Positions 1 through 64,000 are shown, numbered from the stretch's first letter. The stretch: 64,000 nt of DNA from Candidatus Mediterraneibacter intestinavium (GCA_019119205.1 DWXK01000006.1:62001-126000), one strand, 5' to 3'. A program made the numbers and translations. Notes: a model not told the origin generated them from the letters alone.

Positions 1-874
1 CGAACAAGTTCAGATGGTTCAGTAGATGATACAGGTCATACAGTTTCTTCCTCTCCGCATATCCTTCCCTGTCGATCGGATTGGCCTCACTGTACGCCGC
101 ATAGAATCTCGATGGAAGACTTCCAAAAAGCTGTGTCATAGCCAGGTCCGCCTCAAAGTCCCCCACATACGCTGCCGGATCGATGATCCATGCCCTGCCG
201 TCCGGTCCGCACAGCATATTTCCGCTCCACAGGTCGCCGTGGAGGAGAGACGGGAACTCCGGCTCCCTCAGATAAGAGTCCAGACGCTCCAGAATCCGGT
301 CCGCCTTTTTCCTGAGATCTGTGCCCAGATATCCCTCTGCCATGGTGATCTGCGGCAGAAGACGGCAGTCCCTGTAAAAGTCCGTCCACTTCTCTTTGGG
401 CTGATTCTTCTGGGGACTGGCGCCGATAAAATTATCTTCCCAAAACCCATACCGCATTCCCTGCTTTTCCCGCTCATCCGCATCAGCCACAAAGGACAGA
501 CATTCCGCCCGGTGCATTCCGGCAAGTTCGTGCCCGAAGGTTTCCCAGTACGACTCAATGCGTGGAGCACTTTCTATATATTCCAGCGCCAGGAAGGAAA
601 CTCCCCTGGCTTCGTCCGTCCCGATCCCCAGGATCTTAGGAACTCCTATTTTCCCGGACGCTCCCAGCGCGCGCAGTCCTCTTGCTTCTGTCAGAAAGAA
701 TCTCAGATTTTTTCTCGTATTCGTTTTCACAAAAACAGGATCGCCGGAAGAAAGGTTCACCCTGTAAGCATCGTTGATATCTCCGCCGTGCACACGGTCC
801 GTCCCCACGATACGGGTCCCTTCTCCGAACATTTCCTTCACCAGTTCTTCCAGTGAATGATACAGCTTCTCCAT
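1..874 (-). CDS. Fructosamine kinase family protein, 3' end cut off by window start
   Basis: Not in the ORF track because there is no stop in the window. Hand translation of the minus strand gives MEKLYHSLEELVKEMFGEGTRIVGTDRVHGGDINDAYRVNL...LLHGDLWSGNMLCGPDGRAWIIDPAAYVGDFEADLAMTQLFG, with the kinase HGDLWSGN and IDPA motifs. Confidence 0.9.
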   Translation of the reverse strand, partial: MEKLYHSLEELVKEMFGEGTRIVGTDRVHGGDINDAYRVNLSSGDPVFVKTNTRKNLRFFLTEARGLRALGASGKIGVPKILGIGTDEARGVSFLALEYIESAPRIESYWETFGHELAGMHRAECLSFVADADEREKQGMRYGFWEDNFIGASPQKNQPKEKWTDFYRDCRLLPQITMAEGYLGTDLRKKADRILERLDSYLREPEFPSLLHGDLWSGNMLCGPDGRAWIIDPAAYVGDFEADLAMTQLFGSLPSRFYAAYSEANPIDREGYAERKKLYDLYHLLNHLNLF

Positions 875-881
875 TCCTCTG

Positions 882-1562
882 TCATTCCTCCTCTTTTCTC
901 CAGACATAGCCGATCCCGTGGACCGTCCGGATCAGAGCCGGATGTTTCGGATCGTCCTCGATCTTCCCCCTCAGCCTGCGGATATTCACAGACAGGGTAT
1001 TCTCATCCACAAATTTCCCCTGACTGTCCCACACATGTGCCAGGATCTGTTCTTTGGAGAGCACTCTCCCCCGGTTCTCCATAAAATACATAAGGAGCTG
1101 GTATTCCACTTTACTGCACCGGATCTCCTCTCCGTTTTTATACACTTTGCAGGCGTCCTTCTCCAGAGTGATCCCGCCTGAGACAAGACGGTTTTCCGGC
1201 TTTCTTCCCTGAAGGATCTTTTTGATCCGTGCTTTTAGCACTGCGATGGAAAATGGCTTGGACATGTAATCCGCAACGCCCATCTCCAGTGCTTTTACCT
1301 CATCCATCTCTGTGTCCCGCGCCGTCAGCATCAGGATCGGGACATCCCCGTACTCCTTCGCCTCTGTGCAGAGGTCGAACCCGCTGCCGTCCGGCAGGTT
1401 GCAGTCAAGCAGGATAAGGTCGCACAGTGCTTTGCGTATGATCTCCATCCCCGCTCTTTTCGTCCCTGCGGTCAGTACTTCATATCCGTCTTTTTCCAGG
1501 AAATAGGCAAGCCCCTCCCGGAGATCCATATCATCTTCTATGATCAGTATTCTGCTCATCAT
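882..1562 (-). CDS. OmpR/PhoB-family response regulator
   Basis: 226 aa; receiver domain (IIEDDMDL, LILLDCNLPDGSG, SKPF) and winged-helix C-terminus (SVNIRRLRGKIEDDPKHPALIRTVHGIGYVW). Confidence 0.95.
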   Translation of the reverse strand: MMSRILIIEDDMDLREGLAYFLEKDGYEVLTAGTKRAGMEIIRKALCDLILLDCNLPDGSGFDLCTEAKEYGDVPILMLTARDTEMDEVKALEMGVADYMSKPFSIAVLKARIKKILQGRKPENRLVSGGITLEKDACKVYKNGEEIRCSKVEYQLLMYFMENRGRVLSKEQILAHVWDSQGKFVDENTLSVNIRRLRGKIEDDPKHPALIRTVHGIGYVWRKEEE

Positions 1563-1615
1563 TCTCTCTCCTGAAACTTATTTTACTGTCATTATACAAA
1601 ACGTTACTTTTCACC

Positions 1616-1644
1616 TTGAATGTCGCATTCCAATATGCTATAGT
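1616..1644 (+). promoter_or_regulatory. Promoter of antisense antitoxin RNA
   Basis: TTGAAT (1616-1621), 17-nt spacer, TATAGT (1639-1644) on the plus strand; no plus-strand ORF follows. Confidence 0.75.
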
Positions 1645-1650
1645 GAAAAC

Positions 1651-1746
1651 AGAAAAGGAACAACCGCCCACAAGGGGTTGACCTCAATGAGTTGTAATAG
1701 AATTACCACCCTGAAACCGGTCAAAGTTTTAGAGGGTGGTTTTTCT
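1651..1746 (+). ncRNA. Putative antisense RNA antitoxin of a type I TA system
   Basis: Starts just after the promoter and ends at an intrinsic terminator (ACCACCCT 1705-1712 / AGGGTGGT 1733-1740, then TTTTTCT). Convergent to and overlapping the 3' UTR of the toxin gene. Confidence 0.7.
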
Positions 1747-1758
1747 ATGCTTAAGCCA

Positions 1759-1851
1759 TTACTTCAGATTCGAAAATACGAATGTCAGTAATGCCAGAAT
1801 GAACATGCCAAAAGCCATTAGGTCTTTAAAATCAAACGGTTTCTTGTCCAT
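1759..1851 (-). CDS. Small hydrophobic holin-like toxin (type I TA, TxpA/Hol_Tox-like)
   Basis: 30-aa ORF MDKKPFDFKDLMAFGMFILALLTFVFSNLK, preceded by GGGGGT 7 nt upstream of ATG; one TM helix. Too short for the ORF track. In-frame ATG also at 1866. Confidence 0.8.
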   Translation of the reverse strand: MDKKPFDFKDLMAFGMFILALLTFVFSNLK

Positions 1852-1917
1852 CAGCATCACCCCCATTCTATGTAGAATCGAGGCAAGCCACCCTGTAACA
1901 CGATTGTTCCTTCTTTC

Positions 1918-1947
1918 ATTCTATCACATCTTTATAGAGAGGCTCAA
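1918..1947 (-). promoter_or_regulatory. Toxin promoter
   Basis: Minus strand TTGAGC (1947-1942), 18-nt spacer, TAGAAT (1923-1918). Confidence 0.5.
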
Positions 1948-2061
1948 TCGTGTTTTTTATCCCCTTATAATATTTTGCAGAAAGACCGCAAGAATCATGA
2001 AACCTTCCGCACGCTGTCATGGTACACTCAATGGTGCAGCAAAACAACAGGAGGACAACTT

Positions 2062-3054
2062 ATGGGAAACCGGGATATCGCACATATTTCAGCAGTCATC
2101 GACTATATCGAGACGCATCTGGACCGCAGGCTGGACCTTGACACCCTTGCCCGCGCCGCGGATTACTCCAGGTACCACCTTCACCGCATGTTCACGGCAG
2201 CCGCCGGGATGACTCCCCACGATTACATCCTCCGCCGTCAGCCCACCCATGCCGCCAGGCTCCTCCTTTACTCGGAGATGCCTGTCCTGGATATCGCCCT
2301 GCTCTGCGGGTATGAGAGCCGGCAGTCCTTCACTTCCGCTTTCCGGGAAATGTATAAGATGACTCCGGCGAGATTCCGGAAAGAAGGAGAATTCTATCCT
2401 CTCCTGATGAAGTTTACACTGCGCACTGACCTGAGCGGCAGGGACTTCACTGCAGATGACATCCGCATCGCCGGGCGCACGGATATCCCGGCATGGATGG
2501 AGCTTGTCCGCATGACGGTGGATGGATTTCCTCATCTGGTCGAGAGCAGCTACAGGCGGGATCTGGAAACGCGCATCTCGCAGAAAGAGGCGCTGATCCT
2601 GAAAGACGGGGAGACCGCTGTCGGTGCCGTGGCATTTTCTCTTTATCACGGCAGCCCTGATCCCGACCGCATTTCCGTCCACATTGATTTCCTGTGCGTC
2701 CATCCCCAGTACCGCCGCAGAGGGATCCCCCGGCTCTTTCTTGAATGGTTTTCCCGACAGCCCGAACGCTTTTTCATGCAGGCAGGGGCGGGATCCAAAG
2801 CCTGTTTCGAGCTCAGCATCACCACGTTCCGCGAGGGTGACCGGGCGGACACGGGGTACCGGGCGGAGCTCAAACGGCTGGGGTTTGAAGAGCGGGAGCT
2901 GCTGATCGAATTCGGCTACCCCACGCAGCGTTTTGTCCTCCCCATATCGCGCGCTTCCGCAGGAGCGGATACAGAAACCTCCGGGAGCGCCGAAGATCGG
3001 AGGGATCCTATTGAACATATTGAGTGTATTAAACAAATTGAACGCAGAACATAA
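2062..3054 (+). CDS. AraC-family HTH regulator fused to GNAT N-acetyltransferase domain
   Basis: RBS GGAGG before ATG 2062; AraC HTH (DYIETHLDRRLDLDTLARAADYSRYHLHRMF...FREMYKMTPARFRK), then GNAT motif (VHIDFLCVHPQYRRRGIPRLFLEWF). Confidence 0.85.
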   Translation: MGNRDIAHISAVIDYIETHLDRRLDLDTLARAADYSRYHLHRMFTAAAGMTPHDYILRRQPTHAARLLLYSEMPVLDIALLCGYESRQSFTSAFREMYKMTPARFRKEGEFYPLLMKFTLRTDLSGRDFTADDIRIAGRTDIPAWMELVRMTVDGFPHLVESSYRRDLETRISQKEALILKDGETAVGAVAFSLYHGSPDPDRISVHIDFLCVHPQYRRRGIPRLFLEWFSRQPERFFMQAGAGSKACFELSITTFREGDRADTGYRAELKRLGFEERELLIEFGYPTQRFVLPISRASAGADTETSGSAEDRRDPIEHIECIKQIERRT

Positions 3055-4330
3055 AAAGGGCTGGCGAAGGAATGCCGTTCTCTTCCTCGTCAGCCAGAGT
3101 ATTACTTTATTCGGCTCCACACTGGTCCAGATGGCAGTGGTCTGGTATGTGACGCTCTCCACTTCCTCGGGCGCCTGGACCGCGGCATTTTCCATCTGTT
3201 CCTACCTGCCCCAGTTTCTCATCTCCATCCCGGGCGGCGTGTGGGCGGACCGATTTTCCCGAAAACGGCTCATCATATCTTCCGATCTGTTCACCGCGCT
3301 TATCACCCTTGCCATGATCGTTCTCATGCCTTACCTTTCAACTGAGCCGTCACTTCTCTCCGGGCTTCTCCTCATGTCTGTACTGCGCTCTCTCTGCGCG
3401 GGGATCCAGACTCCGGCAGTAAACGCCGCGCTCCCGCAGCTTGTTCCTGCCGGTCAGCTCCAGCGTTTTAACGGCATCAATGCGGCGTTTCAGTCTTTCG
3501 TTCAGTTCGCTGCTCCTGCCGCCGCGGGAGCCGTCCTCTCCTTCGGGACACTTCGCATGACGCTGCTGATCGATATATTTACAGCCATTCCCGGGATCAT
3601 CCTGCTGTCGGCAGTCCCCCTTTCCGGAGAACACCCCGGGGAACTTTCTGCAGAATCCTCCGGGAACCTTTCCGGCAGATCATCCGGGCTTTCCCGCAGA
3701 TCATCCGGGCTTTCCCGCAGAGGCAGTCAGAGATTTTCTTCTGCTCTGAAAACAGGGCTTTCCTATGCATTTTCCCACAGCCCTGTCCGCAGACTCCTGA
3801 TCCTATACGGCCTCTTCGTCTTTCTCTGTGTCCCGGCAGGCTTCCTCTCCGGGCTGCTGGTCAGCCGCGCCTACGGCAGTTCTTACGGTTATCTGACCGC
3901 TGCCGAACTTGCTGGATTTGCCGGGATGACAGCCGGCGGCGCTCTCATGGGCACGTGGGGCGGGTTTTCCAGAAAGGAGAAGACACTTTCCGCCGGACTG
4001 GTTCTGTTCGGCGCCATGACAGTCCTCATGGGGACAACGCCGGACTTCCCCCTCTACCTGGTATTCATGCTGGTTTACGGGATTGCCCTGACTGCGGTCC
4101 AGACCACCATCACCACACTCCTCCAGGAATGTACGGACGCCTCCGTCCGGGGACGGGTCTTCGGGATGCTGGGATCCATGTACTCGGGCTTCCTTCCTCT
4201 GGGCATGGCAGTCTTCGGTCCGCTCTCAGATCAGATGCCCCTCCAGTGGATCATGACAGCTTCCGGCATTTTCCTGATATGCACAGGACTCCGAGTCAGA
4301 GTTTCACGATCTTCGGTTCATGTCCCATAG
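3011..4330 (+). CDS. MFS transporter, probable TTG start
   Basis: Multi-TM protein; GGAGG 5' of TTG 3011; MFS motif GGVWADRFSRKRLI; overlaps the end of the upstream gene. Confidence 0.85.
   Translation: MNILSVLNKLNAEHKKGWRRNAVLFLVSQSITLFGSTLVQMAVVWYVTLSTSSGAWTAAFSICSYLPQFLISIPGGVWADRFSRKRLIISSDLFTALITLAMIVLMPYLSTEPSLLSGLLLMSVLRSLCAGIQTPAVNAALPQLVPAGQLQRFNGINAAFQSFVQFAAPAAAGAVLSFGTLRMTLLIDIFTAIPGIILLSAVPLSGEHPGELSAESSGNLSGRSSGLSRRSSGLSRRGSQRFSSALKTGLSYAFSHSPVRRLLILYGLFVFLCVPAGFLSGLLVSRAYGSSYGYLTAAELAGFAGMTAGGALMGTWGGFSRKEKTLSAGLVLFGAMTVLMGTTPDFPLYLVFMLVYGIALTAVQTTITTLLQECTDASVRGRVFGMLGSMYSGFLPLGMAVFGPLSDQMPLQWIMTASGIFLICTGLRVRVSRSSVHVP
3675..3716 (+). repeat. 21-bp in-frame tandem repeat inside MFS gene
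   Basis: GCAGATCATCCGGGCTTTCCC twice exactly (3675-3695, 3696-3716), flanked by degenerate copies; encodes the (R)SSGLSR repeat. Confidence 0.9.
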
Positions 4331-4847
4331 CGGGAATGATCTTTTCCACCAGGTCCTTTGTCTGGATCTTCAGGCTGGATGTGTTGATGCAGGGGTGACA
4401 TCCGAACCATTCATCCTTCAGCACATCCTCGTCGATCAGAAGCTGCACTTTGTTCTCGTGATCGTTCATCAGCCCCATAATGCTCACCGATCCCGGTGTG
4501 ATGTCCAGATATCTCTCCATATACTCCGGCTTGGCAAAGGACAAGCGGGAGGAGCCAATCTGGGCAGACAGATATTTTGTCTTAAAGGGCTTGTCCCCCG
4601 GGATCAGGAGCAGATAAAAATCTGTCTCCTGCCGGTTGCAGAGGAACAGGTTCTTACAGATCGCCACGCCTTTTTCCTCCCCTTCGCTCAGTGTCCTGTC
4701 AATCTCCTCACACGCTTCCATGGTCATGGCGGCTTCGTGGTCGATCCGCTGATATTTTACTCCCAGAGAATCAAGCAGGTCATACACCCGGATCTCCTTT
4801 TCCAGGCGGCCTTCCTCATTCTCCGGTCTTCCGTTTACTAATTCCAT
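4296..4847 (-). CDS. YbaK/ProX-type prolyl-tRNA editing-domain protein
   Basis: RYDLLDSLGVKYQRIDHEAAMTMEACEEIDRTL...KNLFLCNRQETDFYLLLIPGDKPFKTK...GSVSIMGLMND; AAGGAG upstream of the ATG at 4847. Confidence 0.88.
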   Translation of the reverse strand: MELVNGRPENEEGRLEKEIRVYDLLDSLGVKYQRIDHEAAMTMEACEEIDRTLSEGEEKGVAICKNLFLCNRQETDFYLLLIPGDKPFKTKYLSAQIGSSRLSFAKPEYMERYLDITPGSVSIMGLMNDHENKVQLLIDEDVLKDEWFGCHPCINTSSLKIQTKDLVEKIIPAMGHEPKIVKL

Positions 4848-4872
4848 CGTTTCTGTATCTCCTTTTTTATCG

Positions 4873-5060
4873 CAGTTCACACCTAACCGCCGCCCGCATG
4901 CGCACTCGTCGCGCTGACGCGCTCCAGTCCCGCACTACGTGCTAAGACTGCTTATGAGGGGCGGCGGTTACGAGTTCCACTCGCACTCAGGAACAGGGAA
5001 ATGCCTCTTACATGCAAGCATGACGCTGCATTTCCCTGTTCCTGAGCACAGTGTGAACTG
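4873..5060. repeat. Nested inverted-repeat element (predicted three-way-junction structure)
   Basis: Three perfect inverted repeats: CAGTTCACAC/GTGTGAACTG (4873-4882/5051-5060), TAACCGCCGCCC/GGGCGGCGGTTA (4884-4895/4959-4970), CTCAGGAACAGGGAAATGC/GCATTTCCCTGTTCCTGAG (4986-5004/5028-5046). Confidence 0.9.
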
Positions 5061-5070
5061 TAACCCTTTC

Positions 5071-6777
5071 TCAGTTCAGCTTCAGTCCTCTGTACCGGTT
5101 AAAGCAGGCAAATATCTCCTGCTTCCTGGGCATCGCCATGCAGGAAATGCTGGAGCTGCTCTCACAGAGCGCCGAGAGAGTGCCTTTGTCCATTGCCTTT
5201 TCCAGTTCTTCCACCACCTGCCGCAGGTCTTTTCTTCCATCCAGGATGTGTTTCTGAGCATACCGCATACAATATCCAAGCGCCGTCACCTGCTCGCTGT
5301 CTGTGATCTGCTCCACATATCTTAAGTCAATGGTCTCTTTGTTGATCATCACGCCTTCTTTGGAAAGGGTCTTCATCTTGATGCGGTCATTTCCCTTGAA
5401 CGCCGGGCTGGGTTTCGGGCAGCGCTTAAAGTCCGGCTGTTCCGCTGTCTCTTCCGGACCCGTGATCACGGGGTAGCTCTCCGCTTCTTTCTTGGCATAT
5501 GCAGTGATGTCCTTCGGCACATACCGGTCCATCTGGATGATCGTGTCCGCGATGTGGAAATATGCTCCTGAGCTTCCCGCCACGATGATCGTGGAGATGC
5601 CATACTCATCGTACAGTTCCCGGATCCGCTCGATAAACGGAGTGATGGGCTCCATATCCCTGTGGATGACCCTCTGCATCAGCTCGTCCCGGATCATGAA
5701 GTTTGTCGCGCTGGTATCCTCGTCGATCAGCAGAAGAGACGAGCCTGCCTCAATGCTCTCCACCACGTTCGCTGCTTGGGAGGTACTCCCGCTGGCGTCC
5801 TCGGTACAGAATCTCACCGTGTCCTTGCCGTTGGGAAGGTCGTTGATGAACATGGAGATATCTGTCTTCTGGATGCTCCTCCCGTCCTCGGCACGGATCT
5901 TCATCGCCGTATCGTCCGTGATCACATACTCTCTCCCGTCTCCCGCGATATGGTCATAGACGCCCAGTTCCAGCGCTTTCAGAAGAGTGGATTTCCCGTG
6001 GTATCCGCCTCCCACGATAAGGGTGATCCCTTTTTTGATCCCCATGCCCGTGATCTTTCCTCTGTGGGGCAGTTCCATGGTCACCTTCAGTTCTTCCGGC
6101 GAGCGGAACTTCACGCCTCCCTTCATCGGTCTTGGGGAGATCCCGGACTCTCTCGGCAGGATGCTGCCATCCGCCACAAAAGCACACAGTCCCATCTTGG
6201 GCAGCATCTCGCGGATATAGTGCTGGTCTTCCGCCAGGTCGATGATGGCGCGCAGGCGCTTCGCGTCCATATTTTTATAGAACAGGGCATGTTTCACACA
6301 CTCCGGCACGAAATCGAAAAGGATCTTTTCCAGTTCCCTGGCGTTTATGGTCCTGCCATTTGCCGGGAAACCGATCTCCATCCGGAGCACCACGTCGCCC
6401 GTTGCCGGATCGATCCGACATGCAGTCCGCTCCAGCACTTCCTGACAGCACCGGCTGACCGAGATCAGCCCGCTCTTTCCCGAGCCCTTCGCCTTGAAAG
6501 CAAACTGCTCCGCTCTCCTGCCGAACTGTCGCGTCAGCTCGTCCTGCAGGGCGATCCGCTGATGCGCATCCTGATACAGCTCCTGCGGAAACGCCGCTGT
6601 CTTCCCCTTTACGTGCACGCTCACCTTCGATGGCGATGCGAAAGGATCCCCCTGTACATGGTCGATGGACAGTACATATCCCGGGAACTGGTACATTCCC
6701 CTTGTATCTTTATAAGCAGGATAACCGCGGTGGTCGATCCTGTTCAGTAAACTCCTGAGTTCTGTTGATGTCTGCAT
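5071..6777 (-). CDS. ABC-class P-loop ATPase (PF09818-like)
   Basis: 568 aa; N-terminus MQTSTELRSLLNRIDHRGYPAYKDTRGMYQFPGYVLSIDHVQGDPFASPSKV, Walker A GGGYHGKSTLL, LLLIDEDTSATNFMIRD. Confidence 0.88.
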   Translation of the reverse strand: MQTSTELRSLLNRIDHRGYPAYKDTRGMYQFPGYVLSIDHVQGDPFASPSKVSVHVKGKTAAFPQELYQDAHQRIALQDELTRQFGRRAEQFAFKAKGSGKSGLISVSRCCQEVLERTACRIDPATGDVVLRMEIGFPANGRTINARELEKILFDFVPECVKHALFYKNMDAKRLRAIIDLAEDQHYIREMLPKMGLCAFVADGSILPRESGISPRPMKGGVKFRSPEELKVTMELPHRGKITGMGIKKGITLIVGGGYHGKSTLLKALELGVYDHIAGDGREYVITDDTAMKIRAEDGRSIQKTDISMFINDLPNGKDTVRFCTEDASGSTSQAANVVESIEAGSSLLLIDEDTSATNFMIRDELMQRVIHRDMEPITPFIERIRELYDEYGISTIIVAGSSGAYFHIADTIIQMDRYVPKDITAYAKKEAESYPVITGPEETAEQPDFKRCPKPSPAFKGNDRIKMKTLSKEGVMINKETIDLRYVEQITDSEQVTALGYCMRYAQKHILDGRKDLRQVVEELEKAMDKGTLSALCESSSSISCMAMPRKQEIFACFNRYRGLKLN

Positions 6778-6888
6778 TTTTTCTCCTCTCTTTCAGAATA
6801 TCCTGAATACTCTGACGCTTTTGCTCAAACACGTTTCTATTTTACCATGATTCCCGTTCAAAGCAAGATTAAGCATCAGAATTTTCTG

Positions 6889-8343
6889 TCAGTAATGCAT
6901 CACGACCGGAGTCCCCATCTCCAGCATCCCGTACAGCTGTTCCGCATCAGACAGAGACATGTTGATGCATCCGTGAGATCCGTGTTCCACATACCAGTCC
7001 CCGCCGAATGTCTCCTGCCATGTGGCGTCGTGAAAGCCGATACCGGTCCATGTGACCCGCATCCAGTAATCTACGGGAGTCTCATACTCCGGCAGTCCGT
7101 CCGCCTGAATCTCTCCGGTGAGCACTTTATCCTGTTTCATTTCCAGGATGGAATACACTCCCTGTGGCGTCTCCTTATCCGGAGTGGGTTTGCCTGTCAC
7201 AATATTTGTCTCCATCATGATATTTCCGTCTTTTACATACCACATATACTGCCGGGTCAGGTCCACCTCAACATAAGTGCTTCCCCAGTCCTGCGCCCCA
7301 TGGGATGCAGCGGTGGCATTCTCGCAGTATGCCGGTTCTTTTGTGACCGTCTCCCCTTTCTCGATGCTCGCCGTCAGAGCCGCCAGTTCCGTCTTCTCGT
7401 CCACTTCCCATCCGTAAGTCCCTCCGGTGACCTGTGCGCTCCTGCCGTCCGCCGTAGTAAAGGAGCGTGTCTTCCCCTTCGTATCATATCTCTTTCCAAA
7501 TTCAGAGAGCCACTTCTTCACCGCTTCCTTGTCAAAAGTGACCTGCATCTCATCGTCCACCGTCAGCCATCCCGAGATCACCTCTGCGTCCACGACCACC
7601 GGCTTCTCCATCTCATATGTAACGCTCGCTTTACAATACCGGTTCATCTCATCGCAGGCCGCTTGGAGTTCCGGGGACTCAGATGTGTATTTCGGCTCTT
7701 TGTAACAGCCCGCCTCCTCCAGGTCAAGCGCCGCAGATAGGGAGTCAACACTCTCCCTTACTTTTTGAGCCAGCACGTCTGCTTTCACTGCCGTCCCCTG
7801 TTCTTCCTTCCCCGGCACAAATTTCGTTCCGTCGAATTCCGGGGCAGCGGATACCGGTTCTGTCTGTTCCCCTGCAACCGCCTGCAGAGACTGGATCTTC
7901 GCATCCAATGCATTTTCATCGTACTCTACCCCCGGCTTTGCGCTGGTTACTTCCTTTCCCAGGAATGCAGCCGGCCACAGAAAGATGTTCTGCCGGTTCA
8001 ACAGTTTCTCCGCCTCCCCGTCCCCTTTATAGGACAGGGAGATATCCTCCGCGCGGATCGTATCTGTGACATTTCCCCTGCCGGTTACGGTAAGCGTATA
8101 GCTCTCGATCTGCTGTTTCAGGTATCCGTCCAGTTCCGCCGCAGTCCTGCCGGAGAAATCCACTCCGTTGATCTCCGTGTTCGGCAGAAAATGAAAGTGA
8201 AAATACAGCGCAGTCCCCAGATACGCCGCTGCCAGGACCACCAGGACAGAGCCTCCGGCTATGAGCAGCTTCTTTTTCAGTGTCCCTGCTTGTTCTGCAT
8301 TATTATTTTTCCTGTTCTTTATCTTCTGTCTTCTCCGCTTCAT
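6889..8343 (-). CDS. L,D-transpeptidase (YkuD domain) with N-terminal TM anchor
   Basis: TM segment LLIAGGSVLVVLAAAYLGTALYF; C-terminal catalytic motif GSHGCINMSLSDAEQLYGMLEMGTPVVMHY. Confidence 0.92.
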   Translation of the reverse strand: MKRRRQKIKNRKNNNAEQAGTLKKKLLIAGGSVLVVLAAAYLGTALYFHFHFLPNTEINGVDFSGRTAAELDGYLKQQIESYTLTVTGRGNVTDTIRAEDISLSYKGDGEAEKLLNRQNIFLWPAAFLGKEVTSAKPGVEYDENALDAKIQSLQAVAGEQTEPVSAAPEFDGTKFVPGKEEQGTAVKADVLAQKVRESVDSLSAALDLEEAGCYKEPKYTSESPELQAACDEMNRYCKASVTYEMEKPVVVDAEVISGWLTVDDEMQVTFDKEAVKKWLSEFGKRYDTKGKTRSFTTADGRSAQVTGGTYGWEVDEKTELAALTASIEKGETVTKEPAYCENATAASHGAQDWGSTYVEVDLTRQYMWYVKDGNIMMETNIVTGKPTPDKETPQGVYSILEMKQDKVLTGEIQADGLPEYETPVDYWMRVTWTGIGFHDATWQETFGGDWYVEHGSHGCINMSLSDAEQLYGMLEMGTPVVMHY

Positions 8344-8355
8344 AATTTCTCCCCC

Positions 8356-9465
8356 TTATACCATCTGGTAGACACATAAATACCTGGATTGAAAATGGAG
8401 TTCCGTGCTGCACACCGCGTATTCCCTCAATATCTGTGCAAATGTCTCCGCTTCTGCTCCGGTCTTTGCTTCCCCTGACCGGTACCAGTCTCTGAGTTCT
8501 TCTAATCTCTCCCTCTCGCACAGGAAAATATAGACGGTGCTGATGTCCCGGTTTTCCGTTTTATAATACTCTCCTGCCGAATTCATGAGAGCGCCCGAGG
8601 CATCGCACATCGCAACGATATAATCATCCGTCGAGGCATTTTCCGAAGCGATCACCTCCGCGCGGATATCCTTCGGCGACTTTATCACCCTGCCGATCCC
8701 CACGCCCTCTTTGGCGATCGTATTGATCTCCTCTACCTCCGTCCTCTCCACATCCTGTCTCACTGCCAGGCTAAAATCCCAGGGGCCCCTGCATTCCAGT
8801 GTCTCGCCCCCTGCTGTTTCCATGTGGATCGAAGTAAGTCGCCAGGCATAAGCAAACGGTCCGGTAACTTCCCTGTTTTTCTGCAGTGGCAGCGTCATAC
8901 ATACTGTCCCGGTAAATGTCCGGCTGTCTATAAGCTGACCTTCCAGAAGTTCCGGTGATGTCAGATCACTGCTTCCGCCTTCCAGTTCTGATCTTCCCTC
9001 TGAATCGATCTGCACCGTAACTTCCCCGAACTCTTCCTCTGTATCTACCTCCGTCCAAAACGGCTCGCTGTTTCGCACAAGCACCGTCATGTACATCGTG
9101 TACCCGTTGTGATGTACATTTGACACCGTGACCGTGACGCCCTCCGTTTCCTGCAGATAGGACTCCCCTGTATACTCCTCCTCGGTTTCCGTGTCCGTCC
9201 CGCTCTTTGCCAGAAACTGCTCCGCCTCTCCGGACTGCTGCTCCCCGGAAGCAGTCTGAGGCTGGATATTTTCACTGTACGCTCCGTATCTTCCCACAGC
9301 ATATCCCGACATACAGATCACGGCGGCAGCTGACAGCCCTGCTGCCAGGGTCATCCTCTTTTTTCTCTGCTCCCGCTTCAGTTCCCCGATGCTTTCCCGA
9401 ATCGCATCGTCCAGTTTCTCCGGGACCGGTATCCTGTCCATCTGACGATCTTCCCGACTATCCAT
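8356..9465 (-). CDS. Putative membrane anti-sigma factor (DUF4179-like)
   Basis: Single TM near the N-terminus (MTLAAGLSAAAVICMSGYAVG); overlaps the ECF sigma gene end. Confidence 0.65.
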   Translation of the reverse strand: MDSREDRQMDRIPVPEKLDDAIRESIGELKREQRKKRMTLAAGLSAAAVICMSGYAVGRYGAYSENIQPQTASGEQQSGEAEQFLAKSGTDTETEEEYTGESYLQETEGVTVTVSNVHHNGYTMYMTVLVRNSEPFWTEVDTEEEFGEVTVQIDSEGRSELEGGSSDLTSPELLEGQLIDSRTFTGTVCMTLPLQKNREVTGPFAYAWRLTSIHMETAGGETLECRGPWDFSLAVRQDVERTEVEEINTIAKEGVGIGRVIKSPKDIRAEVIASENASTDDYIVAMCDASGALMNSAGEYYKTENRDISTVYIFLCERERLEELRDWYRSGEAKTGAEAETFAQILREYAVCSTELHFQSRYLCVYQMV

Positions 9466-9988
9466 TCAGATATCCCTCCTTCAGATATTTTCTGAGTTCC
9501 TGTTTTGCCCTTGTCAGATATGCTGAGACCGAGCCTCTCGGTATCCCCATGACAAATGCGATCTCTTCCTGCTTCAGTCCGTCAAAATAACTCAGGATCA
9601 CAACGGTGCGGTACTTTTCGGGAAGCCTTCGTATCGCCTCGTAAAGGTCCATCCGCTCCTCCGCCGTGATGCCCTGCTCTTCATATGCAGTCTCTTCTTC
9701 CAGTTTCTCTTCGTAATGGTATCCATGCCTGAAATAGTCCTTGGAGACATTGATCAGGATCCTCGTCATCCACGTCCTGAACAGCGCCGGCTCCCGAAGC
9801 TGCCGGATCGAACGGAATCCCTTCAGCACGGTCTCCTGGACGATCTCCACCGCCGCGTCTTCATCACCCGAGTACAGAAAGGCAGTACGGTACAGATAAT
9901 CCTTCTCTCTCTCGATCAGCCGTCCATACGCGTCCACACTGCCCCGGACAGCACGCTTTATATCCCTTAAGGTCGAATCCCCCTCCAT
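9458..9988 (-). CDS. ECF-type RNA polymerase sigma factor
   Basis: 176 aa with sigma-70 region 2 and region 4 (LPEKYRTVVILSYFDGLKQEEIAFVMGIPRGSVSAYLTRAKQELRKYL). Confidence 0.93.
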   Translation of the reverse strand: MEGDSTLRDIKRAVRGSVDAYGRLIEREKDYLYRTAFLYSGDEDAAVEIVQETVLKGFRSIRQLREPALFRTWMTRILINVSKDYFRHGYHYEEKLEEETAYEEQGITAEERMDLYEAIRRLPEKYRTVVILSYFDGLKQEEIAFVMGIPRGSVSAYLTRAKQELRKYLKEGYLNG

Positions 9989-10116
9989 ATGGTTTCCCCC
10001 GTTCTCCCTGTGTACTTTATATCCCCGGATCTATCCTTATCCCTTTTTCCGCATCTCTATATATTAGACGATGTTCATCGGCAAATTGATACAAAATTCT
10101 GAAAAAGTTCGCAAAA

Positions 10117-10150
10117 GGTGCCGTGTACTTTTTCACAAGTACACGGCACC
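10117..10150 (-). terminator. Intrinsic terminator downstream of MBL-fold gene
   Basis: Perfect 14-bp stem GGTGCCGTGTACTT-tttcac-AAGTACACGGCACC, then T-rich sequence on the minus strand. Confidence 0.8.
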
Positions 10151-10152
10151 GT

Positions 10153-11016
10153 TCACAGTTTGATCACATTTCCAGTATTGTTCCGGATAAAATCCTTTCC
10201 AAATACTTCTTTAAGTTTCTCTTCCCCCGCAGCACCAGTGCAGTGAGAAACCGCCATTTTCTGAATATTCATTTTTTTCAGTTCTTCCGCCGTACGCCGG
10301 ATCCGTTCCGGAGTGCCGTCCACCAGATGGGTGCCGCCTATGACCGCGCAGATATCCCTGCCGGTCTGGGCAGAGATGTCCTGCAGGATATTGATGATCC
10401 CGGCGTGAGAACATCCTGCGATCACCACCAGCCCCGCGCCGGTCTCTATCCCAAGGACGATCTCATCCTGAAAATCATCGGGGACATATGTCTTCTCCCC
10501 GGCTTCATCCGTCTTTTGATAAACCATTTTGGGGCTCATCGTCTCAAGATCATTCCTGCGCGCGAAATGGTGAAAGACCGTCATCCGTTCATTGATCTGC
10601 ATGGCTTTTCCACTTACTTTGACCAGTTCCAGATTCCTGTCAGAAAAGTCCTTCTCCGAGAATGTGATGCCGTTGAATTTGTATTCGCCCTCCCGCAGTT
10701 TATATTTCTTCCGGAATATCTCCTCACCGGTGACCACCTTCGTCTTTTTCCCAAGCAGGGGCAGAAGACGCGGCACACCTCCCCCGTGGTCATAATGCCC
10801 GTGGCTGATAAACAGGTAGTCCAGATCATCCAGTGATTTCCCCAGCCGTCCGGCATTGTCAATAAAATCCCCGCTCTGTCCGGTGTCAAAAAGCGCCTTT
10901 ACCGACTCTCCCCTGCTGTCCTTCATTTCAATATAAAGAGACAACCCGTGCTCATATTTCAATTTTCCCGGATCATCCGGGCTGTTTTCGATCAGAGTTG
11001 TTATCAGGATTTCCAC
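10153..11016 (-). CDS. MBL-fold metallo-hydrolase
   Basis: FISHGHYDHGGGVPRLL metallo-beta-lactamase motif; VVIAGCSHAGIINIL. Confidence 0.9.
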   Translation of the reverse strand: MEILITTLIENSPDDPGKLKYEHGLSLYIEMKDSRGESVKALFDTGQSGDFIDNAGRLGKSLDDLDYLFISHGHYDHGGGVPRLLPLLGKKTKVVTGEEIFRKKYKLREGEYKFNGITFSEKDFSDRNLELVKVSGKAMQINERMTVFHHFARRNDLETMSPKMVYQKTDEAGEKTYVPDDFQDEIVLGIETGAGLVVIAGCSHAGIINILQDISAQTGRDICAVIGGTHLVDGTPERIRRTAEELKKMNIQKMAVSHCTGAAGEEKLKEVFGKDFIRNNTGNVIKL

Positions 11017-11025
11017 ATTTACACC

Positions 11026-11901
11026 TTATGAGAAGAATTTCTCCATTACCTCCTGCGCCGGCATATCCTGCCCGGTAAACAGTTCGAACGCAGCAGCTCC
11101 CTGCCAGAGCAGCATCCCGATCCCGGGCACCGCAGCACGGCATCCTTTCTCCTTTGCCTTTCGGATCAGAAGGGTCTCGCGGGGATTATAGACCACATCA
11201 GCAACAGCAAGTTCCGGACGTAACAGTTCCTCCGGTACCGGCATAACATCTTCCATGGGGCTCATCCCGGCACGGGTCGCATTGACAAGGATATCGCACC
11301 GGTCCACAGCGGATTTCAGAGTATCCATATCATCAAGATCGTTTATGGACACGCTCTTGATCCCGGGCACTGCGTTTCTGATCTTCTCCACGGTCTTCTC
11401 CCCGTTGGCGTAGAACTCGTCTTTCCGGTTGAAGATCGCGATCTCATCCACGCCGTCCAGAGCCGCCTGTACTGCAATGGCAGTCGCCGCTCCGCCTGTT
11501 CCCAGCAGCACGATCTTCTGTCCCTTGATCTCAACACCGTGTTCCTTTAAATTGCGCACAAAACCAACGCCGTCCGTCATATGTCCGGTCATCGTGCCAT
11601 CGTCTTCCACCACAACAGTATTGCACGCGCCCACCAGTTCCGCCGCGGGAGAAAGCCGGTCTACCAGCCTCGCTGTCTCCGTCTTGTCAGGCATCGTGAT
11701 ATTAAATCCGCCCACATTTAAAGTACGGAACGCGTCGATTGCGTCCTTTGTCTTCTCAACCGGTATATCAAAAGCAAGATAAGCACAGTCAAGCCCGAGC
11801 TTTGCAAAACTGTAATTATACATTGCCGGTGATCCTGAATGTCCGACCGGAGAACCGATCAGTGCATATAATCTTGTGTGTCCATTAATTCTCTGTTCCA
11901 T
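11026..11901 (-). CDS. aroE: Shikimate dehydrogenase
   Basis: LYALIGSPVGHSGSPAMYNYSF, NITMPDK, LLGTGGAATAIAVQAAL, ATRAGMSP; start set at 11901 after GGAAGGAG. Confidence 0.92.
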   Translation of the reverse strand: MEQRINGHTRLYALIGSPVGHSGSPAMYNYSFAKLGLDCAYLAFDIPVEKTKDAIDAFRTLNVGGFNITMPDKTETARLVDRLSPAAELVGACNTVVVEDDGTMTGHMTDGVGFVRNLKEHGVEIKGQKIVLLGTGGAATAIAVQAALDGVDEIAIFNRKDEFYANGEKTVEKIRNAVPGIKSVSINDLDDMDTLKSAVDRCDILVNATRAGMSPMEDVMPVPEELLRPELAVADVVYNPRETLLIRKAKEKGCRAAVPGIGMLLWQGAAAFELFTGQDMPAQEVMEKFFS

Positions 11902-12056
11902 TGGTTGACAGCTCCTTCCAAAAATAAATGCAGGTACAGTATAACACGCTTTCTTTCTCACTGCAATACTTTAACGTGCGAAAATAAGATTTTCAAAAGA
12001 GTATTTCCAAAACAGCAGAACACAGCCTTTCCGAAAGCAGATTTCGGGAGCGCAGC

Positions 12057-12112
12057 CTTCCCTGATCGCAGAAAAGGACCCGGACCGCCTTTCAGCAGTC
12101 CGGATCCTCTGT
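12057..12112 (-). repeat. 56-bp direct repeat copy A, contains terminator hairpin
   Basis: 51/56 identical to 15338-15393; includes CTTCCCTGATCGCAGAAAAGGACCCGGACC and CCGGATCCTCTGT. Confidence 0.85.
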
Positions 12113-12128
12113 CCTGTCTTATCTTAAA

Positions 12129-15100
12129 TTATCTCATTCTTTTTCTGCCCAGCAGCACTGCTGCGATCGCCGCAGCTGATACAACACAGAATATCAGCGG
12201 GATCACCGGGGATGCCTGATCTCCCGTCTTAACACTTTTATCTGCTGTAGTCTTTTCCGCTGTGCTCATTTCAGCTTTTTGCACCTTGTCCTGGCCGTCT
12301 GTCTGAGGCGTATCCTGATCTCCAGGACCTCCACCCTGTCCCTCGTTCGGATCTTCACTTTCTGCCTTCATCACCAGAACATAGTCCGAAGCATGGCTGA
12401 ATGCGAGGGATATATCTCCATTCGGCTGGATCAGCCCTGCATCTACAAACACCATTTTCCCTTCGCTGTCATACCAGTAAAGATTGCCGTATTTTCCTGC
12501 ATATTCTTTTCCGGCATTGAATGTGAGGGTCGCCTGGAACCCAAAGTTTCCATTATGTGTCAGAGAGAGCTGCATTGCCGGGTTATCCCCTGCCAGCTCT
12601 GCAACAGTAGAACTCGGGATCGCATCGGTGTTCAGCTTCACTTCAAGATTGATGTCTTTCAGGTTGTCAGCCTGGATATCCTTCCCATTGATCGTCCAGG
12701 TATAGCCGCCCATATCGAGTACGATATCCACATCTTTTCCCTTCGCTGTCTCAAGTACATCTTTCGGGACAACAGTCGCCGCTCCCATATCGATACGGAC
12801 AGATTCGCCTTCGTCCGCCTTGTCCACCATATCGACGATCTGGGAAACAGACTCTTCCGGCAGGGTCACTCCGCCCGGAGTTTCCGCCGGCTCATCCGGG
12901 TCGGCCGGTCCGGTCGAACCGCCCTCGCCTGCATATCCGTAAACTGTTCTCACCCCGTCATAAGTCATTGCCTTTCCTAAATCCCTTTCCTCATCGGAAA
13001 GCGAAATCCAGGTGTAATTCTCCGGAACCGCCACTGGCTCTCCGGGTTCAGCGACTTTACATATTATTTCGAACTCTTCCTCTGGCGGGAATTCCCAGAT
13101 CTCATCTGGATTTTTAAAGCAGTCATGTGCCATAAACCTTACAAGACCTTTATCATACATCGCTTCTGCGTAGACCGTGTAACGTTCACCCACTGCCGCC
13201 TCCGGATCGTCTCCATAGATATCCCATCCCTCAAAGGTCAGTCCCGGATAGCTGCTGTCCGGCGTAAAACCATTGCGGGCTTTGTCTATCATTTCTTTCC
13301 TCGTCGTATCCTTTGATACGAGATAGACCTCAGAATATTCCTGCGAATATCCATCCTTATCATAATAGTGATATCGGACATCTACCGGCGCCTTGTCATA
13401 TACAGCGTAAAAGAAGAAATAGCTGTCGCTCACGATCTGCTGGTCCAGATCCAGTGTATTGCCCTCATAATCGCTCCAGCCCAGGAATGTAAGACCGGGA
13501 TATTCCGGAACCTCCGGCTCTGTAACGCCCGCTTCCGCAAGCGTTGTCCTCCGCTCTACATTTTCATATGACTTCTCATCCAGCATGGTCCATTGTCCAT
13601 TCTCGTCGAGCGCCATGAACGTGACGTTCACGCTGTATGTGGGATTTACAAATGTATTCCCGTTACGGACCCGGAAATAATACGGCATATCCTCCCAATA
13701 CGAACTGTCATCAGCATAATTTCCGGCCTCATCGTATACAGAGATATAAGAGATATACCACTCGCATGGATAGGTCTCCTCCGTCACTTCAAAAGAACCT
13801 TTATACAGACCTGATGCGCTGTCGTAGTCCAGATATACATATACATATGAATCAGCGATATCAGCAGCCGCAGTCAGGTCGACCGTCGCGTTGCTGCTAA
13901 GCTGTACGTTATCTGTCGCTTTCACTGTGATGTTAACAGTGTCTCCGGGTTCCAGTATCTCACCCTGACTGTCGATCTCAACGCTTTCGATGACCGGAGC
14001 TTCTGTATCCCCCTCTGTCCCTGCAACAATGTAGGACACTTCCGGGAGGGCAGATGTCCGGATCTCAAAATTTTTCTCCATGTATTTGAAATACAGTCCT
14101 TCAAGCGTCCAGGTTCCCGGCTCCATCCAACTGTTCGCATAAAAGCTTCCTGTGTATGTATCCTCTGTATCCCAGAGCAGGCCCGCATAGCATTCTTCCG
14201 TATAATCCCCGTTCTTAAATACTGCGATGAAAGATCCATTCTGCAGCATTGTCTCCGGCAGACCAGATGTGATCCTGAAGCTGAAGTTCTTGTACTCATC
14301 CTGTTTCAGGGTTGCTCCCGAATCCTCAAATGTGATATCTTCAGCTGAAATATCTTCCATATCTGCCGGGGTTACAGAAACTTCATATTTATGATTGCCC
14401 TGGTCGTCATACACAACCCAGTCCACATAATTGTTATAAATATCTGTAACTCTAATCTGAGTGACCTCGATCTTGCTGTAGACCACATTTTCAAGAGAAT
14501 AGCTTCCTTCATACAGCTTCGGATCTGAAGCGTTCTGTGTGAGTTCCATCGTCTCCCACGAAGACCTTCCATCACCGCTTTCATCAGAAAACTGCAGATC
14601 TACGGTCACCCTCTCTATCTCGCTATCCGCATCATATGCCCGCAGGGAGATCTTCAGATCATCTTCATAACTTAATGTCTGCCCGTTCTGCGGCATGTCC
14701 ACGCTCTCGATCACCGGTTTTACCGTATCATACTGACCGTCCGCCATCAGGCTGATACCGTTCTCTGCCGAAGGCTCTTCAGCCTCTGTCTCTCCCTCAA
14801 TGTCTTCTTCGGTCGTCTCAGTCTCCGGGCTCCCTTTCCCGAGTACGTTCGAGCTGTTCTCTGTAGAACCTTCCGTCGTCTCTTCTGCCTTTGTTTCAGA
14901 TGAACCATCAGCCGTCTCTTCTCCCTGTCCGTCTGACGTGTCCTCTGTTTCCGTCTCGCCTTCCGTCTGGCCTTCCCCTGTCACTTTCCCCGGCTGCTCA
15001 CCGGTCGTAGAATTGGCCGTCTGTTTTTCGCTGTCCGCCGTCCCCTCTACAGGCTGTTCTTCCTGATTCACATCTCCCGCTGCCTGTTCAGTAGGAACCG

Positions 15101-15224
15101 CACTTTCCGGCGCTTCTTCTGCCATAACTCCCATCGGCGATGCCGTCAGAGTCAGTGCGAGAGCCAGAACGCCTGCTCTTTTGAGCAGATCCTTACGCAA
15201 TCCCATTTCTTTTTCCTCCTGCAA
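12129..15224 (-). CDS. Large secreted cell-wall-anchored surface protein
   Basis: 1031 aa; signal peptide (LALALTLTASPMGVMA), Glu/Thr-rich low-complexity region, Ig/InlB-like repeats, C-terminal SVKTGDQ sorting-like motif, TM and RKRMR tail. Confidence 0.85.
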   Translation of the reverse strand: MQEEKEMGLRKDLLKRAGVLALALTLTASPMGVMAEEAPESAVPTEQAAGDVNQEEQPVEGTADSEKQTANSTTGEQPGKVTGEGQTEGETETEDTSDGQGEETADGSSETKAEETTEGSTENSSNVLGKGSPETETTEEDIEGETEAEEPSAENGISLMADGQYDTVKPVIESVDMPQNGQTLSYEDDLKISLRAYDADSEIERVTVDLQFSDESGDGRSSWETMELTQNASDPKLYEGSYSLENVVYSKIEVTQIRVTDIYNNYVDWVVYDDQGNHKYEVSVTPADMEDISAEDITFEDSGATLKQDEYKNFSFRITSGLPETMLQNGSFIAVFKNGDYTEECYAGLLWDTEDTYTGSFYANSWMEPGTWTLEGLYFKYMEKNFEIRTSALPEVSYIVAGTEGDTEAPVIESVEIDSQGEILEPGDTVNITVKATDNVQLSSNATVDLTAAADIADSYVYVYLDYDSASGLYKGSFEVTEETYPCEWYISYISVYDEAGNYADDSSYWEDMPYYFRVRNGNTFVNPTYSVNVTFMALDENGQWTMLDEKSYENVERRTTLAEAGVTEPEVPEYPGLTFLGWSDYEGNTLDLDQQIVSDSYFFFYAVYDKAPVDVRYHYYDKDGYSQEYSEVYLVSKDTTRKEMIDKARNGFTPDSSYPGLTFEGWDIYGDDPEAAVGERYTVYAEAMYDKGLVRFMAHDCFKNPDEIWEFPPEEEFEIICKVAEPGEPVAVPENYTWISLSDEERDLGKAMTYDGVRTVYGYAGEGGSTGPADPDEPAETPGGVTLPEESVSQIVDMVDKADEGESVRIDMGAATVVPKDVLETAKGKDVDIVLDMGGYTWTINGKDIQADNLKDINLEVKLNTDAIPSSTVAELAGDNPAMQLSLTHNGNFGFQATLTFNAGKEYAGKYGNLYWYDSEGKMVFVDAGLIQPNGDISLAFSHASDYVLVMKAESEDPNEGQGGGPGDQDTPQTDGQDKVQKAEMSTAEKTTADKSVKTGDQASPVIPLIFCVVSAAAIAAVLLGRKRMR

Positions 15225-15337
15225 ATTAATTATGGTATTTCATACCATATCATTTTTATTATACTGCCGCAGTATGCCGGACAGACACGCAAAATATTAC
15301 CTTTCCCATGCATTCTATTCCATCATGCTGTTTTTCG

Positions 15338-15393
15338 CTTCCCTGATCGCAGAAAAGGACCCGGACCACCTCACCGCAGCCCGGATCCTCTGT
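15338..15393 (-). repeat. 56-bp direct repeat copy B
   Basis: 51/56 identical to copy A, same orientation, on the opposite side of the surface-protein gene. Confidence 0.85.
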
Positions 15394-15495
15394 ATTTTTA
15401 CCCCTTTTATCCTTCTCTGTCACAAAATCTGCCACCGCCGGAACAGTTTCGATATATTTTTTCAGTTCATTGTTCATGATCCTATCTCTCCTCTT

Positions 15496-16145
15496 TTATT
15501 TCTTCTTTTCGGATCCGCGTCCCGGCGCGATATAACCGTTCTTCGGATCAAGGAATTCCTTTGTCATCTTTCTCACTTCAGGAGCAAGGAAGATCAGCGC
15601 AATTATTTTCGGGATGATCAGAAGCCCCAGGGCAACATCCTGAATCGACCACACCATATTTATCGTACTCATGCTTCCTAATATAATAAGGAAAGGAAAA
15701 ATCACCCGGTACACGTTCGCCCATTTCGGTTTTTTTAAGAAGGTCAGGCTGATATGTCCAAAATACCACTGGCTCATGATCGAGGTGCCGGCAAAGAGCA
15801 GCAGGCTGATATAGGTCACATACTGCATCCCCGGAAAGACACTCTCAAATGCCGCGGCTGTCAGCGTTGCCGCGTTGTCATGTACCTGATTCACTCCTGT
15901 CACAAGTACCGTAAATCCGGTCGTACTGCAGATCAGGAGCGTATCCACGAACACTTCCACGATTCCGTAGAACCCCTGTCTGGCCGGGTGATCCACCTGC
16001 GCGGAAGAGTGAAGGACTGCCGTGATATAGATCCCTGCCATGATCGGAGAGACGTTCTGTGCCACCTGGACAAGACGTTTGAATCCTCCGCTTATGATCA
16101 GGCTCATGACCACCGCCATGATGACCGCTGTCAGGATCACCGGAG
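15496..16145 (-). pseudogene. Remnant of alanine/glycine:cation symporter (AGCS family)
   Basis: LTAVIMAVVMSLIISGGFKRLVQVAQNVSPIMAGIYI joins directly to QVDHPARQGFYGIVEVFVDTLLICSTTGFTVLVTG, missing the conserved block between; N-terminal half absent. Confidence 0.75.
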
Positions 16146-16350
16146 AATGGAACTTTTTCTGCCCCCATGACCGCCGCAAGCGTCGGCGCGACATCGATCA
16201 GGTGCACGCCCGTGATCTTTCCTTTTCCGATTCCCTCGCCGGTGATCATGAAAGAAGTTCTCATCTCAGGGAACTTCTCGCTGTATCCGTGCTGCGCTTT
16301 CTGGGTCAGCGTGGTCCTCAGATAGTCACCTGTAACGTCATCCCGTATCT
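16145..16350 (-). pseudogene. C-terminal fragment of phosphodiesterase/alkaline-phosphatase-superfamily protein
   Basis: Frame reads HGYSEKFPEMRTSFMITGEGIGKGKITGVHLIDVAPTLAAVMGAEKVPFSGDPD; no N-terminal part. Confidence 0.6.
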
Positions 16351-16590
16351 CATATCCTTTCTTTCTTCTGCAACGGTAACAGGCACGCCGGCCGCTTTAA
16401 AGTCATCTGCCTGGCGCTTCGTTATGCCCGAATCTGTGATCAGCCTGGAGATCTCCTCCACACCGCACATTCTGACCAGAGAATTGACGCCCAGTTTGGA
16501 ACTGTCCGCAATCACGATCGTTTCCGCCGCCGCTTCCATCATACTGGGGATCTTTTCCTTCCTGCCTCACGAGAGCATGGGAATCGCAGG
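16330..16590 (-). pseudogene. C-terminal fragment of DeoR-family regulator
   Basis: MMEAAAETIVIADSSKLGVNSLVRMCGVEEISRLITDSGITKRQADDFKAAGVPVTVAE matches the DeoR effector-domain ending; upstream frame broken. Confidence 0.65.
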
Positions 16591-16689
16591 ATGACGGTGT
16601 TCGCAGTCTGCGGCGTTCTGCTGAGTACATTCATCGTCCGGAAACTGGTCAAAAAAAGCTGATACTTACAACCGGATCACTATATTTCC

Positions 16690-16714
16690 AGAAGAGCCCT
16701 TTACGGGCTCTTCT
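16690..16714. terminator. Bidirectional hairpin upstream of V/A-ATPase operon
   Basis: AGAAGAGCCC/GGGCTCTTCT. Confidence 0.6.
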
Positions 16715-16804
16715 GCGTCTTATAACGGAATCTTAACTTGCATTTTTTTTAATTTGGTGTATGATATAAGATATTATGATTTTCTAACAAACAGGAGGCT
16801 GTTT

Positions 16805-17116
16805 ATGGACTCTATTGTGAACAGATTGACGGAAATTGAAGATGCTGCCGCTGCGATCGTGCAGCATGCAGATGCGCAGAAAGATGTTCTGGACAGTGAA
16901 TTTGACGAAAAGCGCAAAAGCTTCGACGCCGAACTGGAGAAGAAGACACAGGAACGCATCGATGCGATACGAAAGGATCTCGAGGAAGATACTTCCCGGC
17001 TCCTTGACAGCCAGAACGGCTCCAGCGGCGCCGCCATTGAAGCTCTCCGAAGAGAATACGATGAACGGCACACGGAATATGCCCGTGAGATCTTGAAACG
17101 CATCACCGAGGTGTAG
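16805..17116 (+). CDS. V/A-type ATPase peripheral-stalk subunit (G/H-like)
   Basis: Coiled-coil MDSIVNRLTEIEDAAAAIVQHADAQKDVLDSEF..., first gene of the V/A-ATPase cluster. Confidence 0.8.
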   Translation: MDSIVNRLTEIEDAAAAIVQHADAQKDVLDSEFDEKRKSFDAELEKKTQERIDAIRKDLEEDTSRLLDSQNGSSGAAIEALRREYDERHTEYAREILKRITEV

Positions 17117-17119
17117 CTT

Positions 17120-18166
17120 ATGGGAAATTTACTTGCTTACAGCGGGATCGCTACCAAGATACGCGCGATGGAATCCAAGCTGCTCAAACCGGAACAGTTT
17201 GAAGAGATCGCGAACATGACAAGCGTTCCCGAGATCGTTGACTATCTGCGAAGGAACACTGCCTATGCCGAGGCTCTCTCGCCGTTGGAGGACGACCAGA
17301 TCCATAGGGGAAATGTGGAAAAGCTCCTTATCCAGTCGTTTTATCACGACTACACAAAAATATACAGGTTCTGCGGGCAGAAACAGCGCCGTTTTATGCG
17401 GCAGCTCATAAAACCCTACGAGATCGAACTGATCAACTACTGTCTGAGGATCGTGATCAACCACTACCGCCAGCCTTTTGACCTGAATTATAAAAAGGCA
17501 TTTTTCGACCGGTACTCCCAGATCTCCATTGAGAAGCTGATCACTTCCCGGACCACGGATGAACTGATCGAGAACCTGAACGGGACGGAATATTATGCGC
17601 CCCTCAAAAAGCTGAAGGACTCTCAGAACGTGACCCTCTATGATTACGATCTGACACTGAACCTTTACTATTTCACATCGATCTGGAAAGAGCAGAAAAA
17701 GAATCTGAAAAAAGATGATTTTGACCTTTTCAAAAGGGACTGCGGAGCCCAGATCGACCTTCTGAACCTGCAGTGGATCTACCGGGCGAAAAAATATTAT
17801 AATATGAAGCCGGCAGATATCTATCTTCTGCTCATACCGATCCACTACAAAATATCGACAGATCTGATCAAGGAACTGGTGGAAGCGCCGGGACTTGAGG
17901 AATTTCAGGCAGCCGTATCACGTACCAGCTACGCGCGCCACTATAATTTCCAGCAGAATCTGACGATCGAACAGATGTATACAGACTGTCTGCATTCTCT
18001 GTTCACACTTGACCGCCGCCGGAATCCTTATTCTATCGCGGCAGTTAATTCTTACCTCTTCCTCAAAGAAGAGGAACTCAAAAAGCTGACGACCGCCCTG
18101 GAATGCATACGATACAGTCTGACTCCCGGCGAGACGCTGGCATACGTTGGAGGTAGAACCCAATGA
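17120..18166 (+). CDS. V-type ATPase subunit C
   Basis: MGNLLAYSGIATKIRAMESKLLKPEQFEEIANMTSVPEIVDYL; position in operon. Confidence 0.9.
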   Translation: MGNLLAYSGIATKIRAMESKLLKPEQFEEIANMTSVPEIVDYLRRNTAYAEALSPLEDDQIHRGNVEKLLIQSFYHDYTKIYRFCGQKQRRFMRQLIKPYEIELINYCLRIVINHYRQPFDLNYKKAFFDRYSQISIEKLITSRTTDELIENLNGTEYYAPLKKLKDSQNVTLYDYDLTLNLYYFTSIWKEQKKNLKKDDFDLFKRDCGAQIDLLNLQWIYRAKKYYNMKPADIYLLLIPIHYKISTDLIKELVEAPGLEEFQAAVSRTSYARHYNFQQNLTIEQMYTDCLHSLFTLDRRRNPYSIAAVNSYLFLKEEELKKLTTALECIRYSLTPGETLAYVGGRTQ

Positions 18167-20103
18167 TCGTAAAAATGAAATTTATCAACATCTCCGGACC
18201 GCGGGGCGACATTGACCGCGTAACAGACCTGTATCTCTCAAGATATGAGATACAGCTCGAATCCGCATTGTCCGAACTCAAGACAGTGGACAACTTAAGG
18301 CCGTTCGTAGAGATCAATCCTTACCGCGAGGTTCTGAACAAAGCGATCGAGTTCGTCGGCTATCTTCCGAACGCAGACGATGTCACTCCGGACACATCGC
18401 TCGGTCTGGATGACATGTTCGAACTTGTACGAAAGGCAAATGAAGATTACCAGAATCTTCAGGAAAAGAAAGAAAAACTGAAAAAGAAGATCGAGGAGCT
18501 TCGTGCAAAACAGCAGATCATCGCTCCCTTCCGCCCCATGGACTGCGACCTCCACAGGGTCCTGCAGTACCACTATATCACCTACCGCTTCGGCAGGATC
18601 GCCGTTGAGTTTTACCATAAGATGCAGAAGTATCTCATGGATGACCTGGGTGCCATTTTCGTAGAAGGAGAACGGGACGAAAGTTTTGTGTACGGGGCTT
18701 ATTTTGTTTCCCCTGCTGAGGCACAGAAGGTAGACGCAGTTTTCCGCTCCCTCCACTTCGAGCGGATCGAACTCAAAGACGAATTCGAGGGAACTCCTTC
18801 CTATGCTTATCAGTCACTGGAGCGTGAGATCGCCCGGATCAACCTGGAGATCCAGGATCTGGACAAAGAAGCCGGAGAGATGTTATCCGACCGCGCTCCT
18901 CAGCTCGTAGCAGCGAGGAACCGTCTGGAAGAACTCTCCAACAACTTCGACGTCCGCAAACTTGCGGCACGCATGGAGGATAACAAAGAAGATTACTACA
19001 TCCTCTGCGGCTGGATGGCAGAGGACGACGTAGAGAAGTTCTTAAAAGAGATCGAGGACGATGACAAAGTATTCGTGGTGGTCGAGGACGACCATGACGC
19101 CTACTTCGGGGAACCCCCTACCAAACTGGAGAATCCGAAGCTGTTCAAGCCTTTCGAGATGTTCGTCCAGATGTACGGACTCCCGGCTCACAATGAGATC
19201 GATCCCACCGTGTTCGTGGGACTGACCTACTCCTTTATCTTCGGCGTCATGTTCGGAGATGTGGGACAGGGGCTTCTGCTCCTGATCGGCGGCGCCCTGA
19301 TCTATCACTTTAAGAAGGCGCCTCTTGCAGGGATCATCGCTTCAGCCGGTGTGTTCTCTACCATATTTGGTTTCCTGTTCGGGAGTATCTTCGGATTCGA
19401 GGACGTGATACCCGCCTTGTGGATCCGTCCCATCGACCATATGACGACGCTCCCGTTCCTGGGCCGCCTGAACACCGTGTTCATCGTGGCCGTGGGATTC
19501 GGAATGCTCCTGATCATGGTCGCCATGGTGCTCCACATCATCAACGCCATCCGGAGCAAAGATGTGGGAGGCGCATGGTTTGATGCGAACGGAGTTGCCG
19601 GACTCGTTTTCTATGCGGCAGTGGTCGCAGTCCTGGTGCTTTTCTTCACCGGGAACCCGCTCCCGGGCGGTATCTTATTTGCCGTCATGTTCGGAGTTCC
19701 GCTGCTCCTGATCCTGTTTAAGGAACCGCTGACACGGATCATCCAGAAACGGGCTGACAAAATGGAGGAGAGCAAGGCAATGTTCCTCGTCCAGGGATTC
19801 TTCGAGATGTTCGAGACCCTGCTGAGCTACTTTTCCAACACGATCTCCTTCATCCGTATCGGCGCGTTCGCGGTCAGCCATGCCGCGATCATGGAAGTGG
19901 TGCTGCAGCTCGCCGGAGCAGAGAGCGGCAGTCCCAACTGGCTCGGAGTGATCTTCGGCAACCTGTTTGTCTGCGGTTTTGAAGGACTGATCGTGGGCAT
20001 CCAGGTACTCCGTCTGGAATACTATGAACTGTTCAGCCGCTATTACAAGGGAAGCGGCAGGGCATTCGACCCATATACAAAAAAGAAAACGAATAAAAAG
20101 TAG
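18163..20103 (+). CDS. V-type ATPase 116-kDa subunit I
   Basis: 646 aa; N-terminal cytoplasmic half plus multi-TM C-terminus with GVMFGDVGQGLLLLIGG and FSNTISFIRIGAFAVSHAA. Confidence 0.95.
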   Translation: MIVKMKFINISGPRGDIDRVTDLYLSRYEIQLESALSELKTVDNLRPFVEINPYREVLNKAIEFVGYLPNADDVTPDTSLGLDDMFELVRKANEDYQNLQEKKEKLKKKIEELRAKQQIIAPFRPMDCDLHRVLQYHYITYRFGRIAVEFYHKMQKYLMDDLGAIFVEGERDESFVYGAYFVSPAEAQKVDAVFRSLHFERIELKDEFEGTPSYAYQSLEREIARINLEIQDLDKEAGEMLSDRAPQLVAARNRLEELSNNFDVRKLAARMEDNKEDYYILCGWMAEDDVEKFLKEIEDDDKVFVVVEDDHDAYFGEPPTKLENPKLFKPFEMFVQMYGLPAHNEIDPTVFVGLTYSFIFGVMFGDVGQGLLLLIGGALIYHFKKAPLAGIIASAGVFSTIFGFLFGSIFGFEDVIPALWIRPIDHMTTLPFLGRLNTVFIVAVGFGMLLIMVAMVLHIINAIRSKDVGGAWFDANGVAGLVFYAAVVAVLVLFFTGNPLPGGILFAVMFGVPLLLILFKEPLTRIIQKRADKMEESKAMFLVQGFFEMFETLLSYFSNTISFIRIGAFAVSHAAIMEVVLQLAGAESGSPNWLGVIFGNLFVCGFEGLIVGIQVLRLEYYELFSRYYKGSGRAFDPYTKKKTNKK

Positions 20104-20115
20104 GAGGATTCTACC

Positions 20116-20550
20116 ATGACATTAGCAACGAAAATCATCTTTATCGCAGCCCTGATCTTAAGCATCATCATCCCGTTCGGATATTATCTGATCGGCGAGA
20201 AAAACAAGAAACGCTACAAACGCACCATCGGCGTAAATGCATTTTTCTTTTTCGGCGCATTCGCACTGGCGTCCATCATGATGTTGGGGGGACCGGATGT
20301 CCAGGCAGCTGAGGCGGCGGCTTCCGGTTCCGGTCTCGCAGAAGGACTCGGATACATCGCAGCCGCACTTGTAACAGGACTCTCCTGTATCGGAGGCGGT
20401 ATCGCAGTTGCAAGCGCAGCAAGCGCGGCGCTCGGAGCACTGAGCGAGGACTCCACCATCCTTGGTAAATCCCTCATTTTCGTAGGACTTGCAGAAGGTG
20501 TCTGCCTCTACGGACTGATCATCTCCTTCATGATATTAGGAAACCTGTAA
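20116..20550 (+). CDS. V-type ATPase subunit K (membrane rotor)
   Basis: 144 aa, four TM; GLAEGVCLYGLIISFMIL carries the ion-binding Glu. Confidence 0.93.
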   Translation: MTLATKIIFIAALILSIIIPFGYYLIGEKNKKRYKRTIGVNAFFFFGAFALASIMMLGGPDVQAAEAAASGSGLAEGLGYIAAALVTGLSCIGGGIAVASAASAALGALSEDSTILGKSLIFVGLAEGVCLYGLIISFMILGNL

Positions 20551-20558
20551 ACCAGTGA

Positions 20559-20691
20559 GCAGTGCGGGAAAGCACGAAATGACAGCATCTGCAGGCTCGC
20601 CTGCAAGGGCTGGCATTTTCGGGATTTTCCATAGGGCGCACGCCCGTCAGCGAGAAGGAGCGGCTCCGCCGCGGATTCGAGCTGGCACTGC
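20559..20691. repeat. Multi-hairpin GC-rich intergenic element between K and F genes
   Basis: Closing stem GCAGTGC/GCACTGC (20559-20565/20685-20691); inner hairpins GCAGGCtcGCCTGC (20591-20604, extended by AAATG..CAGC/GCTG..CATTT), GGGCGcaCGCCC (20634-20645), GGAGcggCTCC (20657-20667). Confidence 0.8.
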
Positions 20692-20741
20692 GAACGAACG
20701 ACACAGACATACCGTCGTGCAGAAAAGGAAGGATACGCAAC

Positions 20742-21050
20742 ATGAAAATGTATCTGATCAGTGATAATGTCGACACCTACACAGGCATGCGCCTTGCCGG
20801 AGTGGACGGCGTCGTTGTCCATGAACGGGAAGAACTCCACCAGGCACTTGAAAATGTGCTGGCAGACAAAAGTGTGGGCATCGTACTGCTCACGGAAAAA
20901 TTCGGGCGCGAGTTCCCGGACATCATCGACACCTTCCGCCTGGAACGAAAAATGCCGCTCCTGGTCGAGATCCCGGACCGGCACGGGACCGGCAGAAAGA
21001 AAGACTTTATCACATCCTATATCACCGAAGCAATCGGACTGAAGCTGTAA
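20742..21050 (+). CDS. V-type ATPase subunit F
   Basis: 102 aa MKMYLISDNVDTYTGMRLAGVDGVVVHEREEL..VGIVLLTEKFG; RBS AAGGAAGG. Confidence 0.9.
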   Translation: MKMYLISDNVDTYTGMRLAGVDGVVVHEREELHQALENVLADKSVGIVLLTEKFGREFPDIIDTFRLERKMPLLVEIPDRHGTGRKKDFITSYITEAIGLKL

Positions 21051-21122
21051 CAGGCCCCGCATCATCGCAAAACCGCGCCATAGCTGAACTGTTACCAAAA
21101 TTGTAAAAAGGAGGGATTCCTC

Positions 21123-21710
21123 TTGACTCTGGAAGAAAAGATCGCACACCTGCAGTCCACATCCATGGAACAGGCAAGAGCGGAAGGCAACGCCATCATC
21201 GACTCCCACCGTGAGGCGCTGGAAAAGGTCTTTGAAGACCACAAGGCAGAAGCCATCCGCCAGGCGGAAACGCGCATCAAGGCAGAGACTACCAACGCGA
21301 AGCTCATGCTCAACCAGGCTTCCGCCAAGTCTCAGCTGGAGATCAAGCGCCGCCAGGGAAAGGTCCAGCAGGAACTGAAAGATAAGATTTTTGACGAGGC
21401 TCGCAGTCTCGTTGACGACTATATGAAAACGGAAGCCTACACAGACTTCCTCATCAAATGTATCAAACAGGCAGGACACTACGCGGGAACTGATCCCGTC
21501 GTCATCTACCTCAATCCGTCCGACGAGGCAAAACGTCCGGAACTTGAGGATGCCACAGGCGTCCACCTGACCATCAGCGCCGAAGATTTCATCGGCGGTA
21601 TACGCGCGGTGATCCGCGCCCGCAATATCCTGATCGATAATTCGTTCAAGACACAGCTGCGGAATGAGTATGACAAATTTATGTTTTTAGGAGGTGACGG
21701 TATTGCTTAA
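21123..21710 (+). CDS. V-type ATPase subunit E
   Basis: 195 aa coiled-coil N-terminus plus GGIRAVIRARNILIDNSFKTQL. Confidence 0.9.
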   Translation: MTLEEKIAHLQSTSMEQARAEGNAIIDSHREALEKVFEDHKAEAIRQAETRIKAETTNAKLMLNQASAKSQLEIKRRQGKVQQELKDKIFDEARSLVDDYMKTEAYTDFLIKCIKQAGHYAGTDPVVIYLNPSDEAKRPELEDATGVHLTISAEDFIGGIRAVIRARNILIDNSFKTQLRNEYDKFMFLGGDGIA

Positions 21711-23472
21711 GACCGGAACTATCTACGGGATCAACGGGCCCGTCATTTACCTGAAAGGAAACACCGGTTTCCGCATGTCGGAGATGGTTTATGTAGGAGA
21801 GCAGAAACTGGTCGGCGAGGTCATCGCCCTGGACAAGGATATGACCACGATCCAGGTATATGAAGAGACGACCGGGCTGCGCCCTGGGGAAGAAGTGGTG
21901 GCGAGCGGAAACGCAGTCTCTGTCACACTTGCCCCCGGTATCCTGAACAACATCTTTGACGGCATCGAACGTCCGCTGGAGCGGATCGCAGAATCCTCCG
22001 GCGGCGCATTCATCACCCGGGGAGTCAGCGTGGATTCCCTGGACAGACAGAAAAAATGGAAGACGCATATCACGGTGCATGAGGGACAGTATCTCCACGG
22101 GGGCGACATCATCGCCGAGGTGCCTGAGACCCATGCCATCGTTCATAAATGTATGGTCCCCCCATATGTAGAGGGAACCGTCAAAAAGATCGTACCTGAC
22201 GGGGACTACACTATTGACGAGACTCTGGTCACCCTGGAACTCTCCAACGGTTCCACTAAAGAGCTGACCATGACACAGCACTGGCCGATCCGTACGCCCC
22301 GCCCGACCCATCACCGTTTTTCCGCCTCGGTCCCCCTGGTAACGGGACAGCGTATCATCGATACCATGTTCCCCATCGCCAAAGGCGGCACTGCTGCTAT
22401 CCCCGGAGGATTCGGGACCGGAAAGACCATGACACAGCATCAGATCGCGAAATGGGCGGACGCGGATATCATCATCTATATCGGCTGCGGCGAACGTGGG
22501 AACGAGATGACCCAGGTCCTGGAAGAGTTCGGCGAACTGACTGATCCCCGCACAGGCAATCCGCTGATGGACCGGACCACGCTGATCGCCAACACATCCA
22601 ACATGCCGGTCGCTGCCCGTGAGGCAAGTATCTATACCGGGCTGACCCTTGCGGAATACTACCGCGATATGGGTTACGACGTGGCGATCATGGCAGACTC
22701 CACTTCCCGATGGGCAGAGGCTCTCCGCGAGCTGTCCGGACGTCTGGAGGAGATGCCGGCGGAGGAAGGTTTCCCCGCTTATCTTGCCTCCCGTCTCTCC
22801 GCATTCTATGAGAGAGCGGGCATGATGCACAACTTAAACGGGACCGACGGTTCCGTCACCATAATCGGAGCCGTCTCCCCCCAGGGCGGTGATTTCTCCG
22901 AACCTGTAACGCAGAATACCAAGCGTTTCGTGCGCTGTTTCTGGGGACTGGACAAGAGCCTTGCTTATTCCAGGCATTTCCCCGCGATCCACTGGCTGAC
23001 CAGCTACAGTGAATATCTGACGGACTTAAGCCACTGGTATCAGGACAATGTCTCCCCGAAATTCGTGGACTACCGCAACCGGCTGATGGCGCTTCTGAAC
23101 CAGGAGAGCAGCCTCCTGGAGATCGTCAAGCTGATTGGAAGCGACGTTCTTCCCGACGACCAGAAACTGGTGCTGGAGATCGCCCGCGTGATCCGCCTCG
23201 GTTTCCTCCAGCAGAACGCATTCCACAAAGATGACACCTGTGTCACAATGGAGAAGCAGTTCCTGATGATGGAGACTATCCTGTATCTCTACAAGCAGGC
23301 GCGCACACTCGTCACGATGGGGCATCCCATGTCCGTGCTGAAGTCGGAAAATATCTTCGAGCGTGTCATCGCCATCAAATACGATGTACCGAACGACCGT
23401 CTCGAGATGTTCGCCCAGTATCACCGCGACATCGACGCGTTCTATCAGCGCGTACTCGAGAAAAACGCATAA
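21694..23472 (+). CDS. V-type ATPase catalytic subunit A
   Basis: 592 aa; P-loop GGFGTGKTMTQHQ, GCGERGNEMTQVL, MADSTSRWAEALRE. Confidence 0.97.
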   Translation: MTVLLKTGTIYGINGPVIYLKGNTGFRMSEMVYVGEQKLVGEVIALDKDMTTIQVYEETTGLRPGEEVVASGNAVSVTLAPGILNNIFDGIERPLERIAESSGGAFITRGVSVDSLDRQKKWKTHITVHEGQYLHGGDIIAEVPETHAIVHKCMVPPYVEGTVKKIVPDGDYTIDETLVTLELSNGSTKELTMTQHWPIRTPRPTHHRFSASVPLVTGQRIIDTMFPIAKGGTAAIPGGFGTGKTMTQHQIAKWADADIIIYIGCGERGNEMTQVLEEFGELTDPRTGNPLMDRTTLIANTSNMPVAAREASIYTGLTLAEYYRDMGYDVAIMADSTSRWAEALRELSGRLEEMPAEEGFPAYLASRLSAFYERAGMMHNLNGTDGSVTIIGAVSPQGGDFSEPVTQNTKRFVRCFWGLDKSLAYSRHFPAIHWLTSYSEYLTDLSHWYQDNVSPKFVDYRNRLMALLNQESSLLEIVKLIGSDVLPDDQKLVLEIARVIRLGFLQQNAFHKDDTCVTMEKQFLMMETILYLYKQARTLVTMGHPMSVLKSENIFERVIAIKYDVPNDRLEMFAQYHRDIDAFYQRVLEKNA

Positions 23473-23487
23473 GGAGGGAACCGATTC

Positions 23488-24873
23488 ATGTCAATTGAAT
23501 ATTTAGGCTTAAGCAGCATCAACGGCCCTCTGATCGCACTGGAGGGCATACAGGACGCGTTCTATGACGAGATTGTGGAGTTCGTCGTGGACGGCACCGA
23601 GAGAAAGATCGGACGCATCATCGAGATCTACGAGGACAAAGCTGTCATCCAGGTATTTGAAGGCTCCGAGAACATGTCTCTGAAGAATACACACACAAAG
23701 CTCACCGGGCATCCCATGGAGATCGCGCTGTCCCCGGATATGCTGGGACGCACCTTCAACGGGATCGGGCAGCCAATCGACGACCTCGGCCCCATCGTCT
23801 CCACACTGAAACGGGACGTCAACGGGCTTCCGCTGAACCCTGTGCGCCGGGAATACCCCAGGAACTATATCCACACAGGTATCTCCGCCATCGACGGGCT
23901 GACCACCCTGATCCGCGGACAGAAGCTCCCCATCTTCTCAGGGAACGGGCTTCCCCACGACCAGCTCGCAGCGCAGATCGTAAAGCAGGCTTCCCTGGGC
24001 GAAGGTTCCGATGAACAGTTTGCCATCGTGTTCGCCGCCATGGGCGTCAAGCATGACGTCGCCGACTTCTTCCGCAACACCTTTGAGGAAAGCGGCGTTG
24101 CCGACCACGTGGCCATGTTCCTGAACCTGGCAAACGATCCGGTGGTCGAGCGTCTGATCACACCGAAAGTCGCTCTCACCGTTGCAGAATATCTTGCGTT
24201 TGAACAGCATATGCACATCCTGGTCATCCTGACAGACATGACCTCCTTCGCGGAGGCTATGCGTGAGGTTTCCTCCTCCAAGGGAGAGATCCCCAGCCGT
24301 AAAGGATATCCGGGATACTTATACAGTGAACTTGCAACGCTCTACGAGCGCGCCGGCATCGTTCAGGGAGTGAACGGTTCTGTGACCCAGCTTCCTATCC
24401 TGACCATGCCCAACGACGATATCACCCACCCGATCCCCGACCTGACCGGATATATCACGGAGGGGCAGATCGTGCTGGACCGTCCTCTGAACGGGCAGTC
24501 GATCTATCCGCCGATCAATATCCTTCCTTCCCTCTCCCGTCTGATGAAGGACGGCATCGGAGAAGGCTACACCCGGGAAGACCATCAGGATCTGGCAAAC
24601 CAGCTCTTCTCCGCTTACGCAAAAGTGGGTGACGCAAGAAATCTCGCCTCCGTCATCGGTGAAGACGAGCTCTCCCCGATCGATAAGAAATACCTGGAAT
24701 TCGGAAAGGAATTCGAGGAACACTATATCGGTCAGGGCGTAGAAGAAAACCGGAGCATGGAGGAAACGCTCGACCTGGGATGGAAACTTCTCGGAAAACT
24801 TCCAAGAGAAGAACTCGACCGCGTCGATACGAAGATCCTCGACAAGTACTATAAACCTGAAGCGGAAGAATAA
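23488..24873 (+). CDS. V-type ATPase subunit B
   Basis: 461 aa; [37 protein letters not shown]. Confidence 0.97.
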
Positions 24874-24891
24874 CACTGTCATTAAGGCAGC

Positions 24892-24931
24892 GCGGTCAGA
24901 AAGGGCTTCCTCTCTGACCGCAGCTGTCTTT
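24892..24931 (+). terminator. Intrinsic terminator after subunit B
   Basis: GCGGTCAGA/TCTGACCGC stem followed by GTCTTTTTC. Confidence 0.8.
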
Positions 24932-25049
24932 TTCATATCCGGGATTCCTTACAGTTTGTATCGCCTGGTCTGCATCCTTTCATCACAAGCGGGGCACACC
25001 CGCCAGACTAAACGCAGCAAGAAAATAAAACATCCTCCCCATAGGATGC

Positions 25050-25484
25050 ATGATCTACTTCAGCGCGAACCAGTTCAACTTCGGTGGAAATATGGTCTCA
25101 TACGTTCTCTACGACGGAAATCTGTACCGCATATTTATCGGCAACGAATCCAACAGAACAGCCCAGCTTGTCAGCAAGTATTTAAGTTCATCCATGGGTG
25201 CTACGATATTAAAAAAAGGCGAGCAGGACAGACAGAGGGATCAGCAGCTTCTAGTCCAAGGCTCTTATCTGCACACACAGTTAAATAAAAACGACTGTTG
25301 GAAAATACTGGAAGTGGAAGACATTGTCTCCAAAAAAGATTGTTACAGGATCCGCTGTCTGATCGAGAAAGGGCGCAGCCGGAAAAAATGCAGAAAATCA
25401 TTATACATCCGTCCCGGATACAATAATTATGATCAGCTGATCAGATGCTTTGAGTATCTGAAGGAGTGTTCAAAGGAAAAGTAA
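25050..25484 (+). CDS. Hypothetical protein (start may be 25092)
   Basis: Uninterrupted 144-codon ORF in the block between subunits B and D; MVSYVLYDGNLYRIFIGNES...; no family recognised. Confidence 0.6.
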   Translation: MIYFSANQFNFGGNMVSYVLYDGNLYRIFIGNESNRTAQLVSKYLSSSMGATILKKGEQDRQRDQQLLVQGSYLHTQLNKNDCWKILEVEDIVSKKDCYRIRCLIEKGRSRKKCRKSLYIRPGYNNYDQLIRCFEYLKECSKEK

Positions 25485-25532
25485 TCTTTTTTCTTCCCAA
25501 CCAAAAGCGAATACAGATGGGAGCCGAATCAT

Positions 25533-25874
25533 ATGTTCAAATGTAAAAATTGTAATACAGAGATCCATCTTCAAAACAAAGGAGTACGCGCGGAGACACT
25601 GATCGTTCTCTGTCCCTGCTGCCACACTGTCGTTGAAGCATCGAGCTGTTACGGCTTTGGTCCGGTATGGCCGGCATGCATCTACTGTGGAGACAGACTC
25701 GTTGCCGAATTAAAAAAGACCGGGCCTTACCGGGACAATATCTTCGAGCTTTGGATACTCGGCGAAAAAGTCCCTTTTCCTCTAAGCGATGAGTTGAGAA
25801 AAGAAAATTACAAACGGCATTTTGAAATCTGTGATCTGGTCATCGAGCTTCTCAGAGAAAGAAACATCTGCTGA
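25533..25874 (+). CDS. Small zinc-ribbon protein
   Basis: 113 aa; CKNCNTE...LCPCCHTVVEASSCYGFGPVWPACIYCGDR, multiple CxxC. Confidence 0.7.
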   Translation: MFKCKNCNTEIHLQNKGVRAETLIVLCPCCHTVVEASSCYGFGPVWPACIYCGDRLVAELKKTGPYRDNIFELWILGEKVPFPLSDELRKENYKRHFEICDLVIELLRERNIC

Positions 25875-25986
25875 CTTTTCTGTTACTGTCTCATTGCATG
25901 GTCCTGTAAAATGCGATATGCTTGAAAGAAGAACCATGCCAATTTTAACTGATCCAATCACAGAAAAAAAAACAGGAGGCTTTCAT

Positions 25987-26472
25987 ATGAGACTTTTTAT
26001 TGCGATCCGGCTTTCTGAGGAAATGAAGAAGGCGCTTGTCGCATGTATGCACGATTTAAAAAAGCAGGGCGTGGATGGGAATTATGTTCCGGCCCAGAAC
26101 CTGCACATGACTCTCGCATTTATCGGTGAATATGACGATCCTTCCAAAGTAAAAGAAGCGATCCGCAGAGTGCCCCTTCCGGAATTCAGGCTGACCCTCT
26201 CGGAAAAAGGGAACTTTGGGAATATCCTGTGGGCGGGCGTAAAGGGCAATCAGAAACTGAAGACTTATGTGAAAGACCTGAGAGCCGCACTTTCTGCGGA
26301 AGGGATCCCCTTTGACAACGAAAAGTTCGTCCCCCATATCACCCTGATCCGAAAGGTATCTGCGAAAAAGCCGTATCAGGTCCATTTGCCGAAAGCGGAA
26401 ATGACTGTAAAGAAGGCGTCGCTGATGAGATCGGAACAGAAAAACGGGAAGATAGTATATAAAGAGCTTTGA
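25987..26472 (+). CDS. thpR: RNA 2',3'-cyclic phosphodiesterase (2'-5' RNA ligase family)
   Basis: Two HxTL/I motifs (LHMTLAFIGE, PHITLIRK); RBS AGGAGG. Confidence 0.9.
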   Translation: MRLFIAIRLSEEMKKALVACMHDLKKQGVDGNYVPAQNLHMTLAFIGEYDDPSKVKEAIRRVPLPEFRLTLSEKGNFGNILWAGVKGNQKLKTYVKDLRAALSAEGIPFDNEKFVPHITLIRKVSAKKPYQVHLPKAEMTVKKASLMRSEQKNGKIVYKEL

Positions 26473-26797
26473 TGCCTCTCTTTCTTTCCGAACAGGAACT
26501 TATCAATATTATTTGTGCAAAGGGTGCTGAAATGAACCATTCGGAATTTAAAAGAATATTAGAAAACTGTGTTGCTGTTTTGACTCTAATATGCAGAATA
26601 TTATCATGCCGGTGATCGAGGGAGGAATCTCCCGATATTTTGAGATATTCCCTCACGCCGTTCATTCTGCAAAACGCACTTTGAAAGAATATCTTAACGC
26701 GAGCGATGTCTAATACAGTGAATAATAAATAATCAGCCATTCATTTTTCAACCAGCAGGATTCATAAGTCAATTCAACACAAGGGAGGAAAACCGCC

Positions 26798-27259
26798 ATG
26801 GATTTCAAAGTTATAAGAGCAACCGAGACTTATCAGCAGGCAGGCGCCTACTATGTCCGCATTCAGGCAATGGCGAGACAGTATCACATCACGCTGCGGG
26901 AAGAATTTGACGAGTATGATACGCCCGATACAAAATATATCGTCATCCTTGACGGTGAATTTCCCGTCGCCACCTGCCGTTTATATGAACTGCCGGAGGA
27001 TGAGGAACCCGTTCCCGCCATGATGCTCGGACGGATCGTAGTCCTTCCCGAGTACAGGAAACAGGGACTGGGGCGCCTTGTCGTTACAGAGGCTGAGAAA
27101 TGGGCAAAAGAACTGGGATGCCGGAAAGCCGTACTGGACAGCCGGGATGTAGCAGTCGGATTCTACGAGAAACTGGGATATACAGCCGACTACAACAGAA
27201 AAGTACACGGATGGACATTCAACTGCATCCATATGGAAAAGATGCTGGTACAGGATTGA
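26798..27259 (+). CDS. GNAT-family N-acetyltransferase
   Basis: IVVLPEYRKQGLGRLVVTEAEKWAKELGC; VGFYEKLGYT. Confidence 0.9.
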   Translation: MDFKVIRATETYQQAGAYYVRIQAMARQYHITLREEFDEYDTPDTKYIVILDGEFPVATCRLYELPEDEEPVPAMMLGRIVVLPEYRKQGLGRLVVTEAEKWAKELGCRKAVLDSRDVAVGFYEKLGYTADYNRKVHGWTFNCIHMEKMLVQD

Positions 27260-27274
27260 GAAGGAGGTTTTCCT

Positions 27275-29140
27275 ATGCAGAACCGGACGATCGCCGAAAA
27301 ACTGGAACAGGAACTGACCTCTGTTTCTACTGACAGAACAGAGTACATGCCCCTGAGGGAGGAGCGCGACCCTTTCACCTTTCTGAAGACCGCCGCCGTA
27401 AATATCCGGGAGGCGCATAAAGACCTCAAATATATCGGCTGTTACCACGCCTGCAAAAATGGTGATATGGGGATCATGTATCGTGCTGTCAGGCAGGATA
27501 CGCGTCTCGAATATGCCGGGATCCTGCATGGAGCGGAATCCTTTCTCTGGATCCAGGCCCTGATCGCCCTCGCCGGGAACGACCACGTCCTGGTCCGGAA
27601 GATGCTCCCCAGGGACACGGGGTACTGTGACCGGCTGCATACAATACACAAGATAATAAGCCGGCTCCTCACTGCCCTGTATTACAAGGATGATGTTCTT
27701 GGCAGGAAAGCGCTCGAAGCTTCAGAAACTTTCCTCGGTCAAAAGCATCCCAAAATATGGCTGCTCATAGCAGAGTATCTCTGCGCACTGTGGAGAAAAG
27801 AAACAGACCGCCTGTCGTCTCTTCTCACAGCTGTCTGTGCCGCAGAGCGAAGATCTGACCTTCTCCTGAATCAATGTACCGACGGCATAGATCCTGCCCC
27901 GGAGGAAACCGTCAGTTTCTTAGTCCACGGATTGTTCGCCCTGGCACAGCACTGCCTCTCCCCAGAAGAATTTCAGCAGCTTCCCCTGCCTGAAGACAGG
28001 GCATTTCTGAAAGGATACGAAGAATATCGCCGTACTGCGGACGGCTCCGATGAAACGGCACGCTCCGACGCACATTTCATCCATTTTACAGGAGACGCTG
28101 CCTGGCTGAACGAAGTGGTGGACATTCTTCCGGAAACGGTACTGAAGCAAGAACCGGATGGAGACGTCTTCATCGACCATGAGGATCACTATGAAAAACT
28201 GTTCACACATCTGCTCCGCTCTCCCGCTTTCCAAAGGATGTATCAGGACAGGGATGTCTGCTGGGCGGCAAAATGGGATACCTTTAACCATTTTCTGGAA
28301 CAGTATCGTCCCGGGGATGAAAGAAGACTTTTCTATGGAAGAGGACTTCTGTATTATGCCCTGGCGAACCCTGATCTCGATGCAAGGTACCGTATCTCAC
28401 ACTTTCTCCTTGATAACGGCGCGGGAGTCCAGCCGGTAGAGAGGGAGTACGATGGTCCCTTTCATTATCTTCTCCGGCAGAAATACCACGATATCCCGCG
28501 CACAAAAATGCTGTGTGAAGAGCTTCTCCGACACGGTGCCGATCCGAACCAGGCGGGAGCCCGGAATCTCCTCCCCATTGAGTGCATGATCCAGATGCAC
28601 TACTCTGAGACGGAATTAACACCGCTGTATGAGCTGTGGCTTTCGATCCCTGATCTGGAATTAAACTTAAGGACTTTTGGCGGACGCCGACCCATAGATC
28701 TTGCCAGGGAATGCGGACGGAAAATACTGGCAGAGCGGCTGGAAACGATGATGTGTACGGATGAAAAAGCCCCTTATACCCTCTTAGTTGAAAAAGTGGA
28801 TTCTTATGACTGGAGCAAAGGGGGCTCCTTCCCCGGCAAAGTGCTAAAGGACGCTCACTGTGACCTTGCGCTGGCACTGAAGATATTCTACCTCTTGGAC
28901 GGATACAGTTTCCTGTCCGGCACTCTGCACAACGATAGTTCCGGTAACACGTCCAGTAAAATATCCGGAAATAAAGCCACAGGAAAGCAGACTGCTTTTA
29001 TAGAAAAACTCTATACTGATATCTTAAAAGGCAGATATGACAAAGGTTCCGGGACATTCAAAAACCCACTCACAAAAGTACAGAAATATAAACTCCGAAA
29101 ACTGGATACACCGGACATTTTCCTGGAAGATATTTCCTGA
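27275..29140 (+). CDS. Ankyrin-repeat-like protein with C-terminal DUF4274-like domain and possible Imm49-like N-terminus
   Basis: 621 aa; ankyrin-like DARYRISHFLLDNGAGVQ.../ELLRHGADPNQAGARNLLPIE; C-terminal VEKVDSYDWSKGGSFPGKVLKDAHCDLALALKIFYLLDGYSF resembles DUF4274. Confidence 0.6.
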   Translation: MQNRTIAEKLEQELTSVSTDRTEYMPLREERDPFTFLKTAAVNIREAHKDLKYIGCYHACKNGDMGIMYRAVRQDTRLEYAGILHGAESFLWIQALIALAGNDHVLVRKMLPRDTGYCDRLHTIHKIISRLLTALYYKDDVLGRKALEASETFLGQKHPKIWLLIAEYLCALWRKETDRLSSLLTAVCAAERRSDLLLNQCTDGIDPAPEETVSFLVHGLFALAQHCLSPEEFQQLPLPEDRAFLKGYEEYRRTADGSDETARSDAHFIHFTGDAAWLNEVVDILPETVLKQEPDGDVFIDHEDHYEKLFTHLLRSPAFQRMYQDRDVCWAAKWDTFNHFLEQYRPGDERRLFYGRGLLYYALANPDLDARYRISHFLLDNGAGVQPVEREYDGPFHYLLRQKYHDIPRTKMLCEELLRHGADPNQAGARNLLPIECMIQMHYSETELTPLYELWLSIPDLELNLRTFGGRRPIDLARECGRKILAERLETMMCTDEKAPYTLLVEKVDSYDWSKGGSFPGKVLKDAHCDLALALKIFYLLDGYSFLSGTLHNDSSGNTSSKISGNKATGKQTAFIEKLYTDILKGRYDKGSGTFKNPLTKVQKYKLRKLDTPDIFLEDIS

Positions 29141-29199
29141 CGTATGCGGTCCGTCTCCTCCTGTTCCTCATACGCAACAGTTGGTTGGAAGTCCGGAAA

Positions 29200-29292
29200 A
29201 TGCTCTGCTGTCTCGCAGTCATCGCCGGCACTGCCCTGGTCACAGTCCTTTTTATCACCGCGCTGGGATTCGTCGCAAAATATCTTTTATGA
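29200..29292 (+). CDS. Possible 30-aa single-TM microprotein
   Basis: MLCCLAVIAGTALVTVLFITALGFVAKYLL; frame open upstream into the ankyrin gene's stop region; no strong RBS. Confidence 0.35.
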   Translation: MLCCLAVIAGTALVTVLFITALGFVAKYLL

Positions 29293-29308
29293 GAGGGGGA
29301 AATATCAA

Positions 29309-29488
29309 ATGAGGAAAAAATGGAAGCGTACTTGTCTTCTCACACTGACACTCGTCGTCCCTTTCCTTTCCGGCTGTATCTACTCTCATAATTATGATAA
29401 AGACGGAAATGAGATGGACCGGGAGCAGGTGGAAGAAACCATCGAAAACATAAAAGATGATGTACAAAACAATTTTAGGAGAAGATGA
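29309..29488 (+). CDS. Small lipoprotein
   Basis: 59 aa MRKKWKRTCLLTLTLVVPFLSGCIYSHNYDKDG..., lipobox LSGC, GAGAGGGG upstream. Confidence 0.7.
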   Translation: MRKKWKRTCLLTLTLVVPFLSGCIYSHNYDKDGNEMDREQVEETIENIKDDVQNNFRRR

Positions 29489-29564
29489 AAACTCTCCCGA
29501 AAGGCTTGAAACTTGACGCTGAATGTGTCAAAATTGAAGACAGGTAAAAAAGGAGGGATCTTTT

Positions 29565-30188
29565 ATGGACCCACGTACATTTCCGACAAAAGGAAACTTA
29601 ATGCTGGCGAAGAACTCTCTGGCGCTGGCACAGCAGGGATACGACCTGATGGACAAGAAGCGCAATATCCTGATCCGCGAGCTGATGGATCTGATCGACG
29701 AGGCCCGGAATATCCAGGATGAGATCGACACCACATTCACCTATGCTTATCAATGTCTGCAGCGCGCCAACATCGAGAACGGCATCAGCATGGTGGAACA
29801 GCTTGCATACACCGTCCCCATCGAGAACTCGATCACGATCCAGACGCGCAGTATCATGGGAACGGAGATTCCCCATGTGAAATATATCCCTGACGCCGGA
29901 AAGCCCACATATGCTTTCAGTACGACTCATGAATCCATCGACCAGGCAAAGGAAGCGTTCCGCAGGGTGAAGGATCTGACCGTCAAGCTTTCCATGGTGG
30001 AAAACGCAGCCTACCGTCTGGCAAGCAACATCAAGAAGACGCAGAAGCGCGCCAACGCGCTCCAGAACATCACGATCCCGATGTACTCCTCGCTGGTCTA
30101 CACGATCACGAATGCGCTGGAGGAAAAAGACAGGGAAGAGTTCACCCGGCTGAAGGTGATCAAACGGATGAAAGTAAAGAAAGGGTAG
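29565..30188 (+). CDS. V-type ATPase subunit D
   Basis: MDPRTFPTKGNLMLAKNSLALAQQGYDLMDKKRNILIRELM; RBS AAGGAGGG. Confidence 0.95.
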   Translation: MDPRTFPTKGNLMLAKNSLALAQQGYDLMDKKRNILIRELMDLIDEARNIQDEIDTTFTYAYQCLQRANIENGISMVEQLAYTVPIENSITIQTRSIMGTEIPHVKYIPDAGKPTYAFSTTHESIDQAKEAFRRVKDLTVKLSMVENAAYRLASNIKKTQKRANALQNITIPMYSSLVYTITNALEEKDREEFTRLKVIKRMKVKKG

Positions 30189-30242
30189 CCCCAAAGGCCG
30201 CCCTTTCTTCCTTTCTTCTCGTTTCTCAAACTGTCTCTGTCT

Positions 30243-31112
30243 CTATGCCACTACGATCGAATACTCCTTCTCGAAGATCTCTCCCGGATCCACAGCATTG
30301 ATCCCCGGTTTCTCGGAGATGTCCCTGTCGAACCCGATATCATCCGCACGTCCCATCCAGGGCTCCAGGCAGACGAACGGCGCGTTCTTCACGGACCAGA
30401 TGCCGAAGTTCGGGAATCCCTCGCACTTCATCCCAACATAAGGCGTTCCGTCCTTGTGATACAGCCAGACTTCCCCGATCTGACCTCCGTCAAAGATCAG
30501 CGCGTCATTTGCAAAAAGTTCTTCTGTCACTTCATAACATTCATCTGTCAGTTTCATCTCATGAGGCTTCTTCAGATCCACTGCAGCCTCCGCCGGATCG
30601 ATGAGAACATACTGCAGAGCCTCTTTTCCCGGGAATTTCAGGAGATAGTCTGTCTTAACCTCGTCTTTTCCCGCGAACCGGAATGCCGGGTGTCCTCCGA
30701 TCGTAAAATAGATCGTCTCGTCAGACGGGTTCCGAACTTCCCATTTCACTGTCAGGCTGTTTTTCTCCAGGCGGTAAGTGATGATGAGTTCAAACTCAAA
30801 GGGATAGACTTCCTTTGTCTCCTCGTTTGAAGCAAACAGGTAAGAAACGCTGTCTGCGGAGGAACGGATACAGCGGAACTCATTATCCCTGGCAAATCCG
30901 TGCTGTGAAGTCGGATACTGTACTCCGTTGATCAGCATCGTGTTCTTATACGTCTTTCCTACATTCGGAAAAAGCACGGGAGAATGACGTTTCCAGAACA
31001 CCGGATCCGCCTCCCACAGCACATCCGTATCGTTCTTTTTGTCGTAAATACGCGTCACCTCTGCCCCCATGTCGGCGATCTCGACACAAAGGCGCTCATT
31101 TTCCAGTTTCAT
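30243..31112 (-). CDS. Aldose 1-epimerase family protein
   Basis: TRIYDKKNDTDVLWEADPVFWKRHSPVLFPNVG; FTIGGHPAFRF; ICLEPW-type ending. Confidence 0.9.
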   Translation of the reverse strand: MKLENERLCVEIADMGAEVTRIYDKKNDTDVLWEADPVFWKRHSPVLFPNVGKTYKNTMLINGVQYPTSQHGFARDNEFRCIRSSADSVSYLFASNEETKEVYPFEFELIITYRLEKNSLTVKWEVRNPSDETIYFTIGGHPAFRFAGKDEVKTDYLLKFPGKEALQYVLIDPAEAAVDLKKPHEMKLTDECYEVTEELFANDALIFDGGQIGEVWLYHKDGTPYVGMKCEGFPNFGIWSVKNAPFVCLEPWMGRADDIGFDRDISEKPGINAVDPGEIFEKEYSIVVA

Positions 31113-31199
31113 AAGATAGACCTCCTTTGCTCTTATTTATAATGAAACGGAGAAGCTCCTCTCCGTTCATTTTCCTCTCTGCCGGTGCATAGCACGCTT

Positions 31200-32279
31200 T
31201 TATTCACTTTCTGTGGACTCTTCCACCTGGATGCAGTTATCCACGAGATAATCAAGTACAGTCTGTCTGAGCACGGAGTCTCTCAGTACATCTTCCCCGT
31301 ACTGCTCCTTGAACGCATCCACATCGTCTGTTCCTGCGCTCTCGGCAAGATCCGCGATCTCTTCTTCGTACTCTTCGTCAGAAGGTTCCAGGTTTTCCTT
31401 CTCTGCGATCAGTTTCAGTGCCTCGTCGAGCTGGACTGTCTGCTGTGCGGCAGTCTCAACGCTGGCATTGAAATCCTCCTCTGTTGTCTGAAGGTAAGTC
31501 GTGATAAAGTCGGAAAGTTCCATGCCATACAGCCCTGCGATCGAAGTATAATATTCCGTCGCCTGCTCAACCTGCTCGTCCACTGCCCCCTCCGGATATT
31601 CCTTGATCTCGCTCTGGGAAAGGAGCGCATCCTGGATGCTGGTCCGCAGTTCGCTCTTTGCAGACTCCTCTGCGTTGTCTTCCAGTGTAGAGCGGATCTC
31701 TTCCCTGTACTCATCTACCGTTTCGGAATCCTCACTGTTCTCCGCCACCCACTCGTCTGTCAGTTCCGGCGTTTCCTGACTGTAGATCTCATTCAGTACG
31801 ATGTGGAAATCTGCCACAACCCCTGCCATCGCCGGATTGTTTGAGTAAGTCTCCGGGAACTGCACTTTGATATCGAACTCATCGCCTGTGTTATGCCCTG
31901 CGATCTGGTCCTCAAATCCCTCGTAATCCTCTGTAGCCCCGATAAAGGAACCTGACCCAAGTTCAAGGTCCGCACCTTCAGCCGAGCCTCCGTCAAATGC
32001 TTCTCCGTCAACATAGCCTGTATAGTCGATATTTACCCAGTCACCAGTCTCTGCAGCGCGGTCCGTGATCGGGTTCTTCGTCATATTCGCGCTCAGTGCG
32101 CTCTGGATCGTCTGCTCCACCTGGTCATCCGTCACTTCCTCTGTGACCACCTGGGGAACTTCCAGCCCTTTATACTGTTTTACAGTGACATAGTCGTTTG
32201 AGATCTCCCCGCTGCATCCGGCGAGAAGGCTTCCCGCGAGCGCAGCAGATATCAGTACAGCAGCTATTTTTCTTTTCAT
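31200..32279 (-). CDS. Trigger-factor-like FKBP-type peptidyl-prolyl isomerase lipoprotein
   Basis: Lipobox LLAGCSG; ETGDWVNIDYTGYVDGEAFDGGSAEGADLELGSGSFI (FKBP), trigger-factor-like C-terminus. Confidence 0.88.
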   Translation of the reverse strand: MKRKIAAVLISAALAGSLLAGCSGEISNDYVTVKQYKGLEVPQVVTEEVTDDQVEQTIQSALSANMTKNPITDRAAETGDWVNIDYTGYVDGEAFDGGSAEGADLELGSGSFIGATEDYEGFEDQIAGHNTGDEFDIKVQFPETYSNNPAMAGVVADFHIVLNEIYSQETPELTDEWVAENSEDSETVDEYREEIRSTLEDNAEESAKSELRTSIQDALLSQSEIKEYPEGAVDEQVEQATEYYTSIAGLYGMELSDFITTYLQTTEEDFNASVETAAQQTVQLDEALKLIAEKENLEPSDEEYEEEIADLAESAGTDDVDAFKEQYGEDVLRDSVLRQTVLDYLVDNCIQVEESTESE

Positions 32280-32352
32280 GATCTTTTTCCTCCATTTTCC
32301 AATACTGTTTTTCTATAAAAAATTTTATTTTTATCTTTTCTCCCGGATCCGG

Positions 32353-33828
32353 TCACAAAAGCGGTGACAGCAGCCTTGAGAACTGCTCTTTCGCCTTGAT
32401 GACGATCCCTCTCTCATCGTATACCTTCCGTGTCACGTGGGTACACTGTGTCATATCGTTTTCAAATGACTGCTCCAGCTTCCGGACCGTCCTCTCACTG
32501 TAGATCACTGCATTGACCTCAAAGTTGAGCCCGAAGCTGCGTATATCCATATTCGCGGTTCCCACGCACGCCACCAGCCCGTCAATGCTCAGTGTCTTCG
32601 CGTGGAGAAATCCGTTGTTGTATACATAGCACTTTGCCCCCGCCGCCACCATATCGCCGATATACGAATAGGTCGCCCAGTAGACAAAGGGATGGTCCGG
32701 CTTGCAGGGGACCATGATCCTCACATCGATCCCGGAACGGCTGGCGATCTTCAGGGCATCCAGGATGGAGTCATCCGGGATAAAATACGGCGTCTGGATA
32801 TAGACGTGGTCTTTTGCACTGTGGATCAGCCGCAGATAATTATCGTGGATCGTCTTGGTCTGCGAGTCCGGACCGCTGGAGATGATCTGTACCGGGTCCC
32901 TTCCGCCGCGCACATACCGCGGGATCTCGAAAAGATTATCGTCCAGGAACAGATTCTCCTTTGCCGCATAGTTCCAGTCAAGGACAAACCGGACTGCAAG
33001 AGACGTCACCGCAGCCCCCTCTATGCAGAGATGGGTGTCTCTCCAGTAACCGAATTTCGGGTCTCTCCCGAGGTATTCTCTTCCCACGTTGAAACCGCCC
33101 ACAAATCCGATCCTTCCATCGATCACAACGATCTTTCTGTGATTCCTGTAATTCACGCGGAGCTGGAGTTGCCCCAGGATCGCAGGGAAGAACTCCGCGA
33201 CTTTGATACCCTCTCTCTTCAGGCGTTCCCAGTCACGCTTATGCATGGTCCGGCAGCCCATACTGTCAAAGAGGACACGGACCTCCACGCCCTCCCTCGC
33301 TTTTTCTATCAGGACCTTCTCGATCTCCTGCCAGAGTTCATCATTTCGGATGATATAGTACTGAAGGTGGATGTACCGCTCCGCCTTTCGCATCTCCTCG
33401 ATCAGCGCGCGGAATTTCGCCTTTCCGTCCGTGTAGATCCTGATATCATTATTATCTGTCAGGACCGCTTCTCCCGCCTCCAGGTTATAGAGGATCAAGT
33501 CCTTAAATCGGTTCATCTCCGGGTTGGCAAGCATAAGTTTCCTGTTATAGATCGTCTCCTCCTGCCGCCTGACCGCGTATTTTAACTCGCCCTCGATCTC
33601 CTTGGCTTTGAACATCCTGCTCTTGTGGTAATCCTGCCCGATGATAAGATACATCACGAATCCGAGGATCGGTATAAAATAAAGCAGAAGCAGCCAGGTC
33701 CAGACAGTCTGCGGAGACCTTCTCTGAAAGAAAACGATCACAAGTGCGAAAAGCACATTGATAACGACCAGGTTGTCCATGACAAATTCAAAGGCTGTCA
33801 CCACTCCGTTCCAAATTGTTTCTGCCAT
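32353..33828 (-). CDS. cls: Cardiolipin synthase
   Basis: Two PLD motifs (NYRNHRKIVVIDGRIGFVGGFNVG, GFLHAKTLSIDGLVACVGTANMDIRS) and two N-terminal TM. Confidence 0.93.
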   Translation of the reverse strand: MAETIWNGVVTAFEFVMDNLVVINVLFALVIVFFQRRSPQTVWTWLLLLYFIPILGFVMYLIIGQDYHKSRMFKAKEIEGELKYAVRRQEETIYNRKLMLANPEMNRFKDLILYNLEAGEAVLTDNNDIRIYTDGKAKFRALIEEMRKAERYIHLQYYIIRNDELWQEIEKVLIEKAREGVEVRVLFDSMGCRTMHKRDWERLKREGIKVAEFFPAILGQLQLRVNYRNHRKIVVIDGRIGFVGGFNVGREYLGRDPKFGYWRDTHLCIEGAAVTSLAVRFVLDWNYAAKENLFLDDNLFEIPRYVRGGRDPVQIISSGPDSQTKTIHDNYLRLIHSAKDHVYIQTPYFIPDDSILDALKIASRSGIDVRIMVPCKPDHPFVYWATYSYIGDMVAAGAKCYVYNNGFLHAKTLSIDGLVACVGTANMDIRSFGLNFEVNAVIYSERTVRKLEQSFENDMTQCTHVTRKVYDERGIVIKAKEQFSRLLSPLL

Positions 33829-34000
33829 AATATATTGATCATACTCCTTTTCCAGACACAAAACGCCATCATAGACAGTATACTCGCAATCCCTGTAAAA
33901 AGTAAACCCAAAATGGTAATTCTCTTGCACTTCCCTGAAAACAATGGTACAATACTACATGCAAAACAGCGCAAAACAGAGCGTTTAGGAGGGTTTTAAC

Positions 34001-34447
34001 GTGAGTACATTCACTATCGTCTTGCTCGTCATCCTTGTAGTGCTGATCGCAGCATGCATCGCATTATATTTCTTTGGGAAGAGAGCGGAAAAGAAACAGG
34101 CGGAACAGCAGGAACAGATGGACGCCGTTGCTCAGACCGTCAGCATGCTGGTCATCGATAAAAAGAAAATGAAACTGAAAGAAGCCGGATTTCCTTCCGT
34201 GGTACTTGAGAACACACCGAAATATTTACGGCGCACCAAGGTACCGGTCGTGAAGGCAAAGATCGGCCCCAGGATCATGACACTGATGTGCGACGCAAAA
34301 GTTTTCGATATCATTCCTGTAAAAAAAGAAGTCAAAGCAGTTGTGAGCGGGATTTACATAACCTCACTGAAAAGCGTCCGGGGCGGCTCCATCGAGGCTC
34401 CTCAGAAGAAGAAAAAAGGACTTTTCGCAAGATTTAAAAAAGACTGA
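34001..34447 (+). CDS. Membrane-anchored conserved hypothetical protein
   Basis: N-terminal TM FTIVLLVILVVLIAACIALYFF, basic soluble domain; AGGAGG RBS. Confidence 0.7.
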   Translation: MSTFTIVLLVILVVLIAACIALYFFGKRAEKKQAEQQEQMDAVAQTVSMLVIDKKKMKLKEAGFPSVVLENTPKYLRRTKVPVVKAKIGPRIMTLMCDAKVFDIIPVKKEVKAVVSGIYITSLKSVRGGSIEAPQKKKKGLFARFKKD

Positions 34448-34448
34448 C

Positions 34449-34493
34449 AAAAAAGCTTATGGATTCTGAGACATGAACCCATAAGCTTTTTTT
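34449..34493. terminator. Bidirectional intrinsic terminator
   Basis: AAAAAAGCTTATGG/CCATAAGCTTTTTT between convergent genes. Confidence 0.85.
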
Positions 34494-35741
34494 CTATCCC
34501 GCTATTTTCTTTCTTCCCGGGCTCCGTCTCTGCCCGGAGATCTCCCGGTCATTTTCCGCTCCTTCTTCTCTCCGTTTCAGGATCCCTGTAAGGAGGAACG
34601 CGCAGATTCCCGCCAGCGCCGCCGGCACAGCCCCGGCTGCTCCCACATAGCGGAGACCTGCGTGATCCACGACCACACCTCCCAGGAATGATCCCGCCGC
34701 GATCCCGAGATTAAAGAACACCGAATTGAACGACGCGGCAAGGTTCACACAGGAAGGATACTCCTGTGCCGCCGTATTCAGGAACAGCATCTGGCTGGGT
34801 GAATTCACCAGATAGATGAGGATCCCCAGCAGGAAGACCGCCGCCAGACCGGCAGGCAGGCTCTGCGTCGCGAAAGGCATGCTCAGAAGGCAGAGCGTAT
34901 GGACCACATAGATCCCCGGCATCCGCTTCATCCCTCCGTTCTCTGCGATCCTTCCGGAATACAGGTTGCTGATCAAAGCTGCCACGCCGAACAGAAGAAG
35001 CGCAAAACTGATCATATTTCCGGGGATATGAAGTTCTGTCTCAAAGATCGGGGTAAGATATGTGTAGACAGTATATGTCGCCGCCGCGCCCAGGAAAACG
35101 CACAGTGCTCCCAGGATGATCTTCCGGTCCGTCAGGAGGACGAACTGCCGGATCACGCTGTGCGATTCCACACCGCCTTTCCTCGGCAGGGTCCGGTACA
35201 GGACTGCCGCCACTGCCAGAGAAGCTGCAGCGATCAGGAAAAACGCAGCGCGCCAGTTCAGGAAACGGGTCACCGCAGTCGCGATCGGAACCCCGAAGAC
35301 CGACGCGATGCTGAACCCGGAGAAGATGCCCGCTACGACTTTCGGCATATTCTCGGGAGCCGCGATGTCCCCCGCATATGTCATGGAAACCGCCACCAGA
35401 GTCCCCGACACCACGGCAATGACGATCCTCGCCGCAGCAAAGACAAGATACATCGACGTCAGCCCGCACAGCAGGTTTGCCACAGCAAAAACAGATACGC
35501 ACACCATGGTAAACCGGAACCTGTCAAACTTTCCCGCCGCTGCCGCGCAGAAAGGAGTTCCCACGGCATAGGCGAAAGCAAACACAGACACGATGCCCCC
35601 CGCTGTTGTCAGCGATATATGAAATCCCTCGGATATTTCCGGAAGTATCCCCACCACGATAAACTCACTTGTCCCTAAAAGAAATGATAATGTGACCAGC
35701 ATGACTACCTGGACTGTCAGAAACCGACTTTTTTTCTCCAT
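34494..35741 (-). CDS. MFS efflux transporter
   Basis: 12-TM protein, LGTSEFIVVGILPEISEGFHISLTTAGGIVSVFAFAYAVGTP. Confidence 0.92.
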   Translation of the reverse strand: MEKKSRFLTVQVVMLVTLSFLLGTSEFIVVGILPEISEGFHISLTTAGGIVSVFAFAYAVGTPFCAAAAGKFDRFRFTMVCVSVFAVANLLCGLTSMYLVFAAARIVIAVVSGTLVAVSMTYAGDIAAPENMPKVVAGIFSGFSIASVFGVPIATAVTRFLNWRAAFFLIAAASLAVAAVLYRTLPRKGGVESHSVIRQFVLLTDRKIILGALCVFLGAAATYTVYTYLTPIFETELHIPGNMISFALLLFGVAALISNLYSGRIAENGGMKRMPGIYVVHTLCLLSMPFATQSLPAGLAAVFLLGILIYLVNSPSQMLFLNTAAQEYPSCVNLAASFNSVFFNLGIAAGSFLGGVVVDHAGLRYVGAAGAVPAALAGICAFLLTGILKRREEGAENDREISGQRRSPGRKKIAG

Positions 35742-35917
35742 GCTCCTTTTCTCCTCTCCTTTGTCTTACGGGATTCTATTCTATCATCATCTTTTCCTCA
35801 ATTCTTGTTTACATCAGGCATATTTTTGTATTATATTGATATCAGACAGGGGTATTCTGTCATTGACTGCACTCTGCTCCTGTACTTATATATCCGCTCA
35901 GAAGGAGGCAAGTTCTG

Positions 35918-36781
35918 TTGGAGATACCTGTATTCGGAATTGAAGACCAGTCCACCAGCCCTGATTCCGGGCTTTCCTACACGATCAATACGATCTATGA
36001 CGAACCGCCGCTGCACACCCACACATACTACGAGTTTTTTGTCGTGACAGAGGGCTCTGCCCTGCATCTGATCAACGACTCGGTCCAGACGATACGGAAG
36101 GGGGATTTCTTTTTTATCCGCCCGTCAGATGTGCACAGTTATAATTTTTATCACTCGGAAAATTTTCATAAGCTTAATCTCGGGTTCACGCAGCAGATCT
36201 TCCGCTCTGTCAGCCGCTTCTTTGACAGCACGGAAAAGCTGTCCCTGCTCACCTCCCCGGAATTCCCGCCCTCAGTCCGCCTTGACAAAGGACAGCTCCA
36301 CCGCGTGGTCACTCTCATGAAGGAAGCAGGAGACTATCTTCAGAATGCGAGCCCGCTGAGGACCAAGTACCATGTCCAGTGCATCCTCGCCATGTTTTTC
36401 GAGGAATATTTTTTTGAATATGATACCGAACTGCCGCAGAAGATCCCTTCCTGGCTGACCGGTCTGATGACAGAGATGCAGAAGGTCGAAAATATGCAGG
36501 AAGGATACCCCGGGATGTGCCGCCTTGCGCCATGTTCTCCCAACCATCTCTGCCGCACGATGAAACATTTTTTCGGCGTGACCCCGACCCAGTATATCAA
36601 TGAACAGAGGCTGAACTATTCCGTATATCTGCTGATGCAGACAGATATGGATATCCTGGATATCTGCGGCGCCTGCGGATTTTCCAATCTCAGTCATTTT
36701 TATCACCTGTTCCGCCGCAAATTCTCCTGCCCTCCCCTGCAGTTTCGAAAGGCCAGAGAAAAAGCCTGTACAAACGCTTGA
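35918..36781 (+). CDS. AraC-family regulator with N-terminal cupin
   Basis: HTHTYYEFFVVTEGSALHLINDSVQTIRKGDFFFIRP; C-terminal HTH CSPNHLCRTMKHFFGVTPTQYINEQRL. Confidence 0.93.
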   Translation: MEIPVFGIEDQSTSPDSGLSYTINTIYDEPPLHTHTYYEFFVVTEGSALHLINDSVQTIRKGDFFFIRPSDVHSYNFYHSENFHKLNLGFTQQIFRSVSRFFDSTEKLSLLTSPEFPPSVRLDKGQLHRVVTLMKEAGDYLQNASPLRTKYHVQCILAMFFEEYFFEYDTELPQKIPSWLTGLMTEMQKVENMQEGYPGMCRLAPCSPNHLCRTMKHFFGVTPTQYINEQRLNYSVYLLMQTDMDILDICGACGFSNLSHFYHLFRRKFSCPPLQFRKAREKACTNA

Positions 36782-36829
36782 CCAGCGTCTGCACAGGCTT
36801 GATCCATATATATTATCCTTATCCAGTCT

Positions 36830-37297
36830 TTAACTCAGCACGGAGAAATCCCCGCTGTTCTTCGAAGTGATGTTCATCCGGATCTTACAGTCCGCGAGCG
36901 GTTCATGATCAACGTCCAGCTCGTAGTCCACAGACACATTGATTTTATCCTCCGAAACGCTGACCTCCATATTTTTCGTATTGATGCCGATGAGCATCTG
37001 CCCGTACGGCGTCTTATAATATGTCAGGTTCTTCCGGTTCTTCTCAAACACCATGTGCGTCCCGGTCCCGCCGCTCCTCATGATCTCCATGCTGTCGTCA
37101 CCGGTGATCTTGATCTTGTTTTTGACCGTCCCTGCCATTCCCTCCATCACTTCGTCATAAATGATATAATGTTTCCCGTTCCGGCAGTAGTAACTGGCAG
37201 GCGTCACAACCTCGATCGGTTCGTCCTCCTCATCCGGCTGCGGGGATACGATCCCCATATGCATCCCGGAGATGCTGACTAATACATCCTTCGTCAT
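36830..37297 (-). CDS. DUF1934 family protein
   Basis: 155 aa; IEVVTPASYYCRNGKHYIIYDEVMEG..NKIKITGDDSMEIMRSGGTGTHMVFEKNRKNLTYYKTPYG. Confidence 0.85.
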   Translation of the reverse strand: MTKDVLVSISGMHMGIVSPQPDEEDEPIEVVTPASYYCRNGKHYIIYDEVMEGMAGTVKNKIKITGDDSMEIMRSGGTGTHMVFEKNRKNLTYYKTPYGQMLIGINTKNMEVSVSEDKINVSVDYELDVDHEPLADCKIRMNITSKNSGDFSVLS

Positions 37298-37300
37298 ATC

Positions 37301-38128
37301 TTAATATTCCTCGATATTTACTACATTGGTAGTGGGTACGTCAAATGGCATCACCGTGTTGGCAAATCTCCTGAACTTCTCCGCCGCATCGCTGACATAG
37401 AAGGAATATCTGCTGTGCTGCTCTGTTGTCCCATCGTTTGCCATCCCCCGCTCCTCCAGCATTTTCTTGAGGTCCATCGCGGTCTCATATGCCGGATTGA
37501 CGATCTGGATCCGGTCTCCCATGTACTCCCGGATCTTTGAGCGGATCAGGGGATAATGGGTACATCCCAGGATCATCGCGTCGATATCCGTATGCTTCAT
37601 GGACTCGAGATAATACTCAATGATCTCCTGCGTCACCACATGTTCCTTAAACCCTTCTTCCACAAGAGGTACAAAGAGAGGACATGCCTTCTCGATCACT
37701 GTGATATCCGGCGCCATCTCCCGGATGACTTTCGTATACATCCCGCTCTGGACTGTGGCATCCGTACCGACCACGCCGACCTTGCGGTTCTTCGTCGCCT
37801 CAACAGCAGCTCTCGCCCCCGGGATGACCACTCCCATGATCGGGATATCGAACTCATCCCTCACTGCGTCGAGCGCCAGTGCGCTCGCCGTATTGCACGC
37901 GATGACGATCGCCTTTACCTGCTTTGTCTTAAGGAAACGGATGATCTGCTCCGAGAAGCGGATGATCGTATTCTGTGACTTGCTTCCGTATGGAACACGC
38001 GCAGTATCCCCGAAATATACGATATTTTCTTTCGGCAGCTGGCGGGATATCTCCCGCGCAACTGTCAGACCGCCGACTCCGGAATCGAACACGCCGACCG
38101 GAGCCGTTTTTCTGCTTTCCATACCCAC
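37301..38128 (-). CDS. murI: Glutamate racemase
   Basis: VGVFDSGVGGLTVAREI, ACNTASALAL, GCTHYPLI. Confidence 0.96.
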   Translation of the reverse strand: MGMESRKTAPVGVFDSGVGGLTVAREISRQLPKENIVYFGDTARVPYGSKSQNTIIRFSEQIIRFLKTKQVKAIVIACNTASALALDAVRDEFDIPIMGVVIPGARAAVEATKNRKVGVVGTDATVQSGMYTKVIREMAPDITVIEKACPLFVPLVEEGFKEHVVTQEIIEYYLESMKHTDIDAMILGCTHYPLIRSKIREYMGDRIQIVNPAYETAMDLKKMLEERGMANDGTTEQHSRYSFYVSDAAEKFRRFANTVMPFDVPTTNVVNIEEY

Positions 38129-38141
38129 GTTTATCTTTCTC

Positions 38142-39155
38142 CTAAAGTGCTAATACTTTCGCCACGTCGTACTGATACTCGGAAACGGACTTCTTCATCG
38201 CAAGAGCTTCCTCGATATCAAAGTCAACGAACTCGCCGTTTTTGTATCCTACGACACGGTTTGTCTTGCCCTGGCAGAGAAGATCCACTGCCATGGAACC
38301 CATGATGGACGCATAAACTCTGTCTTTACATGTCGGGCTTCCGCCGCGCTGCATGTGTCCGAGGATCGTCGCTCTTGTCTCCATCCCTGTAGCCGCCTCA
38401 ATCCTCTTTGCCATGTTGATGGAGTCACCGATACCCTCGGCATTGATAATGATATAGTTCTTTTTACCACGTCTCTGGCACGCTTTGATGTCCGCGATGA
38501 TCTCCTGCTCATCAATATCGTGCTCCTCCGGCATCAGGATGCGCTCCGCGCCGTTCGCGATACCGCACCACAGTGCGAGATACCCGGCATCACGCCCCAT
38601 AACCTCAATGATACTGCATCTCTCATGAGATGTGGAAGTGTCACGCACTTTATCGATCGCTTCCATAGCAGTGTTTACTGCCGTATCAAATCCGATCGTA
38701 TAATCTGTACATGCAATGTCAAGGTCGATCGTTCCCGGGATACCGATGGTGTTCACCCCGAGATTGGCAAGTTTCTGGGCACCGGCAAAAGATCCGTCTC
38801 CACCGATGACTACCAGACCGTCAATCCCGTATTTCTTACAGATCGCAGCAGCTTTCTGCTGTCCTTCTTCTGTCCTCATGGACTTGCATCGTGCAGTCTG
38901 GAGGATCGTACCTCCGCGCTGGATGGTATCGGAAACATCACGCGCTGACATATCAATGATCTCTTCTTTCAGAAGTCCGTGATATCCTCTGCGGATCCCG
39001 CGCACTTTCAGCCCTCTGGACAGTGCTGTCCTGACAACTGCACGGATCGCCGCGTTCATTCCCGGCGCGTCTCCACCACTGGTAAGAACGCCGATCGTGC
39101 GGATCCTGTCTTCAAAGTCATCTGCATATAATTCGTCTAATGTGTTTTCTGCCAT
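38142..39155 (-). CDS. pfkA: 6-phosphofructokinase
   Basis: GVLTSGGDAPGMNAAIRAVV, VIGGDGSFAGAQKL, GTIDLDIACTDYTIGFDTA; start set at MAENTLDELYADD. Confidence 0.95.
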   Translation of the reverse strand: MAENTLDELYADDFEDRIRTIGVLTSGGDAPGMNAAIRAVVRTALSRGLKVRGIRRGYHGLLKEEIIDMSARDVSDTIQRGGTILQTARCKSMRTEEGQQKAAAICKKYGIDGLVVIGGDGSFAGAQKLANLGVNTIGIPGTIDLDIACTDYTIGFDTAVNTAMEAIDKVRDTSTSHERCSIIEVMGRDAGYLALWCGIANGAERILMPEEHDIDEQEIIADIKACQRRGKKNYIIINAEGIGDSINMAKRIEAATGMETRATILGHMQRGGSPTCKDRVYASIMGSMAVDLLCQGKTNRVVGYKNGEFVDFDIEEALAMKKSVSEYQYDVAKVLAL

Positions 39156-39346
39156 GTTTTTCTCCACCTTTCCTTCATAATAGGTCCCGGCAGCCTGCTC
39201 CATGCCACTGTACAGACCGCCTGTAAAACGGACACATCCGATCCGCTTCACTACTTCCTGCTGAGCGCAGAACTGCGCCGCATTTAAGATAACCGCCAAA
39301 CCCTGAAATTGCATTTCTCATCAATTCCGAGAATATTCTACCGTAT

Positions 39347-42300
39347 TTAGAAGTGGTTTTCAATAGCTTTTTCCACCACTTTTACCCGGCTTTCCCCGTA
39401 ATGATTCATTAATCTGCTCAAAACCTGTGCGTCGATCCGGATGTTCCGGTTCCTCGGAAGCCGCTTGACCGCGCGCTCTTTCGCGCAGTAGATGACCACC
39501 TCATCATCTCCTTCGGAATCAGCCAGATATCCGTTTACGATCTGTTCTTCATCCAGATATGAAGCCTTGTCCGGGAACTGGAGCCACAGTTCCCGCTTTT
39601 TCTGCTCAAAGGGGATCACCTTCTCACAGATCAGCTTGCTGGCGCGCTCATCCTCCTCGGCCACTCTTCCCCTGATGAACACCTTGCTGTCCACCTCAAG
39701 GCATTCCCGGTTCTTCTCATAATCTCTGGGGAACACGACGACCTCCACCGTGCCCATCAGATCCTCCACTGTGAGGAAAGCCATCATCTGGTTCGTCTTC
39801 GTGTGCTTCACCGTCTTCTCCGTGATCATGCCGCCGATGACCGCGCGGGAGCCGTCCCTCACCTTGGTCTGCCCGGTCTCCTCATCCGGCTGGAAATCTC
39901 CTGTCGTCGCCGTGATCACCTTTTTCCACTGCTCCTCATATGCCTCCAGAGGGTGTCCGCTGACGTAGATTCCCAGGACTTCCTTCTCAAATGCCAGAAG
40001 GTTCTCTCTGGAATACTCCCCCACGTCCGGGAGTTTGATCTGGAATTCTTCTTTCTGGTCCTCTCCCACCATATCGAAGAGGGTCATCTGCCCCGCCATG
40101 GAATACTTCTTTTCCTGGTTGACGTGGTCCACGATCTGGATGTAGATGCTCATAAACTGCTTCCTGGTTCCTCCCAGCGTGTCCAGCGCGCCGGATTTGA
40201 TCAGGTTCTCGATAGCGCGCTTGTTGAGCGCCTCCCTGGAGGACATCCTCGTGATAAAATCCTCCAGATTCTTAAACGGACCGAACTGTTCTCTCTCCTC
40301 CACGATGGCTTTGATCACCGGTCTGCCGATGCTCTTGATCGCAGCGAGCCCGTACCGGATATTTCCGCTGTCGACCGAGAAGTTCGCCTCCCCTTTGTTG
40401 ATGTCCGGAGGCAGGATCCGGATGTTCATCTGCCGGCAGGCGTAAATATATTCTGCCACCTTTGGCGGATTTTCAATCACAGAAGTCATGAGCGCCGCCA
40501 TAAATTCCACCGGATAGTAATATTTCAGCCACGCAGTCTGGTAAGAGACTACCGCATATGCCGCCGCGTGGGACTTGTTGAACGCATATTTCGCGAAATC
40601 GATCATCTCATCATAGATCTTATTCGCTGTCTTCTCGTCGATCCCGTTCTTGATACAGCCCGGAACGTTCGTCTCCTCATCCCCGTAGACAAAGATCTGA
40701 CGCTCCTTCTGCATCACATCTCCTTTTTTCTTTGACATGGCTCGCCTGAGGAGGTCGCTCCGCCCCAGCGTATACCCTGCAAGATCCCGCACGATCTGCA
40801 TGACCTGCTCCTGATACACGATACACCCGTAAGTGGGCGCGAGGATCGGCTCCAGCTGCGGACAGTCATAGGTGATCGACGCCGACTCGTTCTTTCCTTT
40901 GATATACTGGGGGATAAAGTCCATGGGTCCCGGACGGTACAGTGCGATCCCGGCTATGATATCCTCCAGGCTGTGGGGTTTCAGTTCCTTCATGAAACTC
41001 TTCATGCCGCTGCTCTCGATCTGGAATATCCCGTCCGTCTTTCCGGTACCGATATAATCCATCACCGCCTGATCGTTATAGTCGATCTTCTCAATATCGA
41101 GTGCAGGGGCTTTTTTCCTGGCCATGGCGACCGCGTTCTGGATCACAGTCAGAGTACGGAGTCCCAGGAAATCCATCTTCAGAAGCCCCAGTTCCTCCAG
41201 AGTGGTCATAGTAAACTGGGTCGTGATCGTCCCGTCCGCGGCGCGGGAAAGAGGAACGTACTCATCCACAGATTTCTGGCTGATCACAACGCCGGCAGCA
41301 TGCATGGAACTATGTCTGGGCAGACCTTCCAGGCGCTTCGCCATATCGATCAGGCTTTTCACCTGCTCGTCGGTCTCATAGGTCCTGCGCAGTTCCGGGT
41401 TCTCTTTCAGCGCCTTGTCGATAGTGATGTTCAGCTCCTGGGGGATCATCTTTGCGATGGAATCCACAAAAGCATAAGGCAGATCCATTACCCTTCCCAC
41501 GTCCCGGATGACACCTCTTGCAGCCAGGGTTCCGAAAGTCACGATCTGAACGACCCGGTCCTTCCCGTATTTACGCACCACATAGTCGATGACCTCCTGC
41601 CTTCTCTCGAAGCAGAAGTCCACGTCGATATCGGGCATGGACACACGTTCCGGGTTCAGGAAACGCTCGAACAGGAGCTGATACCGGATGGGATCGATGG
41701 TCGTGATCTCCAGGCAGTAGGAGACAATGCTCCCCGCGGCGGAGCCTCGTCCAGGTCCCACCGCGATCCCGTGGTCCTTCGCATACTTGATGAAGTCCCA
41801 TACGATCAGGAAATAATCCACATACCCCATGTTCTTTATGGTGTCCAGCTCGTAAGTGAGCCGGTCTTTTAATTCCCGGGACGGATCGCGGCCATAGCGC
41901 TTCTCAAGTCCCTCCCAGCACAGTTTTTGAAGGTATTCCCAGGAGGTCATCCCGTCCGGGACATCGTATTTTGGAAGTTTCGTCACGCCGAACTCGATCT
42001 CCACAGAGCACCGGTCAGCGATCTTCTGCGTGTTCTCCAGCGCCTCCTTCGCAAAAGGAAAAAGCGCCTCCATCTCCTCCGGAGATTTCACATAATACTG
42101 TCCGCCCTCGTATCGCATCCGGTTTTCATCCGCCAGCTTCTTTCCTGTCTGGATACAGAGCAGGATATCGTGCGCCTTCGCGTCATCCGCGTAAGTATAA
42201 TGGACGTCATTGGTCGCCACCAGCGGGATCCCGGTCTCCTGGGACATCTTCATGAGCTGCTGGTTCACCAGGGTCTGATCCGGGATCCCGTGGTCCTGCA

Positions 42301-42823
42301 GTTCCAGAAAATAGTTGTCCTCCCCAAAGATATCTCTGTACTCAAGCGCTTTCTTCTTCGCCTCGTCATACAATCCTTTGACGATATAGCGCTGGACCTC
42401 TCCGGCAAGGCAGGCGCTCAATGCTATGATCCCTTCATGATATTCCGCGAGCAGCGACTTATCCACTCTGGGACGGTAGTAATATCCCTCCACAAAGCCT
42501 TTGGAAACAATCTTCATCAGATTCGCATAGCCTTTATTGTTCTCCGCCAGAAGGACAAGGTGATAGTACCTGTCGTCTCCCCCTGTTATCTCTCGGTCAA
42601 ACCGGGAGTTTGGCGCGACATACACCTCGCATCCAAGGATCGGATTGATCCCCTGTTTCTTCGCCTCACGGTAAAAATCGATCACACCGTACATAACGCC
42701 GTGGTCTGTGATCGCGGCGCTGTTCATCCCCAGTTCCTTTACCCGGGACACATATTCCTTTATCTTGTTCGAACCGTCCAACAGACTGTACTCTGTGTGG
42801 ACATGCAAATGTGCAAAACTCAT
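39347..42823 (-). CDS. dnaE: DNA polymerase III subunit alpha
   Basis: PHP start MSFAHLHVHTEYSLLDGSNKIKEYV; catalytic PDIDVDFCFERRQEVIDYV; C-terminal OB-fold. Confidence 0.97.
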   Translation of the reverse strand: MSFAHLHVHTEYSLLDGSNKIKEYVSRVKELGMNSAAITDHGVMYGVIDFYREAKKQGINPILGCEVYVAPNSRFDREITGGDDRYYHLVLLAENNKGYANLMKIVSKGFVEGYYYRPRVDKSLLAEYHEGIIALSACLAGEVQRYIVKGLYDEAKKKALEYRDIFGEDNYFLELQDHGIPDQTLVNQQLMKMSQETGIPLVATNDVHYTYADDAKAHDILLCIQTGKKLADENRMRYEGGQYYVKSPEEMEALFPFAKEALENTQKIADRCSVEIEFGVTKLPKYDVPDGMTSWEYLQKLCWEGLEKRYGRDPSRELKDRLTYELDTIKNMGYVDYFLIVWDFIKYAKDHGIAVGPGRGSAAGSIVSYCLEITTIDPIRYQLLFERFLNPERVSMPDIDVDFCFERRQEVIDYVVRKYGKDRVVQIVTFGTLAARGVIRDVGRVMDLPYAFVDSIAKMIPQELNITIDKALKENPELRRTYETDEQVKSLIDMAKRLEGLPRHSSMHAAGVVISQKSVDEYVPLSRAADGTITTQFTMTTLEELGLLKMDFLGLRTLTVIQNAVAMARKKAPALDIEKIDYNDQAVMDYIGTGKTDGIFQIESSGMKSFMKELKPHSLEDIIAGIALYRPGPMDFIPQYIKGKNESASITYDCPQLEPILAPTYGCIVYQEQVMQIVRDLAGYTLGRSDLLRRAMSKKKGDVMQKERQIFVYGDEETNVPGCIKNGIDEKTANKIYDEMIDFAKYAFNKSHAAAYAVVSYQTAWLKYYYPVEFMAALMTSVIENPPKVAEYIYACRQMNIRILPPDINKGEANFSVDSGNIRYGLAAIKSIGRPVIKAIVEEREQFGPFKNLEDFITRMSSREALNKRAIENLIKSGALDTLGGTRKQFMSIYIQIVDHVNQEKKYSMAGQMTLFDMVGEDQKEEFQIKLPDVGEYSRENLLAFEKEVLGIYVSGHPLEAYEEQWKKVITATTGDFQPDEETGQTKVRDGSRAVIGGMITEKTVKHTKTNQMMAFLTVEDLMGTVEVVVFPRDYEKNRECLEVDSKVFIRGRVAEEDERASKLICEKVIPFEQKKRELWLQFPDKASYLDEEQIVNGYLADSEGDDEVVIYCAKERAVKRLPRNRNIRIDAQVLSRLMNHYGESRVKVVEKAIENHF

Positions 42824-43015
42824 CCGATACCTCTCTGTCACACCGTAATCTCTGTCTCCTGAAACACTGCAGTTCAGCCATATGCCGAAGGAGTGGCTGC
42901 ACTGTGATCCTGAGACCATCCTGATCTTAAGATAAAAGAGGCAGTCCCCCTTTCCGGGAACTGCCCTCTCCACATTCTCTCACTGAAAGAAGCTTTCCTG
43001 TCTGTCAGCTCAGAC

Positions 43016-43252
43016 TTACTCTCCATCCATCATAAACTTGATCAGTCTGTCTGTATCTTCCTTCTCATATGCAATGATCTCAAGTTCCGGGATCTCACCG
43101 TTGGAAAAGATATTCGCCATGGAAACGTACTGGGAAAGCTTTGACTTCAGGTTCAGTCTGTCTCCTTCTCCTGTAACCAGTTCTACTTTTCCTTTGCATT
43201 CGTCGATCACCTTAAAGAAGCCTTCTATATCTGTTATGTTCTGCACTTTCAT
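43016..43252 (-). CDS. Small conserved hypothetical protein
   Basis: MKVQNITDIEGFFKVIDECKGKVELVTGEGDRLNLKSKLSQYVSMANIF; RBS GGAG; terminator downstream. Confidence 0.75.
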   Translation of the reverse strand: MKVQNITDIEGFFKVIDECKGKVELVTGEGDRLNLKSKLSQYVSMANIFSNGEIPELEIIAYEKEDTDRLIKFMMDGE

Positions 43253-43408
43253 GATTATTTCTCCTTTCACATCCACTCTGTATGTATCTGAAATGTGTCT
43301 TCATACTGCTACTCTGCACATTCCTATAAATATTATACCCTATTTTATCCGAATTGCAAGGAATTTTCTTCCCTGCCTGTGTCCATCTGGCGCTGCAGAG
43401 ACTTTTCC

Positions 43409-44230
43409 TTACTGCCGCCGGATCTCCGTCCCGCCGATCTCGATCTTGTTTTCTTTCAAAAGACGTCCCACGGCTCTCTTAAAGGCAGCTTTGCTCATAT
43501 CGAATTCCTGACGGATCTCTTCCGGTGAAGCCTTGTCCGTAAACGGTATCCTCCCGCCGTTTTTCTCCATCCAGCTCAGAAGGAGTTCCGCGTCTTTGTC
43601 CATCTGCTGCGGGATCTTTCCGCGCACGCTCAGGTCCAGCTTTCCGTCCGCCTTGACCGCCGTGACTCTCGCCTCGATCCGCTGTCCGTTCTGCATCTTT
43701 CCGTATACTTCCCTCTTCGGGATCATCGCGGAGTACTGATCGTCCACTGCGACATAAACGCCGTAATCCCTGTTTCTTCCATATACAGTCCCGGTCACCA
43801 TGTCGTCTTTTTGGTAGGGGGAATCTGTCCTCAGCATGGGATAGATCTTCATCGTAGCGCAGAGGCGCTCGCTCTTATCGATATAAAGCCCCACAAGGCA
43901 GCGGTCGCCTTTTTCCACCCCCTCTGTCTGCTCCTTATATGGAAGCAGAAGATCTTTTTCAAGCCCCCAGTCAAGGAAGGCTCCCACTCTTCCCACATCA
44001 ACAACTTCCAGCACCGCAAGTTTTCCAAGCGTGAGTTTCGGCTCACGTGTCGTCGCGATCATACGGTCCGAAGAATCCTTGTACAGAAATACTTCTATGG
44101 GATCTCCCACTTCTACACCTTCCGGAACCTGTTTCTTTGGAAGGAGCACCCTCTCCTCATCGCTTCCCAGATACACACCAAAATCTACGGTCTTCACAAC
44201 TGTGAGTACCTGCTTTTCTCCTAATTTCAT
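43409..44230 (-). CDS. S1-like RNA-binding protein (CvfB family)
   Basis: Tandem S1-like domains, C-terminal winged helix DKASPEEIRQEFDMSKAAFKRAVGRLLKENKIEI. Confidence 0.9.
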   Translation of the reverse strand: MKLGEKQVLTVVKTVDFGVYLGSDEERVLLPKKQVPEGVEVGDPIEVFLYKDSSDRMIATTREPKLTLGKLAVLEVVDVGRVGAFLDWGLEKDLLLPYKEQTEGVEKGDRCLVGLYIDKSERLCATMKIYPMLRTDSPYQKDDMVTGTVYGRNRDYGVYVAVDDQYSAMIPKREVYGKMQNGQRIEARVTAVKADGKLDLSVRGKIPQQMDKDAELLLSWMEKNGGRIPFTDKASPEEIRQEFDMSKAAFKRAVGRLLKENKIEIGGTEIRRQ

Positions 44231-44305
44231 AATGGTATTTTCTCCTTGATCCTCTTCGTCGCCGCTGCCCTGGTCAAAAGGACGCCGGCAGCCTCTCTGC
44301 CTATG

Positions 44306-45373
44306 TTAAGTTATCTGTTGCCGATTGTCAATCTCCCCTCTGTTTTCTCCCGCAGCACTGCCAGTGTCAGGAAGCCTGCACACTGACCCTCTCTCCACCA
44401 GTTCCACATTCAGCACGATATTTTCCGCCGGCAGGTCCTGCTCCTGTATATGCTTTATCAGCAGATCGCATGTGACGGAAGCTTTCTTTTTGATATCCTG
44501 CCGCACAGTAGTCAGAGGCGGTGTTACCCGGGCGCTCATCTTCAGATCGTCAAATCCGATGACAGACAGATCTTCCGGAACACGGATCCCCATCCGGTAT
44601 GCTTCGGAATAGATCTGATAAGCACAGTTATCCGCTGTGGTAAAGATCCCCGTCACCGGATCTGCTCCGCTGCAGAGGCGTTTCAGCGTTCCTCCCAGAT
44701 CTTTCACTCCAAGGTCCATGAAATTCTCCAGAGGAAGGGAAACTCCCGCCTCCCTCAGCGTAGTGACAAATCCTCTCATCCTGTGCATGACAACGCCATT
44801 GTCCAGTACCTCCGGTCCGTAAAAAGCCACATTCCTGTGCCCGTTCTCAAGGAAATACTTTGCTGCCAGTTCTCCTCCCGTATAGTCATCAATCCCCACA
44901 TTGGTGATACTGCGGACCGAGCTGTAGCTGTCTGTAAAGATCAGCGGGATGTGATTGTCCTCCTGAAGTTTCCGTATACTCTCATCAAACATGCCGATAA
45001 ACACGGCCCCCGCCACATTCCAGGACTTCAGACTGTAAGTGATCTCCGAGTAATCCTTTACATAATGGATCATCAGATCATAACCTTCCTTTTTTATCTG
45101 AAGCGCCAGCTCACCGAGAAAACAGCTCGTATAACTGTCTTCCAGCGGGTTGTGGTCCTCATCGTACTCCTGAAGGAGCGCTGCGATCAGACGTGAAGAT
45201 CTGGATGCCAGTGCCCTCGCAGAAGAATTCGGCACATATCCCATCTCACGGGCGATCTTCTTGATCCTCTCTGACGTTTTTCCGGAAACTTCTTTCGTAT
45301 TCCCGTTCATCACCCGGGAAACCGTCATGCTGCTGACTCCCGCTTTTTTCGCGATATCTTTTAACGTTACCAT
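44306..45373 (-). CDS. LacI-family transcriptional regulator
   Basis: MVTLKDIAKKAGVSSMTVSRVMNGNTKEVSGKTSERIKKIAREMGYVPNSSARAL. Confidence 0.96.
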   Translation of the reverse strand: MVTLKDIAKKAGVSSMTVSRVMNGNTKEVSGKTSERIKKIAREMGYVPNSSARALASRSSRLIAALLQEYDEDHNPLEDSYTSCFLGELALQIKKEGYDLMIHYVKDYSEITYSLKSWNVAGAVFIGMFDESIRKLQEDNHIPLIFTDSYSSVRSITNVGIDDYTGGELAAKYFLENGHRNVAFYGPEVLDNGVVMHRMRGFVTTLREAGVSLPLENFMDLGVKDLGGTLKRLCSGADPVTGIFTTADNCAYQIYSEAYRMGIRVPEDLSVIGFDDLKMSARVTPPLTTVRQDIKKKASVTCDLLIKHIQEQDLPAENIVLNVELVERGSVCRLPDTGSAAGENRGEIDNRQQIT

Positions 45374-45412
45374 TTTTTCACCGCTTTCTGTTTTTGTTGA
45401 TATCCCCCATCA

Positions 45413-45432
45413 TTTCGTTATCGCTAACGAAA
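45413..45432. promoter_or_regulatory. LacI-family operator O1
   Basis: Perfect inverted repeat TTTCGTTA-TCGC-TAACGAAA between lacI-type gene and ABC operon. Confidence 0.8.
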
Positions 45433-45478
45433 TTATACCTTATATTTTACGTGAAATCAAGAATCTCACAAAATAGTA

Positions 45479-45507
45479 TTGACATTTTTTACAGCTATAT
45501 CTATAAT
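45479..45507 (+). promoter_or_regulatory. Consensus sigma-A promoter of ABC/GH31 operon
   Basis: TTGACA (45479-45484), 17-nt spacer, TATAAT (45502-45507). Confidence 0.9.
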
Positions 45508-45516
45508 ATTCTCAAA

Positions 45517-45535
45517 CGTTAGCGCTATCGTAACG
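45517..45535. promoter_or_regulatory. LacI-family operator O2
   Basis: CGTTAGCGCTATCGTAACG; its first 14 nt match the O1 core (reverse complement CGTTAGCGATAACG) at 12/14; lies just downstream of the expected start site. Confidence 0.6.
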
Positions 45536-45561
45536 AATAAAGGTTATCAGGAGGTGCAATT

Positions 45562-46944
45562 ATGAAAAGAATACTTTCATTCTGTCTTGCCCTCGTCCTT
45601 GTCTTATCCCTGGCCGGATGCAGCAGCGGCGGCAGTGAAGGCGGGACTGCCACAGGCATACAGGACACACAGGCAGACAAAGGTCTGGAAGTCATGGGGG
45701 AAAATGTAACTTACGACCCCAACCATCTTGTAAACAATGGTGATCCCATCTCCATCGACTGGTGGATCTGGGCATCGGAAGACATGTTCCGTGCCATCGC
45801 GGACGAGTATGAAGAGATTCACCCCAACGTCACGATCAATATCATCAACAATCCATGGGACGGATTCTTTACCAAACTTCCTCTGGCTCTGCAGAGGGGC
45901 GAAGAGGGACCCACACTCTACAATATCCATAACAGTTATGAAAACCTGCTCCTTAACTATATGGAGCCATATGACATCGATACAGATGAACTGATCGCGG
46001 ATTATCCTTCTGCATCGACCCATCTGATGGACGGCAAGATCTACTACGCGGATTACGGACTTTCTACCGGAATGTATTATTATAATAAGGATCTCTGGAA
46101 AGAAGCCGGACTGACAGACAACGATATCCCAGAAACATGGGATGAATTCATCCAGGTCGCCCAAAAACTGACAAAATTTGATGAAAACGGCAATATGGTC
46201 CAGGCAGGATACAACTATAACAACTATTTCAATTCCACAGTCATCGGACTGAACTACCAGTTTGGAGACAACCTTTTCTCTGAAGACGGGAAATCCTCTC
46301 TTGTCGACAGCGATGGTATGAAAGATGCCGTCTCCTTCCTTGTTGATCTCTATGACGAATATCATGTAGGCGACAAAGATTTCGGTACAAACTACGATCA
46401 GAGTTTCTATCAGGGACAGAGTGCGATCGTCTTTGCCTGGGGCTTCTTTGTGGGAAATCTTGCCACCAACGCTCCTGATATCGACTATGGTACTTTTGAG
46501 ATCCCGACCCAGGACGGAGAAGCTCCTTACGCTTACTACCGCTACAACGGAGAGTCCACGCCGGGTATCAACAAGAATGCAACCGACGCACAGAAAGAAG
46601 TCGCACAGGATTTCATCCGGTTCTTCCTCGCAAGCGACGACGTGCAGATCCGGCTCAGCCAGGAGGGCGGACTTGTCCCCGCAAAGACTTCTCTTATGGA
46701 TGCACCGGAGCTGAAGGATACCCCGATCGTCAAGACGGTCGGTCCTCACATCGACCGTTACATATGGCCGGGAGCAATGCCTTCCACAGTGGAAAACAAT
46801 ATGAAGATTGCCGGCGAGGATATCCTGTATAATGGAAAAGATGCTGCCGACGCTCTGAAGACCGCTGCAGATACCATAGACATTGACCTTGCGAACGCAG
46901 ACTTCACCTCAAGTGAGAGTCTCTATGCATACTATGAAAAGTAA
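45562..46944 (+). CDS. Carbohydrate ABC transporter substrate-binding lipoprotein
   Basis: Lipobox SLAGCSS; DWWIWASEDMFRAIADEYEEIHPNVTINIINNPWDGFFTKL. Confidence 0.92.
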   Translation: MKRILSFCLALVLVLSLAGCSSGGSEGGTATGIQDTQADKGLEVMGENVTYDPNHLVNNGDPISIDWWIWASEDMFRAIADEYEEIHPNVTINIINNPWDGFFTKLPLALQRGEEGPTLYNIHNSYENLLLNYMEPYDIDTDELIADYPSASTHLMDGKIYYADYGLSTGMYYYNKDLWKEAGLTDNDIPETWDEFIQVAQKLTKFDENGNMVQAGYNYNNYFNSTVIGLNYQFGDNLFSEDGKSSLVDSDGMKDAVSFLVDLYDEYHVGDKDFGTNYDQSFYQGQSAIVFAWGFFVGNLATNAPDIDYGTFEIPTQDGEAPYAYYRYNGESTPGINKNATDAQKEVAQDFIRFFLASDDVQIRLSQEGGLVPAKTSLMDAPELKDTPIVKTVGPHIDRYIWPGAMPSTVENNMKIAGEDILYNGKDAADALKTAADTIDIDLANADFTSSESLYAYYEK

Positions 46945-46958
46945 AGGAGGGGGAAATT

Positions 46959-47837
46959 ATGTTCAAAAGAAGGCCACTTCAAAGCAAAAGTGAGATCTGG
47001 ATGCGTAATATCGCGATGGGATTTCTCATCATCTATATGACGATCTTCCTGATCATCCCTGTGATCATGGTCGTAGCGGGAAGTTTTCATCAGTGGAACC
47101 CGCTGAACCAGACTTACAACTGGATCGGCCTGGATAACTACGCCCGGATGTTTTCCTATCCGACGTTCTGGCAGTCCATGGCAAACACCGTGATCTTCTG
47201 CGTGGTCGTCGTCATTTTCCGTGTTGCTCTCGGACTTGCGATCGCCTACGCACTCAACTCAAAACTGATGAAACACAAGACACTGTTCCGGACGATCTTT
47301 TACATGCCGACTGTAACTCCTCTGGTTGCGGTTGCATACGTATGGAAGATCATGTACAATCCTCAGTTCGGACTGATCGACAACATTTTCGGACTGGATA
47401 TCAACTGGCTGTATGACAGCAGGTTTGCTCTCATTGCATTGATGGTGATGACGATCTGGAAAGACTTCGGATATGCCGTGATCCTTTTCCTGTCCGGTCT
47501 TCTCTCCCTGCCTTCCGACTGCTACGAGTCGGCGAGCATTGACGGAGCGAACGCATGGCAGACATTCCGGTATATCACTCTTCCGCTTTTGAAGCCGACC
47601 ATGCTGTTCGTGGTGGTGACTTCCATCATCTCCTATCTGCAGGCATACGTACCTGTTCTGGTCATGACTACAGGCGGTCCCGGGACTTCTACCTACTTAA
47701 GTTCCTACCTTGTATACGACCAGGCGTTCAAGCAGTATAACTTCGGGTTCGCGTCAGCCATTTCACTGTTTATCCTTGTGCTGACCGCGGTATTCACCTT
47801 GATCTCATTCAAGGTTACCGGTGCAAATGAAAGTTAA
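46959..47837 (+). CDS. Sugar ABC transporter permease (MalF-like)
   Basis: Six TM; EAA loop YESASIDGANAWQTFRYITLPLLKPT. Confidence 0.93.
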   Translation: MFKRRPLQSKSEIWMRNIAMGFLIIYMTIFLIIPVIMVVAGSFHQWNPLNQTYNWIGLDNYARMFSYPTFWQSMANTVIFCVVVVIFRVALGLAIAYALNSKLMKHKTLFRTIFYMPTVTPLVAVAYVWKIMYNPQFGLIDNIFGLDINWLYDSRFALIALMVMTIWKDFGYAVILFLSGLLSLPSDCYESASIDGANAWQTFRYITLPLLKPTMLFVVVTSIISYLQAYVPVLVMTTGGPGTSTYLSSYLVYDQAFKQYNFGFASAISLFILVLTAVFTLISFKVTGANES

Positions 47838-47849
47838 GGGGGTCTGGAC

Positions 47850-48671
47850 ATGAAACACAAAACACTGACAACAGTTTTATATATCGTGCTCGCTCTGCTC
47901 GGAGTCGTCACTGTCTTCCCTTTCGTGTGGATGGTGCTGTCCTCCTTTAAGACGAACAATGAGATCCAGTCTATCATACAGACGCTGCTTCCTCAGGAGG
48001 CGATCACAGATAATTACCTGAACCTTCAGCAGACTTTTGATTTCCTGAGATATTTTATGAACAGTATCTTTATCGCCGTAGCAGTCACTGTGATCGTGAT
48101 CTACACAAGCTGCCTGTGCGGCTACGTACTTGGAAAATATCAGTTTAAAGGCAAAAATATCATCTTCGGCTTCGTCATGATGACTATGATGGTTCCCTGG
48201 TCGGTCACCATCATCCCGAGGTACACCATGTTCATGGGCGCCAGACTTCAGGATACATATATCTCTCTGATCCTGCCGGTCATGGTCAGCGGATTTGGTA
48301 TCTTCATGATGAAACAGAATATGGAGTCTATTCCGGATGAACTGATCGAGGCGGCCCGGATGGATGGTTCCAATGAGTTCCAGACCTTCCATAAGCTGGT
48401 CCTTCCGTTGTGTAAGAACGGTATCTCAGCGATCGCCATTTTCCAGTTCCTCTGGGTATGGGAGGATTACCTCTGGCCATACCTCATGATCGACAGCGAA
48501 AAGAAGCAGCTCCTCGCCGTAGGACTTACGCTGTTCAACGGACGTTATTCCACAGATTACGGCGGACTGTTCGCAGCTACCACGATATCCATCCTGCCGG
48601 TCATCATCGTTTACGTCATCTTCCAGAAACGTTTTGTTGCAGGCGTTGCAGCCGGAGCGGTAAAAGGATGA
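47850..48671 (+). CDS. Sugar ABC transporter permease (MalG-like)
   Basis: EAA loop LIEAARMDGSNEFQTFHKLVLPLCKNG; C-terminal QKRFVAGVAAGAVKG. Confidence 0.95.
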   Translation: MKHKTLTTVLYIVLALLGVVTVFPFVWMVLSSFKTNNEIQSIIQTLLPQEAITDNYLNLQQTFDFLRYFMNSIFIAVAVTVIVIYTSCLCGYVLGKYQFKGKNIIFGFVMMTMMVPWSVTIIPRYTMFMGARLQDTYISLILPVMVSGFGIFMMKQNMESIPDELIEAARMDGSNEFQTFHKLVLPLCKNGISAIAIFQFLWVWEDYLWPYLMIDSEKKQLLAVGLTLFNGRYSTDYGGLFAATTISILPVIIVYVIFQKRFVAGVAAGAVKG

Positions 48672-48713
48672 TGCATTACATAAAATCTGAAACTTGAAAA
48701 GGAGAATGTATAT

Positions 48714-51101
48714 ATGAGACCTGAACTGATCGCAGCTACCCATCCCGAAACAAGACCGGAAAATATCCTTAAGGGCGACCGCTGGCGCATCAGCGTCCTC
48801 ACGGAAAGCCTTTTGAGACTTGAGTATTCCCCGGAGGGTATCTTCGAAGACCGCGCTACCCAGTCTGTCTGGAACCGTGATTTTCCGGTGTCCACATTCC
48901 GGCGCATTGAAACAGAAGATTCTCTGGAGATCATCACACCGGCAGCACATCTGATCTACAATAAAAAAGAATTTTCACCCAATGGACTGTCCATACAGGC
49001 GGTCGGAGATTACAGTGCCTACCACAGCATCTGGCATTACGGAGATGATTTCCGGGATCTGGGAGGAACAGCCCGCACTCTGGATGAAGCGGACGGTGCC
49101 ATTCCGCTGGAACACGGCATCATAAGCCGGAACGGTTTTTCTGTGATGGATGACAGCCGTTCTCTGGCACTCCGGGAAGACGGGTGGGTGGAGCCCCGCA
49201 GAGAGGGATGCACAGACATCTATTTCTGGGCTTACGGTCACGATTATCACCAGGCGCTCAAAGATTTCTGCCATCTGTGCGGGAAGACCCCCATGGTCCC
49301 GAGATACGCTCTGGGCAACTGGTGGAGCCGCTATTACAAATATACGGAAGAATCCTACAAAGCTTTGGTGGAACGGTTTGAAAAAGAAGACCTTCCGTTC
49401 TCTGTCGCAGTGATCGACATGGACTGGCATCTGGTGGATATCGATCCGAAATACGGAAGCGGCTGGACCGGATATACATGGAACAAGGATTTCTTTCCCG
49501 ACCCGGAGGGCTTCATGAAATGGCTCCATGACCGGAACATGCATGTTACCCTGAACCTTCATCCCGCCGACGGGATCCGCGCCTTCGAGGACGCCTATCC
49601 CGAAATGGCGCAGGCGATGGGAATCGACCCGAAAACAGAACAGCCGGTCGTGTTTGATATATCTGACCCTCATTTTCTCGAGGCGACCTTTGAACATGTA
49701 CTCCACCCGGAGGAAGAAAAGGGAGTTGATTTCTGGTGGGTCGACTGGCAGTCCGGGGGCATCAGTAAAGTCGAAGGACTTGATCCCCTGTGGATGCTGA
49801 ACCATTACCATTATCTGGATAACGGAAGGACCGGAAAACGTCCCATGGCGTTTTCCAGATATGCGGGACCGGGGAGCCACCGGTATCCCGTCGGATTCTC
49901 AGGCGATACACTCATCACATGGGAATCCCTTGACTTCCAGCCGTATTTTACGGCTACGGCGTCAAACATCGGCTACGGTATGTGGAGTCATGACATCGGC
50001 GGTCATATGATGGGCTGCAAAGATGATGAGATGGCGGGTCGCTGGGTCCAGTTCGGCGTATTCTCACCGATCATGCGCCTGCACTCCAGCAGCAGTGAAT
50101 TTAATGGAAAGGAGCCCTGGCGTTACAAACCGGAGATCTGCTCCATGATGAAGGAATTTTTACGTCTGCGGCACCGGCTCATCCCCTATCTCTATACAAT
50201 GAACCATCGTGCTTACGCGGAAGACATTCCTCTGATCCTTCCGATGTACTACGACTATCCGGAGGAGGAAGCTGCTTACCATGTTCCCAATGAATATGCC
50301 TTCGGGAGCGAGATGATCGTGGCTCCGGTCACGACTCCCCGGATCACCGGCCTGAATGCTGCCAAGACAAAGGTATGGCTTCCGGACGGGACTTTCTTCG
50401 ATATCTTCACCGGAAGAAAATATCGGGGGAACCGAAACATCACGATGTATCGCGGCATCAATTCCATCCCTGTCCTCGCCAAGGCAGGGGCCGTCATCCC
50501 AACCGCCTGCGACATCCATGATGTGGAAACCAATCCGGAAGAGCTCTGTATCCACGTGTACGCCGGAGCAGCCGGGAGTTTTACGCTCTATGAAGACGAC
50601 AATGTCTCGGAGGAATACAAGAACGGCAGATGCGCGACCACCAAGATGTATTTCCTCTGGGGCAAAGACGCAGAATTCCTGATCGACGGTGCGAAAGGCG
50701 CCACAGACCTGATCCCTGCCAAGCGGACCTATGTGGTAAAGATCCACGGTATAACGCCGTGCGAAGACAGGACTTCCCTGTTCGTAAACGGCTTCGACGA
50801 TGTTCCTGATGGCCTGACGGTATACGACGGCGAGACACGCACGCTCACCTGCACCCTGGAGGGCATTCCCTCCGACGCGCGCGTCCGCATCCTTATCACC
50901 GATGTGTCAGAAGCAGGAAACGACATTGTAAAAGAATCGTTCGACTTCCTGAACCAGGCAGAGATATCCTTTGTCCTGAAGGATGAACTCTACCGTCTGA
51001 TCGAAGCAGCATCAGACCGGACGGTCCTTCTGTCACAGCTTGCCGCAATGGAGCTGGACCGGGATCTCTTCGGTGCGCTGACAGAGATCATCAGCGCATA
51101 A
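48714..51101 (+). CDS. Glycoside hydrolase family 31
   Basis: 795 aa; VPRYALGNWWSRYYKYTEESYKALVERF, FWWVDWQSGG at nucleophile position, FSGDTLITWESL, WSHDIGGHMMG. Confidence 0.93.
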   Translation: MRPELIAATHPETRPENILKGDRWRISVLTESLLRLEYSPEGIFEDRATQSVWNRDFPVSTFRRIETEDSLEIITPAAHLIYNKKEFSPNGLSIQAVGDYSAYHSIWHYGDDFRDLGGTARTLDEADGAIPLEHGIISRNGFSVMDDSRSLALREDGWVEPRREGCTDIYFWAYGHDYHQALKDFCHLCGKTPMVPRYALGNWWSRYYKYTEESYKALVERFEKEDLPFSVAVIDMDWHLVDIDPKYGSGWTGYTWNKDFFPDPEGFMKWLHDRNMHVTLNLHPADGIRAFEDAYPEMAQAMGIDPKTEQPVVFDISDPHFLEATFEHVLHPEEEKGVDFWWVDWQSGGISKVEGLDPLWMLNHYHYLDNGRTGKRPMAFSRYAGPGSHRYPVGFSGDTLITWESLDFQPYFTATASNIGYGMWSHDIGGHMMGCKDDEMAGRWVQFGVFSPIMRLHSSSSEFNGKEPWRYKPEICSMMKEFLRLRHRLIPYLYTMNHRAYAEDIPLILPMYYDYPEEEAAYHVPNEYAFGSEMIVAPVTTPRITGLNAAKTKVWLPDGTFFDIFTGRKYRGNRNITMYRGINSIPVLAKAGAVIPTACDIHDVETNPEELCIHVYAGAAGSFTLYEDDNVSEEYKNGRCATTKMYFLWGKDAEFLIDGAKGATDLIPAKRTYVVKIHGITPCEDRTSLFVNGFDDVPDGLTVYDGETRTLTCTLEGIPSDARVRILITDVSEAGNDIVKESFDFLNQAEISFVLKDELYRLIEAASDRTVLLSQLAAMELDRDLFGALTEIISA

Positions 51102-51108
51102 CCGGACA

Positions 51109-51150
51109 AAAAAAAGGCTGTAGAAACGAATATGTTTCTGCAGCCTTTTT
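51109..51150 (+). terminator. Intrinsic terminator after GH31
   Basis: AAAAAGGCTGTAGAAAC-gaatat-GTTTCTGCAGCCTTTTT. Confidence 0.85.
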
Positions 51151-51192
51151 CATATATTGTTTATATCGGTCACGATATACTGCCCGTATCGC

Positions 51193-52212
51193 TCAAATGG
51201 CAATGCTGTCCCGGTATTCTTTCGGCGTTTTACCAAGAGTTGCTTTAAACAGCCGGGTAAAATAATTTACATCTGAGATCCCGCAGTGCTGCGCGATAGT
51301 CTGGACCTGAAGCCGGGTGGAGTTCAGGAGAAAGACAGCCTGTTCGATCCGTTTCCCGTTTACATATTCTGTCAGTGTCTTCCCCGTCTCTTTTTTAAAC
51401 AGAGTTGACAGATAACTGGCATTGACTCCAAACTCTGCCGCCTGCGCTTTCAAGCTCAGGTCCGCAGTCAGATCCATATCGATCTGAGTCAGGACTTTTC
51501 TCACCAGAAGCGAATAGTCTTTCATAGAATGATTTGTCACAAGGAGACAGTATTTTCTCACCATTTCCTTTGCCAGAAGGCTCATCCCTTTCTCTGAGTT
51601 GAGCTGCTCGATCTTATGCGCAAACCTGGAAGAAAGTTCATCGATATGGATAGGATGCACATCCGCGCTCTCCACCGCTTTTCGCAGGAGTGTGTTCATG
51701 ATGATCAGATAGTTCTTCACATTTCTCAGCCGGTCCGGCGTCCGAAGCTCCAGCCAGTGCCCTGATCCGCTCAGAAGAGCCTCCGCCCTGTGGGTCTGCC
51801 CCTTTGCCACAGCCTGGATCAGACGGTTCTCCACCTCATACCGCTCTGCCAGTATCTGCATCATCTGCTGGGACTCCCCTTCTCCTCCGTCTTCTCTGCT
51901 GCCTGCTTCCGCTTCAACATCCAGGGAGATCCCGCTGTTTATATCCTGCAGTTCAAAGTTATCTATGCTTCCCCATATCCTCTCCCCGAATGTATTTACC
52001 ATGGAAAGGAGCACGCTTTCATCGTAGATCCGCGGCAGTCCGACGAAGAACTGTTCCAGCCGGCGGTAGTGCTTTTCCGGAAATGACAGATACTCCGCCA
52101 CATCATAGATCATCTTTTTCGTCACCTCTGTCAGCATGTACGGACCGATCAGGAAAAGATCCTGTCCTTTTCTTCCCGGTTCCGGCAGCCGGAACAGAAG
52201 GTATCGGTACAT
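51193..52212 (-). pseudogene. AraC-family regulator, apparently N-terminally truncated
   Basis: C-terminal HTH DLSLKAQAAEFGVNASYLSTLFKKETGKTLTEYVNGKRI...; recognisable sensor-domain homology starts only at about MYRYLLFRLPEPGRKGQDLFLIGPYML; upstream frame is antisense of the neighbouring gene. Confidence 0.6.
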
Positions 52213-52705
52213 GCACGCCGAACTGATCCTTCTTGAAGACCTGTTCCACATATCCATAGATGAACTCGTAGGCCGTGAGACAGCAGATACAGGCGCAGAG
52301 CCAGAGTCCGGGCTTCTCGCCCTGGGCGGGATCGCATCCGGCATCTTTTCCCTGGGCGGGATTTCCGCGGGTCTCTTCTCTTTTGGCGGACTGTCCGCGG
52401 GGCTTCTGCTTTCCGTCGGCGGATTCTCCGTGGGAACTGTCGCCATCGGCGGACTGGCTCTCGGGATCTTTGCCATTGGTGGCGGCGCCTTCGGAGTCTA
52501 TGCCCTGGGCGGAGCGGCAGTGGCGCAGAAGATCGCCGCAGGCGGAGCCGCGCAGGCAGCCATTGCCATTGGAGACGCAGCGAACGGCGAGATCGCCATC
52601 GACATAAATAATCCCGTCCCGCCATCTGTGATCCGGGACATCATCCTGGAAAAGTTTCCGGGGACATGGGATATCATCGTAGAAATCTTCTCTCATACCG
52701 TATAG
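52211..52705 (+). pseudogene. XRE-type protein lacking its HTH, with Gly-Gly hydrophobic repeat domain
   Basis: Begins in the end of an XRE domain (ELILLEDLFHISIDELVGRE), followed by LALGGIASGIFSLGGISAGLFSFGGLSAGLLLSVGGFSVGTVAIGGLALGIFAIGG...; no RBS. Confidence 0.6.
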
Positions 52706-52775
52706 TCTATAGTCCCAAAAGAACGGTTACCCGATTGGCAGTAAAGAATTTCCTCATTAAAAAACTTTCCCGTCA

Positions 52776-52837
52776 ATGCAGAAAGCTGCAGCCAGGCAGG
52801 ACGATCACGCCTTCCCTTTGCTGCAGCTTTTCTGCAT
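52776..52837 (-). terminator. Intrinsic terminator of helicase gene
   Basis: ATGCAGAAAGCTGCAGC ... GCTGCAGCTTTTCTGCAT long stem. Confidence 0.65.
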
Positions 52838-52845
52838 ACTCTGGT

Positions 52846-55800
52846 TTACATTTCAAACAGGCTCATCTGATGCCAGTTCTCTTCTTTTTTCTTCTCCACA
52901 TTTTCCTCTTCCATCAATCCATCAGGAAGATTCTTAAGAAACTCTGACATTTCTCCGGATGTCGTAAGAAGCAGTTCCTCCTTCCCCCGTGTCATTCCCA
53001 CATAGAACAGCCGTCTCTCCTCTTCTCTGTCGCAGGGATGCTTTTCGCTCTCCAGCGGGATCGATCCCTGGTCCGCCCCATAGATAAATACAACCGGGAA
53101 CTCCAGCCCTTTGGAGCCGTGCAGTGTCATGATGGTCACAGCATCCGCAGTATATTTCTTCGTCCCGCAGCGCTTCAGATCGCTCTCCACTCCCAGACTG
53201 ACCGCATTCATAAACTCCGTCATTGTCTTATAGAACACTGCCATCTGAAGAAATTTCCGCATCGCCGGATCCTCAGACATCCCCATCTCTTCCATCCACT
53301 GCTCTATGAATTTCTGAGGTTTTTTCTTTTGATACAACGGTCTGAATTTCTCCGCAGCAGACCGGATCACCTCCCCGGTCATCTCGTTCCACTCCAGTTT
53401 CCAGAGCTGCTCCGCCGAACTTTTCATTGCCTCAATATCCTCCGGGTCTTCCAGATAACGGAAAAAGCAGAGACTGTCCTGCACCGTGCTCTCCTTCAGA
53501 AAGTCCTCCCGTCCTGCCACGATATAGGGAATGCTCTCTTTCTTCAGGCATTTTTCCACCAGTTCCGCCTGGTGATGGGTCCTGCACAGGACTGCCATCT
53601 CGTCGAATCCTCTTACTCTTCGCCCGTCCTGCTCCCACGCATTCTGATGGGCCTCCAGCATTCCGATGCCTCCGACCATGCGGTCGATCTCTTTCGCGAT
53701 AAAAATGGCCTCTCCCAGAGGACTGCCCGCACGGATCAGCCGGACCGGGGCATTGTCCGGACAGTTGGGATGGAGTGCCCGCTGTCCGCTGCTGCATGGC
53801 GCTTCGCAGGGCTCATTTTCCAGGAGTCTCTCATCCGAATCTTCTCCGGTCCCCTTCTCTTCCTGAGATATCACAGCCGTGGCTGCATTCAGGATCTGCG
53901 GTGAGGAACGATAATTTTCCTTCAGCGTCACCGTCTCAAGGTCACTGTATTCTTTCCTAAGTCTCTCAAAACATGCCGCGTCTGCTCCCCTGAATCCATA
54001 AATAGACTGGTCCGGATCACCGATCACAAACAACTCTCTGCCAGCACGGCTCCACAGTTTTACTAATCGGAACTGGACCGGATCGATATCTTGAAACTCA
54101 TCTACGAGCAGATAGCGGAACCTCTTTTCCCATCCCGCCGCAGCCTCGCCATTTTCAATCCGGCGTACCGTCCGAAGCAGAAGATCGTCAAAGTCCCACA
54201 GGTTCTTTTCCTCTTTTTTCTTCTCATAGAGATCCCATGCCTTTTTCCATTCCTTTTCCGGTATCATCTCCTCTGACAGCATCTCATCATTCTCACTACG
54301 TTCTGCTTCTGTCTCCGATTTGCATCTTGAGACCATCTCCAGGAACCGCTTTGCATTTATCGAGATCCCGCTCTCTACAACCGTCTCCTCCGCCAGCCTG
54401 CGCTGCTCCTCGTCGGTCATGAGTACAGGTTTCTCCCCCTGCGCTTTCAGGAAATCCAGACAGATAGCATGGAATGTACCGATCTGCAAAGCCCGGGCAG
54501 TCTGTTTCTTTCCGGTTTCCCGCTCGATCCGCTCCCGCATCTCGGCAGCTGCCTGGTTGGTAAATGTGACCGCAGTGATATCCGACGGCTTTACTTTCCG
54601 ATATTCCATCAGATAGCGCAGACGTGAGACCAGTGTCTTCGTCTTTCCCGTTCCGGGTCCTGCTTTCACGGCGATCCGGGGTGAAGTACAGCGTACGGCA
54701 TACGCCTGCTCCGGATTCAGGACCGGAGCAGACGGTTTCTTTGTCGGAATATTTTCCCGTCTCGACGTCCCGGTATCTTCCCGTTTCAGCGAGCGGGCCT
54801 CCTCCGTTTCCGGCGCAGGAGCATCTTTCGATATCTCTTCTTCAACTTCTGAACTCATTTCCGGCTTTCCTTCGCTGTCCCGTTCCTTATCTTTCCTTCT
54901 GTTCACAGGTACGGCTCCTGCTGCCGGCACACCAAGCATATCAAAAAAGTTCATCTGCCCTTCCGTGTTGTTCAGTTCCTCTGCGCTGAACAGCCTGATC
55001 ACGCCATACTCCCCGTCAAATCCCGGAATCCGCTCCACCTGACCGCTCCGGAGCCGTTCGATCCCTTCCGCCAGCCTTGTGCCTGCCGCCCGCCGGATCT
55101 CTTCCAGAGGGAGATTCCGCAGAATCTCGAATTCCGGTCCGAGCTGAGAAAGAATGCGTCGGTATTCCCTGTCCACCTTTTTGCCCGCCGCCGACGCTCC
55201 GACGGACGCCCCGATCACTTCCGGAAGTGGAACCAGGCTCTCAAACCTCTTTGCGTTTTTTCTCACATATCCTTCCTCCCGGTCAGCAAGTTCCTCCACC
55301 CGATGTGACACGCCGATCGTGATCTTCCTGCCGCACACCGGACATTTCCCGTTGTACTTCATGGTCTCGGAGGGCGTCAGGCAGAGATTGCATTTCCGGT
55401 GTCCGTCCATATGATACTTTCCTTCTTCCGGAAAGAATTCAATGGTTCCGTCAAGCCCTTTCCCTGTCTGGATCGCATCTGCCAGAGCGCCATAGGACAT
55501 GGGGATATCAAACAGATTCGCCTCCCGCCCCAGCTTTGCAGGCGAATGAGCGTCTGAATTGGAGATCAGCTGAAAACGGTCCAGTGCGGACACGCGCCAA
55601 TTCATCGGAGGATCCGAGGAAAGTCCTGTCTCCATCGCATGGATATAAGGCGTAAGGTCTTCGAAACACTCCTCCACCGTATCAAATCCGGAAAATGCGC
55701 CGAACAGAGAAAAATGAGGCGTCCAGATATGAGCCGGCACATAGACGGCGGAAGGACACAGTTCCAGGATGATCTCCAGAAGGTCATGGCAGTCCAGACC

Positions 55801-56217
55801 CAGGATGGGGCGCCCGTCCGAATGGATATTTCCGATCTGCTCCAGTTTTGCCGAGATCTTCTCCGCATCCTCCAGGCCCGGGAGCAGGATCAGGCTGTGA
55901 ACTTTGCGCACTTTCCCGTTTTTCTTGTAGATCGAGCTGATCTCTCCCGTGATGACAAAACGGGGGGACATCTCCCCCGGGACCTCACTGTCTCTGATCC
56001 GGTACTCCTCCTTCAGGACATAAAGCCCCTCCTCAGCCGGTTCCAGCTTCTCCGTCAGTTCCTCCCTCCATGCAGGGTGGGTAAAGTCTCCTGTCCCGAC
56101 GATATGGATCCCCTTTCTCCGCGCCCAGAGATCAAGATGCTCCGGAGTGCAGTCCTTACTCGTCGCCCTGGAATAGCGGGAATGAATATGTAAATCTGCA
56201 ATGTACATTGAAATCAC
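52846..56217 (-). CDS. EndoQ-like PHP/zinc-ribbon nuclease fused to UvrD-family (SF1) helicase
   Basis: N-terminus YIADLHIHSRYSRATSKDCTPEHLDLWARRKGIHIVGTGDFTHPAWREEL; zinc site CNLCLTPSETMKYNGKCPVCGRKITIGVSHRVEELADR; then VKAGPGTGKTKTLVSRLRYLM, LLVDEFQDIDPVQFRLVKLW, VIGDPDQSIYGFRGAD, TLHGSKGLEFPVVFI. Confidence 0.9.
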   Translation of the reverse strand: MISMYIADLHIHSRYSRATSKDCTPEHLDLWARRKGIHIVGTGDFTHPAWREELTEKLEPAEEGLYVLKEEYRIRDSEVPGEMSPRFVITGEISSIYKKNGKVRKVHSLILLPGLEDAEKISAKLEQIGNIHSDGRPILGLDCHDLLEIILELCPSAVYVPAHIWTPHFSLFGAFSGFDTVEECFEDLTPYIHAMETGLSSDPPMNWRVSALDRFQLISNSDAHSPAKLGREANLFDIPMSYGALADAIQTGKGLDGTIEFFPEEGKYHMDGHRKCNLCLTPSETMKYNGKCPVCGRKITIGVSHRVEELADREEGYVRKNAKRFESLVPLPEVIGASVGASAAGKKVDREYRRILSQLGPEFEILRNLPLEEIRRAAGTRLAEGIERLRSGQVERIPGFDGEYGVIRLFSAEELNNTEGQMNFFDMLGVPAAGAVPVNRRKDKERDSEGKPEMSSEVEEEISKDAPAPETEEARSLKREDTGTSRRENIPTKKPSAPVLNPEQAYAVRCTSPRIAVKAGPGTGKTKTLVSRLRYLMEYRKVKPSDITAVTFTNQAAAEMRERIERETGKKQTARALQIGTFHAICLDFLKAQGEKPVLMTDEEQRRLAEETVVESGISINAKRFLEMVSRCKSETEAERSENDEMLSEEMIPEKEWKKAWDLYEKKKEEKNLWDFDDLLLRTVRRIENGEAAAGWEKRFRYLLVDEFQDIDPVQFRLVKLWSRAGRELFVIGDPDQSIYGFRGADAACFERLRKEYSDLETVTLKENYRSSPQILNAATAVISQEEKGTGEDSDERLLENEPCEAPCSSGQRALHPNCPDNAPVRLIRAGSPLGEAIFIAKEIDRMVGGIGMLEAHQNAWEQDGRRVRGFDEMAVLCRTHHQAELVEKCLKKESIPYIVAGREDFLKESTVQDSLCFFRYLEDPEDIEAMKSSAEQLWKLEWNEMTGEVIRSAAEKFRPLYQKKKPQKFIEQWMEEMGMSEDPAMRKFLQMAVFYKTMTEFMNAVSLGVESDLKRCGTKKYTADAVTIMTLHGSKGLEFPVVFIYGADQGSIPLESEKHPCDREEERRLFYVGMTRGKEELLLTTSGEMSEFLKNLPDGLMEEENVEKKKEENWHQMSLFEM

Positions 56218-56492
56218 CTCTGTACTTTATCCTGATGTACTCAGTCAAAAATTTCCAGTTCCAATTTTAGCACAGAAAATGGGAAACCGCCATCGGCTCC
56301 TTTTGTTTGAGCTCACAGAAGGTTGCAGCCATGAGTTTTTTTACCTATAATGGAACTATTTATTAAAAGAAAAATTAACTACATCGCAAAACATAATATC
56401 AATATCTACAGCAGCGTTCCTGAATTTTTCTCAGGGACACTGTTCTTATTTTCGTCCATTCCACTCAGGAATATATCGCGTCCGAAGTGGAA

Positions 56493-56521
56493 TTGACTCT
56501 GCAATATCCGCTCACTATAAT
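56493..56521 (+). promoter_or_regulatory. Near-consensus promoter
   Basis: TTGACT, 17-nt spacer, TATAAT; inverted repeat TTCCACT/AGTGGAA immediately upstream. Confidence 0.8.
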
Positions 56522-56549
56522 GAGAACCGAATCAAGGAGGTTCTTCATT

Positions 56550-57218
56550 ATGAAAACGATCATGAAGCTGAATAGATCATTTTATGAAAGGATGTTCTGC
56601 TATATCGCCGGACTGCTCATCATGTCCGTGGGATCCAATCTGTTTTTGAAAGCCGCCCTCGGCGTGGCTCCGAGCTGCACCATCGCGCTCGCGCTTTCAG
56701 AGATTTTTCCTTCTCTCAGCTATGCAGTTTTTAATTTCCTTGTAAACTCGTTCCTGCTCCTCTGTGAGATCGCAGTGGTAAGAAAAATTGAAAAAAGGCA
56801 GGCCGTACAGCTTGTACTGACCTTCCTCTACTCGCTGTTTATCCAGTGGACAGCAGGTCCGCTACGTTTTATCACGGCAGACACCATGACAGCCAGAGTG
56901 GGATTAAGTTTTATAGCCTGCGCTGTACTTGCGGCAGGGATCTCATTCACGGTAAATTCCGGATTTGCGGTGCTTCCGTTGGAAGGATTTGTAGCAAGCC
57001 TTTCTGAAAAGACCGGGAAACCGTTCGGAACGGTTCGGATCTATACGGAGGTCAGTATCACAGTCATCTCCGGGACCGTATCCATCGTCTGCCTTGGGAG
57101 TATTTCCGTCGTCGCGATCGGAACTGTGATCGCTGCATTCTGTACGGGAACGATCACAAACCTCCTCTCCCGATTTTTTACGAGAGGATCTCTTCTTTCA
57201 CATGCCGCTACAGCCTGA
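56550..57218 (+). CDS. YczE/YyaS/YitT-type integral membrane protein
   Basis: About 6 TM; AGGAGG RBS; IAGLLIMSVGSNLFLKAALGVAPSCTIALALSEIF. Confidence 0.8.
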   Translation: MKTIMKLNRSFYERMFCYIAGLLIMSVGSNLFLKAALGVAPSCTIALALSEIFPSLSYAVFNFLVNSFLLLCEIAVVRKIEKRQAVQLVLTFLYSLFIQWTAGPLRFITADTMTARVGLSFIACAVLAAGISFTVNSGFAVLPLEGFVASLSEKTGKPFGTVRIYTEVSITVISGTVSIVCLGSISVVAIGTVIAAFCTGTITNLLSRFFTRGSLLSHAATA

Positions 57219-57299
57219 TAACAAGATCTATAAAAGTCAAAAGAGTACTGTGCTCTTCTTCTGCCGGGTCTTAATACCTCCCGGCTGACGAACTTCTGG

Positions 57300-58454
57300 T
57301 CATATATTTTCCGGTCCGCTATTTTCTGACTGCACATTTTCTGACCGGAATTCTTCTGACCGGAACGGTTCCGGCCTCTCACAGGAAGATGTGATGTCTG
57401 TAAACGCTCCCGACTCTTCCCCTTTCAGCATAGCGTCAAGCACCTCATGCACATGGTATGCCATCTCTGCAGACGGGCGGAGAGGCGTGCCGTTCAGGAT
57501 CGTATCCGCAAGGTCGGCCGGTCCGATCCCCCTGGAGTTGTCACTGTATTCATTTACAGCGGACAGCACATAAGTTTCCTGCTTCTCCCTGGAATCCATC
57601 ATGTTCGGAAGAAACCGTACTTCTCCGCCGAACTGGTTCGGATCCGTCAGGAACAGAATTCCTTTTGTCCCGTAGATCGTAAAATAAGCCTGGTCTTTTG
57701 TCACAGAATCCGCGTCAATATGGAATGTTCCTGTTACCCCGCTCTCCATCTGTATCACTGCACTGACCTGGCTTTCATTGGGCGTATCCATAACCTGTCC
57801 GTACAGCGGCGTTCCCGGCACCCTGTTCTCATGAGTCGGGTAGGGATGTCCCACAATGCTCCCCACCCGCGCCACAGCCCCCAGAAGACTGACCAGAGCT
57901 GTAACGTAATATACGCCATAGTCGCAGACAATACCGCCGCCCGGCTGCCGGAGAAAATCGGCAACACAGAGCAGGATATCGTTATTCCGGTTTGCGGAGA
58001 CCGCGAAGGAATGGATCTCTCCCAGAAGCCCGCTGTCGATCGCCGCTCTTGCAGTCTGAAGCCCCGAACCGAGGAAAGTGTCCGGCGCTGAGCCCAGATA
58101 AAGTCCTTTCTCACGGGCAAGCCGGACAAGTTCCGCCGATCTCTCCAGATCGTCGGTCAGAGTCTTCTCTGTGTAGACGTGCTTCCCGTGTTCCAGCGCC
58201 GCCCTGATGACACTGTAGTGAGCATGGGCAGGCGTCAGGTTGACGATGAGTTGGATCTCCGGGTCGTCCAGCATTTCCTCCATCGTGACCGCCTGTATCC
58301 CATATTCCCGGGCTTTCTTCTGCGCGCTCTCGATATGCCCCGCGCAGATGGATTTCACAGACAGGCCGTCAAACCTGTATATCATGTTTTTCAAATAGAT
58401 ATCGCTGATCGCGCCGGCGCCAACCACACCGATGCATACTTTTCTGTCTTCCAT
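57300..58454 (-). CDS. Gfo/Idh/MocA-family oxidoreductase
   Basis: CIGVVGAGAISDIYLKNMIYRF; EHGKHVYTEKTLTDDLERSAELVRLA. Confidence 0.93.
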   Translation of the reverse strand: MEDRKVCIGVVGAGAISDIYLKNMIYRFDGLSVKSICAGHIESAQKKAREYGIQAVTMEEMLDDPEIQLIVNLTPAHAHYSVIRAALEHGKHVYTEKTLTDDLERSAELVRLAREKGLYLGSAPDTFLGSGLQTARAAIDSGLLGEIHSFAVSANRNNDILLCVADFLRQPGGGIVCDYGVYYVTALVSLLGAVARVGSIVGHPYPTHENRVPGTPLYGQVMDTPNESQVSAVIQMESGVTGTFHIDADSVTKDQAYFTIYGTKGILFLTDPNQFGGEVRFLPNMMDSREKQETYVLSAVNEYSDNSRGIGPADLADTILNGTPLRPSAEMAYHVHEVLDAMLKGEESGAFTDITSSCERPEPFRSEEFRSENVQSENSGPENI

Positions 58455-58600
58455 ACCCTTCTCCTCCTGCTTCTTCTTGTTTCCTTCTTTTCATTCATTA
58501 TACATGACACGACCGCTCTGTTTCAGGATCCTCAGGATCTCTTTACAGGCATCCCGCGTATATCCAACGCTCGAAACGGACGGGCTCACCTAAATTAGGA

Positions 58601-58648
58601 TAAAAATAGACCGGAAAATGTTTCATCTTACTAAAACATCTTCCGGTC
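58601..58648 (-). terminator. Intrinsic terminator of 40-aa peptide gene
   Basis: Minus strand GACCGGAAGATGTTT..AAACATTTTCCGGTC followed by TATTTTTA. Confidence 0.85.
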
Positions 58649-58702
58649 CTTTACCTTTGATCTGTTATTCTGTTTCTTCATCTTCTGCCGTACCTCTGAG
58701 TC

Positions 58703-58825
58703 TTATCTCATTGACCGGTACAGTCCGTATGCGTCAACGTTTCCGTTCAGAAGCAGAAGTCCTGCATTGATCATCTCTGTGTTAGATGCAAGATAATTTT
58801 TAACTGCTTTTATGATCATACTCAT
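58703..58825 (-). CDS. Unannotated 40-aa peptide
   Basis: MSMIIKAVKNYLASNTEMINAGLLLLNGNVDAYGLYRSMR; AAAAGGAGATATAAATC before ATG; upstream TTGCGT-N17-TATAGA with TG extended -10; terminator downstream. Not in ORF track. Confidence 0.7.
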   Translation of the reverse strand: MSMIIKAVKNYLASNTEMINAGLLLLNGNVDAYGLYRSMR

Positions 58826-59055
58826 GATTTATATCTCCTTTTCATTTTTCTTAACTGTTTCCTTGTTACGTCTATATCATAGTCCATGATAATACGCAAA
58901 AACAGATATTTTCTTGACCTTTTCTAAGTCGATATTGACTTCGCAGTGCAGTTATACACAAAAAGCATCTTCCTCGATCTGAAAAAAGCATTAGACTTTC
59001 CGCTGTTGGAGAAATAAAATAGAAGCATCTGATAACCAGAAAAAAGGAGTGTATT

Positions 59056-60063
59056 ATGAAGTATACAAAACTAGGAAATTCTGACCTGAACGTATCCCGT
59101 GTCTGCATGGGATGCATGGGCTTCAGAGATGCTGCGCACGGACAGCATACCTGGACCCTGGACGAAGAGCACAGCCGCGAGATCATAAAGCACGGGCTGG
59201 ACCTGGGCATCAACTTTTTTGACACTGCCATTGCTTACCAGAGCGGGACGAGCGAGCAGTACCTGGGAAGAGCACTGAAAGACTTTGCCAGGCGGGACGA
59301 TGTAGTCGTGGCGACAAAATTCCTCCCCCGCACGCCCGAAGAGATCGATGCAGGCGTGACCGGACAGCAGCACATCGAGACCATGCTGAATAAGAGCCTG
59401 GAAAATCTGGGAATGGACCATGTGGACCTCTATATCTATCATATGTGGGACCACCATACTCCCATCTACGATATCCTGGACGGGCTCAACCGGATGGTGA
59501 AAGCCGGAAAGACCCGCTATATCGGTATATCCAACTGCTTTGCCTGGCAGCTCGCCAAAGCCAATGCACTGGCAGAAAAAGAAGGCTTTGCAAAATTTAT
59601 TTCCGTGCAGGGGCACTACAACCTGATCTTCCGTGAGGAGGAGAGGGAGATGGTGCCTTTCTGTCAGGAGGAGAATATCGCCATGACTCCCTACAGCGCT
59701 CTGGCAGGCGGGCGCCTCTCCAAACACAGAGGAGAGACTTCCAAGCGTCTGTCCGAGGACAGCTACGCTCAGCTCAAATACGGTGATACCGCCGCTCAGG
59801 ACCAGGTGATCATCGACCGGGTCGCTGAGATCGCGGAAAAACGCGGGGTGACCATGACCGAAGTCTCCCTTTCCTGGCTCCTGACAAAAGTCACTTCCCC
59901 TGTGGTGGGCGCTACCAAATTCCATCACGTGGAAGGGGCGGCAAATGCCGTGAATCTGGAACTGACAGCCGAAGAGCTCGCTTATCTCGAGGAACCCTAC
60001 ATCCCTCATAAACTGGTGGGCGTGATGGCGCAGAACACTGCCGCTTCACACCAGCGGTCTTAA
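59056..60063 (+). CDS. Aldo/keto reductase
   Basis: MKYTKLGNSDLNVSRVCMGCMGF...GINFFDTAIAYQSGTSEQYLGRALK; VDLYIYHMWD. Confidence 0.95.
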   Translation: MKYTKLGNSDLNVSRVCMGCMGFRDAAHGQHTWTLDEEHSREIIKHGLDLGINFFDTAIAYQSGTSEQYLGRALKDFARRDDVVVATKFLPRTPEEIDAGVTGQQHIETMLNKSLENLGMDHVDLYIYHMWDHHTPIYDILDGLNRMVKAGKTRYIGISNCFAWQLAKANALAEKEGFAKFISVQGHYNLIFREEEREMVPFCQEENIAMTPYSALAGGRLSKHRGETSKRLSEDSYAQLKYGDTAAQDQVIIDRVAEIAEKRGVTMTEVSLSWLLTKVTSPVVGATKFHHVEGAANAVNLELTAEELAYLEEPYIPHKLVGVMAQNTAASHQRS

Positions 60064-60579
60064 GCACTTTACAATATTTTCCACCGTTCGCACAAAGACT
60101 TCCGTATCCGCCTCCGGGTTGCTCAGATACGCGTGATATGCCCCCTGTATGCAGTAGGACAGAAGGATATTTTTCTCCACGTCCTTCTCATACTCGGGGT
60201 ATTTTCTGTAGATCACCTTCTTTAACTCCCGGTCAAGCTGATTCCCGAGATGGTTCTGTTCCTTTCCCGAAAAAATAATATTGATAAGCGAGATCTGTGA
60301 CATGAACGCAAGGCAGACCTCTCTTGTAAACGCATCCGAATTCTCAAATGTATATTCTTTCAGATGTTCGATCCCGTTTATGATCGATGCGACCGTCTCT
60401 TTCTCCATCGCTTCGGAGAGCGCATAGATATCTTCATAATGGGAATAAAAGGTGGATTTGTTGATGCACGCCTCGGCGCACAGTTCCTTCACTGTGATCT
60501 TCTCCAGTGGTTTCTTTGATCTCAGTTCTATAAATGCATTTCGGATCGCCCTCTGCGTCTTTTCTATTCTCAGATCCAT
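60046..60579 (-). CDS. TetR/AcrR-family regulator
   Basis: RIEKTQRAIRNAFIELRSKKPLEKITVKELCAEACINKSTFYSHYEDIYAL. Confidence 0.93.
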   Translation of the reverse strand: MDLRIEKTQRAIRNAFIELRSKKPLEKITVKELCAEACINKSTFYSHYEDIYALSEAMEKETVASIINGIEHLKEYTFENSDAFTREVCLAFMSQISLINIIFSGKEQNHLGNQLDRELKKVIYRKYPEYEKDVEKNILLSYCIQGAYHAYLSNPEADTEVFVRTVENIVKCLRPLV

Positions 60580-60682
60580 GATCTCCTCCCTGGCACATCA
60601 CTTCATTCCGTTCTTCCGACGGAAGCTTCCGTAAACTTTTTCTCCCGGCACAGCAATGATAAACAACACTTTTTCGAAATAG

Positions 60683-60696
60683 TCGGTTTTCCGACA
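60683..60696. promoter_or_regulatory. Candidate TetR-family operator
   Basis: GTCGG-TTTT-CCGAC inverted repeat upstream of the TetR gene, with an extra GTCGG half-site at 60711-60715. Confidence 0.45.
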
Positions 60697-60782
60697 CATC
60701 CCCTGGATTGTCGGTGGACATCCTGATTTTTTGAAGCTATTCTTATTATAAAACGAAAACCAACTACTGTCTATTATTTGTT

Positions 60783-62597
60783 ATGGAGGTAATTATGGAT
60801 TTTTACGGATTCTACACAGGAAAAATATTCGACGCTTACAAGTATCTGGGCGCACACACGGAAAAGGACGGCGTGGTCTTCCGCACCTTCGCTCCGTCCG
60901 CCTCAAAGATCTCTGTCATCGGAGAGTTCAACGACTGGGAAGAAGTCCCCATGGAGAAGGTCCACGACGGGAACTTCTGGGAGTTCTCCACCAAAAAAGC
61001 GCGCCCGGGAATGATGTACAAATACCGGATCTACGATCAGTCCGGACAGTTTATCGACCACTGCGACCCTTATGGATACGGGATGGAGCTGCGTCCCAAC
61101 ACCGCATCCATCATCCGGGACATGGATGCTTACAGTTTCCGCGACTCCGCCTGGATGAAGAAACGTACGGACAGGCTCAGCGGTCCCCTGAATATCTACG
61201 AGATCCACTTCGGCTCCTTCAAAAAGCCCTCCGACGAACCGGACGCATGGTATGATTATGAGGAGATGGCAGATATCCTGATCCCTTATCTGAAGGAGAA
61301 CGGCTACAATTATCTGGAGATCATGCCCCTCAATGAATATCCAAGCGATGAATCCTGGGGCTATCAGGGGACCGGCTTTTTCAGCCCCACTTCCCGTTAC
61401 GGGACGGCAGACCAGCTCAAAGCCTTCGTGGACGCCTGCCATCAGAATGACATCGGCATCATCCTGGATTTTGTGCCCGTGCATTTTGCAGTCGACTACT
61501 ATGCCCTGGCTAATTACGACGGCACGGCACTCTATGAGTATCCCCACGCCGCGGTGGGGCAGAGCGAATGGGGAAGCTGTAACTTCATGCACTCCCGTGG
61601 GGAGGTGAGGAGCTTTCTCCAGTCCGCCGCCAACTACTGGCTGACCGAATTCCACATGGACGGACTCCGCATGGACGCCATCAGCCGCGCCATCTACTGG
61701 CAGGGCACGCCGGAGAGGGGTGTGAACTCCAACGCAGTGGAATTCTTAAAAAACATGAACCGCGGATTGAAGGAACTGCATCCTTCCGCCATCCTGGCAG
61801 CCGAGGACTCCACCAGCTTCCCGGGCGTCACAGAATCACCGGAAAACGGAGGACTGGGGTTCGACTATAAATGGGACATGGGCTGGATGAACGACACTCT
61901 GGATTATTTCCGCATCGATCCCCTTTTCCGTGGAGGCTGTTACCATAAGCTCACCTTCTCCATGGCATACTACTACGATTCGAACTACCTGCTCCCCCTC
62001 TCCCACGACGAGGTGGTCCACGGGAAAGCAACCATCCTCCAGAAGATGTTCGGGGACTATGATATGAAGTTCCCGCAGGCGAGGGCATTTTACATGTATA
62101 TGTACGCGCATCCGGGCAAGAAGCTGAATTTTATGGGAAATGAGATCGGACACTTCCGGGAATGGGATGAGAAGCGTGAACAGGACTGGGACCTTCTCAC
62201 CTATCCCGCCCATCAGGATTTCCACCGGTTCATGACGTACTTAAACCACTTTTACCTGGAGCATCCGGCTTTTTCCGAGAAAGACTATGACTCAGACGGA
62301 TTCCTGTGGCTGGACTGCCACTCCGAGGAGCGCTGCGTCTACGCCTTCGAGCGGATCGGAAAGAACGAGCGGATCGCCGCCATCTTCAATTTCTCCGGGG
62401 TGGAGCAGGCCGGGTATCAGCTTGAGATTCCGGACGCCACAGAGCTGGAGCTGATCTTCAGCAGTGAACTTCCGGAATACGGCGGAAAAGGAGGACCGGA
62501 CCTCGCAGCCGGAACCAGACAGAACACCGGAAGGGCAGTATTTGAATTTACACTGGCGCCGTTTTCGGCGGAGTATTATCTGATAAAGGAAAACTGA
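60783..62597 (+). CDS. glgB: 1,4-alpha-glucan branching enzyme
   Basis: FRTFAPSASKISVIGEFNDWEEVPM; IYEIHFGSFKK; DGLRMDAIS; FMGNEIGHFREWDEKRE. Confidence 0.93.
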   Translation: MEVIMDFYGFYTGKIFDAYKYLGAHTEKDGVVFRTFAPSASKISVIGEFNDWEEVPMEKVHDGNFWEFSTKKARPGMMYKYRIYDQSGQFIDHCDPYGYGMELRPNTASIIRDMDAYSFRDSAWMKKRTDRLSGPLNIYEIHFGSFKKPSDEPDAWYDYEEMADILIPYLKENGYNYLEIMPLNEYPSDESWGYQGTGFFSPTSRYGTADQLKAFVDACHQNDIGIILDFVPVHFAVDYYALANYDGTALYEYPHAAVGQSEWGSCNFMHSRGEVRSFLQSAANYWLTEFHMDGLRMDAISRAIYWQGTPERGVNSNAVEFLKNMNRGLKELHPSAILAAEDSTSFPGVTESPENGGLGFDYKWDMGWMNDTLDYFRIDPLFRGGCYHKLTFSMAYYYDSNYLLPLSHDEVVHGKATILQKMFGDYDMKFPQARAFYMYMYAHPGKKLNFMGNEIGHFREWDEKREQDWDLLTYPAHQDFHRFMTYLNHFYLEHPAFSEKDYDSDGFLWLDCHSEERCVYAFERIGKNERIAAIFNFSGVEQAGYQLEIPDATELELIFSSELPEYGGKGGPDLAAGTRQNTGRAVFEFTLAPFSAEYYLIKEN

Positions 62598-63031
62598 CCT
62601 TTCATGATCCTGGTCAGCGCAGAAGTTTTTCACTGCGCTGGCCTCTTTTTTCTTCACTTCCCATTATCCTGTATAACAGTTTACGTCTGAACTGTTACGA
62701 TACGATTCGTTGCTTGCCTCCTTCCCCGCTGCCGTGTTATCCTCATATCATCTTATCTCAGGCGGAGGGCACTCGCCCGGATCTTTCCCGCCGGATAATT
62801 TATCATCTCAGGTTACTGTGAATAGTGACCACCCGGGAGATTTTCCCATACCGTATCCTGCATTCGCGGATCACGGTCTCATGCTCCGCATTCGGAGTTT
62901 TATCCCATTCAAACCAGTCGACCAACAGAACAGGGGGAGGTGTTTCCATTGATAACAAAAATCCGCAATTAGACCGCAGCCCGCAGACCATCTCAGGCTG
63001 CTTCTCACGGCAGCCATAACGGAGGAACATT

Positions 63032-64000
63032 ATGAAAAAACTGAAACACGTTCTGGCATTTATACTGTCAGCCGCTGTTCTGTTCAGCACGGGAATGGAC
63101 AGCCTGGCAGTAAAAAAGATGCCGGAAGAAACGAAACCTGTCCACAAATTGAAGCTAGTACAGCCGGAACACGGTTCCCTGACGTTGTCCGATGACCTTG
63201 AAAATGCAGGAGAAGACTCTTACAGCATACCATCCGGCACAGAGGTAAAGGCATCCGCAAGACCAGAGCACGGTTATGAGATCGGCCGCATCCTTCTGAA
63301 CGGAGATCCTGTAGAGTACTCACAAAGCGGAGATGGGACAGCCGGATTTTCCTTCCGGATGCCGGACTGTGACGCCACACTGGAACTGACAGTGATACGG
63401 AGTTCTTCTGCATCTGCAGACAGTTCCCAAGCCAATGATTCCGGGGACAATAACCCCGGGGCCGGCAGTTCCGCAGCTCAGGATCCTGCGTCTTCCGCTC
63501 CGGAAGGCACTTCCGGTCAGGCAGGCTCAAAAGCCCCCTCAGGCTCAGAAAATTCAGCCTCTGAAAGTTCAGACTCTAAAGGTTCCGGATCCCCCGGTTC
63601 TTCATCCGACAGCACCAGATCCGTACCTTCTGACGGGAGTTCCGCAGACACACAGCCGGAACCTTCCCGGTCAGCTATCCCGTCTGCCAGGATCTCTCCG
63701 GCTTCCGCCGGAAATACCATCACATCCGCTTACATCAAAAAAGGCTCCCAGATCCCCGGCGGGATCGACGTCATCCTGTGGGAGAACGGAGAGTGGACTT
63801 CCCTGGATCACTGGTCCGAAGGAATCCTGGGGACAACATCCGGAGAGTGGCTTTTCTGCGCAGACCCAACCCAGAATTTCAAGGAAGGGCTCACCATGAC
63901 ATCCCACAGCGCACGGGAATATTACAGCCAGGACACCATCGATACCGTATGCGCTCTTCTGTACTATATGGACAACTACAGCTGCTCCGGGCTCACCGAT
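63032..64000 (+). CDS. Secreted surface protein with Ser-rich linker and thioester-like domain, 3' end outside window
   Basis: Hand translation: MKKLKHVLAFILSAAVLFSTGMDSLAVKK signal peptide, bacterial-repeat-like VQPEHGSLTLSDD..ARPEHGYEIGRILLNG, Ser/Pro/Glu linker, then IPGGIDVILWENGEWTSLDHWSEGILGTTSGEWLFCADPTQNFKEG. Open to window end; missing from ORF track. Confidence 0.75.
   Translation, partial: MKKLKHVLAFILSAAVLFSTGMDSLAVKKMPEETKPVHKLKLVQPEHGSLTLSDDLENAGEDSYSIPSGTEVKASARPEHGYEIGRILLNGDPVEYSQSGDGTAGFSFRMPDCDATLELTVIRSSSASADSSQANDSGDNNPGAGSSAAQDPASSAPEGTSGQAGSKAPSGSENSASESSDSKGSGSPGSSSDSTRSVPSDGSSADTQPEPSRSAIPSARISPASAGNTITSAYIKKGSQIPGGIDVILWENGEWTSLDHWSEGILGTTSGEWLFCADPTQNFKEGLTMTSHSAREYYSQDTIDTVCALLYYMDNYSCSGLTD

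Follow-up and report, generated by a model that had tools for sequence, protein, structure and literature searches.

The stretch of DNA analyzed in this study (referred to as "the window") comprises 64,000 nucleotides of Candidatus Mediterraneibacter intestinavium (GCA_019119205.1 DWXK01000006.1:62001-126000), whose genome is 2.6 Mb in size and 82% complete. On the minus strand of the window, positions 52846 to 56208 form one uninterrupted open reading frame of 1120 amino acids plus a stop codon. The encoded protein carries an endonuclease Q (EndoQ) domain at its N-terminus and a UvrD-family helicase at its C-terminus, and as all domain matches lie in one unbroken frame, the single polypeptide proposed in the initial annotation is real at the level of the gene. 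That annotation had placed the translational start at a GTG (position 56217), three codons upstream of the ATG at position 56208. However, direct reading of the sequence reveals a ribosome-binding site, AGAGGTG (56215..56221, minus strand), 6 nt upstream of the ATG, and because of this good spacing the ATG is the more likely start. The closest loci to the fused gene are found in Mediterraneibacter (Lachnospiraceae), with the EndoQ domain of Candidatus M. norfolkensis being 96% identical to that in the window. The divergently oriented neighbor (56547-57218, plus strand) belongs to the DUF6198 membrane-protein family and is followed by a GFO/IDH/MocA oxidoreductase gene, neither having an apparent link to DNA repair.

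Residues 1-407 (54988..56208, minus strand) make up the EndoQ domain, consisting of a PHP catalytic domain, a zinc ribbon and a C-terminal helical part. Residues 4-406 can be aligned over their whole length with PfuEndoQ (5zb8; phmmer E 5e-48, 36% identity), and Foldseek matched the AlphaFold model to the same structure with an E value of 6e-28 and a TM score of 0.84-0.85. They also match the whole of TIGR00375 (E 4e-52), although the score of 178 bits falls short of the curated cut-off (326.6 bits). As only 2 of 300 genomes sampled from the phylum reach this cut-off, it leaves out most bacterial EndoQ proteins too. All of the EndoQ hallmark motifs quoted in the initial annotation were found in the sequence. 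Incomplete PHP metal ligands were the weak point that this annotation itself had named, and comparison with PfuEndoQ showed that all nine (D5, H7, H9, D41, E89, H104, H160, D219 and H221) are present. In the alignment, E89, H104, H160 and D219 correspond to E76, H84, H139 and D193 of PfuEndoQ, the activity of which is abolished by mutation of E76, H84 or H139 (PMC8307549).

Conservation of these residues was examined in 102 fused proteins originating from many families, 35 of which are distant relatives (54-74% identity in the EndoQ domain). PHP motif I, H7-I-H9 (56182..56190, minus strand), aligns with H8/H10 of PfuEndoQ and is invariant in this set. The base-selection pocket of PfuEndoQ, formed by His139, Gly169 and Ser171 (PMC8307549), is present as H160, G195 and S197, with H160 being counted both as a PHP ligand and as a pocket residue. 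The PHP ligands and the pocket residues are all invariant, not only in the 102 fused relatives but also in 14 relatives that carry no helicase. The zinc ribbon, CNLC...CPVC (residues 273-292; 55333..55392, minus strand), is a CxxC...CxxC site made up of C273/C276/C289/C292, of which the CP.CG site reported in the initial annotation is one half. C273, C289 and C292 are invariant in the 102 proteins, while C276 is kept in 90 and missing from the other 12. The fold, catalytic ligands, zinc ribbon and pocket are therefore the same as those of archaeal EndoQ (PfuEndoQ, 5zb8/7k30; TkoEndoQ). By analogy with these homologues, the fused EndoQ would be expected to nick DNA 5' of deaminated bases and AP sites.

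The C-terminal part contains a UvrD/Rep-type SF1A helicase core (residues 497-1085; 52954..54720, minus strand). Residues 497-1084 gave hits to PF00580 (E 6.5e-67) and to UvrD_C (E 4e-41), and this half matches the solved structures of UvrD, PcrA and Rep with E values of 1e-59 or better, the AlphaFold model giving a TM score of about 0.7 against UvrD/PcrA. The full set of SF1A motifs claimed earlier for this part was recovered: the key residues of the Q-motif, Walker A/B and motifs III-VI are invariant in 102/102 fused proteins. These include K522 and T523 of motif I (Walker A, AGPGTGKT; 54640..54663), D703, E704, Q706 and D707 of motif II (Walker B, VDEFQD; 54088..54105), and R1074 of motif VI (YVGMTR; 52987..53004), all on the minus strand.

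Although the fused helicase has all SF1A motifs in common with UvrD, PcrA and Rep, its scores are far under the equivalog cut-offs for each of the three. The possibility that it represents the PcrA orthologue was rejected, as it reached 321 bits against an equivalog cut-off of 911 and has no C-terminal Tudor-like region. Indeed, a separate and intact PcrA with its C-terminal extension is encoded on another contig of the same genome. The two proteins differ in the 2B region (from motif IVa to motif V), which is 151 residues long in the fused helicase versus 202 in PcrA, and in the length of the sequence after motif VI (50 versus 150 residues). Reportedly, Rep lacking 2B is relieved of auto-inhibition, and the reduced 2B domain of the fused helicase might have a similar effect. 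UvrD-type motors translocate in the 3'-to-5' direction, and the fused helicase presumably has the same polarity. In AddA/RecB, a single chain likewise contains both a nuclease and a UvrD-family motor. However, these enzymes act at double-strand ends and their nuclease is of the RecB type, whereas the nuclease here appears to be a PHP-fold, lesion-specific nickase.

The two halves are joined by a charged linker (residues 415-495; 54724..54966, minus strand), as had been noted, which is in addition predicted to be disordered (AlphaFold pLDDT <50). The linker and the C-terminal tail are both poorly conserved (column conservation of 0.10-0.31 for the linker, its motif excepted), apart from two conserved islands that had been overlooked. 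The first, GQMNFF (residues 417-422; 54943..54960, minus strand), occupies a fixed position after the EndoQ domain throughout the fused set, with Q418 being kept in 99/102 proteins. The second, QMSLF (residues 1114-1118; 52855..52869, minus strand), is located two residues from the C-terminus in a segment with pLDDT <50 (residues 1106-1117); Q1114 is kept in 101, L1117 in 95 and F1118 in 99 of the 102 proteins. Both motifs were first spotted within the window's own family and then checked on the 35 distant fused proteins, in which the Gln and the Phe of the tail motif are each present in 34/35. The distant C-terminal versions read QLSLF, QISLF, QVSLF, QASLF, QHRLF and similar, and the versions after EndoQ read GQLSFF, GQISLF, GQAALF and GQGSLF. 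In the window's own family, position 4 of the first motif is F (QMNFF) in place of the usual L.

Both islands resemble sliding-clamp-binding motifs, for which the bacterial consensus is QL[S/D]LF or QxxLF, and in B. subtilis PolC, a QLSLF at the C-terminus mediates clamp binding (PMC12309361). We therefore regard them as candidate motifs through which the protein may bind the beta clamp. A QxxLF at the end of an open reading frame was found in 0/1321 background ORFs taken from the loci retrieved. Similarly, the last 25 residues of 64 stand-alone EndoQ proteins, drawn from both clades, contained no QxxLF-like motif, even when a looser pattern was included, although clamp-like motifs have been reported in some bacterial EndoQs (PMC4858679). 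PCNA stimulates archaeal EndoQ and is bound by it with a Kd of 55 nM through a C-terminal PIP box, which sits just past the domain, after the same domain end as the first motif (PMC4858679). The link between EndoQ and the clamp is thus an idea that is already known. However, archaeal EndoQ is a single domain of about 420 amino acids with a PCNA-type PIP box and no helicase, while the motif of the fused protein is of the bacterial type. As far as we could find in the literature searched, paired clamp-like motifs in an EndoQ-helicase fusion are new.

With both domains complete and their catalytic residues invariant, a single old fusion lineage, and two conserved clamp-like motifs, we favor the notion (with a probability of roughly 0.6) that the protein is a clamp-tethered repair enzyme that nicks and unwinds DNA at uracil, hypoxanthine, xanthine and abasic sites. 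Incision by the EndoQ domain immediately 5' of the lesion would produce a 3' end that can be extended and a downstream strand with the lesion at its start. At this nick, the attached 3'-to-5' helicase could then load on the intact strand and displace the lesion-bearing 5' end. A clamp-bound polymerase would extend the 3' end, with repair being completed by a flap nuclease and a ligase. The two motifs, one for each catalytic domain, may bind the beta clamp and thereby place the enzyme at replication forks or fresh repair sites. Known EndoQ enzymes do cut immediately 5' of the lesion, and the ligatability of the resulting end has been tested for TkoEndoQ (PMC4357722). A helicase has been proposed to act after EndoQ in archaea, where repair of the nick was called elusive (PMC8438529), and nicking followed by unwinding in the fused protein plausibly agrees with that proposal. 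The "compact excision-repair machine" envisaged in the initial annotation therefore holds in part: both domains are complete and nick-then-unwind is plausible, but a second incision or removal of the flap, as well as synthesis and ligation, would require other enzymes, and several relatives keep EndoQ after losing the helicase.

The fusion is common rather than unique. Of about 740 genomes searched within the one phylum surveyed, at least 60 encode the fused architecture. An ORF of fused length that matches EndoQ was present in 19 of the 149 other genera sampled from the family; the class sample yielded it in 11 of 292 genomes, and the phylum sample in at least 31 of 300. Reviews describe EndoQ as mainly archaeal, single-domain and rare in bacteria (Bacillus, Desulfovibrio) (PMC8438529), and our full-text searches, with the subscription literature mostly outside their coverage, found no published description of an EndoQ-helicase fusion. 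The architecture, assembled from known families and common in sequence data, thus seems to be undescribed. A large bacterial clade in which nickase, helicase and clamp-like motifs are fused makes the step after nicking testable in a single protein. If our reading is correct, common gut bacteria would possess a glycosylase-free route for the repair of deaminated bases, and EndoQ would seem to have acquired its connection to the sliding clamp independently, through a PIP box in archaea and through QxxLF in bacteria.

In a phylogenetic tree, the fused-type EndoQs form one clade (support 100/100) with a long branch to PfuEndoQ and to canonical bacterial EndoQ (Bacillus pumilus/subtilis type), which belongs to the same family, TIGR00375, but has no helicase. 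Fourteen stand-alone EndoQs nest within the fused-type clade and the tree requires eight changes in total, so that the simplest reading is a single ancient fusion followed by repeated loss of the helicase. In close Mediterraneibacter relatives (L056, L064, L066, L068, L069 and L074), the helicase and both motifs are gone but EndoQ is kept, and the stand-alone EndoQ gene is directly followed by an S1-like (cvfB-type) gene. A programmed frameshift between the two domains was considered and rejected: the relatives' EndoQ ORF ends at residue 407-426, and the DNA past the stop codon is intergenic and then belongs to another gene, indicating that the helicase is truly absent. Since these close relatives do without the helicase and the motifs, coupling of the two activities is not essential. 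As the relatives without a helicase have also lost the first motif, this motif either has its function in the fused enzyme and not in EndoQ by itself, or was simply co-deleted. A few genomes (G544, G604, G439 and G714) carry a stand-alone plus a fused EndoQ, or multiple copies.

The repeated loss of the helicase with retention of EndoQ would also fit a scheme in which the two halves do separate jobs and are fused for shared recruitment, EndoQ being a stand-alone nickase for deaminated bases, whereas the helicase would be a clamp-associated motor with general tasks, for instance in mismatch repair or the clearing of forks, and would not act on EndoQ nicks. The long disordered linker is in keeping with such a division of labor, as is the unequal divergence of the halves: in the 35 distant relatives, identity to the window is 54-74% for EndoQ versus 34-48% for the helicase. 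However, the fusion and both clamp-like motifs have been kept together through a large clade, and there is no obvious need for another generic motor, given the full separate PcrA in the same genome. We consider this scheme unlikely.

The distribution of other deamination-repair enzymes bears on the substrate of our proposed nick-and-unwind enzyme. Uracil-DNA glycosylase (UDG) is present in 144 of 150 family genomes, so that uracil repair does not depend on the fused protein, and a role as a family-wide replacement of UDG was rejected on the same grounds. EndoV was found in only 4 of the 150 genomes. The second UDG-superfamily protein in the genomes examined is the deoxyinosine glycosylase TIGR04274, which is common in Lachnospiraceae. 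Using genomes at least 90% complete, this glycosylase was detected in 5 of 19 EndoQ-carrying genera versus 72 of 108 others (Fisher p = 0.0016, kinship ignored). In a separate phylum sample covering all EndoQ types, it occurred in 10 of 152 carriers versus 29 of 148 non-carriers (p = 0.001, kinship again ignored); for carriers of the fused type only, the figure was 2 of 31, which is not significant (p = 0.11). The rarity of the glycosylase among EndoQ carriers hints that the two overlap in hypoxanthine repair.

Bacterial MutL has a nicking activity that is activated by the clamp, and a MutL-like nicking of mismatches is one of several ways in which the EndoQ half could have a different or narrower substrate (AP sites only or oxidized pyrimidines being others), in which case "deaminated base repair" would be a mislabel. 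The separate, long-branched clade of the fused-type EndoQs and their score under the TIGR00375 cut-off could be read along these lines. On the other hand, all ligands are invariant, as are H160, G195 and S197 of the pocket, the anticorrelation with deoxyinosine glycosylase points toward hypoxanthine, and archaeal and Bacillus EndoQs have one and the same substrate range (PMC8438529). A changed substrate is, in our judgment, improbable. Going further in the opposite direction, one polypeptide with two clamp sites, one for each catalytic domain, might occupy both halves of the ring and run a glycosylase-free pathway for the excision of hypoxanthine and uracil from the clamp, handing the nick to its own helicase. 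If so, this pathway would replace deoxyinosine glycosylase and EndoV in many Clostridia-type gut bacteria. It is a possibility that we put forward tentatively, with the odds somewhat against it.

The genomic surroundings offer little that is constant, as the fused loci show neither a conserved operon, be it for repair or otherwise, nor a defense island. The arrangement seen most often is that of 22-23 Lachnospiraceae loci (L037-L116 flanks), in which a cvfB-like gene and dnaE, encoding the polymerase III alpha subunit, lie directly downstream on the same strand; this arrangement is absent from the window. Control by LexA (SOS) was rejected: boxes with at most one mismatch were found upstream of 8 of 105 genes, when about 10 were expected from shuffled sequences. 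A mobile origin was likewise rejected, as no relatives were found in the phage, plasmid and viral-contig collections.

The gene's patchy presence within the family (25 of 150 genomes) could be taken to suggest an anti-phage system, related to Gabija-type nuclease-helicases, that attacks phage DNA containing uracil or modified bases. GajB of Gabija (GajAB) is a related UvrD-type helicase, and the helicase half matches the GajB models in PADLOC (E 1e-80). EndoQ cuts dU-containing DNA, and an antiviral role has been suggested for bacterial EndoQ (PMC8307549). However, the GajB matches reflect only the common UvrD fold, and the fused loci have no GajA (OLD-type nuclease) partner, no conserved neighbor and no defense context. 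Moreover, the lack of relatives in the above collections speaks against such a system, and the clamp-like motifs together with the frequent dnaE linkage in relatives indicate a function in replication or repair. We therefore hold an anti-phage role to be very improbable.

On the side of the gene opposite to the DUF6198 gene lies a glycine-rich repeat ORF (52136-52705, plus strand), which is overlapped by an AraC-family ORF (51193-52476, minus strand). The glycine-rich ORF retains only the tail (FHISIDELVG) of a helix-turn-helix regulator and looks like a remnant; in six relatives, an intact version of this regulator adjoins the fused gene.
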